A DNA stretch of 64,000 bases from Amycolatopsis pretoriensis (GTDB lineage: Bacteria > Actinomycetota > Actinomycetes > Mycobacteriales > Pseudonocardiaceae), in contig NZ_FNUJ01000007.1 in the NCBI RefSeq assembly GCF_900107925.1, forward strand, positions 496,001 to 560,000. Direction: 5' to 3'. This document shows positions 1 to 64,000 of this stretch, piece by piece (position 1 is the stretch's first letter; every line of letters starts with the position of its first letter). The translations under genes and the position numbers were made by a program. The notes under the pieces were generated by a model that searched no databases, had not been told where the DNA came from, and worked only from the letters and a program-made list of their open reading frames with translations.

Positions 1-1
1 C

Positions 2-268
2 CCGCCACTGTGGACGTCGCGCTGGCGGCCGCCCGGCGGCCACTTCGTGCTCGTGGCCGGGATCCGGATCGGCGCCGAAGGCACCCTTTTGTCCATTGTG
101 GACACTTATCCGTCGTTCGGGGACAACGGGATCCACGACCAGCCCGTCGAGTGGGTGACGGCGGCGCTGGCCGGGCTGGGCGTGCTGGTGGTCGTCGACG
201 CGGACCAGGTGGCCGTGACGCGCGAGGCGGTCCGCGTCGCCGGCCTCAGTCCGTCCTACTGGGACTGA
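2..268 (+). CDS. C-terminal part of an unrecognised protein (cut by window edge)
   Basis: The frame is open from base 2 to a TGA at 266-268, so only the last 88 codons are in the window; an internal GTG at 47 is probably not the start because the upstream residues also look coding. The visible part has a PPGGHFVLVAG segment followed by an IVDTYPSFG segment. This weakly recalls the active-site His region of C39-like cysteine peptidases (GGHFV then a D-x-Y-P motif), but the Cys half would lie off the window, so no function is assigned. It is convergent with the permease, and the two 3' ends overlap by about 23 nt. Confidence 0.5.
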   Translation, partial: PPLWTSRWRPPGGHFVLVAGIRIGAEGTLLSIVDTYPSFGDNGIHDQPVEWVTAALAGLGVLVVVDADQVAVTREAVRVAGLSPSYWD

Positions 269-1709
269 CTTCCGCGTCGCCCGCGAAGCGGGAATGCCTG
301 CGGCCGTAGGCGAAGTAGATCACCAGGCCGATCAGCAGCCACACGGCGAACCGGATCCAGGTCAGCACGTTCAGGTTGAGCATCAGGTAGAAGCACGCCA
401 GCGCGGCGAGCGCCGGGACCACCGGGGAGAACGGCACCCGGAACGGCCGGTCGAGGTCGGGCCGGCGGCGGCGCAGCACCGGGACCGCCACCGCCACGAT
501 GATCATCGCCGAGAGCGCGCCGATGCTGACCATGTCGGCCAGCTCGGAGATCGGGATGAACGCCGCCAGCACCGCGATCAGCGCGGCGCCGCCGATGGTC
601 ATCCGGTGCGGCGTGCCCCACTTCGGGTGCGCGGTGCCGAGCGCCTTCGGCAGCAGGCCGTCGCGGCCCATCGCGAAGCCGATCCGGCCGATCGTCACCA
701 GCTCGACCATCATCACCGACGTCAGGCCGGTCACCGCGCCGAGCGAGATGAGCGCGCCGACCCAGTGCTGGCCGACCTTGTCGAACGCGTCGGCCAGCGG
801 CGCGCCGGTGTCGATGTCGGTGAACGGGATCATGCCGGTCAGCACGATGGAGACGCCGATGTAGAGCAGCGCGCACACGCCGAGCGCGCCGAGGATGCCG
901 ACCCGGAGGTCCTTCTTCGGGTTCAGCGTCTCCTCGCCGAGGTTCGCGAGCGCCTCGAAACCGGTGTAGGCGAAGAAGACGATCGCGGCGGCGGTGACCA
1001 TCCCGGCGATGCCGTAGACCGACTGCTCCAGGCCGAGCGCGGCCTGCACGATCGGCTGCTCCAGCACCGTCGACCCGTTCGCGGGCGGCTGGGCGGGCGG
1101 GATGAACGGCGTCAGGTTCGCGCCCTTGACGAAGAACAGGCCGACCGCCAGCACCAGCACGCACACGGCGACCTTCACGCACACGAGCAGGTTGGTCAGC
1201 CAGGCCGACTCCTTGATGCCCAGCACGGCGACGACGGTCAGCACGGCGATGATCAGCACCGCGCCGACGTTGACCTTCGCGTCCTCGCCGAACCACTCCG
1301 GCGACAGCCCGAGCAGGTTGGCCAGGTAGCCGGACCAGCCGCGCGACACCACGGCGGCGCCGAGCGCGAACTCCAGCAGCAGGTCCCAGCCGATGATCCA
1401 GGCGAAGACCTCGCCGAGGGTGGCGAAGGCGTAGGTGTAGGCGCTCCCGGCCGTCGGCACGCTGGAGGCGAGTTCGGCGTAGCAGAGCGCCGCGAAGCCG
1501 GCGACGACCGCGCCGAGCACGAACGACAGCGTCACCGACGGCCCGGCGTGGGTCTTCGCCTCGACACCCGCGAGGGTGAAGATGCCGGTGCCGATGATGA
1601 TCCCGACGCCGAACCCGACCAGGTCGCGGCCGCGCAGCCGCCGCTTGAGCTCCCCGGAGTCCTGGCGCTTCAGGACTTCGTCCACGTTCAAGGTTCTCCG
1701 CACGCCCAT
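246..1709 (-). CDS. APC-superfamily amino acid permease (CAT/YfnA-like)
   Basis: Predicted inner-membrane amino acid transporter of 487 residues, typical for the family. The N-terminal GTGIFTLAG segment (about residues 40-48) is the unwound TM1 glycine motif of APC transporters. The GFEALANLGEE segment in the middle resembles the cationic amino acid transporter subfamily. Roughly 12-14 hydrophobic helices can be picked out. ATG at 1709 is the first start; a GTG two codons in is an alternative and no strong ribosome site is visible. It is divergent from malQ with only about 100 bp between them. The substrate cannot be deduced from sequence. Confidence 0.9.
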   Translation of the reverse strand: MGVRRTLNVDEVLKRQDSGELKRRLRGRDLVGFGVGIIIGTGIFTLAGVEAKTHAGPSVTLSFVLGAVVAGFAALCYAELASSVPTAGSAYTYAFATLGEVFAWIIGWDLLLEFALGAAVVSRGWSGYLANLLGLSPEWFGEDAKVNVGAVLIIAVLTVVAVLGIKESAWLTNLLVCVKVAVCVLVLAVGLFFVKGANLTPFIPPAQPPANGSTVLEQPIVQAALGLEQSVYGIAGMVTAAAIVFFAYTGFEALANLGEETLNPKKDLRVGILGALGVCALLYIGVSIVLTGMIPFTDIDTGAPLADAFDKVGQHWVGALISLGAVTGLTSVMMVELVTIGRIGFAMGRDGLLPKALGTAHPKWGTPHRMTIGGAALIAVLAAFIPISELADMVSIGALSAMIIVAVAVPVLRRRRPDLDRPFRVPFSPVVPALAALACFYLMLNLNVLTWIRFAVWLLIGLVIYFAYGRRHSRFAGDAEVSPSRTD

Positions 1710-1810
1710 GGGGAGAAGTTAGAAGGTCACGCTCCTTTCCGCAGCGTGGCCGCGGAGTGACATACCCCGTGCGGATGGCGGGATCGGCCCGGCACCGGAA
1801 TGCTGGTGCC

Positions 1811-3763
1811 GTGCCCGACGAGATCCCCGCCCGCAGCGCCCTGCACCAGCTCGCCGACCGCTACGGCGTCGCCACCCGGTACGAGAACGCCGACCAGGTC
1901 TGGGTCGAGGTCGAAGACGACGTCGTCGTCGCCGTTCTCGGGCAGTTCGGGGTCGACGCCACCAGCGACGACGCCATCGCCCGGGCACTCGACGCGCGCG
2001 AAACCCCCGGAAAGCTGCCCCCGACGATCGTCGTGAAGGAAGGCAGTACGCGGAGCCTCGGGACCAACGCCGAGATCTTCCTCGAAGACGGCGGCCGGCG
2101 GGTCACCGCCGGCGAGCTGCCCGGGGACCTGCCGCTCGGCTGGCACCGGGTCGTCACCGCCGACCAGGACGTCGTGCTCGCCGTCGTGCCCGCGAAGCTG
2201 CCGGACGTCCCGCCCGCCTGGGGCTGGATGCTGCAGCTCTACGCGCTGCACTCGGCCGGCTCGTGGGGCATCGGCGACTACGCCGACCTCGCCACCTTCG
2301 CCGCCCGCTCGGCCTCGGAACTCGACGCCGGCGTGCTGCTGGTCAACCCCGTCCAGGCCTTCAGCCCCGCCCACCCCGTCGAACGGTCGCCCTACTCGCC
2401 CGCGAGCCGCCGCTTCGCCAACCCGATCTACCTGCGCGTCGCCGCCACCGAGACCTACGCGCGGGCCGATGCCGCGACGCGGGAGGCCGTGGACTCCCTG
2501 GCCCCGGACGGCGAGGGCGAACTGATCGACTACGACGGCGTCTGGACGGCCAAGCGGGCCGCGCTCGAGCTGCTCTGGCCGCACCGCGTCGAGGAGCTGC
2601 CCGAGGACCGGGATCTGCGGGACTTCGCGCTCTTCTGCGCCCTGGCCGAGCAGCACGGCGCCGACTGGCGGGACTGGCCGGAGCCCCTGCGCGACCCGGC
2701 CGCCCCCGAAGTCGAGAAGGCCCGCGAAGAGCTGAAGGAACGCGTCGGCTTCCACACGTGGCTGCAGCACCTCTGCCGGGAGCAGCTGGAGGCCGCCCGC
2801 AAGGCGGCGAAAGACGCCGGGATGACCGTCGGGATCGTGCACGACCTGCCCGTCGGCGTGCACCCCGGCGGGGCCGACACCTGGGCGGTGCGGGACGTCT
2901 TCGCCGCCGACGTCCGCGTCGGCGCGCCGCCGGACGCGTTCAACCAGCAGGGCCAGGACTGGAACCTGCCGCCGTGGCGGCCGGACAAGCTGGCCGAGGC
3001 CGGGTACGCGCCCTTCCGGGACGTCATCCGCGGCGTGCTGCGCTACGCCGACGGCATCCGCGTCGACCACATCGCCGGGCTCTGGCGGCTGTGGTGGATC
3101 CCGCCGGGCGAGCCCGCGCACCGCGGCACGTACGTCCACTACGACGCCGAGGCCATGGTCGGCGTGCTCGCGCTCGAGGCGCACCGGGCCGGCGCGGTCG
3201 TCGTGGGGGAGGACCTCGGCACGGTCGAGGAGACCGTCACCGAGACCATGCACGAGCGCGGCATGCTCAGCTCGGCCGTGCTGTGGTTCGAACGCGACTG
3301 GGACGCGCCGGGCAAGCCGTTCACGCGTCCGGACACCTGGGACCCGGAGGCCATGGCCAGCATCTCGACGCACGACCTGCCGACGGTCTCCGGCTGGCTG
3401 CGAGGCGAGCACGTCCGGGTCCGGGCCGAGCTTGGCCTGCTGGACCGCGGGGTCGAAGCGGAGGAAGAAGCGGCCGCCGCCGAACGCCAGGCCCTGCGGG
3501 AACTCCTTGCCCGCGAAGGCATCCCGGCCGACGACCTGGTCGTCGCCCTGCACACCTTGCTCGCGCGGGCCGCGTCCCGGCTGGTGCTGACGTCGCCGGC
3601 CGACGTCGCGGGCCAGGTGCGGCAGCCGAATCTGCCCGGGACGGTCGACCAGTACCCTAACTGGCGGATTCCCCTTCCCGTCAGCGTCGACGGCTTCTTC
3701 ACCGCGAAGGGGGTGCGCGCCGCGGTGGCGCCGCTGGCAGCGGCGCGTCCGTTGCCCGGGTAA
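1811..3763 (+). CDS. malQ: 4-alpha-glucanotransferase (amylomaltase)
   Basis: GH77 disproportionating enzyme that moves glucan segments between maltodextrins in the cytosol. Visible motifs in order: GSWGIGDYADL, then RVDHIAGLWR (nucleophile Asp about residue 419), GEDLGTVE (acid/base Glu about 467) and STHDLPT (stabilising Asp about 522). The N-terminal 130 residues, before the catalytic barrel, match the extra domain of long actinobacterial MalQ proteins. GTG at 1811 gives 650 residues with a GGAA 10 nt upstream. The GTG at 1757 would add 18 residues that do not look like family sequence and would leave only 47 bp to the divergent permease. It is the first gene of the glucan/trehalose block. 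Confidence 0.93.
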   Translation: MPDEIPARSALHQLADRYGVATRYENADQVWVEVEDDVVVAVLGQFGVDATSDDAIARALDARETPGKLPPTIVVKEGSTRSLGTNAEIFLEDGGRRVTAGELPGDLPLGWHRVVTADQDVVLAVVPAKLPDVPPAWGWMLQLYALHSAGSWGIGDYADLATFAARSASELDAGVLLVNPVQAFSPAHPVERSPYSPASRRFANPIYLRVAATETYARADAATREAVDSLAPDGEGELIDYDGVWTAKRAALELLWPHRVEELPEDRDLRDFALFCALAEQHGADWRDWPEPLRDPAAPEVEKAREELKERVGFHTWLQHLCREQLEAARKAAKDAGMTVGIVHDLPVGVHPGGADTWAVRDVFAADVRVGAPPDAFNQQGQDWNLPPWRPDKLAEAGYAPFRDVIRGVLRYADGIRVDHIAGLWRLWWIPPGEPAHRGTYVHYDAEAMVGVLALEAHRAGAVVVGEDLGTVEETVTETMHERGMLSSAVLWFERDWDAPGKPFTRPDTWDPEAMASISTHDLPTVSGWLRGEHVRVRAELGLLDRGVEAEEEAAAAERQALRELLAREGIPADDLVVALHTLLARAASRLVLTSPADVAGQVRQPNLPGTVDQYPNWRIPLPVSVDGFFTAKGVRAAVAPLAAARPLPG

Positions 3764-3797
3764 CGGGTACCCCACGGCGTACGACCCCCGCAGTGAT

Positions 3798-3821
3798 GCG
3801 CGTCCGCGAGCGCGGACGCGC
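3798..3821. terminator. Hairpin between malQ and glgX
   Basis: Perfect 10-bp stem (3798-3807 with 3812-3821) around a 4-nt loop, 35 bp after the malQ stop and 35 bp before the glgX start. There is no T-run, so it may be a weak terminator or a transcript-end stabiliser rather than a full stop between the two genes. Confidence 0.35.
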
Positions 3822-3856
3822 CCGGCACAACCCTGTGAAAGTTCGAGGAGACCCCA

Positions 3857-5983
3857 GTGCGGCCCTGGCCCGGAACGCCCTACCCGCTCGGCGCGACCTA
3901 CGACGGAGTCGGGACGAACTTCGCCCTGTTCTCCGAGGTCGCCGAGCGCGTCGAACTGTGCCTGTTCGACGCCGAGGGCGAGGAGACGCGCTACGCGCTC
4001 GAAGAGGTGGACGGCTTCGTCCACCACGGCTACCTGCTCAACGTCGGCCCGGGACAGCGGTACGGCTTCCGGGTGCACGGCCCGTACGACCCCGCCCGCG
4101 GCCTGCGCTGCAACCCGAACAAGCTGCTCATCGACCCGTACGCGAAGGCCGTCTCGCACGGCGTGAAGTGGGACGAGTCGCTCTTCGGCTACCAGTTCGC
4201 CAACCCGGAGGAGCGCAACGACGACGACTCCGCCGGCCGCGTGCCGTACTCGCTGGTCGCCAACCCGTTCTTCGACTGGGGCAACGACCGCCAGCCGAAG
4301 CGGCCGTACAACGAGACGGTCATCTACGAAGCCCACGTCAAGGGCATGACGGTGAACCACCCGTTCGTGCCGGAGGCGCTGCGCGGCACATACGCCGGGA
4401 TGGCGCACCCCGCCGTCGTCGAGCACCTGCAGAAGCTCGGCGTGACGGCGGTGGAGCTGCTGCCGGTGCACCAGTTCGTCTCCGACCACGGGCTGGAGGA
4501 GAAGGGCCTCACGAACTACTGGGGCTACAACACGATCGGCTACTTCGCCCCGCACGACTCCTACGCCGCGATGCCCGGCGAGGGCGGCCAGGTCCAGGAG
4601 TTCAAGGGGATGGTGAAGGCCTTCCACGAGGCCGGCATCGAAGTGATCCTCGACGTGGTTTACAACCACACCGCCGAGGGCAACCACCTCGGGCCGACGC
4701 TGTCGATGCGGGGCATCGACAACGAGGCCTACTACCGGCTGGTGGAGGGGGAGCCCGAGTACTACATGGACTACACCGGCACCGGGAACTCCCTCAACGT
4801 GCGCAACCCGCACACGCTGCAGCTGATCATGGACTCGCTGCGGTACTGGGTGACGGAGATGCACGTCGACGGCTTCCGCTTCGACCTCGCCTCCGCGCTG
4901 GCGCGCGAGTTCTACGACGTCGACCGGCTGTCCACGTTCTTCGACCTGGTGCAGCAGGACCCGATCGTGAGCCAGGTGAAGCTGATCGCCGAGCCGTGGG
5001 ACGTCGGTCCCGGTGGCTACCAGGTCGGCAACTTCCCGCCGTTGTGGACGGAGTGGAACGGGCAGTACCGCGACACCGTCCGCGACTTCTGGCGCGGCGA
5101 GCCCTCGACGCTGGGGGAGTTCGCGAGCCGGATCACCGGTTCGTCCGACCTCTACCAGGACGACGGCCGCCGCCCGTTCGCGTCGATCAACTTCGTCACC
5201 GCCCACGACGGCTTCACGCTGCGGGACCTGGTGTCCTACAACGAAAAGCACAACGAAGCCAACGGCGAGGACGGCCGCGACGGCGCCGACGACAACCGGT
5301 CGTGGAACTGCGGCGTCGAGGGCGAGACCGACGACCCCGAGGTCAACGAGCTGCGCGTCAGGCAGCAGCGCAACATGCTGGCCACGGTGATGCTGTCGCA
5401 GGGCGTGCCGATGATCCTGCACGGCGACGAGTTCGGCCGGACCCAGCAGGGCAACAACAACGTCTACTGCCAGGACTCAGAACTGTCCTGGATGGACTGG
5501 GAGCTGGCCACCGAGCACGCCGACCTCGTCCGGTTCACCGGCGGGCTGGGCGCGTTCCGGCACCGCCACCCGGTGTTCCGCCGCCGCCGGTTCTTCCAGG
5601 GCGGCCCGGTCGGCAAGGGCGACAAGCTCGGCGACATCGCCTGGTTCACCCCGGCCGGCGAGGAGATGACCGAGCAGAACTGGGACGACGGCTTCGGCAA
5701 GGCGGTCGTCGTCTTCCTCAACGGCCAGGCCATCCCGGACCTCGACCCGCGCGGGATGCACGTCGAGGACGACTCGTTCCTGCTCGCGTTCAACGCGCAC
5801 TACGAGGACATCGACGCCAAGCTGCCGGGCAACGGCTACGGCCAGGCCTGGACCGTCGTCGTCGACACGGCGACCGGCGAGGTCGAGCCGCGCGACGCGG
5901 CACCCATCGAAGGCGGCGGCCAGTTCACCCTGCCCGCCCGGTCCCTGATCGTGCTGCAGCGGACGGAGACGGAGTCCGAATGA
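3857..5983 (+). CDS. glgX: Glycogen debranching enzyme, first copy
   Basis: GH13 isoamylase-type enzyme hydrolysing alpha-1,6 branches of glycogen-like glucan. An N-terminal CBM48-like domain (about 1-130) precedes the barrel with DVVYNHTAEG (about 265), DGFRFDLAS (nucleophile Asp about 343), AEPWD (Glu about 379) and TAHDGFTL (Asp about 451). Its 708 residues are normal for GlgX/TreX. GTG at 3857 is supported by GAGGAG at 3845-3850, 6 nt upstream. Its stop overlaps the treY start (ATGA), so glgX-treY-treZ are translationally coupled. The pairing matches the TreX-TreY-TreZ gene set, in which debranching supplies linear chains to TreY. A second copy lies at 10.0-12.2 kb. Confidence 0.95.
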   Translation: MRPWPGTPYPLGATYDGVGTNFALFSEVAERVELCLFDAEGEETRYALEEVDGFVHHGYLLNVGPGQRYGFRVHGPYDPARGLRCNPNKLLIDPYAKAVSHGVKWDESLFGYQFANPEERNDDDSAGRVPYSLVANPFFDWGNDRQPKRPYNETVIYEAHVKGMTVNHPFVPEALRGTYAGMAHPAVVEHLQKLGVTAVELLPVHQFVSDHGLEEKGLTNYWGYNTIGYFAPHDSYAAMPGEGGQVQEFKGMVKAFHEAGIEVILDVVYNHTAEGNHLGPTLSMRGIDNEAYYRLVEGEPEYYMDYTGTGNSLNVRNPHTLQLIMDSLRYWVTEMHVDGFRFDLASALAREFYDVDRLSTFFDLVQQDPIVSQVKLIAEPWDVGPGGYQVGNFPPLWTEWNGQYRDTVRDFWRGEPSTLGEFASRITGSSDLYQDDGRRPFASINFVTAHDGFTLRDLVSYNEKHNEANGEDGRDGADDNRSWNCGVEGETDDPEVNELRVRQQRNMLATVMLSQGVPMILHGDEFGRTQQGNNNVYCQDSELSWMDWELATEHADLVRFTGGLGAFRHRHPVFRRRRFFQGGPVGKGDKLGDIAWFTPAGEEMTEQNWDDGFGKAVVVFLNGQAIPDLDPRGMHVEDDSFLLAFNAHYEDIDAKLPGNGYGQAWTVVVDTATGEVEPRDAAPIEGGGQFTLPARSLIVLQRTETESE

Positions 5984-8256
5984 CCGTGCCGGAGTCGACC
6001 TACCGGGTGCAGCTGCGCCCGGAGTTCTCCTTCAGCGACGCGGCCGGCGTCGCCGGCTACCTGCGCGAGCTGGGCATCGGCGCGCTGTACGCCTCGCCGG
6101 TGCTGGACGCCGCGCCCGGCTCGACCCACGGCTACGACGTCGTCGACCCGACGCGCGCGCGGCCGGAGCTGGGCGGCGAGTCGGCGCGGCAGGAGCTGAG
6201 CACGCTGCTGAAGGAGCTCGGGCTCGGCTTCGTGGTCGACATCGTGCCGAACCACATGTCGGTCGAGGTGCCGAAGGCCAACCAGTGGTGGTGGGACGTG
6301 CTGAAGCACGGGCGCGACTCCGCGCACGCGTCCTACTTCGACATCGACTGGGAGCGCGGCCCGCTGCTGCTGCCGGTGCTCGGCGAAGACGACGCGGTCT
6401 CGGAGCTGACCGTCGACGGCGACGAGCTGGCCTACTACGACCACCGCTTCCCGATCGCGCCCGGCACCGAAGGCGGGACCCCGCAAGAGGTCCACGAGCG
6501 CCAGCACTACCGGCTGATCGGCTGGCGGCGCGGCAACGCGGAGCTGGGCTACCGGCGGTTCTTCGACATCACGAACCTGGCCGCGGTCCGCGTCGAGGAC
6601 CCGACGGTCTTCGCCGCGACGCACGGCGAAGTGCTGCGCTGGGTCGCCGACGGCGACGTCACCGGCCTGCGCGTCGACCACCCGGACGGCCTCGCCGACC
6701 CGGGCGGCTACTTCCGGCGGCTGCGGGAGAACGCGCCGAACGCGTGGATCGTCGCGGAGAAGATCCTGCACCCCGGCGAGCCGCTGCCGCAGAGCTGGCC
6801 GGTCGACGGCACCACCGGCTACGACGCCCTGCGCGAGATCGCCGGCGTTTTCATCGACCCGGCGGGCGAGCCCGGCTTCACCGAACTGGCGACCGAACTG
6901 GGCGTGAAGACCGGCTACCACCGCGTCGAGGCCGAGGCCCGGCGCCTGGTCACCGACCGCATCCTCGTCGCCGAGGTCCGGCGGATCGCCGCGCTGCTGC
7001 GCGGGATCGACCAGGACGCCGCGCGCGAGGCCGTCGCCGAGACCATGATCGCCTTCCCCGTCTACCGCTCGTACCTGCCCGAAGGCGCGGCGCACTGGGA
7101 GGCCGCGATCGCCGGGGCCCGCCAGGCGCGCCCCGACCTGGGCGCCGCGCTGGACACGCTCGACGCGCAGGTCCGCGCCGAGCCGGAGAGCGAGCTGGCC
7201 ACCCGGCTCCAGCAGACGTCCGGCATGGTCGTGGCCAAGGGCACCGAGGACACGACGTTCTACCGCTACACGCGCTTCGCCGCGCTCAACGAGGTCGGCG
7301 GCAACCCGGACCGGTTCGGCCTGGACGTCGAGGAGTTCCACCGCCTGGCGGCCGAGCGCGAGGCCGGGCACCCGGCCGCGATGACGACGCTGACCACCCA
7401 CGACACCAAGCGCTCGGAGGACACCCGCGCGCGGATGGCCGTGCTGGCCGAGCTGCCCGGGGAGTTCGCCGACGCCGTCCGCCGCTGGACCGTGCGCCGC
7501 GCGATCGCCGAGCCGGCGCTCAACCTGCTCGCCTGGCAGACGCTCATGTCGACCTGGCCGATCGAGCCGGCCCGCCTGCGCGACTACCTCGACAAGGCGG
7601 CCAAGGAGTCCAAGCTCCGGACCAGCTGGACCGACCACGACGAGACGTTCGAAGCCGACGTCGCCGCGTGGCCGGAAGACGTCATGGGCGACGCCGAACT
7701 GGCGGCGGACATCGAAGCGTTCGTCGCGCGGATCGAGCAGCCCGGCTACGCGAACTCGCTCGGCCAGAAGCTCGTCCAGCTGACCGCGCCCGGCGTCCCC
7801 GACGTCTACCAGGGCACCGAGCTGTGGGACTTCTCGCTGGTCGACCCGGACAACCGCCGTCCGGTCGACTACGCGGTCCGCCGCGAGCTCCTGACCCGGA
7901 TCGCCGACGGCGAACAGCCGGCGATCGACTCCTCCGGCGCGGCGAAACTCCTGGTCGTGCACAAGGCGCTGCGGTTGCGCCGGGAGCACCCGGGCCTGTT
8001 CCGCGGCTACCGGCCGCTGCGGGCCGAGGGGCCGGCGGCCGAGCACGTGCTGGCCTTCACGAGGTCCGCGGACCTGGCCATCGCGGTCACCCGGCTGCCG
8101 GTCGGCCTCGACACGGCCGGCGGCTGGCGCGACACGGTGCTGCCGCTGCCCGACGGCGTCTGGACCGACGTCCTGACCGGCCGTGAGGCGAGCTCGGACG
8201 CGGCCACCCTGTTCGGCCGGTACCCCGTCGCGTTGCTGGTGCGAGGAGACGCATGA
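5980..8256 (+). CDS. treY: Maltooligosyl trehalose synthase
   Basis: GH13 enzyme that isomerises the reducing-end alpha-1,4 bond of maltodextrin to the alpha,alpha-1,1 bond of a trehalosyl end. The N-terminus begins STYRVQLRPEFSF and is followed by STHGYDVVD, as is typical of TreY. DIVPNHMSV lies at about 86, GLRVDHPDGLADP at about 230 (nucleophile Asp about 233) and the VAEKIL Glu at about 260. The long middle insertion typical of the family (758 residues in total) is present. ATG at 5980 overlaps the glgX stop. The open frame continues far upstream inside glgX, but that part is an out-of-frame shadow. Confidence 0.95.
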   Translation: MTVPESTYRVQLRPEFSFSDAAGVAGYLRELGIGALYASPVLDAAPGSTHGYDVVDPTRARPELGGESARQELSTLLKELGLGFVVDIVPNHMSVEVPKANQWWWDVLKHGRDSAHASYFDIDWERGPLLLPVLGEDDAVSELTVDGDELAYYDHRFPIAPGTEGGTPQEVHERQHYRLIGWRRGNAELGYRRFFDITNLAAVRVEDPTVFAATHGEVLRWVADGDVTGLRVDHPDGLADPGGYFRRLRENAPNAWIVAEKILHPGEPLPQSWPVDGTTGYDALREIAGVFIDPAGEPGFTELATELGVKTGYHRVEAEARRLVTDRILVAEVRRIAALLRGIDQDAAREAVAETMIAFPVYRSYLPEGAAHWEAAIAGARQARPDLGAALDTLDAQVRAEPESELATRLQQTSGMVVAKGTEDTTFYRYTRFAALNEVGGNPDRFGLDVEEFHRLAAEREAGHPAAMTTLTTHDTKRSEDTRARMAVLAELPGEFADAVRRWTVRRAIAEPALNLLAWQTLMSTWPIEPARLRDYLDKAAKESKLRTSWTDHDETFEADVAAWPEDVMGDAELAADIEAFVARIEQPGYANSLGQKLVQLTAPGVPDVYQGTELWDFSLVDPDNRRPVDYAVRRELLTRIADGEQPAIDSSGAAKLLVVHKALRLRREHPGLFRGYRPLRAEGPAAEHVLAFTRSADLAIAVTRLPVGLDTAGGWRDTVLPLPDGVWTDVLTGREASSDAATLFGRYPVALLVRGDA

Positions 8257-9974
8257 GGTTCAGGGTGTGGGCCCCGTCCGCCGGCCGGGTCCGGGTGAGC
8301 GTCGATGCCGGCGTGCACGAGATGACCGCCGGTGACGGCGGCTGGTGGCACGCCGAAGCCGACGGCATCAACTACGCCTTCCTGCTGGACGACTCCGACG
8401 ACCGCCTGCCGGACCCGCGGTCGCGGTGGCAACCCCACGGCGTCCACCAGGAGTCGCGCGTCTACGACCACGCCGCGTTCGAGTGGACGGACGACGCCTG
8501 GCACGGCCGCCAGCTGCCCGGCGGCGTCCTCTACGAGCTGCACGTCGGCACGTTCACCGAGGGCGGCACCTTCGACGCGGCGATCGACCGGCTCGACCAC
8601 CTCGTCGACCTCGGCATCACCCACGTCGAGCTGCTGCCGGTCAACTCCTTCGACGGCACCGCGGGCTGGGGCTACGACGGCGTCCTGTGGGGCGCGGTCC
8701 ACGAGCCCTACGGCGGGCCCGACGGCTTCAAGCGGTTCGTCGACGCGGCGCACGCGCGCGGGCTGGCCGTCGTGCTCGACGTCGTCTACAACCACCTCGG
8801 GCCGTCGGGGGCCTACCTCGACCGGTTCGGGCCGTACTTCGCCGGGCAGAACGACTGGGGTCCCGGCCTCAACCTCGACGGCGCCGGCTCCGACGAGGTC
8901 CGCCGGTACGTGATCGACAACGCGCTGAGCTGGTTCCGCGACTTCCACGTCGACGCGCTGCGCCTGGACGCGGTGCACGCGCTGCTCGACCGGCGCGCGG
9001 TCCACCTGCTCGAACAGCTCGCCACCGAGACCGAAGCGCTGTCGGCGGCGCTGAACCGGCCGCTCACGCTGATCGCCGAGTCCGACCTGAACGACCCGCG
9101 GCTGGTGACGCCCCGCGAGCGCGGCGGCTACGGCCTGCACGCCCAGTGGTCGGACGACTTCCACCACGCGCTGCACGTCAAGCTCACCGGCGAGACGTCC
9201 GGTTATTACACGGACTTCGCCGCGCAGGACGCCGTCGAGCGGGTCCTGCGCGAGGTGTTCTTCCACGCCGGGACCTGGTCGTCGTTCCGCGAGCGGACCC
9301 ACGGCCGCCCGGTCGACACGCGGACCGTGCCGGGCCACCGCTTCCTCGCCTACCTGCAGAACCACGACCAGATCGGCAACCGCGCGACCGGCGACCGGCT
9401 GTCGGCGACGGTCTCACGGGACCGGCTGGCCTGCGGCGCGGCGATCCTGTTCTGCTCGCCGTTCACGCCGATGGTCTTCATGGGGGAGGAGTGGGCGGCG
9501 AGCACGCCGTGGCAGTTCTTCGCCTCCTTCCCGGACCCGGAGCTGGCCGAGGCCGTCCGCACGGGCCGCCGTCGCGAGTTCGCCCGGCACGGCTGGGGCG
9601 AGTCCGAGGTGCCCGACCCGATGGACCCGGCGACGGTCGAACGCTCGCGGCTCGACTGGACCGAGGCCGGCCGGCCCGGTCACCGGGAGGTGCTGGACCT
9701 GCACCGGGCGTTGATCCGGCTGCGCCGCGACCACCCCGAGCTGGCCGACCCTCGGGTCGACGACCTGCGGATCGACGCCGCGCCGGACGGCTCCTGGCTC
9801 GTGCTGCACCGCGGCGCGCTGCGGCTGGCCGTCAACTTCGGCGAAGGCCCGGTCACGCTCCCGCTCGGGGCCACGACGACCAAGCTGGCCTGGGCGGAAG
9901 CCACTGTGGACGGGGGCGCCGCGCAGCTGCCGCCGGACACCTTCGTCGTCGTCGGAACGGCGGCGGCCCGGTAA
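8253..9974 (+). CDS. treZ: Maltooligosyl trehalose trehalohydrolase
   Basis: GH13 hydrolase that releases trehalose from the maltooligosyl-trehalose made by TreY. It is 573 residues long. A short CBM48-like N-domain (FRVWAPSAGRVRVSVD) is followed by VVYNHLGPSGAYL, DALRLDAVHAL (nucleophile Asp about 238), IAESDLND (Glu about 276) and QNHDQIGNR (Asp about 372). The start ATG overlaps the treY stop (ATGA), giving the third gene of the glgX-treY-treZ unit. About 50 bp separate it from the next glgX. Confidence 0.95.
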   Translation: MRFRVWAPSAGRVRVSVDAGVHEMTAGDGGWWHAEADGINYAFLLDDSDDRLPDPRSRWQPHGVHQESRVYDHAAFEWTDDAWHGRQLPGGVLYELHVGTFTEGGTFDAAIDRLDHLVDLGITHVELLPVNSFDGTAGWGYDGVLWGAVHEPYGGPDGFKRFVDAAHARGLAVVLDVVYNHLGPSGAYLDRFGPYFAGQNDWGPGLNLDGAGSDEVRRYVIDNALSWFRDFHVDALRLDAVHALLDRRAVHLLEQLATETEALSAALNRPLTLIAESDLNDPRLVTPRERGGYGLHAQWSDDFHHALHVKLTGETSGYYTDFAAQDAVERVLREVFFHAGTWSSFRERTHGRPVDTRTVPGHRFLAYLQNHDQIGNRATGDRLSATVSRDRLACGAAILFCSPFTPMVFMGEEWAASTPWQFFASFPDPELAEAVRTGRRREFARHGWGESEVPDPMDPATVERSRLDWTEAGRPGHREVLDLHRALIRLRRDHPELADPRVDDLRIDAAPDGSWLVLHRGALRLAVNFGEGPVTLPLGATTTKLAWAEATVDGGAAQLPPDTFVVVGTAAAR

Positions 9975-10026
9975 CCGTCCCGGTATAGGGGCGCGGCGGA
10001 CCGGCCGGATCTGGGACGATTCAGGA

Positions 10027-12171
10027 ATGGCCACACGACCCTCGACCCAGCACGTCCGCGCCGGACGCCCGTTCCCGCTCGGGGCCCACCCCGAGGCGGG
10101 CGGGGTCCGGTTCGCGATCACCTCCGCCGTCGCGGACGCGGTCGACCTGTGCCTGATCGACGCCGACGGGTCGGAACGCCGGATCGCGCTCACCGAGCGC
10201 ACGTTCGGCGTCTGGCACGGCCTGGTGCCCGGGGTGACGCCGGGGCAGCGCTACGGCTACCGGATCCACGGCCCGTACGACCCGGCCCGCGGCCTGCGCT
10301 GCAACCCGCACAAGCTGCTCGTCGACCCCTACGCCCGCCAGATCACCGGCGGCCTGACCGACCTGCGCGCGGCCCAGGGCTTCACCGGCGACCCCGAGCG
10401 CGGGCCGATGTCCACTGTGGACTCCCTGGGCAGCGTGCCGCTGTCGGTCGTGTCCTCGCCGGGCGGGCCGGACACCGGCATCAAGCCGGAGGTCCCGTTC
10501 GAGGAGGCGGTGGTCTACGAGCTGCACGTCAAGGGGTTCACGCAGCGGCACCCGTTCATCCCGGAGGCGCTGCGGGGCACCTACCTCGGCCTGGCCCACC
10601 CGGTGGCCATCGAGTACCTGACCCGGCTCGGCGTCACGTCGGTGGAGCTGCTGCCGGTGCACGCGTTCCTCGACGAGCCGTCGCTGGTGCGGGACGGGCG
10701 GCACAACTACTGGGGCTACTCGCCGCTCGGCTTCTTCGCGCCGCACGCGGCCTACGCCAGCGAGCCCACCCACGAGGTCGAGGAGTTCCGGCTGATGGTG
10801 GCCGCGCTGCACGCGGCCGGCATCGAGGTGATCGTCGACGTCGTGTTCAACCACACCTGCGAGGGCGGTCCGGACGGGCCGACGCTGAGCTTCCGCGGCC
10901 TGAACGCGCCCGCGTACTACCTGCACACCGACCGCGGGCACATGGCCGACATCACCGGCTGCGGCAACACCCTGGAGGCCGGCTCGCCGACGGTGGTCCG
11001 GCTGGTCACCGACTCGCTGCGGTACTGGACGCAGGAGCTGGGCGTCGACGGCTTCCGGTTCGACCTGGCCAGCACGCTCGGCCGGGCCCGCGGCGGCCCG
11101 TTCGACCCGGCGTCGACGCTGCTCACCGCGATCACCACCGACCCGGTGCTCTCGCGCTGCAAGCTCATCGCCGAGCCGTGGGACGCCACCGGCGAGGGGT
11201 ACCGCGTCGGCGGCTTCGGCGCCCAGTGGGCGGAGTGGAACGGCCGCTACCGCGACACCGTGCGTGACTTCTGGCGCGGCGCGACGGGCGTGCGCGACCT
11301 CGCCTACCGGCTGTCCGGTTCGTCGGACCTCTACGACCACAACCTGCGGCGGCCGTGGCAGTCGATCAACTTCGTCACCGCGCACGACGGCTTCACGCTG
11401 CGGGACCTGGTGTCCTACAACGAAAAGCACAACGAGGCCAACGGCGAGGACAACCGCGACGGCACGAACGACAACCGGTCGTGGAATCACGGCGCCGAGG
11501 GTGAAACCGGCGACCCGGGGATCCGCGACCTGCGCGCGCGGCAGGTGCGGAACATGTTCGCGACGCTGCTGCTGTCCACCGGCACGCCGATGATCACCGC
11601 GGGTGACGAGTTCTGGCGGACCCAGGGCGGCAACAACAACGCGTACTGCCTCGACGACGAGACGTCCTGGTTGGACTGGACCCCCGAAGATCCCGAGGCC
11701 GAGGCGATGCTGGCCTTCGCCCGCCGGGTCGTGCGCCTGCGGTCGATGAGCCCGGCGCTGCGGCAGCCGGAGTTCTTCGAGGGCCGGACCACGCCGACCG
11801 GCCAGCCGGACCTGGTCTGGTTCCGGCCGGACGGCGAGGAGTTCGGCGAAACCGACTGGTTCGAGGACCGGCACACGCTCGGCATGTGGATCGACGGGTC
11901 GAACAGCCAGGCCCGCAACCGCGACGGCGAGCTGGTGCCCGACCACTCGTGGCTGCTGTGGCTGCACGCGGGCGACGAGCCGGCCGAGGTGGTGCTGCCG
12001 GGCCGCGAGTACGGCGAGACGTTCAAGCCGACCCTCGACACGAGCACGGCCGACGGCAGCCCGGCCAACCCGGGGACGCTGGAGGCCAAGAGCCGCGTGA
12101 CGCTGCAGTCGCGGTCGCTGCTGTTGCTGCGGGCCCCGCGCCTGGCGGCGGAGGCCGCCGACCCCCGCTGA
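10027..12171 (+). CDS. glgX: Glycogen debranching enzyme, second copy
   Basis: A second isoamylase-type GH13 debranching enzyme of 714 residues, paralogous to the one at 3857. It keeps the CBM48-like N-domain, [20 protein letters not shown] (nucleophile Asp about 346), AEPWD and [10 protein letters not shown]. Compared with the first copy it has a shorter stretch before the barrel and different C-terminal sequence, so it may prefer a different branch length. The segment around 11365-11460 is almost identical at DNA level to 5185-5280 of the first copy, including synonymous positions. A hairpin follows, so it probably ends the upstream transcript. Confidence 0.94.
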
Positions 12172-12182
12172 CGAGTGGGTAG

Positions 12183-12211
12183 GGCGGAGCTTTCGTAGGG
12201 AAAGCTCCGCC
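12183..12211. terminator. Hairpin after second glgX
   Basis: Perfect 12-bp stem (12183-12194 with 12200-12211) and 5-nt loop, starting 11 bp after the glgX stop. It is followed by TGGTT rather than a full T-run. It separates the treYZ side from the glgE side of the cluster. Confidence 0.6.
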
Positions 12212-12442
12212 TGGTTCGTCCATTCGGGTACGGGTGTTCAACGTTCGGGCCCGCGTGTCGGCGGGGCGCGTTCGCACGCGGGGTTAACGTCCCGGACATC
12301 CTACGGAAATTCCTTGCGGGGAAAGCGTTTCGTCCGCGGCCGCGTGGGTACACCGAAGACAACCCTGCCTCCCAGGCGCTTGATCGAGTCAGGCAGACTG
12401 GCGTCGCCTGCGTCCAACCGAACACACCGAGGGGCGTTGCCC

Positions 12443-14425
12443 ATGACCGGCCGGCTCGGCATCGACGACGTCTCCCCCAGCGTGAGCTGCGGCCGGTATC
12501 CGGCCAAAGCCGTTGTGGGGGAACACATCCCGGTCACCGCGACCGTCTGGCGAGAGGGCCACGACGCCGTCGCGGCCACCGTCGCGTGGCGCGGACCGGA
12601 CGACCGGCTGACCCGCCAGACGCGGATGGTGCCGCGCGGTCCGGACCACCCCGACGAGTTCGCCGCGGTGATCGTCCCGGACACCACCGGCATGTGGACC
12701 TACCGGATCGACGCGTGGGGCGACCCGTGGGCGACGTGGGAGCACGCCGTCGAGGTGAAGGTCGCCGCCGGGCAGGGGCCCGAAGACCTCGCGAACGACC
12801 TCGAAAACGGCGCCCGGCTGCTGGAGCGCGTCTCCCGCCGCCCGGACCGCCGGGGCGAGAAAGCGCTTTTGACCGGCGCGGTGACGGCGTTGCGCGACGA
12901 AGAACGCGCCCTCGCCGAGCGCGTCGGGCCCGCGCTTTCGCCCGAAATCCGGCAGCTCATGCGCGAGTTCCCGGTGCGCGAGCTGATCACCAAGGGCAAG
13001 CCGCACAAGGTGTGGGTCGACCGCCGCCGGGCCGCGTTCGGCTCCTGGTACGAGCTGTTCCCCCGCTCCACCGGCGGGCTCGACGCCGAGGGCAAGGCGG
13101 TGCACGGCACCTTCACCACCGCCGCGGCCGCGCTCGACCGGGTCGCGAAGATGGGCTTCGACGTCGTCTACCTGCCGCCGATCCACCCGATCGGGCGGGT
13201 CAACCGCAAGGGCCCCAACAACACCCTTGACGCGAAGCCCGAAGACGTCGGCTCGCCGTGGGCCATCGGCGCCGACGAGGGCGGGCACGACGCGATTCAC
13301 CCGGACCTCGGCACCTTCGAGGACTTCGACGCGTTCGTCGCCCGGTCCGAAGAGCTCGGCATGGAGGTCGCGCTCGACTTCGCGCTGCAGGCCGCCCCCG
13401 ACCACCCGTGGGTGCTCAAGAACCCGGAGTTCTTCACCACCCGCCCGGACGGCTCGATCGCCTACGCGGAGAACCCGCCGAAGAAGTACCAGGACATCTA
13501 CCCGATCAACTTCGACAACGACCCCAAGGCCGTCTACGAGGAGATGCTCCGCGTCATCCTGGTCTGGGTCGAGCACGGGGTGAAGATCTTCCGGGTCGAC
13601 AACCCGCACACGAAGCCGCCGGACTTCTGGGCCTGGCTGATCCAGTCGGTCAAGGACGCCCACCCGGACGTCCTCTTCCTGGCCGAGGCGTTCACCCGCC
13701 CGGCGCGGCTGTGGGGCCTGGCCCGGCTCGGCTTCACCCAGAGCTACACGTACTTCACGTGGCGGACCGGCAAGCAGGAGCTGATCGACTTCGCCATCGA
13801 CCTGCGCGAGCACTGGGACCAGGGCCGGCCGAACCTGTTCGTCAACACCCCGGACATCCTCCACGAGTCCCTGCAGCGCGGCGGCCCCGGCATGTTCGCG
13901 CTGCGGGCGGCGCTCGCGGCGACGATCTCGCCGACGTGGGGCGTCTACTCCGGCTACGAGCTGTTCGAGCACGTCCCGGTCCGCGACGGCAGCGAGGAGT
14001 ACCTCGACTCCGAGAAGTACCAGCTGCGCCCGCGTGACTTCGAACGCGCGCTCGAAGAAGGCCGCTCGCTGGAGCCGTGGATCGCGAAGCTGAACGCCGT
14101 CCGCCGCGCGCACCCGGCGCTGCAGCAGATGCGCACCCTGCACTTCCACCACGTCGACAACGACGCGCTGCTGGCGTACTCCAAACAGGACCCGGCGACC
14201 GGCGACACCGTGGTCACGGTCGTCACGCTCGATCCGTACGGGCCCCAGGAGGGCACGCTCTGGCTCGACACCGGGGCGCTCGGGTTCGAGGCGCACGAGC
14301 GGCTGATCGCCCACGACGAGGTCACCGGCGACACCTGGGACTGGGGTCCGGCGAACTTCGTCCGGCTCGAACCCTGGCGGGCCGTGGCCCACGTGGTGTG
14401 GGTCCGGCGGCGGCTGGCCGGGTAG
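12443..14425 (+). CDS. glgE: Alpha-1,4-glucan:maltose-1-phosphate maltosyltransferase
   Basis: GH13_3 enzyme transferring maltosyl units from maltose-1-phosphate to the non-reducing end of glucan. An N-terminal beta domain ([11 protein letters not shown] region) and a helical region ([16 protein letters not shown]) precede the barrel. [14 protein letters not shown] holds the nucleophile Asp (about 386) and FLAEAFTRP the acid/base Glu (about 415), close to the positions known for Streptomyces GlgE. ATG at 12443 has GAGGGG at 12429-12434 and gives 660 residues; the frame stays open to 12314 but lacks family sequence there. Followed by treS, pep2 and glgB, it completes the GlgE pathway. The 271-bp gap upstream probably holds its promoter. 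Confidence 0.95.
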
Positions 14426-14463
14426 CAGGGGAAGGAACGGATCGAGGGACTGAGGTGGAACAC

Positions 14464-16272
14464 ATGGCGGAGGAAGCCCGCCCCGACGCGGCACTCGGGC
14501 TGGACGGCGTGCCGCACACCGGTGAGGCGATCACGGCCGACGGGATGCTCGTCGAGCCCCAGGCCGGGGACTTCCGCTCGGCGCAGCAGGCGCCCAGCAA
14601 TCCGGAGTGGTTCAAGGGCGCGGTGTTCTACGAAGTGCTGGTGCGCGCGTTCGCCGATTCCAACGGCGACGGCACCGGCGACCTGCGCGGCCTGGCCGGC
14701 CGGCTCGACTACCTGGCCTGGCTCGGCATCGACTGCCTGTGGCTGCCGCCGTTCTACGCCTCGCCGCTGCGCGACGGCGGGTACGACATCAGCGACTTCC
14801 GCGCGGTGCTGCCGGAGTTCGGCAGCGTCGAGGACTTCGTGTTCCTGCTCAACGAGGCCCACCGGCGCGGCATCCGGGTGATCACCGACCTGGTGCTCAA
14901 CCACACCTCGGACGCGCACCCGTGGTTCCAGCAGTCCCGCAGCGACCCCGACGGCCCGTACGGCGACTACTACGTGTGGAGCGACGACGACTCCCGCTAC
15001 GCCGACGCGCGGATCATCTTCGTCGACACCGAGACGTCGAACTGGACCTACGACCCGGTGCGCGGCCAGTTCTACTGGCACCGGTTCTTCTCCCACCAGC
15101 CCGACCTGAACTTCGAGAACGTCGACGTCCAGAACGCGATGATCGACACCCTGCGGTTCTGGCTCGACCTGGGCATCGACGGGTTCCGCCTGGACGCCGT
15201 GCCGTACCTGTTCGAGCAGGAGGGCACCAACTGCGAGAACCTGCCGCGCACGCACGAGTTCCTCAAGCGCTGCCGCAAGGTCGTCGATGACGAGTACCCG
15301 GGCCGGATCCTGCTGGCCGAGGCCAACCAGTGGCCCTCGGACGTCGTGGAGTACTTCGGCGACCCGGCGGTCGGCGGCGACGAGTGCCACATGGCGTTCC
15401 ACTTCCCGCTGATGCCGCGGATCTTCATGGCGGTGCGCCGCGAGTCCCGGTTCCCGATCTCGGAGATCCTCACCCAGACCCCGACCATCCCCAGCGGGTC
15501 CCAGTGGGGCATCTTCCTGCGCAACCACGACGAGCTGACCCTCGAGATGGTCACCGACGAAGAGCGCGACTACATGTACGCGGAGTACGCCAAGGACCCG
15601 CGCATGAAGGCCAACATCGGCATCCGCCGCCGGCTGGCCCCGCTGCTGGACAACGACCGCAACCAGCAGGAGCTCTTCACCGCGATGCTGCTGTCCCTGC
15701 CGGGCTCGCCCGTTCTGTACTACGGTGACGAGATCGGCATGGGAGACAACATCTGGCTCGGCGACCGCGACGCGGTCCGCACCCCCATGCAGTGGACCCC
15801 GGACCGCAACGCCGGGTTCTCCTCCTGCGACCCCGGCCGGATCTACCTGCCGGTGATCATGGACCCGGTGTACGGCTACCAGGGCCTGAACGTCGAGGCG
15901 CAGTCGAACAACGACGCCTCGCTGCTGAACTGGACCCGCCGGATGATCGAGGTGCGCAAGCAGCACCACGCGTTCGCCGAAGGCGAGTTCGTCGACCTCG
16001 GCGGGTCCAACCCGAGCGTGCTGGCGTACAAGCGCCAGTGGCGGCGCCCGGACGGCGGCGAAGACGTCGTGCTCTGCGTGAACAACCTCTCCCGGTTCCC
16101 GCAGCCGGTGGAGCTGGATCTGTCCGCGCACCGCGGGTGCACGCCGGTGGAGCTCACCGGCGGCGTGCGGTTCCCCAGCATCGGGGAGCTGTCGTACCTG
16201 CTGACGCTGCCGGGGCACGGCTTCTACTGGTTTCAGCTGACGAGCTCGGGAGACGAAGGCGAAGCGAGGTGA
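14464..16272 (+). CDS. treS: Trehalose synthase (maltose alpha-D-glucosyltransferase)
   Basis: GH13 enzyme interconverting trehalose and maltose. Here it probably feeds maltose to Pep2. The family opening [16 protein letters not shown] is at about residues 55-70. [26 protein letters not shown] (nucleophile Asp about 244), LLAEANQWP (Glu about 286) and RNHDELT (Asp about 356) follow. ATG at 14464 has GAGGTGGAA immediately upstream; GTG at 14455 is a possible longer start. The 602 residues end normally and there is no fused kinase domain, because pep2 is a separate gene that overlaps the stop by four bases. Confidence 0.94.
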
Positions 16273-17651
16273 GTCCCTTGTCCGACCCGCGTGGGCTGGT
16301 CGACGACCTGACCGAGGACCTGAAGCGCTGGCTGCCGGAGCAGCGCTGGTTCGCCGGCAAGGACCGGCCGGTGACCGGCGTCCGGCCGCTCGGCGTCACG
16401 GAGCTGGTGTCCGGTGATCCGCAGCTGCTGCACGTCGTCATCGAGGTCGCCCAGGACGACCGGCGCGAGCCGTACCAGCTGCTGGTGGGCCGGCGGACGC
16501 ACCCGCCGGAGATCGCGTCCACCAGCTGGATCGGCGCGGTCGGCGACCTCAACGCCTACGAGGCGTCCGGCGACCTCGACGTCACCGGCGTGCTGCTGGA
16601 CCTGATGGCGCGGGAGGGCAGCGTCGGTTCGCTCGCCTTCGAGCACGAGCCGGGCGTCGAGCTCGAGACGGGCCTGCGCGCGCGGCCGATCACGTCGGAG
16701 CAGAGCAACACGTCGCTGGTGTACGGCGGCCAGTACATCCTCAAGCTGTTCCGGAAGCTGACCCCGGGCAAGAACAAGGACCTGCTGCTGCACCGGGCGC
16801 TGCAGGGCGTCGGCAGCAAGCACATCGCGGCCCCGCTCGGGTCGATCACCGGCGACCTCGACGGGGAGCCGACCACGGTCGGCATGCTCCAGCAGTTCGT
16901 CTCCGACGCGGTCGACGGCTGGGCGATGGCCACCACCAGCGTCCGTGACCTGATGGCGGCGCCGGAACTGCACGCCGGCGAGGTCGGCGGCGACTTCGCC
17001 GGCGAGGCCGAACGGCTCGGGCGCGCGGTCGCCGAGGTGCACGCGGACCTGGCCGAGGCGCTCGGCACCGAGCCGGTCGACGCCGACGAGCTGGAACGCT
17101 CGGCGAAGGCGATGCTCGACCGGCTCGACACGATCGCCGGCCGCGTCCCCGAACTGGCCGCGCACGCCCCGGCGCTGCGGGCGGCGTTCGAGAAGCTCCG
17201 CACGCTGCCGCTGGACTCGGTCACCATGCAGTACATCCACGGCGACCTGCACCTCGGCCAGGTGCTGCGGACGGTCGGCGGCTGGCTGCTGATCGACTTC
17301 GAGGGCGAGCCCGCGGCCCCGGTCGAGGAACGGCACGCGCTGCGGTCGCCGCTGCGCGACGTGGCGGGCATGCTGAGGTCGTTCGACTACGCGGCCCAGC
17401 AGATGCTGGTCGGCCAGCCGGACGAGCCGGCGCTCGCCGAGCGCGCCCACGAGTGGTCGGAGCGCAACCGCGCGGCGTTCTGCGAAGGCTACGCGGCGGT
17501 GGCGGCCGACCCGCGCGAGCAGGGCGAGCTGCTGCGCGCATTCGAACTGGACAAGGCGGTCTACGAAGTGGGCTACGAGCACGCGAACCGGCCGGACTGG
17601 CTGGGCGTGCCGCTCGCTTCGATCGCCCGGATCACCGACGGAGAGGGATGA
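16269..17651 (+). CDS. pep2: Maltokinase
   Basis: ATP-dependent kinase making maltose-1-phosphate for GlgE (also named mak). The sequence opens with [11 protein letters not shown], typical of the maltokinase N-domain. It carries the kinase motifs [12 protein letters not shown] (catalytic loop, about 322-334) and LLIDFEGEP (metal-binding Asp, about 339-347). The GTG at 16269 overlaps the treS stop (GTGA); TTG at 16278 is an alternative. The 460 residues match the usual length, and the gene is coupled to treS and followed 4 bp later by glgB. Confidence 0.93.
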
Positions 17652-17655
17652 CACC

Positions 17656-19890
17656 GTGAACGCGGTTCCGGAAGGCCTCCCGGCCGCGGCCCCGCCGGCC
17701 GCGGACATCGACCGGCTGCTCGCCGGCTCGCACCACGACCCGCACTCGGTGCTGGGCGTGCACGCGATCGGCAAGGGCTTCGTGGCCCGGGCGCTGCTGC
17801 CCGGCGCCAAGGGCGTCACGCTGCGCGCGGGCGACGACCGGTACCCCCTGGAGCCGGTGATCGACGCGCTGTTCGCGGCCGCGGTGCCGGAGCACCCGGG
17901 CGACTACCGGCTGGAGGTCGAGTACGACGGGCACACCGTCACCGCCGACGACCCCTACCGCTGGCTGCCCACGGTCGGCGAACTCGACCTGCATCTGATC
18001 GGCGAAGGGCGCCACGAGCGGCTCTGGGAGGCGCTCGGCGCGCACGTCCGGTCGTACGAGACGCCCGGCGGGGTCGTCGAGGGGACGTCGTTCGCGGTGT
18101 GGGCGCCGAACGCCCGCGGCATCCGCGTGATCGGCGACTTCAACGGCTGGGACGGGCGCGGTCACGCGATGCGCTCGCTCGGCTCGTCGGGGATCTGGGA
18201 GCTGTTCGTGCCCGGCGTCGGAGCCGGCACGTGCTACAAGTTCCGCATCCTCGGCGCCGACGGGAGCTGGCACGAGAAGGCCGACCCGATGGCGTTCGGC
18301 ACCGAGCAGCCGCCCGCGACGGCGTCGGTGGTGACGACGTCCGGGCACATGTGGGACGACGACGTCTGGGTCGCGCAGCGCGAGGCGACCGACTGGTCCG
18401 CGGCGCCGATGAGCGTCTACGAGGTCCACCTCGGCTCGTGGCGGCCCGGGCTCGACTACCGCGAGCTGGCCGACCAGCTCGGCGACTACCTGGTCGAGAC
18501 CGGCTTCACGCACGTGGAGCTGCTGCCGGTGTCGGAGCACCCGTTCGGTGGCTCGTGGGGCTACCAGGTGACGTCGTACTACGCGCCGACGTCCCGCTTC
18601 GGCTCCCCGGACGACTTCCGCTACTTCGTCGACCGCCTGCACCAGCGGGGGATCGGCGTGCTCGTCGACTGGGTGCCCGCGCACTTCCCGAAGGACAGCT
18701 GGGCGCTGGCGCGGTTCGACGGCACCGCGCTGTACGAGCACGCGGACCCGCGCCGCGGCGAGCAGCCCGACTGGGGCACGCTCGTGTTCGACTTCGGCCG
18801 CAATGAGGTCCGCAACTTCCTGGTCGCGAACGCGCTGTACTGGATCGAGGAGTTCCACCTCGACGGCCTGCGCGTCGACGCCGTCGCATCGATGCTGTAC
18901 CTGGACTACTCCCGCAAGGAAGGGGAGTGGCTGCCGAACCAGTACGGCGGCCGCGAAAACCTGGACGCGGTGAAGTTCCTGCAGGAGCTGAACGCGACCG
19001 TCTACAAGCGACACCCGGGCATCGTGATGGTGGCCGAGGAGTCGACGGCCTGGCCGGGCGTCACGCGCCCGACCCACCTGGGCGGTCTCGGGTTCGGCTT
19101 CAAGTGGAACATGGGCTGGATGCACGACACGCTCCGGTACCTGTCGCACGAGCCGATCCACCGCGCGTACCACCACAACGAGATGACGTTCTCGCTGGTG
19201 TACGCGTGGAGTGAGAACTTCGTGCTCCCGCTGTCGCACGACGAAGTGGTGCACGGCAAGGGATCCCTGTGGGGCCGCATGCCGGGCGACGCGTGGAACA
19301 AGGCGGCCGGGCTGCGCTCGCTGCTGGCGTTCATGTGGGCGCACCCGGGCAAGCAGCTGCTGTTCATGGGCGGCGAGTTCGGCCAGCCCGCGGAGTGGTC
19401 GGAGCAGCGGTCCCTGGACTGGCACCTGCTGGACGAGCCGCTGCACCGAGGCGTCCAGGACCTGCTGCGGTCGCTGAACGCGACCTACCGGTCGACGCCG
19501 GCGCTGTTCAGCCAGGACACCTCACCGGACGGTTTCCGCTGGATAGACGCGAACGACTCCAGCGGCAACGTGCTGAGCTTCCTGCGCCTCGGCACGGACG
19601 GGTCGCGGCTGGCGTGCATCGCGAACTTCTCGGGCGTCCCGCACCACGACTACCGGGTGGGGTTGCCCTCGGCGGGGCGTTGGCTCGAGGTGGTCAACAC
19701 GGACGCGGAGGCGTACGGCGGTTCGGGCGTCGGGAACCTGGGCGCGGTGGAGGCCACGGAGGACGCGTGGCACGGCCAGCCGGCCTCGGCGGTGCTCCAG
19801 CTCCCGCCGGCGGGTGTGCTGTGGCTGGTCGAGGAGAGCCCGGCTGATCCCGAGACGCTGGTGGTCCCGGAGACTCCCGAGCTTCCCTGA
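17656..19890 (+). CDS. glgB: 1,4-alpha-glucan branching enzyme
   Basis: GH13 transferase that introduces alpha-1,6 branches into the glucan extended by GlgE. It has 744 residues with two N-terminal beta domains, the second starting [20 protein letters not shown], as in actinobacterial Glg[18 protein letters not shown] carries the nucleophile Asp (about 407), [10 protein letters not shown] the Glu (about 461) and [13 protein letters not shown] the third acid (about 529). The GTG start has GAGAGGG upstream. It is the last gene of the treS-pep2-glgB run and ends at a strong palindrome. Confidence 0.95.
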
Positions 19891-19894
19891 GTCA

Positions 19895-19938
19895 CCGCCG
19901 GGGGCGGCACTTTCACGTGAAAGTGCCGCCCCCGGCGG
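19895..19938. terminator. 44-nt perfect palindrome after glgB
   Basis: Two 22-nt arms (19895-19916 and 19917-19938) are exact reverse complements with no spacer, four bases after the glgB stop. A hairpin tip must open around CACGTG. It is the most stable intergenic structure in the window and very probably terminates the glg/tre transcript, although a T-run is lacking. Confidence 0.75.
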
Positions 19939-19982
19939 ATAAAGATTCCGCTAGCGGCCCTGTGCGGGCTTACCATCGGTGC

Positions 19983-20375
19983 ATGACCGGCGCCGGCGGC
20001 GTCCTCGTGAACCTGATCCTCTTCGCCGTGGTCTGCATCGCTCCCACGGTCCTCTTCTGGTGTGCGCTGCGCGTCCCCAATCTGGTCCACCGGATCCGCG
20101 AGAAGCACGCGAAGCCGCAACCGGTGGGCCCGCCGATCGAGCGCGTCGCCGCGGACCTGCGCCGCGTGCACCGGCTGCTGGCCGGCTACCCGTCCGGCAC
20201 ACCGGCCGCCCGGCGGCTCGGCACCCGCCAGGCCTACGACGAGCTGCTCACCCAGGCGTGCCGCCAGGTGGGCGTCCCGCACCGGCTCGCCGAGCTGCCC
20301 GAGGGCATGGACCGCGAGATCGAACGCCTGCGCGTCGAGGAGTCGCTGCGGGAGCGCGGCCTGGCCGTCCCCTGA
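19983..20375 (+). CDS. Small single-pass membrane protein, unknown function
   Basis: 130 residues from ATG at 19983. A hydrophobic stretch of about 20 residues near the N-terminus (VLVNLILFAVVCIAPTVLFW, about 7-26) is followed by a charged cytoplasmic-type helix-rich tail with no cysteine pair or known motif. It stands alone between the glgB palindrome and the sigma-factor terminator, convergent with the sigma gene. I do not recognise the family. An upstream GTG at 19917 lies inside the palindrome and is unlikely to be the start. Confidence 0.7.
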   Translation: MTGAGGVLVNLILFAVVCIAPTVLFWCALRVPNLVHRIREKHAKPQPVGPPIERVAADLRRVHRLLAGYPSGTPAARRLGTRQAYDELLTQACRQVGVPHRLAELPEGMDREIERLRVEESLRERGLAVP

Positions 20376-20396
20376 TGTCCTCAGTGGACACAAGGA

Positions 20397-20431
20397 GACC
20401 CCGCCACCGAGAAGATCTCGGTGGCGGGGTC
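20397..20431. terminator. Bidirectional terminator between the membrane-protein gene and sigA
   Basis: Perfect 16-bp stem (20397-20412 with 20416-20431) with a 3-nt AGA loop, placed between two convergent genes 21 bp and 10 bp away. On the plus strand it runs into CGAAAAAC. Confidence 0.8.
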
Positions 20432-20441
20432 CCGAAAAACG

Positions 20442-21845
20442 TCAGTCCAGGTAGTCCCGCAGCACCTGCGACCGCGACGGGTGGCGCAGCTTCGACATCG
20501 TCTTCGACTCGATCTGCCGGATGCGCTCCCGGGTCACCCCGTACACCTGGCCGATCTCGTCGAGCGTGCGCGGCTGGCCGTCCGTGAGGCCGAAGCGCAG
20601 CCGGACCACGCCCGCCTCGCGCTCGGACAGCGTCTGCAGCACCGACTGGAGCTGGTCCTGCAGCAGCGTGAACGACACCGCGTCCACCGCGACGACCGCT
20701 TCGGAGTCCTCGATGAAGTCACCGAGCTGCGAGTCGCCCTCGTCGCCGATCGTCTGGTCGAGCGAGATCGGCTCACGCGCGTACTGCTGGATCTCCAGGA
20801 CCTTCTCCGGGGAGATGTCCATTTCCTTGGCGAGCTCCTCGGGCGTCGGCTCGCGGCCGAGGTCCTGCAGGAGTTCGCGCTGTATGCGGCCGAGCTTGTT
20901 GATGACCTCGACCATGTGCACCGGGATGCGGATGGTGCGCGCCTGGTCGGCCATCGCGCGGGTGATCGCCTGGCGGATCCACCACGTGGCGTACGTCGAG
21001 AACTTGTAGCCCTTGGTGTAGTCGAACTTCTCCACCGCGCGGATCAGGCCGAGGTTGCCCTCCTGGATCAGGTCCAGGAACGCCATGCCGCGGCCGGTGT
21101 AGCGCTTGGCCAGCGACACCACGAGCCGGAGGTTCGCCTCCAGCAGGTGGTTCTTGGCGCGCTCGCCGTCGCGCACGATCCACTTGAGATCGCGGCGCAT
21201 CTGGGTGACGAGCTTCTCGCCCTCCTCCTCGGCGGTGCGCACGCGCTCGGCGGCGTAGAGCCCGGCCTCGATCCGCTTGGCCAGCTCCACCTCCTCCTCC
21301 GCGTTCAGCAGCGCGACCTTGCCGATCTGCTTGAGGTAGGCACGCACCGAGTCGGCGGACGCGGTGAGCTCGGCGTCCTTGCGCGCTTGGCGCAGCGCCT
21401 CGGACTCCTCCTCGTCCCAGACGAAGTCCGGGTTGTCGGAGCTCTTGGCGGCCGCCTTGTCGGAGGCGGCGCTGCGCCGGCGCTGCGCCGGGGTCTCCTC
21501 GTCCGACTCGTCGTCGTCATCGTCGTCATCGGCCGAGTCGGCGTCCGGCTCGTCGTTGACCGTCTCGTCGACGACGTCGACCTCGACCTCTTCCAGGTCC
21601 GACAGGTCGGGCGAGTCGAGTTCGGCTTCGTCGATCTCGCCGGGACCGTCCGGCTCGCCGTCCTCGGTCTTCGCGCCCTTGGTCGCGGGCTTCTTCGCCG
21701 GGGCCTTCTTGGCCGGAGCCTTCTTGGCGGTGGTGGTCTTGCGGGCCGCTGGCTTCGCCGTCCCGGTGGCTGCCTCTTCGGCCGGCTCGCCGGCTGCGGT
21801 CGCGGTCTTCGTCCCGCCTCGGGTTGCGGTTCTTGCGGCTGCCAC
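20442..21845 (-). CDS. sigA: Principal RNA polymerase sigma factor (SigA/HrdB)
   Basis: Primary sigma-70 of 467 residues that directs housekeeping transcription. The first 170 residues form a low-complexity region: an Ala/Lys-rich stretch with [17 protein letters not shown] repeats, then a strongly acidic stretch, as in HrdB. Region 1.2 ([15 protein letters not shown]), region 2 ([20 protein letters not shown], then [20 protein letters not shown]), region 3 and region 4.2 ([20 protein letters not shown]) are all present. GTG at 21845 has AAAGGG upstream. In M. tuberculosis sigA is likewise next to ppgK and suhB, which supports orthology. Confidence 0.97.
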
Positions 21846-21965
21846 TTACGCCCTTTCGCAGCGGTCGATCATGACGAGCAACGGCACGGGTGCCACTGCT
21901 GCCTCACATTCGGGGATCACGCCTCGGCCTGCGGTTTTGGCCTCCGCAGCCGTGGGCCGTGTTCC

Positions 21966-21994
21966 ATTGTAACGACGGTACGCGCATGCGTCGC
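21966..21994 (-). promoter_or_regulatory. Candidate sigA promoter
   Basis: On the minus strand TACAAT (21971-21966) is an excellent -10 hexamer. GCGACG (21994-21989), 17 bp upstream, is a partial -35. It lies 120 bp before the sigA start, in the 185-bp gap to ppgK. Confidence 0.5.
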
Positions 21995-22030
21995 GAAGCG
22001 ATCACCCTCCGGCCCGGTTTCGGGTCGGAT

Positions 22031-22798
22031 TCAGTGCTGGATGCCCTCCGCGGCGGCCGCCGCGGCACCCACGATCCCGGCGTTGTTCTGGAGCGTCGCG
22101 ACCAGCACCGGAGTGCGGATGTCCAGCAGCGGCACCCATTTCTCGGCCTTCTTGCTGACCCCGCCGCCGACGATGAACAGATCGGGCCAGATCAGGTTTT
22201 CGAGCACGGTCAGATAACGGTGCACGCGCTTGGCCCATTCGGGGTAGGAGAGCCCCTCGTTGTCCTTCACGGAAGCGGCCGCGCGCTTCTCCGCGTCGTG
22301 CCCGTCGATCTCCAGGTGGCCGAACTCGGTGTTCGGGACGAGCTTGCCGTCCTGGAACACCGCGCTGCCGATCCCGGTGCCGAAGGTCAGCAGCGCGGTG
22401 ACGCCCTTGCGCGCGACCGGGTCGCCGAAGCGGATCTCGGCCATGCCCGCGGCGTCGGCGTCGTTGAGCATCGCGATCTGGTCGACGCCGCGGCCGAGCC
22501 GCTTGGCGAACAGGGCGTCGGCGTCGGTGCCGATCCACTGCTTGTCGATGTTGGCCGCGGTGTGCGCGACGCCCTTCTTGACGACCGCGGGGAGCGTCAC
22601 GCCGACCGGGCCGTCCCAGCCCGCCTGCGTGACGATGTCGTGCACGACGTCCGCCACCGCCGACGGGGTGGACGGCTTCGGCGTCTCGATCCGGATCCGG
22701 TCGCCGATGAGCTGGCCCTTCTCCAGGTCGACCAAGGCACCCTTGATCCCGCTGCCGCCGATGTCGATGCCGAAACCTCGGCGGGTCGCCTCCACCAC
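22031..22798 (-). CDS. ppgK: Polyphosphate/ATP-dependent glucokinase
   Basis: ROK-family kinase phosphorylating glucose to glucose-6-phosphate, with polyphosphate as the preferred donor in actinobacteria. GFGIDIGGSGIKGALVD is the phosphate-1 motif. LNDADAAGMAE holds the catalytic Asp, LTFGTGIGSAV is phosphate-2, and FGHLEIDG and VGGGVSKKAEKW follow. GTG at 22798 (255 residues) is chosen because AGAAGGGA lies 8 nt upstream; GTG at 22819 would add seven residues. It is divergent from suhB and next to sigA as in M. tuberculosis. It could phosphorylate glucose released by the neighbouring glucan/trehalose enzymes. Confidence 0.94.
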   Translation of the reverse strand: MVEATRRGFGIDIGGSGIKGALVDLEKGQLIGDRIRIETPKPSTPSAVADVVHDIVTQAGWDGPVGVTLPAVVKKGVAHTAANIDKQWIGTDADALFAKRLGRGVDQIAMLNDADAAGMAEIRFGDPVARKGVTALLTFGTGIGSAVFQDGKLVPNTEFGHLEIDGHDAEKRAAASVKDNEGLSYPEWAKRVHRYLTVLENLIWPDLFIVGGGVSKKAEKWVPLLDIRTPVLVATLQNNAGIVGAAAAAAEGIQH

Positions 22799-22862
22799 GG
22801 ACGTGGTCCCTTCTCGCACGATTCAGAAGCCTGCCTCGGAGACTTTAACCGGATGTGGTGAC

Positions 22863-23681
22863 ATGTCGGACGTGGGAGTTGACGAGTCGTTGCTGAAAAG
22901 CGTCGCGGTGCAGGTCGCGACGGACGCCGCCGAGCTGGTCCGCGAGGCCTGGGAGGGCATGGCGGCCGGCCGGTCAGTGGCTGTGGGCACCAAGTCCGCG
23001 GACACCGACGTGGTGACCGCGGTGGACCACGAGTCCGAGCGGCTCGTGCGGGACCGGCTGGCCGCGCTGCGGCCGGGGGAGCCGGTGCTGGGCGAGGAGG
23101 GCGGCGGGACCGCGGGCGACGGCGTGACCTGGGTCGTCGACCCGATCGACGGGACGGTCAACTTCCTCTACGGCCTGCCGTGGTTCGCGGTGTCGGTGGC
23201 GGCGCAGATCGCCGGCGAGTCGGTGGCGGGCGCGGTGGTGGAGCCGGCGAGCGGCCGCGTCTGGTCGGCGGCTCGCGGGCAGGGCGCGTTCCTGGACGGC
23301 CGCCGGCTGGCGGTGTCGGCACCGTCGCGGCTGGAGCTGACGTTGGTCGGAACCGGTTTCGCGTATTCGGCCGAGCGCCGGACGCGCCAGTCGCGCTTCG
23401 CGGCCTCGCTGCTCGGGCAGGTGCGGGACATCCGCCGCAACGGCGCGGCATCGCTGGACCTGTGCGCGGTGGCGGCGGGCTGGCTCGACGCGTACGTGGA
23501 GCACGGGCTGCACCGGTGGGACTGGGCGGCGGGGGCGCTGATCGCGGCGGAGGCGGGCGCGGAGGTGCTGCTGCCGGGATCGGCCCCGGAGCTGGGCACG
23601 GACGCGACATATGCGGCGGCGCCTTCGGTCGCGGAGCCGCTGCGGAAGGTGCTGGCGGACTGCGGCGCCGCGGAGGTCTGA
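22863..23681 (+). CDS. suhB: Inositol-1-monophosphatase family protein
   Basis: Mg-dependent sugar/inositol phosphatase of 272 residues. It has the metal site GEEGG (Glu about residue 80), the signature VVDPIDGTVNFLYGLPWFAV (about 97-116) and the C-terminal RWDWAAGALIAAEAGA motif with the third metal Asp. ATG at 22863 follows GGATGTGG. It corresponds in position to suhB of M. tuberculosis (Rv2701c), which lies between ppgK and cei. Likely substrates are inositol-1-phosphate, in the route to inositol and mycothiol, or another sugar phosphate. Confidence 0.92.
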   Translation: MSDVGVDESLLKSVAVQVATDAAELVREAWEGMAAGRSVAVGTKSADTDVVTAVDHESERLVRDRLAALRPGEPVLGEEGGGTAGDGVTWVVDPIDGTVNFLYGLPWFAVSVAAQIAGESVAGAVVEPASGRVWSAARGQGAFLDGRRLAVSAPSRLELTLVGTGFAYSAERRTRQSRFAASLLGQVRDIRRNGAASLDLCAVAAGWLDAYVEHGLHRWDWAAGALIAAEAGAEVLLPGSAPELGTDATYAAAPSVAEPLRKVLADCGAAEV

Positions 23682-23707
23682 GCGGGCCGCGTGGTCCCTG
23701 GTGGTGT

Positions 23708-23756
23708 CGCGAATGGCGCATTGGGGACCTCCGGCGCCGCGTATGAGTCATTCGCG
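23708..23756. repeat. Intergenic imperfect palindrome (CGAATGGC-type repeat)
   Basis: CGCGAATG at 23708-23715 is mirrored by CATTCGCG at 23749-23756, with further partial pairing inside. The wording resembles the hairpins at 27213-27271 and 29311-29364 (GTGAATGGC / TTCAC), suggesting one REP-like family of gene-end elements in this genome. Confidence 0.5.
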
Positions 23757-23793
23757 GCGCGGGGCGGCGGTCTGCGCGGGCCGTCGGGCGGCC

Positions 23794-23850
23794 GAAACTG
23801 TCGGTGCCCACCGGTAACGTGAAAACCGGGGGATCCCCCACGCGCGCGGG
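23794..23850 (+). repeat. Dispersed element copy A: PafBC-type promoter motif plus G5/C5 hairpin
   Basis: TGTCGGTG (23799-23806), an 8-bp spacer and TAACGT (23815-23820) fit the mycobacterial RecA-independent DNA-damage promoter consensus (TTGTCRGTG-N8-TAnnnT). It is followed by GAAAACC, a G5-AT-C5 palindrome (23828-23839) and a CGCGCGCGGG tail. Near-identical copies occur at 29225-29275 and 39358-39414. Here it sits between convergent suhB and the Cei-like gene and points into the 3' end of the latter. Confidence 0.75.
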
Positions 23851-23882
23851 TTGCGCCACGCTAAGAGGGCGGCCGGGCCGGG

Positions 23883-24566
23883 TCAGCAGGCGACGTCGCG
23901 GGCCGAGGCCAGCAGCGTCTGGTCGATGACCGGGGCCTGCGCCCCCGCGGACTGCTCGTTCGACCCGCCGCCCTGGTGGGCCTTGGACCAGTCGGCCAGC
24001 TGGGTCAGGATCTGGCGGGCCTCCGCGCGCGGCCGGATGTCGCCGAACAGCGTGCCCGTCACCAGGTCCACGCTCGCGTCCTTGCGGTTGTCCTGGACCA
24101 GCTCGGCGCACGGCACGACCAGGCTGAGCGTCCGGGCCGCCGTGATGCCGTTCTCGCCGTAGCGGATCTGGCCGCGGCACTTGGCCACGCGGCCCTCGTA
24201 CGCCGGGTCGTTGGCCGGTTCACCCACTCCGGTGAACCCCAGCTCCTTGAGCGCGGTGCTGGCGATACCGCCCTGGCCGCGCGTGCTGGACGCGTTGAGC
24301 ACCTTCACCGCGACCTTGTCCGGCGGCACCGGCGCGCGGTCGTCGAGAGCGTTGTGGGGCATCGAACTGAACGTGACCCCCGGCGGCGGGCTCGCGGCCG
24401 GGTCGCACTTCACGGCCTCGTCTACGTCGCCTTTGCCGACGGCCGCGTTGATCCAGACGATGATCGCGCCGAGGGCCAGCACGCCGATGACGACCAGCGC
24501 CGGCAGCGGCTTGTGCTTGCGATACGGCCGCGTCCCACGGTCCCCGATGCCGTTCCCCGACGCCAC
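23883..24566 (-). CDS. cei: Envelope integrity protein Cei-like, LytR C-terminal domain
   Basis: 227-residue single-pass protein. A basic N-terminus precedes a TM helix (about 21-39), and the extracytoplasmic part carries a LytR_C-type domain (VAVKVLNASSTRGQGGIAST, about 86-105). Four cysteines outside the membrane (about residue 54 and later, the last at the very C-terminus) could form two disulphides. GTG at 24566 has GGGACGGG upstream. Its place between suhB and the DUF4193 gene matches cei (Rv2700), which is needed for envelope integrity in M. tuberculosis. Confidence 0.85.
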   Translation of the reverse strand: MASGNGIGDRGTRPYRKHKPLPALVVIGVLALGAIIVWINAAVGKGDVDEAVKCDPAASPPPGVTFSSMPHNALDDRAPVPPDKVAVKVLNASSTRGQGGIASTALKELGFTGVGEPANDPAYEGRVAKCRGQIRYGENGITAARTLSLVVPCAELVQDNRKDASVDLVTGTLFGDIRPRAEARQILTQLADWSKAHQGGGSNEQSAGAQAPVIDQTLLASARDVAC

Positions 24567-25083
24567 CTGCCCGTCCCTTCCCGAACACCGAACCCGGCCG
24601 GTGCGAACCCGGCACCGTCGTGGCCGCTCAGCCTAGGCGCTGCGGCCGGCGCGCACCGTCCCGGGTCACCCGTCGGAACACACCCCCGGCCGCCCGTCGC
24701 CGCGCGCCCCGCCCGCGGCCGGTCCCCGTGCGGCGATCGCACCACGGCGGGGCCGGCCGGGGCAAGCGGACACGGGCTGGCGGTGAAGTTCTCCACCCCC
24801 GGGCAACCCGAATGGACGACACCGCGTCTTACCTGCGGGTTCCCCCTGTCGGGTGACGATTCCCCGGCAATGTCTGACTCGTTGCAGAACCGTCGCGGGC
24901 GTGAGCTACCCTTCCCGGGCTCCGGCCGCAGGAAGAGGCCCATAAAGAAGAGACCTCGGTCACTTCGGCCGTCGGGCACAAACAGGGGCCCTGGAACGTT
25001 GACCAGCGGCACGGCGGACTCACGGGCGCACCCGGGGGTCCGGGAAAACGACTACACAAGCTGATCGCAGGGGTGAGGGACAC
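24567..25083. other. 517-bp gap between divergent cei and DUF4193 gene
   Basis: No convincing gene: open frames here are Arg/Pro/Gly-rich with no family features. It must hold two divergent promoters. The only element I can point to is the candidate at 24882-24912 reading towards the DUF4193 gene. Confidence 0.5.
24882..24912 (+). promoter_or_regulatory. Candidate promoter for the DUF4193 gene
   Basis: TTGCAG (24882-24887) and TACCCT (24907-24912) are fair -35/-10 hexamers, with a rather long 19-bp spacer. They lie 170 bp before the start codon and imply a long 5' leader. Confidence 0.3.
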
Positions 25084-25392
25084 ATGGCTACCGACTACGA
25101 CGCTCCGCGCCGCAGCGAAGCCGACGAGCTGGCCGAAGACTCGTTGGAGGAGCTCAAGGCCCGGCGGAACGAGAACCAGTCCGGCGTCGTCGACGTCGAC
25201 GAGGACGCGACCGCCGAGAACTTCGAGCTGCCGGGTGCCGACCTCTCCGGGCTTTCCGGTGAGGACATGACCGTGAAGGTGGTGCCGAAGCAGGCGGACG
25301 AGTTCACCTGCTCCGTGTGCTTCCTGGTGCACCACCGCAGCCGGCTGGCCGAGGAAAGCGGCGGACGCCTGATCTGCCGCGACTGCGCCTGA
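25084..25392 (+). CDS. DUF4193 zinc-ribbon-like protein
   Basis: 102 residues with an acidic N-terminal half and a C-terminal CxxC pair at 76/79 and a second at 98/101. The four Cys probably bind zinc. It is the orthologue by position of M. tuberculosis Rv2699c, a highly conserved actinobacterial protein of unknown role. ATG at 25084 follows AGGGGTGAGGG. A strong terminator comes 95 bp after the stop, so it appears monocistronic. Confidence 0.9.
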   Translation: MATDYDAPRRSEADELAEDSLEELKARRNENQSGVVDVDEDATAENFELPGADLSGLSGEDMTVKVVPKQADEFTCSVCFLVHHRSRLAEESGGRLICRDCA

Positions 25393-25487
25393 CGGACGCG
25401 GGATCTCGGACCAGGGGTTCAGGGGACGAACAGACGCGACTGAGAGCCTCGAGGGCACCAGGGGGAGGCTCGAAGCGCGCTGGGGAA

Positions 25488-25517
25488 AAGGGGGCCGGCC
25501 GGCAGGCCGGCCCCCTT
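25488..25517. terminator. Terminator between DUF4193 and DUF3093 genes
   Basis: Perfect 13-bp stem (25488-25500 with 25505-25517) and GGCA loop between two convergent genes, with an AAAA run before it on the plus strand that gives TTTT on the minus transcript. Confidence 0.85.
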
Positions 25518-25530
25518 CCCATGTCTCGGG

Positions 25531-26013
25531 TCAGGCGCCCTTGACCAGCTCGGCGACGCGTTCGGGGTGGCGGGTGCTGAACAGCCAGTAGGGCGTCGGG
25601 TCGGCCGGGTCGGTCAGCCGGATCCGCACGACCGGGCCCACCCAGCCGCGGTGCAGGACGTAGGCGGCGGGGTCGCCGTCGCGGCCCAGCGCCTTGCGCT
25701 TGGCGTCCTTGTCGAAGATCTCGACCTCGCCCGCGTACCGCAGCGGCAGGTGCGCGTCGCCGACCCACAGCTCCGGCTCGGTGCCGCCGGTGACGCGGAC
25801 CTTGGACCGGCCGAGCGACAGCATCAGCCCGACGACGACCGGCAGCGCGATCACGTACGGCAGCCACGCCCGGACGCCCGGGTAGCCCATGTCGATCTCG
25901 GCCGCCAGCAGGATCGCGCCCAGCACCGGCAGCGGCCAGCCCCACCACGGGACGTACAGCCGCTCGGAGTGCCGGACCGCGGCACTAGCGGCCGTCTTCG
26001 CAGATTCACCCAC
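25531..26013 (-). CDS. DUF3093 membrane protein
   Basis: 160 residues. After a polar N-terminus come two adjacent TM helices (about 22-40 and 48-66) and then a soluble beta-rich domain ending in WLFSTRHPERVAELV. It is the positional orthologue of Rv2698. GTG at 26013 has no ribosome site, so the message may be leaderless. The start is 24 bp from the divergent dut start, leaving very compact back-to-back promoters. The frame is open well beyond 26013, but that part overlaps dut and is a shadow. Confidence 0.85.
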   Translation of the reverse strand: MGESAKTAASAAVRHSERLYVPWWGWPLPVLGAILLAAEIDMGYPGVRAWLPYVIALPVVVGLMLSLGRSKVRVTGGTEPELWVGDAHLPLRYAGEVEIFDKDAKRKALGRDGDPAAYVLHRGWVGPVVRIRLTDPADPTPYWLFSTRHPERVAELVKGA

Positions 26014-26037
26014 GGGTAGAGAGTAATCTCGCCGCCC

Positions 26038-26541
26038 GTGTCCAGCGTTCAGGTACTCCTCTCCCGGCTCGACCCGGATGTCCCGCTGCCCGCCTACGCC
26101 CGGCCGGGCGACGCGGGCGCCGATCTCGTCACGACCTCGGATATCGTGCTGAAACCCGGGGAACGCGGCGTCGTCGGCACCGGCGTCGCCATCGCCCTCC
26201 CGCCCGGGTACGCGGGGTTCGTCCACCCGCGGTCGGGCCTGGCCGCCCGGGTCGGCCTCTCGGTGGTGAACACGCCGGGCACGATCGACGCGGGCTACCG
26301 CGGGGAGATCAAGGTCTGCCTGATCAATCACGACCCGGTGCACCCGGTGGAGCTCGCGCGCGGCGACCGCATCGCCCAGCTGGTCGTCCAGCGGGTCGAG
26401 CACGCGGTGTTCGTCGAGGTCGCCGAGCTCGACACGACCGAGCGGGGCGACGGAGGCTACGGCTCCACGGGTGGACACGCCACACTGGGAGCACCGGCGC
26501 TCGCCGCGAGCGCCGGCACGGGGGAAGGAACGGAGAAGTAG
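26038..26541 (+). CDS. dut: dUTP diphosphatase
   Basis: Trimeric dUTPase hydrolysing dUTP to dUMP, keeping uracil out of DNA and feeding thymidylate synthesis. The five motifs are visible: AGADL (about 27-31), PRSGLAAR (about 65), the uracil/sugar pocket [10 protein letters not shown] (about 81-90), RIAQLV (about 111) and the C-terminal [10 protein letters not shown] arm (about 138-147). 167 residues from GTG. About 20 Ala/Gly residues extend beyond the arm. The stop overlaps the DUF3710 start by one base. Confidence 0.95.
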
Positions 26542-27203
26542 TGGGGATTTTCGGACGCAAGCGGCGGACCGAGGGCGGGTCCGCCGGACGGCACGCCGCG
26601 CCCGGAGCCGACGACACGATCGAGGACGAGGCGTACGACGAGGACTCGGAGCTGTCGGACGTCTCCGACGGCCCGTTCGACGTCGCGGACTTCGAGGACG
26701 ACGGCGTCCCGCGGATCGACCTCGGCTCGGTGAAGGTGCCGGTGCCGGACGGTTCCCAGGTGCAGGTCGAGATGGACCCCGAGACGCAGGGCGTGCGCGC
26801 CGTGCACGTCGTCACCGAGCAGGGCCAGATCACGGTCAGCGCCTACGCCGCGCCGCGCTCGGGCGGGCTGTGGCGCGAGGTCAGCACCGAGCTGGCCGAG
26901 CAGCTGCGGGCCGACGGCGCCAAGGTCAACATCGGCCGCGGCGTGTGGGGCCTGGAGATCTCGGCCATCGTCGGCGACGTCTCGCTGCGCTTCGTCGGCA
27001 TCGACCGGCCGCGCTGGATGCTGCGCGGCGTCATCGCCGGGCCGCAGTCGGAGGCCGCGGCGGCGGTCGAGGTGCTGCGGGGGATCGTGCGGCGCACGAT
27101 CGTCGACCGCGGCGACGCGCCGATGCCGGTCCGCACCCCGCTCACGATCACGCTGCCCGAGGCGGTCGCCGAGCACATCGCGGCCCAGCAGCAACAGGGC
27201 TGA
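26541..27203 (+). CDS. DUF3710 family protein
   Basis: 220 residues. The first 60 are charged and acidic (a basic GIFGRKRR start, then DDTIEDEAYDEDSE); the rest is a conserved soluble domain with RIDLGSVKVPVP and GPRAE-like beta segments. It is the positional orthologue of Rv2696c. The role is unknown. Translationally coupled to dut (TAGTG overlap). It ends just before an 18-bp inverted repeat. Confidence 0.88.
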   Translation: MGIFGRKRRTEGGSAGRHAAPGADDTIEDEAYDEDSELSDVSDGPFDVADFEDDGVPRIDLGSVKVPVPDGSQVQVEMDPETQGVRAVHVVTEQGQITVSAYAAPRSGGLWREVSTELAEQLRADGAKVNIGRGVWGLEISAIVGDVSLRFVGIDRPRWMLRGVIAGPQSEAAAAVEVLRGIVRRTIVDRGDAPMPVRTPLTITLPEAVAEHIAAQQQQG

Positions 27204-27212
27204 CCCCACCCG

Positions 27213-27271
27213 AAGGCCGTGAATGGCACATCGAGGGACCAAGTGTCCGTCAATGTGCCATTCACGGCCTT
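27213..27271. terminator. Long inverted repeat ending in TTTT (GTGAATGGC-type)
   Basis: Perfect 18-bp arms (27213-27230 with 27254-27271) around a 23-nt loop, followed by a T-run on the plus strand. It probably terminates the dut-DUF3710 message. The right arm also contains the last codons of the convergent hydrolase gene, so the repeat has become part of that coding end. Confidence 0.7.
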
Positions 27272-27975
27272 TTCCGGGCCCGCAGGAAGGCCAGGACGGT
27301 CGCGCGGCCGAGGGACTCGCGGTCCGCGCCCAGCGCCGTGAGCGTCGTCTCGCCGAGGACGCCGCGGGGGAGTGCCGTGGCCCACTCCGATGCGACTTTC
27401 GTCGGGTGGATCGGGTCGTCGGTGCACGTGCCGATCCCGGCCGGGACGTCGAGCGCCGCGAGTGCGCCGAGGCTCGGCGACGGGCGGCCCGCCGCGACGC
27501 GCAGGCCGTCGGCGAGCCCGGCGCCGTGCCGGCGCCACGCCCGGTCGAGTTCGGCCCGCAGCCAGTCCGGGCTGCCCGCCGTCTGCGCCAGCGCGACGTC
27601 GACCCCGGAGCCGGCCACCAGATCGGCGGACAGCGTCGCGGCCAGCGACGCGGGTGCTGAGCCCGGGACGCCGTTCCAGGCCGGGAGGGCGGCCAGCAGG
27701 CCCCCGCAACGCCCCGGGTTGGCGACCGCCCACTCCGCGGCGAGGTGGGCGCCGAACGAAATGCCGCCTACGAGCAGTTCGCCGTGTTCGTCCGCGAGCG
27801 CGTCGAGGGTCGCGAGGTAGCCGTCGGCGAGCGCCGCCCCCGGTGGCGGCGGTGGCGCGATGAGCGGGACACCGAGGGCGCGCAGCGGGCCGCCGAAGAC
27901 GGCCCGGACGAAGACCTCGTCCGAGCCGGTGCCGGGCAGCAGCACCGCGGCGGGAACTCTGATTGCGGACGTCAC
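27262..27975 (-). CDS. Alpha/beta hydrolase
   Basis: 237 residues from GTG at 27975. The frame is open to 28092, but the extra residues overlap the divergent gene, and the conserved sequence begins at VTSAIRVPAAVLLPGTGSDE. GGISFGAHLAA (about 69-79) is the nucleophile elbow with Ser 73, and a DDPIHPT segment near the C-terminus may supply the acid. It is the positional orthologue of Rv2695, whose substrate is unknown. Confidence 0.85.
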   Translation of the reverse strand: MTSAIRVPAAVLLPGTGSDEVFVRAVFGGPLRALGVPLIAPPPPPGAALADGYLATLDALADEHGELLVGGISFGAHLAAEWAVANPGRCGGLLAALPAWNGVPGSAPASLAATLSADLVAGSGVDVALAQTAGSPDWLRAELDRAWRRHGAGLADGLRVAAGRPSPSLGALAALDVPAGIGTCTDDPIHPTKVASEWATALPRGVLGETTLTALGADRESLGRATVLAFLRARKRP

Positions 27976-28081
27976 GTTGCGATCTTTGCGCAAAGGCGTT
28001 TCCCTGGCGGGGACCGCAGTACGCTGGAATCGTTCGGGCCGCAAGCAGTTTGTCGCCGGGCCCCGGAGCACAGGAGCACCT

Positions 28082-28462
28082 ATGTCCGCCAAAGACGGCG
28101 GCTACTTCAGCCGGCTGGTACGCAAGCTGACCAGCGACGTCGACGAGCTCGACGCCGACGAGATGTCCATGAGGTCCGGCGCCGAGGGCGCGCAGCGGGC
28201 CTGCGACTGCCGTTCCGGCGAAGAGGTCACCGTGATGGGGAGACTCCGCAGCGTGGAGCTCTGCCCGACGAACGAGGCCGCCACGCTGGAGGCGGAGCTG
28301 TTCGACGGAACACAGGGCGTGACGCTAATCTGGCTCGGCCGCCGCCGGATCCCGGGCATCGAGCCTGGCCGGACGATCAAGGTGCGTGGTCGGATGGCCG
28401 AGCGTGACGGCCAGAAGGTGCTTTACAACCCCTATTACGAGCTCCAGAGCCCAGTGAGTTGA
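28082..28462 (+). CDS. OB-fold nucleic-acid-binding domain protein
   Basis: 126 residues. A helical N-terminus (GYFSRLVRKLTSDVDELDAD) is followed by an OB fold with the EEVTVMGRLRSVEL and GRTIKVRGRMA strands. ATG at 28082 has AGGAG 8 nt upstream. It corresponds to Rv2694c. The domain resembles the RecG/DNA-binding OB type, so single-strand binding is possible but unproven. The next gene starts 9 bp after the stop. Confidence 0.85.
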   Translation: MSAKDGGYFSRLVRKLTSDVDELDADEMSMRSGAEGAQRACDCRSGEEVTVMGRLRSVELCPTNEAATLEAELFDGTQGVTLIWLGRRRIPGIEPGRTIKVRGRMAERDGQKVLYNPYYELQSPVS

Positions 28463-28471
28463 TCACCCATC

Positions 28472-29194
28472 GTGACTGAACCCGCCTCGAGCGAGAAGAA
28501 GACCGACTCCGGCGACGAGCCGCAGCCGACCCTCCTGGAGCAGATGGGCGGCGTGTCCGGCCTGATCTACTCCTCGGTGCCGGTGATCGTCTTCGTGCTG
28601 GCGAACGCCTTCTTCGGGCTGACCGCCGCCATCTGGACGTCGGTGGGCAGCGCGGTGGCGATCACCGTGCTGCGGGTGGTCCGCAAGGAGCCCCTGCAGC
28701 CGGCGATCTCCGGGTTCTTCGGCGTCGCGATCGCGGCGTTCATCGCCTACCGGACGGGGTCGGCGAAGGGGTTCTTCCTCTTCGGGATCTACGCGAGCCT
28801 GGTCTACTGCGGCATCTTCGTGCTGTCCGTGGTCGTCCGGTGGCCGATCGCGGGCGTGGTGTGGAACGTGCTCAACGGCACCGGGCAGGCGTGGCGCAAG
28901 GACAAGCCGTCCCGCTACGGCTACGACATCGCGACGCTGGCGCTGGCCCTGGTGTTCGCCGCCCGGTTCGTCGTGCAGCGGTGGCTCTACCAGGAGGACT
29001 ACACCGGCTGGCTGGCCTTCGCGAAGATCGCGATGGGGTACCCGCTGTACGCGCTGGGCCTGTTGGTCGTGGTGTGGGCGGTGCGCCGGTCGGACAAGCG
29101 GCTGAAGGCGCAGGCGGAGGACGAGCCGAAGCCGGAGACCGACGCGGAGATCGAAGCCCGGCTGCGCGAGAAGTACGCGGCCCCCGAGGCCTGA
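28472..29194 (+). CDS. DUF3159 integral membrane protein
   Basis: 240 residues with about six TM helices, beginning LLEQMGGVSGLIYSSVPVIV, and a charged C-terminal tail. It is the positional orthologue of Rv2693c. GTG start at 28472, 9 bp after the OB-fold gene, so the two are probably co-transcribed. Function unknown. Confidence 0.88.
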   Translation: MTEPASSEKKTDSGDEPQPTLLEQMGGVSGLIYSSVPVIVFVLANAFFGLTAAIWTSVGSAVAITVLRVVRKEPLQPAISGFFGVAIAAFIAYRTGSAKGFFLFGIYASLVYCGIFVLSVVVRWPIAGVVWNVLNGTGQAWRKDKPSRYGYDIATLALALVFAARFVVQRWLYQEDYTGWLAFAKIAMGYPLYALGLLVVVWAVRRSDKRLKAQAEDEPKPETDAEIEARLREKYAAPEA

Positions 29195-29224
29195 CAGCCC
29201 GACCCGCGAAGCCCGGCAACCCGC

Positions 29225-29275
29225 GCGCGTAGGGGGACCCCCGGTTTTCACGCTACCGGGAGGCACCGACAGTTT
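29225..29275 (-). repeat. Dispersed element copy B: PafBC-type promoter motif plus G5/C5 hairpin
   Basis: Read on the minus strand: TGTCGGTG (29271-29264), 8-bp spacer, TAGCGT (29255-29250), then GAAAACC, a G5-T-C5 palindrome and ACGCGCGCGG. Same organisation as the copy at 23794, inverted. It lies between convergent genes and points into the 3' end of the DUF3159 gene, 30 bp away. Confidence 0.75.
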
Positions 29276-29310
29276 GCGCGCGCGGATCTCAGGCCGGGCT
29301 GCTGCGACGC

Positions 29311-29364
29311 CGTGAACGACTCTTTCACCTCGTCCGACGACATGAACGACCCTTTCATGTCGTC
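29311..29364. repeat. Pair of short hairpins (GTGAACGAC/ATGAACGAC type)
   Basis: GTGAA/TTCAC pairing at 29311-29327 is followed by an 11-bp perfect stem (29336-29346 with 29354-29364, 7-nt loop). Both carry a CGAC-C-CT loop, so the second looks like a copy of the first. They sit in the 233-bp gap between convergent genes. Confidence 0.55.
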
Positions 29365-29386
29365 TCACCGGCACCGGACCACGCGA

Positions 29387-29416
29387 AAGGCCCCCGGCAA
29401 ACGAGCCGGGGGCCTT
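29387..29416. terminator. Terminator of the ceoB-ceoC operon
   Basis: Perfect 12-bp GC-rich stem (29387-29398 with 29405-29416) with a 6-nt loop, 11 bp beyond the ceoC stop. On the minus strand it is followed by TTTCGCG. Confidence 0.8.
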
Positions 29417-29427
29417 CGTCGACGAAC

Positions 29428-30084
29428 TCAGTACCCCAAAGCCGTCCGGATCTCCGGCTCGACATCCGCGGTGGCGACGAACAGCAACTCGTCCCCCGGC
29501 TCCAGCGGGTCCTCCGGCTGCGGCACGATCACCCGGTCACCCCGCAGGATCGTCACCAAAGCGGCATCCCGCGGCAACGTCAGATCACTCACCGGCTTCC
29601 CGGCCAGCGGGGTCTCCGCCGGCAACGTCAGCTCGACGAGGTTCGCGTTGCTCTGCCGGAACGTCATCAGCCGCACCAGGTCGCCGACGCTGACCGCCTC
29701 CTCGACCATCGCCGCGAGCATCCGCGGGGTCGAGACCGCCACGTCGACGCCCCACGCGTCGGTGAACAGCCACTCGTTCGCCGGGTTGTTCACCCGGGCC
29801 ACCACGCGCCGGACCGCGAACTCCGTCTTCGCGAGCAGCGAGACGACCAGGTTCGCCTTGTCGTCGCCCGTCGCGGCGATCACGACGTCGCACTGCTCGA
29901 TCCCGGACTCCTCCAGGATCGACACCTCGCACGCGTCGCCGAGCACCCAGTCGGCCTGCTCGACCGTCTGCGGCTCGAACTGGTCGGCCTCCCGCTCGAT
30001 CAGCATCACCTGGTGGCGCCCGTCGATGAGCTCGTTGGCGATGGAACGGCCGACCGCACCCGCGCCCGCAATCGCGACCCGCAT
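29428..30084 (-). CDS. ceoC: TrkA-type potassium channel regulatory protein
   Basis: 218-residue RCK protein. N-terminal Rossmann domain with MRVAIAGAGAVGRSIA (NAD-binding GxGxxG), and a C-terminal TrkA_C domain (LPAETPLAGKPVSDLTLP). It probably gates a Trk/Ktr potassium uptake system, but no membrane subunit lies in the window. It overlaps the upstream paralogue by one base (TGATG). The pair corresponds to ceoB/ceoC (Rv2691/Rv2692). Confidence 0.92.
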   Translation of the reverse strand: MRVAIAGAGAVGRSIANELIDGRHQVMLIEREADQFEPQTVEQADWVLGDACEVSILEESGIEQCDVVIAATGDDKANLVVSLLAKTEFAVRRVVARVNNPANEWLFTDAWGVDVAVSTPRMLAAMVEEAVSVGDLVRLMTFRQSNANLVELTLPAETPLAGKPVSDLTLPRDAALVTILRGDRVIVPQPEDPLEPGDELLFVATADVEPEIRTALGY

Positions 30085-30749
30085 CAGTTCTCGTCCTCCG
30101 GTTCGCGCTGCGCCACGCTGGTCACGTCGCTGACCGTGCCGGAGCGCGCGGCGACCCACACGTCGTCGCCGTCCTGCACCACGGTCTTGTTGTCGGGCAG
30201 CACCGGCGTGCCGAAGCGCATGATGAACGCCACCCGCGCGCCGGACGCCTCCTGCAGGGACCGCACCGAGTGCCCGACCCAGCCCTCGTGCAGCGGCAGC
30301 TGCAGCAGCGCCACGTTGCCCGACGGGTCCCGCCACGCCGACGCGACGCCGTCCGGCAGCAGCGTCCGCAGGAAGCGGTCGGTGGTCCACGGGACCGTCG
30401 CCACCGTCGGGATGCCCAGCCGCTCGTACACGGCCGCGCGCTTGTGGTCGTAGATCCGCGCGACGACGTGCTCGATGCCGAAGTTCTCGCGGGCGACCCG
30501 CGCCGAAATGATGTTCGAGTTGTCGCCGCTGGACACCGCGGCGAACGCGCCGGCCCGCTCGATGCCCGCTTCGATGAGCACCTTGCGGTCGAACCCGACC
30601 CCGACGACCTGCTGGCCGTGGAAGTCGCTGCCGAGCCGGCGGAACGCCTGCTGGCTCTTGTCGATGACGGCCACCTCGTGGCCGAGCCGCTCCAGCGCAG
30701 CGGCCAGGGACGCGCCGACCCGGCCGCACCCCATGATCACCACGTGCAC
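30084..30749 (-). CDS. ceoB: TrkA-type potassium uptake protein (NAD-binding)
   Basis: Second RCK protein of the pair. HVVIMGCGRVGASLAAALER forms the nucleotide-binding loop, VIDKSQ the acidic end of strand two, and a TrkA_C domain follows (LPLHEGWVGHSVRSL). GTG at 30749 (221 residues) is preferred because GAGGAG lies 7 nt upstream. GTG at 30776 would put that ribosome site inside the coding region. Divergent from the APC permease, 91 bp apart. Confidence 0.92.
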   Translation of the reverse strand: MHVVIMGCGRVGASLAAALERLGHEVAVIDKSQQAFRRLGSDFHGQQVVGVGFDRKVLIEAGIERAGAFAAVSSGDNSNIISARVARENFGIEHVVARIYDHKRAAVYERLGIPTVATVPWTTDRFLRTLLPDGVASAWRDPSGNVALLQLPLHEGWVGHSVRSLQEASGARVAFIMRFGTPVLPDNKTVVQDGDDVWVAARSGTVSDVTSVAQREPEDEN

Positions 30750-30840
30750 GCCCTGCCTCCTCTTCGGCGGGTTCACCCGTCCGTACCTACCCCGACATGC
30801 CAGCGCCGAACCTACCGTGCGCCCCGGCAGTTAGGCTTCC

Positions 30841-32877
30841 GTGGTGTCGAAGTTCCCGACCGTGCTGAAACGCCTGGTCCTCGGACGTCCGTTCCGCAGT
30901 GACAGGCTCGCTCACACGCTCCTGCCGAAGCGCATCGCGCTGCCGATCTTCGCGTCCGACGCGCTCTCGAGCGTGGCGTACGCACCCGAAGAGATCTTCC
31001 TGACGCTGAGCGTCGCGGGCCTGTCCGCGTACGCGCTGGCGCCGTGGATCGGCATCATGGTCGCCCTGGTCATGCTGGTCGTCGTCGCGTCGTACCGGCA
31101 GAACGTGCACGCGTACCCGAGCGGCGGCGGCGACTACGAGGTCGCCAACACGAACCTGGGCGGGAAGTTCGGGCTGACGGTGGCGAGCGCGCTGCTCGTC
31201 GACTACGTGCTGACCGTCGCGGTGTCCACTTCGTCCGGTGTGGCCAACATCGGGTCCGCGGTGCCGTGGGTGGCGCAACACAAAGTGCTCGCCTCGATCG
31301 TCATCGTGGTCGTGCTGACATCGCTGAACCTGCGCGGCATCCGGGAGTCGGGGAAGGCCTTCGCGATCCCGACTTACGGGTTCATCCTGGGCATTCTGGT
31401 CATGGTCGTGTGGGGCCTGGTGCAGGCGGCCACCGGCACCGAGATGAAGGCCGAAAGCGCCGGGTTCACGCTGAACGCCGAGGGCACGTTCGCCGGCGTG
31501 GCGTACGCGTTCCTGGTGCTGCGGGCGTTCTCCTCCGGCGCCGCGGCGCTGACCGGGGTCGAGGCGATCAGCAACGGCGTCCCGGCGTTCCAGAAGCCCA
31601 AGTCGAAGAACGCGGCGACGACGCTGCTGATGATGGGCCTGCTCGCGGTCACCATGCTCGTCGGCATCATCACCCTCGCCTCGATCACCGACGTCAAGTT
31701 CGCCGAGGACCCGGCCGAGCAGCTCGCCGGCGCGCCCGCGGGCTACGAGCAGAAGACGATCGTCGCGCAGATCGCGCACGCGGTGTTCGCCGACTTCCCG
31801 CCGGCGTTCTACTACATCTCCTTCTCCACCGGCATCATCCTGCTGCTGGCCGCGAACACCGCGTTCAACGGCTTCCCGGTGCTGGGCTCGATCCTCGCGC
31901 AGGACCGCTACCTGCCGCGTCAGCTGCACACCCGCGGCGACCGGCTCGCGTTCTCCAACGGGATCCTGTTCCTCTCGGCGTTCGCGCTCGTGCTGATCAT
32001 CGCGTTCGACGCCGAGGTCACCCGGCTCATCCAGCTGTACATCGTGGGTGTGTTCGTGTCGTTCACGGTGAGCCAGGCCGGCATGATCCGGCACTGGAAC
32101 CGGTTGCTGGCCAAGGAAACCGACCCGGGCGTGCGGCGGCGGATGCGGCGCTCGCAGACGGTCAACGCGGTCGGGCTGACCATGACCGGCGTGGTGCTGG
32201 TGATCGTGCTGATCACCAAGTTCCTGCTCGGCGCGTGGATTGCGATCGCCGCGATGGTGGCGATCTTCGTGCTGATGACGGCGATCCGGAAGCACTACGA
32301 CCGCGTCGCCGACGAGCTGAAGGAGCTCGGCGACACCCCGACCGTGCTGCCCTCGCGCAACCACGCGATCGTCCTGGTGTCCAAACTGCACCGTCCGACG
32401 CTGCGCGCCCTGGCCTACGCCAAGGCGATGCGCCCGGACGTCCTCGAGGCCGTGACGGTCAATGTGGACGATGCGGACACGCGAAGGCTCACCGCTGAAT
32501 GGGACGCGCACAACTTCAAGGTGCCGCTGAAGGTCGTCGAGTCGCCCTACCGCGAGATCACGAAACCGGTCCTCGACTACGTGAAGCGCGTGCGCGGCGA
32601 CAACCCGCGCAACGTCGTCACCGTGTTCATCCCGGAGTACGTGGTCGGGCACTGGTGGGAACAGGTGCTGCACAACCAGAGCGCGCTGCGGCTCAAGGGC
32701 CGCCTGCTGTTCCAGTCCGGTGTGATCGTGGCGAGCGTGCCGTGGCAGCTGGAGTCCTCGGCCAAGGCGGCCGCGCGCGTCCGCAACGAACGGCCCGCGG
32801 CCGGCGACGTCCGCCGCGGCTTCTCGCCCAACGGCAAGCCGGTCGCGGCGCCGAAGCCCAAGGAGCCCGCCGAATGA
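30841..32877 (+). CDS. APC-superfamily permease
   Basis: 678-residue transporter. About 12 TM helices occupy the first 470 residues, with the discontinuous-helix region SDALSSVAYAPEE. A soluble C-terminal domain of about 200 residues (TVLPSRNHAIVLVSKLHRPT onward) resembles a UspA/KUP-like regulatory domain. It is the positional orthologue of Rv2690c. Being divergent from the potassium regulators, it could take part in ion or amino acid uptake; the substrate is unknown. The start is two tandem GTG codons. The stop overlaps the methyltransferase start (ATGA). Confidence 0.9.
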   Translation: MVSKFPTVLKRLVLGRPFRSDRLAHTLLPKRIALPIFASDALSSVAYAPEEIFLTLSVAGLSAYALAPWIGIMVALVMLVVVASYRQNVHAYPSGGGDYEVANTNLGGKFGLTVASALLVDYVLTVAVSTSSGVANIGSAVPWVAQHKVLASIVIVVVLTSLNLRGIRESGKAFAIPTYGFILGILVMVVWGLVQAATGTEMKAESAGFTLNAEGTFAGVAYAFLVLRAFSSGAAALTGVEAISNGVPAFQKPKSKNAATTLLMMGLLAVTMLVGIITLASITDVKFAEDPAEQLAGAPAGYEQKTIVAQIAHAVFADFPPAFYYISFSTGIILLLAANTAFNGFPVLGSILAQDRYLPRQLHTRGDRLAFSNGILFLSAFALVLIIAFDAEVTRLIQLYIVGVFVSFTVSQAGMIRHWNRLLAKETDPGVRRRMRRSQTVNAVGLTMTGVVLVIVLITKFLLGAWIAIAAMVAIFVLMTAIRKHYDRVADELKELGDTPTVLPSRNHAIVLVSKLHRPTLRALAYAKAMRPDVLEAVTVNVDDADTRRLTAEWDAHNFKVPLKVVESPYREITKPVLDYVKRVRGDNPRNVVTVFIPEYVVGHWWEQVLHNQSALRLKGRLLFQSGVIVASVPWQLESSAKAAARVRNERPAAGDVRRGFSPNGKPVAAPKPKEPAE

Positions 32878-34061
32878 CGAGCTGGCTGGGCCGGGTCCTC
32901 GACGTCGAGGTCGGCGCGGTGGCGCACGGCGGCCACTGCGTGGCGCGTGCGGAAGGCCGCGTCGTGTTCGTCCGGCACGCGCTGCCGGGGGAGCACGTCC
33001 GCGTCGAGGTGACCGAGGACAACGGCGGGTCGTTCTGCCGCGGCGACGCGGTCGAGGTGCTCTCGGCGTCTTCGCACCGGGTGACGCCGCCGTGCCCGCT
33101 CGCGGTGCCCGGCGGCTGCGGCGGCTGCGACTGGCAGCACGCTTCGCCGGACTACCAGCGTTTGCTGAAGGCTTCGGTGGTCGCGGAGCAGCTGCAGCGG
33201 CTGGCGGGCATCGAACGCGAGGTCGTCGTCGAGGCGCTCGACGGCGGGCCGCTGGACTGGCGCAGCCGCGTCCGCCTGATCGTCGACCGGGAAGGACGTG
33301 CGGGGCTGCGGGCGCACCACAGCCACCGCGTGGTGGCGCTGGACGACTGCCCGATCGCGGTGCCCGGCGAGCTCGACGACGTCCTGGCGCGGCGCTGGCG
33401 GCCGGGCAGCGAGCTGGAGGTCACCAGCGACGGCGACGGCGGCGTGCACGTCCGCGAGCTGTCGACGGTGCGCGGCAAGGTCCGGGCGCGGCAGCTGGCC
33501 GGCGGGGTCGCGGTGCAGCACGCGGCGGGGCGCGACTGGCACCTCGACGCGCACGGCTTCTGGCAGGTCCACCCGGACGCGGCGTCGACGCTGGCGGCGG
33601 TCGTGGCGGAGTGGGCCGAGGCCCCGGCCGGCGGCACGGCGTGGGATCTCTACGCGGGAGTCGGGCTCTTCGCGTCGGTGCTGGCTTCGCAGGTCGGCTC
33701 GTCGGGACGCGTCCTGGCGGTCGAGTCCGGGCGGCGCGCGGTCGCCGACGGGGAGAAGAACCTGGCGGACCTGCCGCAGGTGTCGTGGCAGGCGGGGCGC
33801 GTGGAGCACGTGCTCGCGTCGGCGGCCAAGCCGGTCGACGTCGTGGTGCTGGACCCGCCGCGCAAGGGCGCGGGTAAGGCGGTCGTGGAGTCGATCGTGG
33901 CGGGTTCACCCGATCGGATTGTCTACGTGGCGTGCGACCCGGCGGCTCTGGCCCGTGACCTGGCGTTCTTCAGCGGGCACGGGTACTCGCTGACCGATCT
34001 GCGGGCGTTCGACGCCTTCCCGATGACCCACCACGTGGAGTGCGTGGCGCTGCTGTCCTGA
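32874..34061 (+). CDS. TrmA/RumA-family tRNA or rRNA uracil-5 methyltransferase
   Basis: 395 residues. An N-terminal TRAM domain (about 1-60) precedes an iron-sulfur type cysteine set (C74, C82, C85, and a fourth in ALDDCP). SAM binding is by WDLYAGVGLFASVLA. LDPPRKGAG and YVACDPAALARDL carry the catalytic Cys of m5U methyltransferases. It is the positional orthologue of Rv2689c. Coupled to the permease. The target (tRNA U54 or a 23S uridine) cannot be decided here. Confidence 0.92.
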   Translation: MTSWLGRVLDVEVGAVAHGGHCVARAEGRVVFVRHALPGEHVRVEVTEDNGGSFCRGDAVEVLSASSHRVTPPCPLAVPGGCGGCDWQHASPDYQRLLKASVVAEQLQRLAGIEREVVVEALDGGPLDWRSRVRLIVDREGRAGLRAHHSHRVVALDDCPIAVPGELDDVLARRWRPGSELEVTSDGDGGVHVRELSTVRGKVRARQLAGGVAVQHAAGRDWHLDAHGFWQVHPDAASTLAAVVAEWAEAPAGGTAWDLYAGVGLFASVLASQVGSSGRVLAVESGRRAVADGEKNLADLPQVSWQAGRVEHVLASAAKPVDVVVLDPPRKGAGKAVVESIVAGSPDRIVYVACDPAALARDLAFFSGHGYSLTDLRAFDAFPMTHHVECVALLS

Positions 34062-34065
34062 GTTT

Positions 34066-34088
34066 TTGTCGGTGGTGGTCGTCACACT
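34066..34088 (+). promoter_or_regulatory. Candidate DNA-damage (PafBC/RecA-NDp) promoter, leaderless
   Basis: TTGTCGGTG (34066-34074), 8-bp spacer, CACACT (34083-34088); only the first base of the -10 departs from the TAnnnT consensus. The -10 ends 6 nt before the ATG at 34095, so transcription would begin at or next to the start codon. Confidence 0.55.
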
Positions 34089-34094
34089 GCTCGC

Positions 34095-34652
34095 ATGACT
34101 CCACTCGACGAATTCGACCTGGCGGCTTCGACGGTGACCGGCTTGGTTTCGGGCACCTCGGCTTGGGACGCGCCCACGGCGTGCGCGGATTGGAACGTGC
34201 GCGCGGTGGTGAACCACTTGGCGCACGGCAACGCGAAAGTGGCGTTCTGGGCGGGGATGGGCCCACCCGCGCCGGAGGGTGACTACCTGGGTCCCTCGCC
34301 GGTCGAGGCGTTCACGGCGTCGGTGGCGGCGGCCCGGTCGGTGCTGGCGTCGCCCGGGCTGTTCGAGCGGACGGTGACGACTCCGCTCGGCGAGGTGCCC
34401 GGGGTGTTCCTGGTGCACATGCGCGTGAACGAGTACGTGGTGCACGGCTGGGACATCGCCGACGCCACGGGTGCTTCGACGGACCTGCTGCCGGAGCTGG
34501 CGGCGCGGGCACTGGAGCAGTGGCGGGCACGGTTCGGGTCGGCGCCGCGGCAGCCGGGCGGGCCGTTCGGGCCGGAGGTCGACGCTCCGGAGGGCGCGAC
34601 GGCGGCGGACCGGCTGGCGGCGTTCCTCGGCCGGAAGGCGGTGAGCGGCTAG
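34095..34652 (+). CDS. TIGR03086-family (DinB/maleylpyruvate-isomerase-like) metal-binding protein
   Basis: 185 residues with the four-helix-bundle pattern of mycothiol-dependent enzymes. CADWNVRAVVNHLAHGN (about 35-51) carries the first metal His. MRVNEYVVHGWDIADATG (about 110-127) gives the second His and Asp. This family groups with mycothiol-dependent maleylpyruvate isomerase and DinB proteins, and individual substrates are mostly unknown. No ribosome site is seen; a PafBC-like promoter directly upstream suggests a leaderless, DNA-damage-responsive message. Confidence 0.85.
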   Translation: MTPLDEFDLAASTVTGLVSGTSAWDAPTACADWNVRAVVNHLAHGNAKVAFWAGMGPPAPEGDYLGPSPVEAFTASVAAARSVLASPGLFERTVTTPLGEVPGVFLVHMRVNEYVVHGWDIADATGASTDLLPELAARALEQWRARFGSAPRQPGGPFGPEVDAPEGATAADRLAAFLGRKAVSG

Positions 34653-35224
34653 CTATCGCCGCGCGTTCAGGGCGAGAGTGCGCGGCACGGGAGAGCTTTG
34701 GGGCACCGGTGCGGAGCGGCGCTTTCGGGAGCAGCGCCAGGTGGAATGGCGAGCGCCGCCGGCCGGATGCGGGTCGCGCCAGGCTTACGCGGCCCGGCGG
34801 ACCGCGAAGGCCGCTGGCAGGTCGGTTGTCGTCATGGCGATGCCCGGCCCCTGGCATCACGCGTGCGGGCGGGTTGGATGGGGGTCGCGCCTGGCAGCGC
34901 CTGCTCTACGTGGCCCGGCGGACCGCGAAGGCCGCCGCGAGGTCGGTTGCCGTCGTGGCGATGCCCGTCCGCCGGGCACCGGGGTTGGGCTGGATGCGGG
35001 CCCCTGGGCAGCGCCAGGTCTACGTGGCCCGGCGGACCGCGAAGGCCGCCGCGAGGTCGGTTGCCGTCGTGGCGATGCCCGGCGCCGAGAAGAGTGCGGG
35101 CCCGGCCCATGCCAGGTCTATGCGGCTCGGCGAACCGCGAAGGCCGCAGCCGGGCCGGCTGCCGTCATGGCGATCCCGGCCGGGCATCACGCGCGCAGCC
35201 GCCCGGACGCCGGTCGCGCCAGCT
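34653..35224. other. 572-bp gene-free stretch
   Basis: Apart from the four extra 3'-end copies (34771-35179) I see nothing here that codes. Plus-strand open frames through it are shadows of the repeats. The first 120 bp after the TIGR03086 gene show no clear terminator. Confidence 0.6.
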
Positions 35225-35289
35225 CTACGCGGCCCGGCGGACCGCGAATGCGGCCGCCAACCCGGTCGCCGTCATGGCGATGCCCGACA
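34771..35289 (-). repeat. Array of five degenerate copies of a gene 3' end
   Basis: Read on the minus strand, the last ~65 bases of the membrane-protein gene (copy 5, 35225-35289) recur four more times downstream. The stops are at 35118-35120, 35020-35022, 34906-34908 (all TAG) and 34785-34787 (TAA). Each copy still encodes the end of the protein, GIA-T-T--LAAAFAVRRA plus one residue and a stop, and keeps a CTGGCGCGACCCGCATCC-like 3' flank. Spacing is 98-121 bp and not a multiple of three, so the copies are not one long reading frame. Confidence 0.8.
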
Positions 35290-35647
35290 CCAGCAGTACC
35301 CACGCCCCGGCCCCGGGCACCACCCGCGCCGCCGGTTGGAGGCGGGTCACTCCCGGCAGCGTCACCACCAAGTGGCGCAAGACCACGCCCGTCACCACCA
35401 GCCCCGGCAAGCACGCCATCGCCAAGGGCTCGTCCTGGCGGCGGGCGAACGTCAAATACGCCAGCGTGGCCGTGATCAGGACCGCCGCCGCGCACACCAG
35501 GCGCAGGCCGAGGTCCAGCTCGGGGTCCGGCGTGCCCGGGGGCAGCATCCCCGGGTGGTCCGCGGTGCGCAACGTCAGCCCGGCGATCACGCCGAGGCCG
35601 GTGATCCCCGCCGCCACCGCCCGTGGAACCCGCCAAGCACGCGTCAC
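35225..35647 (-). CDS. Small four-helix membrane protein, unknown function
   Basis: 140 residues from GTG at 35647 with about four hydrophobic helices, the last (WVLLVSGIAMTATGLAAAFA) running into a basic RRAA end. TATGCT at 35659-35654 is a good -10, 6 nt before this GTG, suggesting a leaderless message. GTG at 35686 would add 13 residues lying over that promoter. The 3' end of this gene is the template of the repeat array that follows. I do not recognise the family. Confidence 0.65.
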   Translation of the reverse strand: MTRAWRVPRAVAAGITGLGVIAGLTLRTADHPGMLPPGTPDPELDLGLRLVCAAAVLITATLAYLTFARRQDEPLAMACLPGLVVTGVVLRHLVVTLPGVTRLQPAARVVPGAGAWVLLVSGIAMTATGLAAAFAVRRAA

Positions 35648-35731
35648 GCACGCAGCATAATTCGCCGGAAACGGCTTTCCGGTCACCTTTTCCGCGCTGG
35701 GCCGTTCGGGGGATCCCGATCGGAGGACCGC

Positions 35732-37201
35732 TCAGCCGGCGAACCAGCGCTGCGGGGCCGGCCGGAGGTTCTGGTAGATGTGCTTGACCTCGGTGTACTC
35801 GCCCAGCCCCGTCGGCCCCAGCTCGCGGCCGAACCCTGACTGCTTGTACCCGCCCCACTCGGCCTGCGGCAGGTACGGGTGGAAGTCGTTGATCCAGATC
35901 GTCCCGTGGCGCAGCCGCCCGGCGACCCGCTGCGCCCTCGACGCGTCCTGCGTGAACACCGCCCCGGCCAGGCCGTAGTGGGTGTCGTTGGCGATGCGGA
36001 CGGCGTCGTCCTCGTCGGTGAACGTCTCGACCGTCAGCACCGGTCCGAAGGACTCCTCGACCACAGCCGACGACCCCTGTTCCACCTGGTCCAGGATGGT
36101 CGGGAGGTAGTAGAAGCCGTCAGCAAGCGCGGGATCCTCGGGCCGGCGGCCGCCGGTGCGCAGCACCGCGCCCTCGGCCAGCGCCGCCGCGACGTACGCC
36201 TCCACCTTCTCGCGGTGGGCCGCCGAGATCAGCGGCCCGGTCTCGGCCCGCGGGTCGAAGGGGCCGCCCAGGCGGATCCGCTCGGCCCGGCGCACCAGCT
36301 CGTCGACGAACTCGTCGTGCCACTCCCGCTGCACGATCAGCCGCGCGCCCGCCGAGCACACCTGGCCCGAGTGCAGGAACACCGCCGTCAGCGCGTAGTC
36401 GACGGCCGTCTCGAAATCGGCGTCGGCGAACACCACGTTCGGGTTCTTGCCGCCCAGCTCCAGGGCCACTTTCTTGACCGTCCCGGCGGCCGCCGCGGCG
36501 ATCACCCGGCCCGTTGCCAGGCCGCCGGTGAACGACACGAGGTCGACGTCCGGGTGCGACGCCAGTGGCGCGCCGGCCTCGGCGCCCGCACCGAGCACCA
36601 GGTTCGCGACTCCCGGCGGCAGGCCCGCCTCGGTGAGCAGCTTCATGAACAGGATCGCGGTGTGCGGCGTCAGCTCGCTGGGCTTGAGCACGAACGTGTT
36701 ACCCGCCGCCAGCGCCGGCGCGATCTTCCACACGGTCTGCAGCAGCGGGTAGTTCCACGGCGTGATCAGCCCGCAGACCCCGACCGGCTCGTGCACGATC
36801 CGGCTGATCGCGTCCGGGTTGCCGGTGTCGACGACGCGCCCGGCGTCCTGGGCCGCGAGCTTGCCGAAGTAACGCAGGCACGCGGCGATGTCGGCCATGT
36901 CGTAGCGGCTCTCGACCAGCCGCTTGCCGGTGTCGAGCGACTCCGCGCGGGCGAACGCCTCCGCGTCGCGGTCCAGCAGGCCGGCGGTGCGCAGCAGCAG
37001 GTCGCCGCGCAGGTGCGCGGGGGTGCCGGGCCACGGGCCGCTGTCGAACGCCCGGCGCGCCGCCGCGATCGCGGCCTCGGTGTCCTTTGCGGTCCCTTCG
37101 GCGACCGTCGCGACCGGGGAACCGTCCGCCGGGCAGCGGATCTCGCGGCGCCCGCCGCCGATCGCGTCCACCCAGTCGCCGCCGATGAAGAAGTCCGCCA
37201 T
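35732..37201 (-). CDS. Aldehyde dehydrogenase, betaine-aldehyde type
   Basis: 489-residue NAD(P)-dependent aldehyde dehydrogenase. ITPWNYPLLQ and KPSELTP form the cofactor site, FTGGLATG is the Rossmann loop, LELGGKNPNVVF carries the general-base Glu (about 250) and HSGQVCSAGAR the catalytic Cys (about 284). The sequence resembles GbsA/BetB enzymes that make glycine betaine, but choline oxidase or dehydrogenase and betaine transport genes are not adjacent. ATG at 37201 follows GAGAATGGG; an upstream in-frame ATG at 37237 is less likely. It stands alone, divergent from dxs. Confidence 0.88.
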   Translation of the reverse strand: MADFFIGGDWVDAIGGGRREIRCPADGSPVATVAEGTAKDTEAAIAAARRAFDSGPWPGTPAHLRGDLLLRTAGLLDRDAEAFARAESLDTGKRLVESRYDMADIAACLRYFGKLAAQDAGRVVDTGNPDAISRIVHEPVGVCGLITPWNYPLLQTVWKIAPALAAGNTFVLKPSELTPHTAILFMKLLTEAGLPPGVANLVLGAGAEAGAPLASHPDVDLVSFTGGLATGRVIAAAAAGTVKKVALELGGKNPNVVFADADFETAVDYALTAVFLHSGQVCSAGARLIVQREWHDEFVDELVRRAERIRLGGPFDPRAETGPLISAAHREKVEAYVAAALAEGAVLRTGGRRPEDPALADGFYYLPTILDQVEQGSSAVVEESFGPVLTVETFTDEDDAVRIANDTHYGLAGAVFTQDASRAQRVAGRLRHGTIWINDFHPYLPQAEWGGYKQSGFGRELGPTGLGEYTEVKHIYQNLRPAPQRWFAG

Positions 37202-37386
37202 GGACCCATTCTCGTGGCCACGCCGCGTGACCGCCACAGCACTGCGGGGAGACGAGGTTCACCTGGCGTGATGACAGGTGGTCGCGCTCCGCCTGTGACG
37301 CCGGACGCGGCGGGCGGAACCACCCTGGCGGGTCTCCGTAGACTGGGCCGGACGTGGGGCGTGCCGACCAAGTGAGGTGGAGACGA

Positions 37387-39300
37387 GTGACGTTGCTGGA
37401 GTCCGTGAACGGACCGGCGGACCTGAAGCGCATGAGTGTCGAGGACCTCGGCGAACTGGCTGCCGAGATCCGGGACTTCCTCGTCGACAAGGTCCGCCGC
37501 GCCGGCGGGCACCTGGGGCCCAACCTCGGCGTCGTCGAGCTGACGCTGGCGCTGCACCGCGTGTTCGACTCGCCGCGCGACGCGATCGTCTGGGACGTCG
37601 GGCACCAGGCCTACGTGCACAAGATCGTCACCGGCCGCGTGGACGGCTTCGACAAGCTGCGTCAGACCGGCGGTGTCACCGGTTACCCGTCGCGCGCGGA
37701 GAGTGACCACGACTGGGTCGAAAGCAGCCACGCCTCCTCCGGACTGTCCTATGTGGACGGCCTGGCGAAAGCGTTCGCCCTGGAGGGCGGCGAGCGGCAC
37801 GCGATCGCCGTCGTCGGCGACGGCGCGCTCACCGGCGGCATGTGCTGGGAAGCGCTCAACAACATCGCCGCGCACCGCGAGCGCCCGGTCGTCATCGTCA
37901 TCAACGACAACGGCCGCTCGTACTCGCCGACCATCGGCGGCCTCGCCGACCACCTCGCCGCGCTGCGCCTCCAGCCGGGCTATGAGCGCCTGCTCGACGG
38001 CGGCCGCGAGATCCTCAAGCACACCCCGGTCGTCGGCAAGCCGATCTACGCCGCGCTGCACGCCGCGAAGGCCGGACTGAAGGACGCCCTGAGCCCGCAG
38101 GCGATGTTCTCCGACCTCGGCCTGAAGTACCTCGGCCCGGTCGACGGCCACGACCAGGTCGCGCTGGAGAAGGCCCTGCAGAGCGCGAAGGCGTTCGGCG
38201 GCGCGGTGATCGTGCACGTGGTGACCGAAAAGGGTCACGGCTACGCGCCCGCGGTCAACAACCAGCACGACCAGATGCACCAGACCGACCCGATCGACCC
38301 CGAGACCGGCCTGCCGCCGGTGAAGGGCCCGAGCTGGACCGGCGTGTTCGGCGACGAGCTGGCGAAGATCGGCGCCGAGCGCGAGGACGTCGTCGCGATC
38401 ACGGCGGCGATGCTGCGGTCCACCGGGCTCGACAAGTTCGCCGAGGCGTTCCCGGACCGCTGGTACGACGTCGGGATCGCCGAGCAGCACGCGGTCACCT
38501 CGGCCGCCGGGCTCGCGATGGGTGGGCTGCACCCGGTCGTGGCGATCTACTCGACGTTCCTCAACCGCGCGTTCGACCAGGTGCTGATGGACGTCGCACT
38601 GCACCGCCAGCCGGTGACGCTGGTGCTGGACCGGGCCGGGATCACCGGGCCGGACGGGCCCAGCCACCACGGGATGTGGGACCTGTCGCTGCTCGGGATG
38701 GTGCCCGGGATGCGCGTCGCTGCTCCGCGTGACCCGGCGACGCTGCGGGAGGAACTGCGGGAGGCGGTCGCCGTCTCCGATGGGCCGACCGCGCTGCGGT
38801 TCTCGAAGGGCAAGGTCGGCGCGGATGTGACGGCGGTGGAGCGGATCGGCACGGTCGATGTGCTGCGTCGCCCGACCGAGGGCGCGGATGTCTTGCTGGT
38901 GACGGTCGGTCCGTTCGCGACGCTCGGGTTGGCGACCGCGGACCGGCTGGCCGATCAGGGGATCGGCGTGACCGTGGTGGACCCGCGGTGGGTGCTGCCC
39001 GTTCCGGCCGAGCTGGTCGCGTTGGCTTCGCAGCACAAGCTCGTGGTGACCGTCGAGGACAGCGGCCGGCACGGCGGTTTCGGGTCGGCGCTGGCCGCGA
39101 TGTTCCGGGACGCCGAGTGCGACGTGCCGTTGCGGGATCTGGCGGTGCCGCAGGCGTTCCACGACCTGGGCAGCCGCGACGAGGTGCTCGGGCGGATCGG
39201 CTTGACGGCCCAGGACGTGGCTCGTCGCGTGACCGAGTGGGCCGCCGGCCGGCTGGGCTCGGAAGAGCAGCCGGCGAAGAAGGACGCCAACCGCGGCTGA
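37387..39300 (+). CDS. dxs: 1-deoxy-D-xylulose-5-phosphate synthase
   Basis: TPP-dependent first enzyme of the MEP isoprenoid pathway, condensing pyruvate and glyceraldehyde-3-phosphate. [16 protein letters not shown] and GHQAYVHK lie in the N-domain. The TPP site is [18 protein letters not shown] followed by [30 protein letters not shown] holds the catalytic Glu, and a transketolase C-domain follows. 637 residues from GTG at 37387, with AGGTGGAG upstream. It is the orthologue of dxs1 (Rv2682c), closing the mycobacterial synteny block. A TAGACT -10-like hexamer at 37339-37344 may belong to its promoter. Confidence 0.96.
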
Positions 39301-39305
39301 CCGCG

Positions 39306-39346
39306 GCGAACCGGCCCCCGGGAACTGTTCCCGGGGGCCGGTTCGC
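39306..39346. terminator. Terminator after dxs
   Basis: Perfect 19-bp stem (39306-39324 with 39328-39346) and 3-nt loop, starting 6 bp after the dxs stop. Very stable, though without a T-run. Confidence 0.85.
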
Positions 39347-39357
39347 GGCTTCAGGTC

Positions 39358-39414
39358 CCGAAACTGTCGGTGCCCACCGGTAGAGTGGAAAACGGGGGGC
39401 GCCCCCGCGCGCGG
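39358..39414 (+). repeat. Dispersed element copy C: PafBC-type promoter motif plus G/C hairpin
   Basis: TGTCGGTG (39365-39372), 8-bp spacer identical to copy A, TAGAGT (39381-39386), then GGAAAAC, a GGGGGCGCCCCC-type palindrome and a CGCGCGCGGGG end. It lies directly behind the dxs terminator and points into the 3' end of the convergent NCS1 permease gene a few bases away. Confidence 0.75.
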
Positions 39415-39421
39415 GGTGAAG

Positions 39422-40858
39422 TCAGGCCCCGGCGTTGACCGGGAGGGGCACCGAAGCGAAGACCTCCGCGGGTTCCGGGAACAGCTTCACCAGCACCGGG
39501 TACGCCACCGCCGCCGTCGCCAGGGTCACCAGCAGGCTGATGTCCACACCGCCCGCGATGTCCCTCAGCGGGCCCGCGATCATCGGCGTGTTCGCGCACA
39601 GCAGGCCCAATGTCGTCGCCGGGATCCACGCCGCCATCGCTCGCCAGTTCACGCCTCGGGCGAACCAGTACCTCCCGCCGCGCCGGCCCTCGTTGAACAC
39701 CTGCAGGTCCGCCACGTCGTAGAACCCCCGGCGCTGGACGAAGCCGATCATCATGATCACCATCCACGGGCTCGTGCACAGCACGATCAGCGTCGCGAAC
39801 GCGTTGATGCTCGACACCATGTCCAGCACGAAATTGCCGATGAAGATGAACGCCACGCTCAGCGTTCCGATCAGCAGCGTCGCCTGGACCCGGGACAGGC
39901 GCGGGAAGATCGAGCTGAAGTCCAGGCCCGTGCCGTACAGCGACGTCGTTCCGGTCGACAGGCCGCCGATCAACGCCACGACGATCAGCGGGATCGCGTA
40001 CCACAGCGGGGAAATCGCCGTCAGGCCCGTGATGTAGTCGGCCGGGTTCGCGACCAGCGTGGCCGTCGCGATGCCGAACCCGAACGGCAGCAACGTCGCC
40101 ACCTGGGCCAGGAACGGCGCTGTCAGGAGAGAGCGCTTGCTGAACGAAGAAGGGATGTAGCGCGCCCAGTCGCCGAGGAACGCGCCGAACGAAATCGGGT
40201 TCGCCAGCGCCGTCAGCGCCGCCAGGGTGAACGTCGGCCAGAACGTGCCGAGTGCGTAGGTGCCCGTGCCGGCGTAGCCCGGGTCGAACGAGCCGCCGTA
40301 CGCCAGCACGCCCAGCAGCATGATCGCCGTGCCCAGGACCACCGCGATCCGGTTCACCAGCAGCATGAACCGGTAGCCGTAGATGCACACCACCAGCGTC
40401 GCGACCGCGATCACGCCGTACGCCACGCCGCGCAGCACCGCGCCGCCGTCGAAGCCGAACAGCCGCTGTGCCGCGCCGGCCACCGCGTCGCCGCTCACCC
40501 ACACCGAAATCGCGAAGAACGTGATCGCCGTCAGCAACGACAGGAACGAGCCGACGCACCGGCCGACCACGCCGAAGTGCGCTCCCGACGACACCGCGTT
40601 GTTCGTGCGCGTGCGTGGTCCGAACAACGCCATCGGCGCCAGGACCAGGCCGCCGACCACCACGCCGAGCGCGGTCGCCAGAGCCGCGTCCCGGAAGCTC
40701 AGCCCGTACGCGATCGGCAGCGTGCCCAGGATGATCGTCGCGAACGTGTTCGCGCCGCCGAACGCCATCCGGAACAGGTCGCGCGGGCGCGATGTCTGCT
40801 CCTCCGGCGGGATGGGCGCGATGCCGTTGTGCTCGACCTCCGTCACGCGCGCGCTCAT
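39422..40858 (-). CDS. NCS1-family nucleobase/cation symporter
   Basis: 478-residue permease of the cytosine/purine/uracil/thiamine/allantoin family with about 12 TM helices. Around residue 30 is the family motif region LFRMAFGGANTFATIILGTL, with GRTRTNNAVSS-like sequence after TM3. It is the last gene of the minus-strand catabolic operon, and its ATG overlaps the aldehyde dehydrogenase stop (ATGA). By context it may import the nitrogen compound degraded by the operon; NCS1 carriers for allantoin, purines and hydantoins are known. Confidence 0.9.
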   Translation of the reverse strand: MSARVTEVEHNGIAPIPPEEQTSRPRDLFRMAFGGANTFATIILGTLPIAYGLSFRDAALATALGVVVGGLVLAPMALFGPRTRTNNAVSSGAHFGVVGRCVGSFLSLLTAITFFAISVWVSGDAVAGAAQRLFGFDGGAVLRGVAYGVIAVATLVVCIYGYRFMLLVNRIAVVLGTAIMLLGVLAYGGSFDPGYAGTGTYALGTFWPTFTLAALTALANPISFGAFLGDWARYIPSSFSKRSLLTAPFLAQVATLLPFGFGIATATLVANPADYITGLTAISPLWYAIPLIVVALIGGLSTGTTSLYGTGLDFSSIFPRLSRVQATLLIGTLSVAFIFIGNFVLDMVSSINAFATLIVLCTSPWMVIMMIGFVQRRGFYDVADLQVFNEGRRGGRYWFARGVNWRAMAAWIPATTLGLLCANTPMIAGPLRDIAGGVDISLLVTLATAAVAYPVLVKLFPEPAEVFASVPLPVNAGA

Positions 40859-42213
40859 GCGAACCTCGTCATGACGTGCTTGACGCGCGTGTACTCGGCG
40901 AAGGCGTACGCCGAAAGGTCCTTGCCGTGGCCGGAGTGGCCGAACCCGCCGTGCGGCATCTCCGCGACCAGCGGCCCGTGCGTGTTGACCCACACGCAGC
41001 CGAAGTCCAGCTCGGCCGACACCCGCGTCGCCACGGCGAGGTCGCGAGTCCACACCGACGACGCCAGTCCATAAGGGACGCCGTTGGCCAGCGCGACACC
41101 GGAAGCTTCGTCCGAAAAGGACTGGACCGTGACGACCGGCCCGAAGATCTCCTCCTGGACGATCTCGTCGTCCTGCCGCACGCCGGAGATCACCGTGGGG
41201 AAGAAGTAGTACCCCTGTGAGCCGAACCGCGAGCCGCCGGTTTCGATCCGCGCGTGTGCCGGCAGCCGCGAGATCAGGCCCTCGACGCGGGAGAACTGCG
41301 CCGCGCTGTTCAGCGGCCCGTAGTCGACCCCGGGGGTCTGCGCGGCCGCGACCTTCGCCAGCGCGGCGACGAAGTCGTCGTGGATCGACGCGTGCACCAG
41401 CACCCGGCTGCCTGCGGTGCAGTCCTGGCCCGCGTTGTAGAACGCCGCGCCCACGATCCCTTCCGCCGTCGCGGCGAGGTCGACGTCGGGGAAGACCAGC
41501 AGTGGTGCGTTGCCGCCCAGTTCCAGGTGCGTGCGCTTGAGGTCGGCGGCCGCGACCGTGGCGACGTCGATGCCCGCCCGCGTCGACCCGGTGATCGACA
41601 CCAGGGCCGTGACCGGGTGGCGCACCAGCGCGCGGCCCGTGTCGCGGTCGCCGGTCAGCACGGTGAAGGCTCCCGAAGGCAGGAACTCCGCGGCGACCTC
41701 GGCCAGCAGCACGGCCGTCGACGGGGTCGTCTCGGCCGGCTTGAGCACCACCGTGTTGCCCGCCGCCAGGGCCGGCGCGATCTTCCAGACCGCCATCATC
41801 AGCGGGTAGTTCCACGGCGCGATCTGCGCGCAGACGCCGACCGGCTCGCGGCGGATCACCGACGTGTGGCCCGGCGCGTACTCCCCGGCCGCGGTCCCTT
41901 CCAGGTGCCGCGCGGCGCCGGCGAAGAACCGCAGCGCGCTCACGCACTCCGGGATCTCCTCTTCGAGCACCACGGACCGGATCTTGCCCGTCTCGCGGAC
42001 TTCCAGGTCGGCGAACTCCGACGCCCGCGCCTCGAGCGCGTCGGCGATCTTAAGCAGAGCCAGCTGCCGCTGCGCCGGGGTGCTGCGCCGCCAGGCCGCA
42101 AACGCTTGCGCGGCGGCTTCCATGGCCTTGTCCACATCGGACTCCGAGGCGACGGCGCTGGTGCCGAACACCTCGCCGGTCGCCGGGTCGGTCAGGTCGA
42201 GCGTGCGGGTCAT
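40855..42213 (-). CDS. Aldehyde dehydrogenase (aminobutyraldehyde/guanidinobutyraldehyde type)
   Basis: 452 residues. IAPWNYPLMMAVWK and KPAETTP form the NAD site, SITGSTRAG the Rossmann loop, LELGGNAPLLVF the general base and AGQDCTAGSR the catalytic Cys. The GQDCTAGSR wording is typical of gamma-aminobutyraldehyde dehydrogenases. Sitting between a TPP decarboxylase and a permease, and downstream of a ureohydrolase, the likely substrate is 4-guanidinobutyraldehyde or 4-aminobutyraldehyde. It overlaps both neighbours by four bases. Confidence 0.88.
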   Translation of the reverse strand: MTRTLDLTDPATGEVFGTSAVASESDVDKAMEAAAQAFAAWRRSTPAQRQLALLKIADALEARASEFADLEVRETGKIRSVVLEEEIPECVSALRFFAGAARHLEGTAAGEYAPGHTSVIRREPVGVCAQIAPWNYPLMMAVWKIAPALAAGNTVVLKPAETTPSTAVLLAEVAAEFLPSGAFTVLTGDRDTGRALVRHPVTALVSITGSTRAGIDVATVAAADLKRTHLELGGNAPLLVFPDVDLAATAEGIVGAAFYNAGQDCTAGSRVLVHASIHDDFVAALAKVAAAQTPGVDYGPLNSAAQFSRVEGLISRLPAHARIETGGSRFGSQGYYFFPTVISGVRQDDEIVQEEIFGPVVTVQSFSDEASGVALANGVPYGLASSVWTRDLAVATRVSAELDFGCVWVNTHGPLVAEMPHGGFGHSGHGKDLSAYAFAEYTRVKHVMTRFA

Positions 42214-43853
42214 GCCTGCTCCAGGTGGGTCGGCGCGAACAGCTTCAGCAACGCGGGGAGGACGACGACGGACGGGCCCGGCGTGCGCAGTGCCTCGGCG
42301 AGGTCCGCGCCCACCGTGTCCAAAGAGGAGAGCCGGGCGGGGACGCCGAACGACGAGGCCAGCGCCACGAAGTCGGGCCGGGCCAGCTCGGTGGCCGTCG
42401 TCTGGCCGAACGTGTCGGTGAGGTACTCGCGCAGCACGCCGTAGCCGCCGTCGTCGACGATCAGCCACGTGACGTCGAGGCCGTGCTGCACCGCCGTGGC
42501 CAGCTCGGCGACGCCGTACATCGCGCCGCCGTCACCCGACACGGCGAGCGCCGGACCGCCCGCGGCCGCGCCGCCGAGCGCGCCCGGCAGGCCGTAGCCC
42601 AGCCCGCCCGCGCCCTGCGCGGTGTGGATCGGCGCGCCCTCGGGGTTCCACGCCGACCAGGCCCAGTACGCGGCGATCGTCATGTCCCAGAACGTCTGCG
42701 TGCCCTCGGGCAGTGCCGCGCGGACGTCGTCGATCAGCTTCCGTTCGACGGCCAGGTCCTGACCGTCCAAACGGGACTCGACCCGCGCGAGCAGTCCGGA
42801 GACCGCTTTCTCGGCCCGCCCGTCGGATGGCCGCATCGGCACCCACTCCAGCAGCGCCTGCAGCGTGAGCTTGACGTCGGCGTGGATGCCCAGGCCCGGG
42901 TAGTTCGACTCCAGCTTGCCGAGATCGGCCTCGACCTGGATCACCCGGCCGCGCGGCGCGAACTCGCGGTAGTTGCTGGACAGCTCGCCCAGGCCCGAGC
43001 CGAGCACGAGCAGGACGTCCGCGGAAGCGAGGAACTCCGTGGTGTGCCAGTCCTCCAGCCACGACCGCCCGGACAGCTCGTGGTCCCAGCCGAAGACGCC
43101 CTTGCCGCCGAACGTCGAGATCACCGGCGCACGCAACGCTTCCGCCAGGGCCTTCAGCTCGGCCGAAGCGCCGGACCGCAAGGCACCGCCGCCGGCGAGG
43201 ATGACGGGGTTCGACGCCGCGGCCAGCAGGTCGGCTGCCGCGGTGACCAGCTCGGGCAGCGGTGCCAAGGCTGGGGGAGTGGCCGACACGGACGTGATCG
43301 GCGGCAGACCGGCCGGGCCGAGCAGCACGTCCTGGGGGATCTCGACCCACACCGGGCCGTAGGGCGCGGTCGCCGCCGACGTCCACGCTTCCCGCAACGC
43401 GGAAGGGATCTGGCTCGCCCGCCGCACGACGTGCACCGACTTCACGACGTCCCGGAAGCTCGCCTGCTGGTCGGGCAGTTCGTGCAGGTAGCCGTGCCGG
43501 CCGCCGCCGAGCCCGGCGACCGGGACCTGGCTGGAAATGCCGAGCACCGGCACCGACGCGGTCCGGGATTCCTGCAGCGAAGCCAACGTCAGTAACGCAC
43601 CCGGCCCGGTCGAGACGACCAGGGGCGTCACCGGGACCGGCCCGTCCGGGTTCGCCGCGAGCCGGGCGCGGGCGAAACCGTCGGCGGCGAACGCGAGGTT
43701 GTTCTCGACGCGCCCGCTGATCACGCGCAGGTCGCCGGCGCGCCGCAGCGCTTCGAACAGACCCAGCGCGTGCTGGCCGGGCAGGCCGAACACCGTGTCG
43801 GCGCCCAGCGCGCGAAGGGTTTCGACGACGACGTCGCCGCCGATGCGGGTCAT
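42210..43853 (-). CDS. TPP-dependent decarboxylase (acetolactate-synthase-like), possible 2-ketoarginine decarboxylase
   Basis: 547 residues with three TPP-enzyme domains. [15 protein letters not shown] holds the Glu that activates [17 protein letters not shown] and a central NAD/FAD-like domain follow. The C-domain has [17 protein letters not shown] with [11 protein letters not shown] for Mg-TPP. It lacks neighbouring branched-chain amino acid genes, so it is unlikely to be a true acetolactate synthase. Adjacent aldehyde dehydrogenase and ureohydrolase genes make a 2-ketoarginine decarboxylase (AruI-type) role attractive. Four-base overlaps on both sides show tight coupling. Confidence 0.85.
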
Positions 43854-44794
43854 TCGCCCTTCCCCAGCGACAGCAGGCTCACCAGGTCGTAGGCGACGTG
43901 GGAGGCCGCGATGGCGGTGATCTCGGCGTGGTCGTAGGCCGGGGCCAGCTCGACGACGTCCGCGCCGACCAGGTTGAGGTCGCGCAGCCCGCGCAGGATC
44001 TCCAGGAGCTCGCGGCTGGTCATTCCGCCCGCTTCGGGGGTGCCGGTGCCGGGTGCGTGGGCCGGGTCGAGCACGTCGATGTCGACCGAGACGTACAGCG
44101 GCCGGTCGCCGATCCGCTGCCGCAGCGCGTCCACGGTCTCGGCGACGCCGCGGCGCAGGACGTCGCCGGAGGTGACGATCCCGAAGCCGAGCCGGCGGTC
44201 CTCTTCGAGGTCGCGCTTGCCGTACAGCGGCCCGCGCGTGCCGACGTGCGACAGCGCACTCGTGTCGAGGATGCCTTCCTCGGACGCCCGCCGGAACGGC
44301 GTGCCGTGCGTGTACGGCTCGCCGAAGTAGGTGTCCCAGGTGTCGAGGTGCGCGTCGAAGTGCAGCAGCGCGACGGGTCCGTGCTTCTTCGCCGCCGCGC
44401 GCAGCAGCGGGAGCGCGATGGTGTGGTCGCCGCCGACGGTCACCAGCCGCGTCCCGTTCGCCTGCAGTGCTTCGGCTTCCTGCTGCAGCGTCTCGATCGC
44501 TTCGCCGATGTTGAACGGGTTGACCGCGATGTCGCCCGCGTCGACCACCTGCATCTGCTCGAACGGCGAGACGTCCAGCTCCGGGTGGTACGGCCGCAGC
44601 AGCCGGCTCGCCTCGCGCACGGCGGCCGGGCCGAACCGCGCGCCGGGCCGGTAGGACACGCCGGAGTCGAAGGGCACCCCGACGACGGCGACGTCGGCGC
44701 GCTCGACCTGGTCGATCCGCGGCAGCCGCGCGAAGGTCGCGAAGCCGGCGAACCGGGGGACGCGCGACGAGTCGAGGGGTCCGATGTTAGGCAC
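43850..44794 (-). CDS. Ureohydrolase (agmatinase / guanidinobutyrase family)
   Basis: 314 residues of the arginase superfamily, releasing urea from a guanidino compound with two Mn ions. Metal motifs are [10 protein letters not shown] (His about 124), [10 protein letters not shown] (about 145-154) and [21 protein letters not shown] (Asp pair about 237). [14 protein letters not shown] fits agmatinase/guanidinobutyrase rather than arginase. GTG at 44794 overlaps the symporter gene by 8 nt. The TPP enzyme next door favours guanidinobutyrate as substrate; agmatine remains possible. Confidence 0.9.
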
Positions 44795-46232
44795 TGGTGG
44801 GCTCCTGTTCCCGGGTCTCGGTGGTGGTGTCTTCGCCGGCCAGGCGGCGGGTCCAAAGGGAGAGAATCGAGTCGGCCGTGCGGGGCGTGGCGAAGCTGAC
44901 CGCCAGGTAGACGACCAGGCTCGCGCCGAGGCCCCAGTAGATCGGGGTGTTGGCGTCGACGCCGTCGATGATCATGAACGCGATCACCGACACCGTGCCG
45001 GCCACCATCGACGCGTACGCGCCCTGCCGCGTGCCGCGCTTCCAGAACAGCGCGCCGACGATCGCGACGAGCAGGCCGCCGACCAGGATGTCGTAGGCGA
45101 TGGTGAGCGCGTTGACGACGTCGTCGACGACCATCGCGATGCCGATGGCCAGCAGGCCGAGCACGAGCGTGGCGATCCGGTTGCGGCTGACTTCGCCGCC
45201 CTTCTTCAGGCCGAGCTTGCTGAGCAGGTCCGACGTCGTCGTGGTGGAACACGCGATCAGCGCGCCGCTCGCGGTCGACATCATCGCCGAGAGCGCGGCG
45301 GCCAGCACGAGGCCGCGGACGCCGGTCGGCAGCAGCCGCTCGACGATCGTCGCGAAGGCGTCCTGCGCGCTGGCGAGGTCCGGGTAGAGCGTGTGGGCCG
45401 CGGTGCCGATCAGGGCGCCGGCCAGGCCGTAGACCAGACAGTAGACGCCGGAGGTGATGCCGCCGGACGTCGCGATCGCCGGCGTGCGCGCGGTGAACAC
45501 GCGCTGCCAGATGTCCTGGCCGATCAGCAGGCCGAAGGTGTAGATGACGAAGTAGGTGATGATCGTGTCGGTGCCGATCGAGGTGAAGCTGAAGAAGCTC
45601 GCGTCGAGCTTTTCGCTCATCCCGGAGAAGCCGCCCGCGGAAGAGATCGCGACCGGCAGCAGGATCGCCAGGATGCCGATGGTCTTGATGACGAACTGGG
45701 CGATGTCGGTGAGCGTGATCGACCACATGCCGCCGAGCACCGAGTAGAGGACGACGATCGAGCCGCCGACCGCGATGCCCGCCCAGTTCGGCAGGTCGAA
45801 CAGGACCTTGAAGATGGTCGCGAAGGCCAGCGTCGAGGTGACCGTGAGCATCAGCGTGTAGCCCCACATGACGACGCCGGACACCGCGCTGGTGCGGCCG
45901 CCGTAGCGCAGGTCGAGCATCTCGCCGACGGTGTAGACCTTCAGCCGCACCAGCCGCCGCGCGAACAGCGCGTGCAGCACCAGGATGCCGACGCCGATGC
46001 TGACCACCAGCCACATGCCGGAAATGCCGTAGGTGTAGCCGAGCTTGACGCCGCCGACGGTCGACGCGCCGCCGAGCACGACGGCCGACATCGTGCCGGA
46101 GTACATGAACCAGCCCAGCCGCCGCCCGGCCACCAGGTAGTCGGACTTCGTCTTCGCGAGCCGGAGGCCGTACCAGCCGACCCCGAGCATCCCCGCGATG
46201 TACAGCGCGATCACCGCGTAGTCGCCGGTCAC
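44787..46232 (-). CDS. Sodium:solute symporter (SSS family)
   Basis: 481-residue transporter with about 13 TM helices. It has the family features [18 protein letters not shown] at the N-terminus, GGASTVGG and [14 protein letters not shown]. It is the first gene of the catabolic operon, so it likely brings in the compound that the operon degrades, using a sodium gradient. GTG start at 46232. Ninety-seven bases separate it from the divergent PucR regulator. Confidence 0.9.
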
Positions 46233-46290
46233 GGTGTCCTCCTCACGTCGTTTCGGGTCACCGTAGGTTCGCCCGCCACCCCTTGGGCAT

Positions 46291-46305
46291 GGGATGATTC
46301 ATCCC
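46291..46305. promoter_or_regulatory. Candidate PucR operator
   Basis: GGGATGA-T-TCATCCC is a perfect 15-nt palindrome in the gap between the symporter and pucR genes. A further GGGATGA half-site lies at 46322-46328, directly before the pucR start. The spacing suits one regulator controlling both directions, and itself. Confidence 0.5.
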
Positions 46306-46329
46306 CATGTCGACTTCGATAGGGATGAA

Positions 46330-47844
46330 ATGACCTCGAGCACGGATGCGCTGTCCACGGAGGTGAATGTCCCGTTACGGGACGTGGTCGGCAACCGGGA
46401 GCTCGCGCTGGAGGTCGTCCCGGAGACCCTGCGGCCGGGCGCGCTGGACGCCCCGGTGCGCTGGGCGCACGTGAGCGAGCTGCAGGATCCCGCGCCCTAC
46501 CTGCTGGGCGGCGAGCTGATCCTCACCGCCGGGGTCGACCTGCCGGAGCAGGTCGACCGGTACGTGCGCGGGCTGCGCGACGCCGGCGTGACGGCGCTGG
46601 GGTTCGGGCTCACCCCGACGGTGCACGAGACGCTGCCGGAGCCGCTGCGCCGGGCGTGCGCGCGGCGCGGGCTGCCGCTGCTGGTGGTGCCCTCGCGCAC
46701 GCCGTTCCTGGCGGTCAACCGGGCGGTCTCGGTGGCGCTGACCGAGGCCGGCCAGCGGGACCAGCGGCGGATCACGGCGGCGCGCGAGACGCTGACGCGC
46801 GCCGCGGGGGGCGGGCTCGGCGAGCTGACGTCGGCGCTGGCGGCGGTGCTGCGGTCGTGGGTCGCCCTGGTCGGCGCGGGGGACGTGCTGGCCTCGGCGC
46901 ACGACGCGCCCACGCCGCTGCCGCTCCCCGTGCGGGAGCTGATGGCGACCGTGCGGGCGGGCAGCGGGATCCGGAGCGCGACCACCGAGCTCGACGGCGG
47001 CATCGTCGTCGTCCAGCCGGTGTACCCGCAGGCCACGGCGTCGCACCTGGTGGTCGTCGGCCGGGCCGGGCGGCTCGACGGCGCCGAGCGGGCGATCCTC
47101 GCGGTCGGCGCGGCCCTGCTGGGCCTGGTCGGCCGCGCGGGCTCGGACGCGGCCGAGCTGGGCGCGGCGGCGACGGGGCTCCTGCTGGGCCGGGTGTCGC
47201 CGGGGGAGGCGGCCTGGTCGGTGCTGGGGTCGGAGGTGGTCCGGCTGGTCGCGGGCGCGGAGCACCGGCGCGGCCCGGGCGAGGTGGCCCGGCGGCCCGA
47301 CTGGCTGCGGGCGCGGCTGGACACCCCGCTGGTCTCGGTTCTCCCCGGGCCGTCGTTCGTGGCGGTCGCGGGGACGAGCCCGGCGCCGGAGGTGCTCGAG
47401 GACCTGCGCGAGCACGGCTGGCTCGCGGCGGTGGGCTCGCCGGTCCCGGCCGGCCGGGCGGCGGGCGCGGTGGCGGAGCTGGACCTGCTGCTGGCCCGCG
47501 CCCGGGCGCTCGGCCGCGCGGTCGTCGCGGGCGACGGCCCGCCGGACCCCGGCGCACTGCTCGATCCGGCCGCGGCCCGCGGATTCGCTTCGAAGGTCCT
47601 GGAGCCGCTGGTGGCGCTGGACCGGGCGGGGGATCGCTCGCTGGCGCCGACGCTGCGAACGTGGCTGGCCCACCACGGCGCGTGGGAGCCGACGGCGGCG
47701 GAGCTGGGCGTCCACCGCAACAGCGTCCGGCACCGGATCGCGCAGGTGGAGAAGGCTTTGGGGGTGGACTTGGCGGACCCGGAGGCCCGGATGCGGCTGT
47801 GGTTCGCCTTGCGGTGGCTCTCACCGGTCACACACAGTCCTTAA
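46330..47844 (+). CDS. PucR-family transcriptional regulator
   Basis: 504 residues. An N-terminal PucR sensing domain (about 15-145, PLRDVVGNRELALEVVP onward) and a variable middle region precede the C-terminal helix-turn-helix with TAAELGVHRNSVRHRIAQVE (about 457-476). ATG at 46330 has AGGGATGA just upstream; ATG at 46294 is an alternative that would lie over the palindrome. Divergent transcription from the symporter operon implies that it controls that operon in response to a nitrogen compound. Confidence 0.9.
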   Translation: MTSSTDALSTEVNVPLRDVVGNRELALEVVPETLRPGALDAPVRWAHVSELQDPAPYLLGGELILTAGVDLPEQVDRYVRGLRDAGVTALGFGLTPTVHETLPEPLRRACARRGLPLLVVPSRTPFLAVNRAVSVALTEAGQRDQRRITAARETLTRAAGGGLGELTSALAAVLRSWVALVGAGDVLASAHDAPTPLPLPVRELMATVRAGSGIRSATTELDGGIVVVQPVYPQATASHLVVVGRAGRLDGAERAILAVGAALLGLVGRAGSDAAELGAAATGLLLGRVSPGEAAWSVLGSEVVRLVAGAEHRRGPGEVARRPDWLRARLDTPLVSVLPGPSFVAVAGTSPAPEVLEDLREHGWLAAVGSPVPAGRAAGAVAELDLLLARARALGRAVVAGDGPPDPGALLDPAAARGFASKVLEPLVALDRAGDRSLAPTLRTWLAHHGAWEPTAAELGVHRNSVRHRIAQVEKALGVDLADPEARMRLWFALRWLSPVTHSP

Positions 47845-47879
47845 AGGGCACTCTCAGGAAAATATGGGATTGTGGGCTC

Positions 47880-48560
47880 GTGCGAGTTTTGGTAGTCGAG
47901 GACGAAGAACCCCTGGCCGACGCGATCGCCCGCGGCCTCCGCCGCGAAGGCATGGCCGTGGACGTCGCGCTCACCGGGGACGATGGGCACGAAAAAGCCG
48001 CCGTCACGCGGTATGACGTCGTGTTGCTGGACCGGGATCTGCCCGGGATGTCCGGGGACGAGCTGTGCCGGGAGATCGTCGCCTCCGGGGAGCTGACCCG
48101 GGTGCTGATGCTCACCGCCAGCAGCTCGGTGTCCGACCGCGTCGACGGGCTCTCCCTCGGTGCCGACGACTACCTCGCCAAGCCCTTCGCCTTCCCCGAG
48201 CTCGTCGCGCGCGTGCGGGCGCTGGGCCGGCGGGCCACGCCGGCCGCGCCGCCGCTGCTCACCGCCGGGGACGTCGAACTCGACCCCGCCAAGCGGACCG
48301 TGCGGCGGGCGAGCGGGCCCGTGGAGCTGACGCGCAAGGAGTTCGGCGTCCTCGAGGTCCTCCTGCAGGCCGCCGGATCCGTGGTCAGCAGCGAGGAACT
48401 CCTCGAACGCGTCTGGGACGAGAACGCCGACCCGTTCACCACGACCGTCCGGGTCACCGTCATGACGCTGCGCAAAAAGCTCGGCGAGCCGGGGATCATC
48501 GAGACCGTCGTCGGCTCCGGGTACCGGGTGCCGGAACCCGGCACGCCGCAGCGCGCGTGA
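47880..48560 (+). CDS. Two-component response regulator, OmpR family
   Basis: 226 residues. The receiver domain has acidic residues VEDEE at 6-10, the phosphoacceptor Asp 51 in LLDRDLPGMSG, and the Lys of YLAKPF about 101. A winged-helix DNA-binding domain follows, ending in TLRKKLG and VVGSGYRV. GTG at 47880 is the only start that keeps the first receiver strand (VRVLVVEDEE). The histidine kinase gene overlaps its stop by four bases (GTGA). Targets are unknown. Confidence 0.93.
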   Translation: MRVLVVEDEEPLADAIARGLRREGMAVDVALTGDDGHEKAAVTRYDVVLLDRDLPGMSGDELCREIVASGELTRVLMLTASSSVSDRVDGLSLGADDYLAKPFAFPELVARVRALGRRATPAAPPLLTAGDVELDPAKRTVRRASGPVELTRKEFGVLEVLLQAAGSVVSSEELLERVWDENADPFTTTVRVTVMTLRKKLGEPGIIETVVGSGYRVPEPGTPQRA

Positions 48561-49681
48561 ACCTGCCGGGCACCCGCAGCCTCCGCGCCCGGATCACCCT
48601 GCTCGCGACCGTGCTGGTCGCCGCCGTCAGCCTGCTGCTGCTCTGGCTCGCCTGGACGCTGGTGCGGGATTCGCTCGACAGCGTCCCGCAGATGCCGCCG
48701 GGCAGCACGGTCGTCGTCGACGGCGTCACGGTCGACGCCTCGACGCTCGCCGAGCACCTGCGCGTGCACGCCCGGAACCGGATGCTGCTCTTCGGGTCGA
48801 TCGCGTTCCTGCTGGTGGTGGCGGCCGCGGCGATCCTCGCCTGGACGTTCACCTCCCGCGTCCTGCTGCCGTTGCGCGAGATCACCGGCACCGCGCGGCG
48901 GCTGTCGGTCGAGTCGCTGGGGGAACGGATCGGCGCGGTGCGCCCGCGTGACGAACTGGCCGTGCTGGCGGAGACGTTCGACGCCATGCTCGACCGGCTC
49001 CAGTCCGCCTTCGACGCGCAGCGCCACTTCGTCGCGAACGCGAGCCACGAGCTACGGACGCCGTTGTCGGTGATCCGCACGGAACTCGACGTCACCCTCG
49101 CCGACGACGACGCCGACGAAGCCGAGCTGCGGCGGATGGGCGGCGTGGTCCGCGACGCGACCGAACGCGCCGGGCAGCTGGTGAACTCGCTGCTGCTGCT
49201 GGCCCGCACCGACGGCGCCGGGCTCGGCGTCCGCGAGCCGGTCGACCTGGCCGTGGTCATCGACCGGGCCTGGCGCGCGGTGCGGCTGGAAGCCGAGAAA
49301 CGCGCGATCCGGGCGACGTTCGCGGTGGTGCCGGCGCCCGCGTTCGGCGATCCGGCGCTGCTGGAGCGGATCGCGGGCAACCTGCTGGAGAACGCCGTCC
49401 GCCACAACGTCGAGGGCGGCTGGCTGGAGGTCGTGACCCAGCCGGGGCCGCGGTGGTCGACGCTGCGGGTGCGCTCGTCCGGCGGCCTGGTGGACCCGGC
49501 GACGGTGGCGGAGCTGTTCGAGCCGTTCCGCCGGGCCGGGGTGGCGCGGACGGCCCGGTCGGGCGCGGGCCTGGGGCTGTCGATCGTGCGGGCGGCGGTG
49601 GCGGCGCACGGCGGAAGCGTGACGGCGGAACCCATCGTGGGCGGCGGTCTCGGCGTGACGGTCCACCTGCCCGTCCGGTAA
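48557..49681 (+). CDS. Sensor histidine kinase
   Basis: 374 residues. TM1 about 13-36, a short extracytoplasmic loop of about 40 residues, and TM2 about 76-98 are followed by a HAMP domain, the dimerisation helix with NASHELRTPLSVIR (phospho-His 164), and the ATPase domain with NLLENAVRHN and GAGLGLSIVRAAV. The DxGxG box is degenerate (RVRSSGGLVDP replaces the usual VxDxGxG), so ATP binding deserves a check. It is the cognate partner of the regulator it overlaps. The small sensor loop suggests a membrane or small-ligand signal. Confidence 0.92.
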   Translation: MNLPGTRSLRARITLLATVLVAAVSLLLLWLAWTLVRDSLDSVPQMPPGSTVVVDGVTVDASTLAEHLRVHARNRMLLFGSIAFLLVVAAAAILAWTFTSRVLLPLREITGTARRLSVESLGERIGAVRPRDELAVLAETFDAMLDRLQSAFDAQRHFVANASHELRTPLSVIRTELDVTLADDDADEAELRRMGGVVRDATERAGQLVNSLLLLARTDGAGLGVREPVDLAVVIDRAWRAVRLEAEKRAIRATFAVVPAPAFGDPALLERIAGNLLENAVRHNVEGGWLEVVTQPGPRWSTLRVRSSGGLVDPATVAELFEPFRRAGVARTARSGAGLGLSIVRAAVAAHGGSVTAEPIVGGGLGVTVHLPVR

Positions 49682-49685
49682 CTGC

Positions 49686-50711
49686 TCAGCCGAGGGCGAG
49701 ACCCGCGCGGAGCACGCCCGCCGCGTGGACCATGGCCGCCCGGGCGTCCGGGTCGATGCCCACCCGGTTCGCGAAGCCGTGCAGCTGTCCCTCGTGACGT
49801 CGGTGCACCAAAGGCACTCCCGCCGCGGCCAAGCGAGCCGCGTACGCCTCACCTTCGTCGCGAAGCAGGTCGAAGCCGCACGTTGCCACGTACGTCGGCG
49901 GAAGACCTTCGAGGGCGTCGTCGTACAGGACCGACGCCCGCGGGTCCGCGTACAGCGCCGGATCCCGCACGTACTGGTCGCGGTACCAGGCCCACTCGTC
50001 GCGGTCCAGGCGGAAGCCGGAACCGAACTGCCGGTGCGACTCCGACGAACCCAGCGCGTCCGTCGCCGGGCTCAACAGCAGGCTGAACGCCGGCCGGGGC
50101 AGCTCGCCGCGGGCCGCCGCGTGGGCCACCACCGCCGCCAGGTTGCCGCCGCTGCTGTCGCCGCCCACCGCCAGCCGCGCCGGGTCGATGCCGAATTCCC
50201 CCGCGTGCTCGTGGACGAAGGCGAACGCCGCCACCGCGTCCGAAGCCGCCGCCGGGAACGGGTGTTCCGGCGCCAGCCGGTAGCCGATCGACACCACCCG
50301 CACGCCGGCCTCCTCGGCCAGCAGCCGGCACGCGCCCTCGTGCGTGTCGAGCCCGCCGAGGACGAACCCGCCGCCGTGGAAGTACACGATCGCCGGGGCG
50401 GGCGCCGGGACGCCGGCCGGTTCGTACCGCCGCAGCGGCAGCGGGCCACCCGGCCCGGGCCACCCCGAGTCGCGCGTCCGGACGCCCGGGCAGATCCCGG
50501 CGCCGGCCAGCGCGCCCGCCAGGTTCAGCTCGGTCCGCGCCCGCGCGAGGCTGCCGTTCTGGTGCGGCGCGTCGAACGGCGCGAACCGCGACACCCGCAT
50601 CAGCATCCGCGCGGTCGGCACCGGCTGCCGCCCGTCGACCACCACCGGCCGGCCCGCGAGCACGCGCAACACCGGTGACGGCAACCGCAGCAGCCACCGC
50701 AACCCGATCAT
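49686..50711 (-). CDS. Alpha/beta hydrolase, hormone-sensitive-lipase (GDSAG/HGGG) type
   Basis: 341 residues. IVYFHGGGFVLGG is the oxyanion HGGG motif (about 114-126) and VGGDSSGGNLAAV the nucleophile elbow. The C-terminal half supplies the acid (DLLRDEGEAYA) and the His (GQLHGF), completing a triad. It is probably a carboxylesterase or lipase of unknown substrate. ATG at 50711 is chosen; a GTG at 50732 sits next to AGGAG and is a possible longer start. It follows the PHP gene closely on the same strand and is convergent with the kinase, 4 bp apart. Confidence 0.85.
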   Translation of the reverse strand: MIGLRWLLRLPSPVLRVLAGRPVVVDGRQPVPTARMLMRVSRFAPFDAPHQNGSLARARTELNLAGALAGAGICPGVRTRDSGWPGPGGPLPLRRYEPAGVPAPAPAIVYFHGGGFVLGGLDTHEGACRLLAEEAGVRVVSIGYRLAPEHPFPAAASDAVAAFAFVHEHAGEFGIDPARLAVGGDSSGGNLAAVVAHAAARGELPRPAFSLLLSPATDALGSSESHRQFGSGFRLDRDEWAWYRDQYVRDPALYADPRASVLYDDALEGLPPTYVATCGFDLLRDEGEAYAARLAAAGVPLVHRRHEGQLHGFANRVGIDPDARAAMVHAAGVLRAGLALG

Positions 50712-50740
50712 GATCGACCGGACGAGCAGCACTCTCCTGT

Positions 50741-52273
50741 TCAGCACACGTCCACGAAAATCGGGTTCGCGTACATCCACAAGTCCTCGAACGGGTTCGC
50801 CTGCCCGATCACGTCCGGAGTCGGCTCCGAAGTGCCGTTCGAGCCGCGTACTCGCGCGTAGAACGGCGAGCGCACGTTCCGGAAGGTGTGCCGGAAGACC
50901 ACCTGCCGGCCGGGCGCCCACCGCGGCTCGAACGACTCGGCGACCTTCGTGCCCGGCGCCGTCATCGTGTCGGGATCGGTCACGGCGCCGGTCACCGGGC
51001 CCGCGACGACGTCCAGCCGCGCCAGCCTCGGCACCGAACCACCACCGTGGGGCCGCGCCGCGAGCCGCGCCGAAACCACCAGCGTGACGTCCGAACCGCG
51101 GCGCACCCGCAGCCGGCCGCCCAGCGTCGCCGCGGCACCACCGCCGTACGCGCCGACTTCAAGGGACTGGACCAGGCCGCCGTGCACGCCCCAGACCCGC
51201 CCGGCCCGCAGGCCCTCCAGGACGCCTTCGAGACTTCGCCGCGTCACACCGACGTACGTGCGGCTGAACTCGCCGGGGTAGAAGTCGGCGTAGGGCGCGA
51301 GCAGCTGCGGGGAGCCGGTGTCGACCGGGTCCGGGAACTTGCCGTGGGTGTCGTACCAGTCGTCGGCCACCTGCGGCCGCACGAGCGTGTCGCCGCGGTT
51401 GTAGTGCGAGTCGGAGTTGGTCGTGATCCACCACGGCTTGCCCTCGGCGAGCAGCGAGTCCCACAGGCCGCCGACCTTCGCCGTCGCCCAGTCCCAGCCG
51501 CCGTATGACCGGTACGCCTCGGCCGGGAAGCCCGGCCACGAGTTCGGGCCGGCGCTGTTGGCGTAGCCGCCGCGCGCGCCGCCGTTGCCGAGCGGCTTCG
51601 GGAAGCCGTCGGCCTGCGCGCCGGGCGCGCCTTCCATGCCGATGACGATGTTCGGCGCGGCATCGCGGTAGGCGCGCAGCTCGTGCGGCGCGATCCGGCC
51701 GTTGCGCAGCGGGTGGTTGATCAGCACCACCGGCGCGTGGATCCGCTTCGCCTGTTCCTCCGCCGCCAGCCAGCGCAACGCCCGCAGCGCGAGGGCCTCG
51801 TTCGCCGGGCTCGACGCCTCGGAGTTCGTCAGCCGCCAGTCGAAGGCGCGTTCGAACTCGCGCAGCTTCGCGGCCTGGTCCCGGCCCGCCTGGAAGAACA
51901 CCGTCGCGTGTTCGGCGCCCGGGACGTTCCACTCCATGCCGTGCCACAGCAGCAGATCCGGGTACTTCCGCCGGGCGGCGAGGAAGTCCGCCTCGGTCGG
52001 CTCGACCGACACCTTCTCGTGCTCGGCGTGCCCGTGGTCGGTGAAGACGATCCAGTCGGCGCCGTGCGCCCGGCCTCCGCGGGCGATCTGGTCGATCCGG
52101 TACATCGCGTCGTAGGAGTACTGGCTGTGCGTGTGGTGGTCGCCCACCAGCCACTGGTAGCGACCGCACAGCCGGCTCACGTCGAAGCTTTCGGAAGGAG
52201 CGGGGAGGGGCGCGCCCGCGGCGGCGGCCGCGAGCCCGGCGCCCTTGAGGAACCGGCGTCTGTCGGTGGTCAC
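50741..52273 (-). CDS. Tat-exported PHP-domain metallophosphoesterase
   Basis: 510 residues. The N-terminus DRRRFLKGAGLAAAAAG is a twin-arginine signal peptide with an AxA-like end. The PHP domain starts with GDHHTHSQYSYDA (metal His 46, 47 and 49), then FTDHGHAEHE (about 77-86), HGMEW, INHPLRNG, and TNSDSHYNR near 290, the expected metal-ligand series. A beta-rich C-terminal part follows. Export of a PHP hydrolase suggests action on an extracellular phosphoester, but the substrate is unknown. The start lies 57-70 bp from the divergent small gene. Confidence 0.85.
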   Translation of the reverse strand: MTTDRRRFLKGAGLAAAAAGAPLPAPSESFDVSRLCGRYQWLVGDHHTHSQYSYDAMYRIDQIARGGRAHGADWIVFTDHGHAEHEKVSVEPTEADFLAARRKYPDLLLWHGMEWNVPGAEHATVFFQAGRDQAAKLREFERAFDWRLTNSEASSPANEALALRALRWLAAEEQAKRIHAPVVLINHPLRNGRIAPHELRAYRDAAPNIVIGMEGAPGAQADGFPKPLGNGGARGGYANSAGPNSWPGFPAEAYRSYGGWDWATAKVGGLWDSLLAEGKPWWITTNSDSHYNRGDTLVRPQVADDWYDTHGKFPDPVDTGSPQLLAPYADFYPGEFSRTYVGVTRRSLEGVLEGLRAGRVWGVHGGLVQSLEVGAYGGGAAATLGGRLRVRRGSDVTLVVSARLAARPHGGGSVPRLARLDVVAGPVTGAVTDPDTMTAPGTKVAESFEPRWAPGRQVVFRHTFRNVRSPFYARVRGSNGTSEPTPDVIGQANPFEDLWMYANPIFVDVC

Positions 52274-52342
52274 GCGCGGACGCTAAGCCGCCGGGGTGAA
52301 CGGGCGGTGTCCCGGCGGCCAACGTGTGCTGTGATCTTGGGC

Positions 52343-52771
52343 GTGGAGGAAAAGCCGCTGGTCCGCGTGGTCGCCCCGGCCGTCGCGCTGGCCCTGGCCG
52401 CCGGCGTGGGGCTGGCCTTCGGCGTCGCGGCCCTGAAGCGGCCGCCGGACCTGCCGGTGGACACGAACCCCGCGCCCTTGGCGGGGCACACGCTGTGCGC
52501 CGCGGTCGTCGTGGTCTTCCCCGCCGACGCCGAGCTGGGGGCGGCGCTGCCGGCCGTGCGCGCCGACCCCAAGGTGCGACGCGTGTTCGTGGACCCGCCG
52601 TCGGTCTCGCTGCTGGCCGTCCCGGGGACCGACCTCAAGGCCTGGGCACAGGAGCTGCACGCCCGTTTCCGGACGGCCGAGCGGGTGACGGTCATCGATT
52701 CCGACGCGGCGGCGGCGCAGCTGAAACTCACCGCGCCGCCGCCGAAGTGCCCTCGTGAGGGCGAGTACTAG
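52343..52771 (+). CDS. Small membrane-anchored protein, unknown function
   Basis: 142 residues from GTG at 52343 (GTG at 52331 is an alternative; neither has a clear ribosome site). A hydrophobic helix at about 8-28 is followed by an extracytoplasmic domain of about 110 residues with two cysteines. The pattern of strand, ADPKVRRVFVDPPS, helix faintly resembles the extracellular domain of FtsX, but there is no permease part. Its stop codon shares the CTAG at 52768-52771 with the stop of the convergent fadB-like gene. Confidence 0.65.
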   Translation: MEEKPLVRVVAPAVALALAAGVGLAFGVAALKRPPDLPVDTNPAPLAGHTLCAAVVVVFPADAELGAALPAVRADPKVRRVFVDPPSVSLLAVPGTDLKAWAQELHARFRTAERVTVIDSDAAAAQLKLTAPPPKCPREGEY

Positions 52772-54879
52772 TTCGCCGGAACCGATGCCACGCCCGGGGC
52801 GAGGAACGGCTTGCCGTTCACGCGCTCGGAGACGCCGGAGCGGTCCAGGTACGGCGTGATGCCGCCGTTCCAGAACGGCCAGCCCGCGCCCAGGATCAGG
52901 CACAGGTCGATGTCCTGCGCCTCGGCGACCACGCCCTCGTCCAGCATGATCCGGATCTCCTCGGCGATCGCGGACAGGGCCCGGTCACGCACCTGCTCCG
53001 AAGTGGACGGAGAATCTCCCTGCGTCCACAGCTCGACGACCTCGGGGTCGGCCGACTGGTTGCCTTGGGAATCCCAGACCCAGACGCCCTTCTTGCCCGC
53101 CTTGACGAACTTCGCGAGGTTGTCGGACACGGTGAACCGGTCCGGGAAGGCCTCGTGCAGCGTCTCGCCGACGTGCAGCGCGATGGCCGGGCCGACGAGC
53201 TGCATCAGCGTCAGCGGCGTCATCGGCAGACCGAGCGGTTCGAGCGCGGAGTCGGCGACGTCGAACGGCGTGCCCTCGTCGACGGTGACCAGCACCTCGC
53301 CGAGGAAGCGCAGCAGGAGCCGGTTGACGACGAACGCGCTCGCGTCCTTGACCAGCACGCTGGACTTCTTGAGCTGCTTGCCGACCGAGAACGCCGTCGC
53401 CAGCGACGCGTCGTCGGTCTGCTCGCCGCGGACGATCTCCAGCAGCGGCAGCACGGCGACCGGGTTGAAGAAGTGGAAGCCGACCACGCGCTCGGGGTGC
53501 TGCAGCTTCGACGCCATCGCGGTGATCGACAGCGACGAGGTGTTCGTCGCCAGGATCGCCTCGGGCTTGACGTGCTGCTCCAGCTCGGCGAACACCTGCT
53601 GCTTGACGCCCAGTTCCTCGAAGACGGCTTCGATGACGAAGTCGGCGTCGGCGAACGCGGCCTTGTCGAGCGAGCCGGAGACCAGCGCCTTGAGCCGGTT
53701 CGCGCCGTCCGGGGAGACGCGCTTCCTGCCCAGCAGTTTGTCGATCTCGGCGTGGACGTACCCGACGCCCTTGTCGACGCGCTCCTGGTCGACGTCGGTC
53801 AGCACGACCGGCACCTTCAGGCGGCGCACGAACAGCAGCGCGAGCTGGCTGGCCATCAGGCCGGCGCCGACGATGCCGACCTTGTTCACCTTGCGGGCCA
53901 GGTTCTTGTCCGGCGCGCCGGCCGGGCGCTTGGCGCGCTTGTTGACCAGGTTGAACGAGTACAGCCCGGCGCGCAGGACGTCGGACATGAGCAGCTCGGC
54001 GAGGCCGTCGGTCTCGGCCGCGTAGCCGCGGTCGAGGTCGTTTTCCTTCGCGAGTTCGAGCAGTTCGACGGCCTTGGTGGCGCCCGGCGAAGCGCCGTGC
54101 GTCCGGCCGTCCACAATGGACTTGGCGCGGGCGATCGCGGCGTCCCAGCCGGAACGGCGGTCGATCTCCCGGCGTTCCGGCTTGATTTCGCCGTTCACCA
54201 CGCGAGCCAGCCACAGCAGCGACTGCTCGAGGTAGTCGGCGGAGCCGAAGACCGCGTCGACGATGCCGAGCTCGGCCGTCTGCTTGACGTTGAGCATCTT
54301 GTTCTGCGCCAAGGCGTTCTCGATGATCACCGTGACGGCGGCGTCCGCGCCGATGAGGTTCGGCAGCAGCTGCGTGCCGCCCCAGCCCGGGAACAGGCCG
54401 AGGAAGACCTCGGGGAACGCGATCGCGGCGGTGTTCTCCGACAGCGTCCGGTAGTGGCAGGACAGTGCCAGCTCCAGGCCGCCGCCCATGACCGCGCCGT
54501 TGATGAACCCGAAGGTCGGGATCTTCGTTTCGGTGAGGCGGCGGAAGACGTCGTGCCCGGTCTGGGCGATCTCGCGCGCCAGCTTCGGGTCGCTCACCGA
54601 CTCGACGCCCGACAGATCGGCGCCGACGGCGAAGATGAACGGCTTGCCGGTGACGGCGATCGCGGCCGGCTCGGCCTCGAAGGCCTTGTCGATGGCCGCG
54701 TTCAGGCTCACCAGACCTTGGGGGCCGAAGGTGTTCGGCCGGGTGTGGTCGTGGCCGTTGTCGAGCGTGATGAGCGCGACGGGCTTCTCGAGCCCGGGCA
54801 CCTTCACCAGGCGCGTCACGGCGTGGGTGACGACCTCGTCCGGGAAGGCGGCCTTCGCTTCTTCAGCGGTGAAAGTCAT
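52768..54879 (-). CDS. fadB: Beta-oxidation multifunctional protein (enoyl-CoA hydratase / 3-hydroxyacyl-CoA dehydrogenase)
   Basis: 703 residues. The N-terminal crotonase domain (about 1-310) has GGGLELALSCHYR and FPEVFLGLFPGWGG. The NAD domain begins VGIVGAGLMASQLALLFVRR (about 340), and the dehydrogenase part has NTSSLSI, HFFNPVAVLPLLE and a C-terminal domain with GWPFWNGGITPYLD. The NAD loop reads GAGLMAS instead of GAGTMG. It converts trans-enoyl-CoA to 3-ketoacyl-CoA, which the adjacent thiolase cleaves. Its start overlaps the thiolase stop by one base. Confidence 0.93.
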   Translation of the reverse strand: MTFTAEEAKAAFPDEVVTHAVTRLVKVPGLEKPVALITLDNGHDHTRPNTFGPQGLVSLNAAIDKAFEAEPAAIAVTGKPFIFAVGADLSGVESVSDPKLAREIAQTGHDVFRRLTETKIPTFGFINGAVMGGGLELALSCHYRTLSENTAAIAFPEVFLGLFPGWGGTQLLPNLIGADAAVTVIIENALAQNKMLNVKQTAELGIVDAVFGSADYLEQSLLWLARVVNGEIKPERREIDRRSGWDAAIARAKSIVDGRTHGASPGATKAVELLELAKENDLDRGYAAETDGLAELLMSDVLRAGLYSFNLVNKRAKRPAGAPDKNLARKVNKVGIVGAGLMASQLALLFVRRLKVPVVLTDVDQERVDKGVGYVHAEIDKLLGRKRVSPDGANRLKALVSGSLDKAAFADADFVIEAVFEELGVKQQVFAELEQHVKPEAILATNTSSLSITAMASKLQHPERVVGFHFFNPVAVLPLLEIVRGEQTDDASLATAFSVGKQLKKSSVLVKDASAFVVNRLLLRFLGEVLVTVDEGTPFDVADSALEPLGLPMTPLTLMQLVGPAIALHVGETLHEAFPDRFTVSDNLAKFVKAGKKGVWVWDSQGNQSADPEVVELWTQGDSPSTSEQVRDRALSAIAEEIRIMLDEGVVAEAQDIDLCLILGAGWPFWNGGITPYLDRSGVSERVNGKPFLAPGVASVPAN

Positions 54880-56111
54880 TACTTGGCCCCCTCGAACGCC
54901 GGGTTCTCCCAGATCACGGTGCCGCCCATGCCGATGCCGATGCACATCGTGGTCATGCCGTACCGGACATCGGGTCGCTCGGCGAACTGGCGGGCCAGCT
55001 GCGTCATGAGCCGGACGCCGGACGACGCCAGCGGGTGGCCGCACGCGATCGCGCCGCCCCACTGGTTGACGCGCGGGTCTTCGTCGTCGATGCCGAAGTG
55101 GTCGAGGAAGGCCAGCACCTGCACGGCGAAGGCCTCGTTGATCTCGAACAGGCCGATGTCGTCGATGGACAGGCCGGTGCGCTTGAACAGCTTCTCGGTG
55201 GCCGGCACCGGGCCGATGCCCATGACCTCCGGCTCGACGCCGGCGAAGGAGTAGCCGACCAGCCGCATGGCGACCGGCAGGCCCAGCTCGCGGGCGGTGT
55301 CCTCGTCGGCGAGGATCGAGGCGGTCGCGCCGTCGTTGAGGCCGGCCGCGTTGCCCGCGGTGATCCGGCCGTGCGGGCGGAACGGCGTCTTCAGCCCGGC
55401 GAGGGTTTCGAGCGTGGTGCCCGGGCGGGGCGGCTCGTCCTCGGTGGCCAGACCCCAGCCCAGCTCCTTGGAACGGGTCGCGACCGGAACCAGCTCGGGG
55501 CCGATCTTGCCGGTCTTGACGGCTTCGGCGTAGCGCTCCTGGCTGCGCGCGGCGTAGGCGTCGGTGCGCTGCTTCGTGATCGCGGGGAAGCGGTCGTGCA
55601 GGTTCTCGGCGGTCTGGCCCATGACGAGCGCCGTCGGGTCGACGAGCTTGTCGGCGATGATCCGCGGGTTCGGGTCGACGCCCTCGCCCATCGGGTGCCG
55701 GCCCATGTGCTCGACGCCACCGGCGATCGCGATGTCGTAGGCACCGAAGCCGATGCCGGACGCGGCGGTCGTGACGGCGGTCATCGCGCCGGCGCACATG
55801 CGGTCGATGGCGAAGCCGGGGACGGACTTCGGCAGGCCGGCGAGCAGCGCGGCGGTGCGGCCGATGGTCAGGCCCTGGTCGCCGATCTGGGTGGTGGCGG
55901 CGATGGCCACCTCGTCGACGCGCTCGGGCGGCAGTTCGGGGTGCCGCCGCAGCAGCTCACGGATGGCGTTGACGACGAGGTCGTCGGCGCGGGTCCCGGC
56001 GTAGATGCCCTTGTCGCCGGCCTTGCCGAAGGGGGTCCGTACCCCCTCGACGAAGGCGACGTTTCGCACGCCCCGCGCGTTCGGCGCGAGCGGCGTTGCT
56101 GGTGCGGCCAC
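54879..56111 (-). CDS. fadA: Acetyl-CoA acyltransferase (3-ketoacyl-CoA thiolase)
   Basis: 410-residue thiolase. DRMCAGAMTAV carries the acyl-accepting Cys 106, NEAFAVQ the Asn-Glu-Ala-Phe motif, GHPLASSGVR the catalytic His and CIGIGMGG the second Cys. It performs the last step of fatty acid beta-oxidation with the FadB-like partner. GTG at 56111 has GGAG 5 nt upstream. First gene of the two-gene operon; the 85-bp gap to the DUF998 gene is otherwise empty. Confidence 0.94.
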   Translation of the reverse strand: MAAPATPLAPNARGVRNVAFVEGVRTPFGKAGDKGIYAGTRADDLVVNAIRELLRRHPELPPERVDEVAIAATTQIGDQGLTIGRTAALLAGLPKSVPGFAIDRMCAGAMTAVTTAASGIGFGAYDIAIAGGVEHMGRHPMGEGVDPNPRIIADKLVDPTALVMGQTAENLHDRFPAITKQRTDAYAARSQERYAEAVKTGKIGPELVPVATRSKELGWGLATEDEPPRPGTTLETLAGLKTPFRPHGRITAGNAAGLNDGATASILADEDTARELGLPVAMRLVGYSFAGVEPEVMGIGPVPATEKLFKRTGLSIDDIGLFEINEAFAVQVLAFLDHFGIDDEDPRVNQWGGAIACGHPLASSGVRLMTQLARQFAERPDVRYGMTTMCIGIGMGGTVIWENPAFEGAK

Positions 56112-56196
56112 TGAAGCTCCATGAAGTAGAGGTCTTTGCCCGCACGATAGCCCTTGTTACCCGTCGGTAACCAGTGGAGTGGCCCGGTCGAGTGGG

Positions 56197-56817
56197 CTAC
56201 GGCACACTCTTGGGGGTGAGCGTCTGCCCCTTCACGAGCCACGCGACACCGAACGCCCACACCGCGGCCGCCTCCAGCCACAGCGCCGGGTGCCACTCCG
56301 GCACCAGCCGCAGCCGGCTCGTCAACGCGATCAGCACGAGCGCGGCCAGGATCACCGCGCCGCACACCCGGTAGACGACCCCGACGCCCGGCGGCTGTTC
56401 GCCGTCGTGGGGGAACAGGCGCAGGCAGAAGTAGGCGAGGGAGAGGAAGAACACCGCCGCGAACGCCAGGTGCAGCACGCCCGAGGTCCGGTCCCACGAA
56501 CTCACGTCGTGGTCCGGCGTCGTCGGGAAGAGCGCGAGCCCGATCGCACCCAGGCCGGCAAGAGTGCTCACGACGTTGTCGACGTAGTCGTGGCCGTAGT
56601 ACGCGAGCAGGAACACCCCGGCCGCGCACATCGCGCCGACGAAGACGTCGCGGAGATCGGTGTAGTAGTACGAGCTGAGCGAGCCGGCGAGGTCGCCGCC
56701 GTCGACGAGCTGCTTGCCGAAGATCAGCACGAAGGGCAGCGCCAGGCCGATCAGCCCGATGGCGCGCCGGAGGAACAGGTACGAATGAACGAGTGGGGTC
56801 TGGGTCGCCGTGGTCAT
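56197..56817 (-). CDS. DUF998-like integral membrane protein
   Basis: 206 residues with about six TM helices (for example VFVGAMCAAGVFLLAYYG and LHLAFAAVFFLSLAYFCL) and a SSYYYTDLRDVFVG loop seen in DUF998-type proteins. GGAGG lies 6 nt before the ATG. Function unknown. It reads in the same direction as the preceding gene, 59 bp away. Confidence 0.8.
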   Translation of the reverse strand: MTTATQTPLVHSYLFLRRAIGLIGLALPFVLIFGKQLVDGGDLAGSLSSYYYTDLRDVFVGAMCAAGVFLLAYYGHDYVDNVVSTLAGLGAIGLALFPTTPDHDVSSWDRTSGVLHLAFAAVFFLSLAYFCLRLFPHDGEQPPGVGVVYRVCGAVILAALVLIALTSRLRLVPEWHPALWLEAAAVWAFGVAWLVKGQTLTPKSVP

Positions 56818-56876
56818 GGCCGCCTCCGGGGTCTCACCAAGGTCATCGGCGGTCTGCTGCCCCGGGAGGAGCGTTG

Positions 56877-57848
56877 TTATCCGACGGGTGCCCAGATCCT
56901 CAGCTGATCGTTACGGAGTTCGGCGAAGGAGCCGTCGTGGTGGGCGATCGGCGCGAAGCCTTCGAGGAGCCCGATCCGCGCGCCTTCGGTGGGGTCCCAG
57001 ACCTCGAGCCCCGCTTCGGCGGCGACGTACAGCAGGCCGCCGTGAGCCCACATCCGGCCCTTCGGCCCGGCGAACTGCCCGAGCAGCCGGCCGGACGCCG
57101 CCGCGCGGACCTCGACGCCGTCGAGCGGCGGGCGCTCGCTGCCGATCCCTTGCAGGGCGATGGTTTCCTCGTCGAGCCACACCATCGGTTCGTCCCAGAC
57201 GTCGCCGCGATCGGCCAGCTGCGCCGGGTTCCGATCGCCCGCGAGCCACGCGGCGCAGTCGATGACGAGCGGGATCCCGACCGGGTGCCAGGCCCAACCG
57301 TCGACGAGCAGCGACCGGCCGGACGGGCTCGGCAGCACCGCGCCGAAGTAGTAGCCGGAATCGTCCGCGTGCTCGGTGAGCAGGCGCCCGGTGGCCGCGT
57401 CGAAGACGTCGAGCCGGTCGCAGGCGGTGGCCGCGGCGAACCTGCCCCCGTCGAGGAACGCGAACGGGTAGCGCGTCCACTCGTTGTCGTCCCAGTCCCG
57501 GTCGAGGTCGAGCACGGTGACCCACTCGGCCAGGTCCACGACGGTCCCGTACTGCCCGTAGTCCGAGACGACCGCCGCGAACCGGCCGTCCGCCGAGGCG
57601 TGCAGCGCGGGACCCCGGGGCCGGTCCGGGCGGTCGTACCGTTCGACGTCGCGTTCCTCGGCCGGCTCGACCGGCCCGAGGAGCCACTGGTCCTCGTCGT
57701 CGATCCGGACGAAGCCCGCCTCGGTGAGCGCGAGCCAGCCACCGGGCACGGGGACGAGGCAGCGGTCGTTCAGCGGGGTCACCGGGCAGGGCCGGGTCGT
57801 CCAAGTACCGGCGGCCGGGGCGGGATGGCCGCACGGAGAAACGTTCAC
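56877..57848 (-). CDS. Predicted beta-propeller protein, unknown function
   Basis: 323 residues rich in Trp, Asp and Gly, with repeated short blades such as ALHASADGRFAAVVSD, DVFDAATGRLL, VLPSPSGRSLLVDG and LEVWDPTEGARIGLL. This is the usual look of WD40 or quinoprotein-like propellers. There is no signal peptide or membrane helix, so it is probably cytosolic. GTG at 57848 is the first start. No partner gene is evident. Confidence 0.7.
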   Translation of the reverse strand: MNVSPCGHPAPAAGTWTTRPCPVTPLNDRCLVPVPGGWLALTEAGFVRIDDEDQWLLGPVEPAEERDVERYDRPDRPRGPALHASADGRFAAVVSDYGQYGTVVDLAEWVTVLDLDRDWDDNEWTRYPFAFLDGGRFAAATACDRLDVFDAATGRLLTEHADDSGYYFGAVLPSPSGRSLLVDGWAWHPVGIPLVIDCAAWLAGDRNPAQLADRGDVWDEPMVWLDEETIALQGIGSERPPLDGVEVRAAASGRLLGQFAGPKGRMWAHGGLLYVAAEAGLEVWDPTEGARIGLLEGFAPIAHHDGSFAELRNDQLRIWAPVG

Positions 57849-57878
57849 CTGCCCAGTATCCGGCGGCCCGCATCCGTT

Positions 57879-59467
57879 TTATCCCAAGTGCGCGAGCCAG
57901 CCGCCCTTTGCCGAGATGTCTTCCGCGCCTTCCGTTGCCGCCGGTTCGCACAAGAAGCCGGAGACCCGGGAGCCGTCGGCCAGCTCGACCTTGCCGATCG
58001 CCAGCGGCGCCGGAATGCGCGAGACGAACTCGCCGAACCCGCGCACCGGCAGGTCCCACAACTCCGCCGCGATCGCGACCCCGCCGGACGCCACCCGGAC
58101 CAGCCCGGGCTTCGGCGGCACCGTGTCCAAGGCGAACAGCCGGTACGACCCGGCGGTGGAAACCGGCGAGACGAACCGCCCGCCCCGCGAAGTCAGCTCG
58201 TGGTTCAGCGGCTGCCCGCGCAAGTGCGCCCCGACCACCACGATTGGTACGCGCTCGCCGCGCAAACCTGCCAGCGCCGCCAGCTTCAGGTCGTCGTGCG
58301 GGGCGCCGATCAGCATCACGCCGAACGGGCGTCCGGCCACCGTGCCCGCCGGGACCGCCAGGGCCGGCAGCCCGAACAGGTTGGTCGAGTTCGTGAACCG
58401 GCCCAGGCGCGCGTTGACCGCGACCGGGTCCGCGGCGACCTCCGCGATCGTCGGGTGCTCGGTCGTCGTCGGGAACAGCAGCGCGTCGACGCCGGCCAGC
58501 GTCGCCAGCGCTTCGGCCCGCAACCCGGCCAGCGTCGCCTGGTCCGCGAACAGCCGGTGCGCGCGGATGTCTCGGGCCGTGGTGATGATGCCGTGCACCA
58601 CCGGGTCGCAGTCGGCCGGGTGCGCGTCCAGGAATTCGCCGACCGCCGTGTATCGCTCGGCCACGAACGCGCCGCCGTACAACAGTTCCGCCGCCTCCAA
58701 AAAAGGCGTGGTGTCCACAGTGGTCACTTCGGCACCCGCCGCGGCGTACTCCGCGACAGCCGTCTCGAACGCCTCGGCCCAGCCCGCCGCCAACGGGCCC
58801 AGCTCGGCCGGCACGCCCAGCCGGAACCGTCCCGTGTGGACTTGCGCGGGCTCGGCCAGGCACGTCAGCGCGAACGACGCTTCCTCGACCGTCCGCGCGA
58901 ACAGCGACACGCAGTCGATGCTCGCGCACGCCGGGACGACACCTTCCGTCGGCAGCAGGCCGGGCGTCGGCTTGAGGCCGGTGATTCCGTTGAACGCCGC
59001 CGGGACGCGCCCGGAGCCCGCCGTGTCCGTCCCCAGCGCCAGATCGGCGATGCCCAGCGCGACCGCCACCGCCGAACCCGAGCTGGACCCGCCGGAAACG
59101 TAGGCCGGGTCGACGGCGTTGCGGACCGCGCCGTACGGGCTGCGCGTTCCGACCAGCCCGGTCGCGAACTGGTCGAGGTTGGTCGTGCCGAGCACCAGCG
59201 CCCCGGCCGCCCGCAGCCGCGCGACGACCGGCGCGTCCACCTCCGGCTGGTACGCATAGGCCGGGCACCCCGCCGTCGTCGGCAACCCGGCGACGTCGAT
59301 GTTGCCCTTGACCGCCACGAGTTTTCCGTACAGCGGCAAGCCTCGCCCGTCCAAGGCCGCGGCCTCGGCGAGCACCTCGGCTTCCGGCCGGAGATCGATC
59401 CAGATCTCCGGCCGGTCCACCTGCTCGATCCGCCGGTACGCGGCCCGCACCCGTTCCTCGACAGGGG

Positions 59468-59471
<4 letters not shown>
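57879..59471 (-). CDS. atzF: Allophanate hydrolase
   Basis: 530-residue amidase-signature enzyme splitting allophanate to two ammonia and carbon dioxide. The triad is Lys 55 (LVAVKGNID), a Ser in SGGSSSGSA (129-131) and nucleophile Ser 153 (TDTAGSGRVPA). The C-terminal part ends in a small allophanate-hydrolase domain. The start overlaps the carboxylase stop (ATGA), so product channelling from the carboxylase is expected. Somewhat shorter than the roughly 600 residues of characterised AtzF. Confidence 0.92.
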
Positions 59472-62991
<3,520 letters not shown>

Positions 62992-62995
<4 letters not shown>

Positions 62996-63627
62996 TCGCC
63001 GCCTCCGGGGGCCGTCACGACCATGCGGACCGGCGTCGGGTCGAACCCGTTGCAGGGGTTGTTGATCTGCGGGCAGTTCGACACGAGCACGAGGACGTCG
63101 GTCTCCGCGCGCAGCCGGACTTCCAGGCCGGGCGCGGAGATCCCGTCGACGATGCCGAGCGTGCCGTCCGCTTCGACCGGCACGTTCATGTACCAGTTGA
63201 CGTTGCTGACCAGGTCCCGCTTGCCCAGCCCCCACTTCGCGCCCTCGATGAGGAAGTTCTCGACGCAGGCGTGCTGGAACCGGGTGTGCTGGCCGTAGCG
63301 GAGGCTGTTGGACTCCTTGCTGCACGCGCCGCCGAGCGTGTCGTGCCGGCCGCACGTGTCGGCGACGACGGTCAGCAGCGGCGCGCCTTCCTGCGTGCGC
63401 AGGACGCTGCCCGTGGTCAGGAAGATGTTGCGCTGCGCGGCGATCGTCGCCGCCGCGCTGTAACGCTTGGCCGTGTCGTTCGCGTCGTAGCAGAGGAAGT
63501 CGACGGCCTGGTTGCCGCCGAGGTCGATGATCGCCAGCTCGCTGCCGCGCTTCAGCACGGTCGAGAACGGGGCCCGCGCGGGGACGTCGAACGTCAGCTC
63601 CAGCTGGGACTGGTACGCCGTGCTCAT
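62992..63627 (-). CDS. DUF1989 protein, urea-carboxylase-associated protein 2 (possible carboxyguanidine deiminase subunit)
   Basis: 211 residues of the DUF1989 family. Typical stretches are LGGNQAVDFLCYDANDTAKR, VVADTCGRHDTLGGACS (conserved Cys and His), NVNWYMNVPV and SAPGLEVRLRAETDVLVLVS, ending PCNGFDPTPVR. Pairs of such proteins beside this carboxylase have been shown elsewhere to act together as carboxyguanidine deiminase, feeding allophanate to AtzF. ATG at 63627 overlaps the stop of the previous gene (ATGA). Confidence 0.85.
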
Positions 63628-64000
63628 GCGATCCCCCGGGCGGTCAGGTAGTCGGCGGTGTTCTCGAAGGCCCGCTGGGCCTCCGGCGAGTGCCTCCACT
63701 CCGGACTGTCCGGAGTGGACGGCGTGGCGCGCCAGGCGAGGACTTCGAGGTTCGTCACGGTGTAGTCCGGCCGCGGGTCGACCGGGTGCGCCACGTTGGC
63801 GATGAGCACGACGGCCGGGATCTCGATCCGCAGCTCGACGGACTTGCCGGCGCCGGCGGACCCGGTGAACTCCAGCTCGCCTTCGGGCTGGACCCGCACC
63901 CCCTGGAAGAACGACAGGCTCGGCGGCAGGTCCCGCGGCCCGAGGCCGTTCTTGGCCGCCGCCAAGGTGAACAGCGGCAAACCGGCGGGGGACGGGCCCT
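63624..64000 (-). CDS. DUF1989 protein, urea-carboxylase-associated protein 1 (N-terminus outside window)
   Basis: The frame runs off the right edge, leaving the C-terminal 124 codons. PSLSFFQGVRVQPEGEL and LIANVAHPVDPRP belong to the DUF1989 partner protein that precedes UAAP2 in urea/guanidine carboxylase operons. It would be the first or an early gene of the four-gene operon; its promoter and any leader lie beyond the window. Confidence 0.8.
   Translation of the reverse strand, partial: GPSPAGLPLFTLAAAKNGLGPRDLPPSLSFFQGVRVQPEGELEFTGSAGAGKSVELRIEIPAVVLIANVAHPVDPRPDYTVTNLEVLAWRATPSTPDSPEWRHSPEAQRAFENTADYLTARGIA

Follow-up and report, generated by a model that had tools for sequence, protein, structure and literature searches.

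What is a promoter motif of the DNA-damage response doing at the ends of genes, joined to a tiny hairpin? The question arises in a 64,000-nucleotide stretch of Amycolatopsis pretoriensis DNA (the window), in which three intergenic copies of one element, A, B and C, are found (Table 1). The copies share TGTCGGTG, an 8-nt spacer, TAnnnT, a 7-nt stretch with GAAAAC, a palindrome of the form G5-N1/2-C5 and a CGCGCGCGG tail. In copy A, the 7-nt stretch GAAAACC occupies the discriminator position and, on the minus strand, forms the T-tract of the hairpin. The original prediction had described three such copies, placed them between convergent genes and pointed copy A at a Cei-like envelope gene. Re-reading of the window found all three in place with every named part, our own gene calls put convergent genes around each of them (3/3), and the gene faced by copy A was identified as Cei (NCBIfam NF035953, 229 bits). 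The element is real and occurs well above chance. It is a new combination of known parts, and a literature search, with thin coverage of subscription journals, found no description of such an element.

Table 1. Positions of the three element copies, their parts and the neighbouring genes in the window.
Feature	Position	Strand	Basis or description
Copy A	23794..23850	+	Intergenic element in the window
Copy A promoter, PafBC/RecA-NDp-type, TGTCGGTG-N8-TAACGT (predicted)	23799..23820	+	Sequence match to consensus
Copy A 7-nt stretch GAAAACC, from -10 to palindrome	23821..23827	+	Sequence; spacing statistics
Copy A perfect palindrome GGGGGATCCCCC at predicted transcript start	23828..23839	+	Analogy with leaderless class 1 genes
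Copy A tail ACGCGCGCGGG, common to one subtype of copies	23840..23850	+	Sequence
cei (envelope integrity protein), 3' end faced by copy A	23883..24566	-	Own gene calls and NCBIfam
Convergent neighbour of copy A, start uncertain	22260..23681	+	Own gene calls
Copy B	29225-29275	- (inverted)	Intergenic element in the window
Copy B promoter TGTCGGTG-N8-TAGCGT (predicted)	29250..29271	-	Sequence
Copy B palindrome GGGGGTCCCCC, 7 nt past -10	29232..29242	-	Sequence
DUF3159 gene, 3' end faced by copy B	28472..29194	+	Gene calls and domain scan
Convergent neighbour of copy B, TrkA-like by eye	29428..30084	-	Own gene calls
Copy C	39358-39414	+	Intergenic element in the window
Copy C promoter TGTCGGTG-N8-TAGAGT (predicted)	39365..39386	+	Sequence
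Copy C palindrome GGGGGCGCCCCC	39395..39406	+	Sequence
Cytosine/purine permease gene, 3' end faced by copy C	39422..40858	-	Gene calls and domain scan
Convergent neighbour of copy C, dxs-like by eye	37387..39300	+	Own gene calls

Several other features were seen in the same window. At 34067-34088 (+), TGTCGGTG-N8-CACACT is one base off the motif and is followed 6 nt later by a start codon; judging by this arrangement, the gene at 34095-34652 is probably one more leaderless gene of the PafBC-type promoter class. Other short palindromic intergenic repeats, GCGAATGAnTCATTCGCG-like and ATGAACGACCCTTTCATG-like, are located at 23700-23770 and 29310-29370, and by eye these also occur in sister genomes. 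The site of copy B additionally contains a sequence that resembles, by eye, an ordinary bidirectional terminator.

The promoter part of the element is of a known type. The published consensus of RecA-independent promoters is given in the available text of PMC5656591 as tTGTCRgtg, 8 nt and TannnT. This RecA-NDp or PafBC-dependent promoter is the P1 type of mycobacteria, according to the accessible parts of four papers (PMC5656591, PMC8223512, PMC6789036, PMC11804915). As described in the available portion of PMC11804915, ssDNA activates PafBC, which associates with RNA polymerase at promoters of this type only. Within the window, TGTCRGTG-N8-TANNNT with at most one mismatch matched five times, against a shuffled mean of 0.25 and a largest shuffled count of 2. 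Across the 10.3-Mb genome, TGTCGGTG-N8-TANNNT was found 89 times and its reversed control once, and TGTCAGTG-N8-TANNNT had no sites. The flanks of all 89 sites were read, and the sites were divided into 54 of class 1 and 35 of class 2, the latter including the window copies. Class 2 was chosen by eye; a regular expression gave 34 of these sites, differing at locus L046.

Class 1 sites look like true promoters by position and gene content. A start codon lies 4-9 nt past the final T of TAnnnT in 32 of them, and at 6 or 7 nt in 29 of those 32; the remainder comprises 15 sites with a gene start within 144 nt and 7 with neither. A Pfam scan of 36 of the 47 class 1 genes identified 12 with roles in DNA repair or replication, namely those for IMS polymerase, UvrA, UvrB, UvrC, RadA, RecN, NAD-dependent ligase, a beta-clamp paralogue, a YoaA/DinG-like helicase, a RarA/MgsA-like ATPase, a DEDD exonuclease with GIY-YIG and a PD-(D/E)XK nuclease. 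The other 24 scanned genes were mixed and included one for a proteasomal ATPase. The same genome encodes PafB (WYL, WCX) and PafC (HTH_PafC, WYL, WCX), adjoining tatA and tatC; no NCBIfam family was assigned to either protein at E <= 1e-10. Thus, by content, the class 1 genes and the presence of PafB and PafC indicate that the motif is in use here as a PafBC-type damage promoter. The fit of copies A-C to the published consensus, as originally proposed, agrees with the occurrence of the same motif before leaderless DNA-repair genes of this organism. In addition, a sister promoter motif, TGTCGGAC-N8-TANNNT, occurs at 20 places in the genome (L276-L295; control 0), mostly just 5' of genes. Three of these are class 2 elements. 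For 16 of the 17 others a gene on the same strand starts no more than 124 nt away, and one of these genes is, by eye, dnaX-like. At one such place (L294) the TGTCGGAC promoter overlaps TTCGAA-type sites that by eye resemble a LexA box.

Class 2 elements are far more numerous than the three copies first reported. Promoter and palindrome searched as a single pattern gave 26 raw, partly overlapping, matches in the genome and none in the control, which confirmed the excess that had been expected of a whole-genome search. A search with the palindrome side only, GAAANCNGGGGN{0,7}CCCC, found 22 distinct places (control 1). By-eye inspection of the printed sequence showed a TGTCGG-like box in the expected position, 8 nt ahead of a TAnnnT, in 18 of the 22; the other four (L325, L326, L330, L331) had no such boxes. 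The boxes of those 18 were TGTCGGTG in 11, TGTCGGAC in 3, and CGTCGGTC, TGTCGGCG, TGTCGTAC and TGTCGGGT in one each. The genome thus holds at least 42 class 2 elements: the 35 described above, 3 with AC (TGTCGGAC) and 4 with other box variants.

The typical class 2 element is about 50 bases long and has the form CCGGAAAC-TGTCGGTG-NNNNCCGG-TAGCGT-GGAAAAC-GGGGG-palindrome. Its G-run starts 7 nt past the T of the -10 box in 29 of the 35 sites. The same register is kept by 29 of the 30 copies that lie close to cei and the DUF3159 gene in sister genomes, and by 48 of 49 from other genomes. Because leaderless class 1 genes mostly start 6-7 nt past this T, the RNA of a class 2 copy is predicted to start on the first base of the palindrome. 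By sequence, each class 2 copy joins a PafBC-type box pair to a palindrome placed at the start point predicted for this promoter class, and the earlier proposal of a transcript starting at the hairpin is supported as a prediction. From the boxes and their spacing we infer promoter activity of the class 2 copies. The hairpins fall into several subtypes: G5-CG-C5, G5-AT-C5, GGCCGGAGGCC and GGGGGCTGCTCAG. In the GGGGGCTGCTCAG subtype the hairpin includes the stop codon TGA of the facing frame; this is the case in several genomes, at about five protein ends that by eye look unrelated. Palindrome arms of at least 5 were present in 81% of copies and in 53% of shuffles. The first 34 nt of the predicted RNA folded no more stably than shuffles (mean z -0.29), and extra RNA stability was rejected as an explanation. 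A role as promoters of short leaderless genes was likewise rejected, since ATG or GTG at 4-9 nt was in place at one of the 35 sites (L046). At locus L097, three copies of the element lie 91 bp apart, and an apparent gene-end sequence is repeated between the copies.

The placement of the two classes relative to genes, which were called with our own codon-usage script that sometimes errs, is very different (Fisher p 1.4e-12). Of 54 class 1 sites, 24 are divergent, 18 codirectional and facing forward, 8 inside genes, 2 facing back and 2 convergent. Among the 35 class 2 sites, 21 are convergent, 8 codirectional and facing back, 4 codirectional and facing forward, 1 divergent and 1 inside a gene call, so that only five have a gene ahead. 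Class 2 copies thus sit at gene 3' ends, mostly facing them, and what had been noticed for the window copies holds genome-wide. A similar distribution was obtained for 50 copies of other genomes (hits over 18 bits in L106-L165, minus L114, L133, L153 and L164), with 28 convergent, 11 back, 4 forward, 3 divergent, 3 inside and 1 at an edge, and for 32 copies of the congeneric genome G249, with 20 convergent, 7 back, 3 forward and 2 at an edge. In a convergent gap an element points at a gene end whichever way it lies, so the evidence on direction comes from the codirectional cases only. Pooled over the three data sets, which contain orthologous sites and are not fully independent, 26 codirectional copies face back and 11 forward (p 0.02), and 69 copies are convergent and 4 divergent. 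In convergent pairs the elements were no closer to the gene that they would terminate (Wilcoxon p 0.73, 0.84 and 0.97), and a position bias toward the facing gene was rejected. Stop codons are often near the hairpin, without overall asymmetry in these pairs. No common theme was found among 20 facing genes scanned; a damage-repressed regulon of facing genes was rejected on this ground, and any effect of the element would be local.

The exact promoter-plus-palindrome pattern was found in 19 of 200 sampled genomes of the family, in 10 of 46 genera, and the bare promoter motif in 80 of 80 genomes of the genus. A profile, R1, was built from 32 of the 35 class 2 sites, leaving out L046 and both L068 sites. 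It was run on the genus with stricter filters, which lose weak matches, and a few class 1 sites could be among those that it found. R1 gave 19-76 matches in the 28 genomes, A. pretoriensis included, in which Cei is at least 83% identical, a grouping that rests on Cei identity and not on a tree. Of the 52 other congeners, 51 had 0-9 matches and one, G249, had 44. From the profile hits over 24 bits, six class 1 loci were removed (L004, L045, L052, L063, L065, L099), which left 113. At the site of copy A, an element lies within 230 nt of cei in 17 of the 28 group genomes by eye, in one of them (L251) with its box changed, and is lacking in 11. At the site of copy B, the element was counted by eye in 9 of 13 named group loci; one has a hairpin remnant and three are without. 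No profile hit over 15 bits was found at the other 67 named loci of this site, a few of which contain masked bases. DUF3159 orthologues at 90-96% identity belong to Amycolatopsis, e.g. A. iheyensis, A. vastitatis and A. rifamycinica. Copies have thus been gained and lost at orthologous sites; different subtypes occur at the same orthologous site, and one subtype occurs at unrelated genes. Past the DUF3159 gene, several sister genomes (L169-L174, L233) contain runs of a TCACGCGAGATGCC-like unit.

The same sister genomes inform on constraint. Thirty sister copies scoring over 24 bits were compared at the cei and DUF3159 sites. An intact TGTCGGTG is retained in 29 and TA..T in all 30, whereas agreement is 53-83% across the first four bases of the spacer and 70-80% at the first two free bases of the -10 box; as the search profile itself includes the boxes, part of this constancy comes from the search. 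The low-scoring copy at L251 has its box changed to TGTCAGCC. Near-constancy in the sister copies extends to the CCGG at the end of the spacer and to the G preceding the final T, neither of which the published consensus requires. The near-constancy of the boxes suggests that either the promoter function or a factor binding to them has been maintained.

A second lineage is represented by G249, whose Cei is 63% identical. Reading of 42 of its 44 R1 matches gave 32 with two hairpins, 6 of a DUF222 type and 4 of class 1 or other sites. The long form with two hairpins (32, among L296-L342) keeps the boxes unchanged or with small changes. Its first palindrome is of the kind AGGGGCTCCCCT, and its second, around GTACGAACGGTCCGTTCGTAC, varies, one example being CGTACGAACGGTCCGTTCGTACG. 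The six DUF222-type matches (L164, L314, L315, L317, L334, L338) resemble the left-hand termini of units, about 1.4 kb long, that are repeated in this genome. In four units compared, homology extends from about the TGTCGG box to a few bases from the stop codon of the reading frame, and three unit proteins scanned were DUF222 with an HNH match. An origin of class 2 elements as left-end remnants of such units was rejected for A. pretoriensis, where none of six DUF222 loci has the boxes or GAAAAN-G5.

How is this element best explained? The reading preferred here, tentatively and at a little less than an even chance, is that a dispersed intergenic repeat, amplified in one Amycolatopsis group, may be a natural terminator/antisense-promoter module. 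A selfish repeat carrying a stress promoter is nearly as likely. Such a REP- or MITE-like repeat would be spread by a mobiliser and persist where it is least harmful, at gene 3' ends, and its boxes would be recognition sites of the mobiliser or a promoter helping the repeat, with no benefit to the host. The bimodal profile counts within one genus, presence and absence at the cei and DUF3159 sites, the exchange of subtypes at one site with one subtype at unrelated genes, and the lack of a theme among facing genes all agree with this reading. So do the two or three copies, mostly in the same orientation, in tandem or clustered at several sites (L044, L093, L097, L176), and the related left ends that precede the DUF222/HNH units of G249. 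However, no terminal inverted repeats (p 0.64) and no clear target-site duplication (p 0.095, with element ends only approximately placed) were found, and the six DUF222 matches of A. pretoriensis do not carry the element. Copy C had no match in phages or plasmids and one strict pattern had none in viral contigs, on which basis a phage or plasmid origin was rejected. Boxes that stay near-constant while neighbouring bases drift are also not predicted for a neutral repeat, although the search favours constancy. The small mobile repeat first suggested for these copies is therefore supported in part, by copy-number differences, linked subtypes, and gain and loss; the terminal repeats and a clear target duplication expected of it were not seen.

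Three further explanations account for less of the evidence. Plain intrinsic terminators with incidental promoter-like boxes would explain the terminator-like shape of the opposite strand, where, read along the facing gene, the GC hairpin precedes GTTTTC, as well as the TGA inside one subtype of hairpin and the excess of codirectional copies facing back. They are very unlikely, as both boxes stand at the exact spacing in 18 of the 22 places found by palindrome (by-eye count) and elements of convergent pairs are not closer to the terminated gene. A terminator scan (stem of at least 5, loop of 3-8, at least 5 T in 8) also flagged none of the three window copies, which have 4 T in the 8 positions, one too few, and loops of 1-2. 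It is scarcely probable that the elements are decoy sites, at which a GC-rich start right after a damage promoter would hold or abort PafBC-RNA polymerase and so buffer the PafBC response. The 35 class 2 sites alongside 54 of class 1 in one genome, the palindrome at the predicted first transcribed bases and the mixed facing genes would suit such a role, but the orientation to gene 3' ends is left unexplained and 51 of 52 congeners outside the group manage with 0-9 profile matches. Most unlikely, too, are small RNA genes with a damage promoter. With its longer conserved part and second palindrome, the G249 form could give rise to a structured RNA of about 45-50 nt, but in A. pretoriensis information declines within about 10 nt 3' of the hairpin, and the 64-kb window had no match to an RNA family at the Rfam gathering score.

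In the terminator/antisense-promoter module, damage would generate ssDNA, and PafBC-RNA polymerase would then fire the class 2 copies. Each resulting RNA would have a hairpin at its start and extend, as antisense, over the 3' end of the facing gene. Read in the opposite direction, the hairpin and GTTTTC might stop or slow RNA polymerase leaving the facing gene, right beside a back-facing promoter; this terminator half, one of the roles first suggested for the copies, is weakly suggested by the shape of the element. The negative terminator scan of the window copies and the placement in convergent pairs speak against it. Also against the module are the apparent ordinary terminator at the site of copy B and the genomes of the group in which an element is missing at site A (11 of 28) or site B (4 of 13, one with the hairpin remnant). 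In this module the A-rich stretch from -10 to palindrome would serve twice, as discriminator of the promoter and, for polymerase arriving from the gene, as T-tract of the hairpin. According to the accessible text of PMC6978322, E. coli RNA polymerase is retained on the DNA once it has finished at an intrinsic terminator and frequently initiates again in the reverse direction. By analogy, the shape of class 2 elements would suit such a reverse restart, gated by damage. An unlikely, more specific form of this would be a U-turn device, in which polymerase ending the facing gene at the hairpin is retained and ssDNA-activated PafBC restarts it in reverse, so that dozens of unrelated genes would yield damage-gated antisense RNAs with a 5'-terminal hairpin.

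Among known systems, the RecA-NDp/PafBC promoter has the same boxes and spacing, and the same motif stands at the DNA-repair genes of this organism, which has PafB and PafC. Class 2 elements differ from it in usually having no gene behind them, in the palindrome at the predicted start, in mostly facing gene 3' ends, in their dozens of dispersed copies and in the CCGG before -10 beyond the consensus. Correia elements and MITEs with promoters are dispersed repeats having both promoter and terminator-like features; class 2 elements, in contrast, lack terminal inverted repeats and a clear target duplication. REP and GTAG- or CGTC-tagged palindromic repeats are similarly short, palindromic, intergenic, multi-copy and patchy between genomes, as far as the available parts of PMC3733652 and PMC12306157 describe them. 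Compared with that description, class 2 elements have their boxes in fixed register and number tens rather than hundreds, and GTAG is neither constant nor at the foot of the palindrome: where present, it ends about 10 nt before the palindrome, and GTAA, GATA and CTAG also occur.

Closest in arrangement are terminators with nearby antisense initiation (Harden et al., 2020; PMC6978322), where, in the available text, a promoter-like sequence also faces back at a gene-end hairpin. There the antisense -35 boxes differ from the sense ones, whereas class 2 boxes are strict, stress-type and in one repeated geometry. The accessible portion of the same paper reports antisense initiation near terminators in E. 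coli and B. subtilis, mentions synthetic terminator/antisense-promoter modules and calls the promoters involved not well conserved. A natural family with strict boxes, fixed register and dozens of copies, together with close relatives free of the element, offers a ready comparison on antisense initiation at terminators. The element may make damage-induced antisense RNA, or it may be a parasitic repeat. If transcribed, it would give the PafBC response a large non-coding arm; if parasitic, it would be a repeat that carries a stress promoter of its host.
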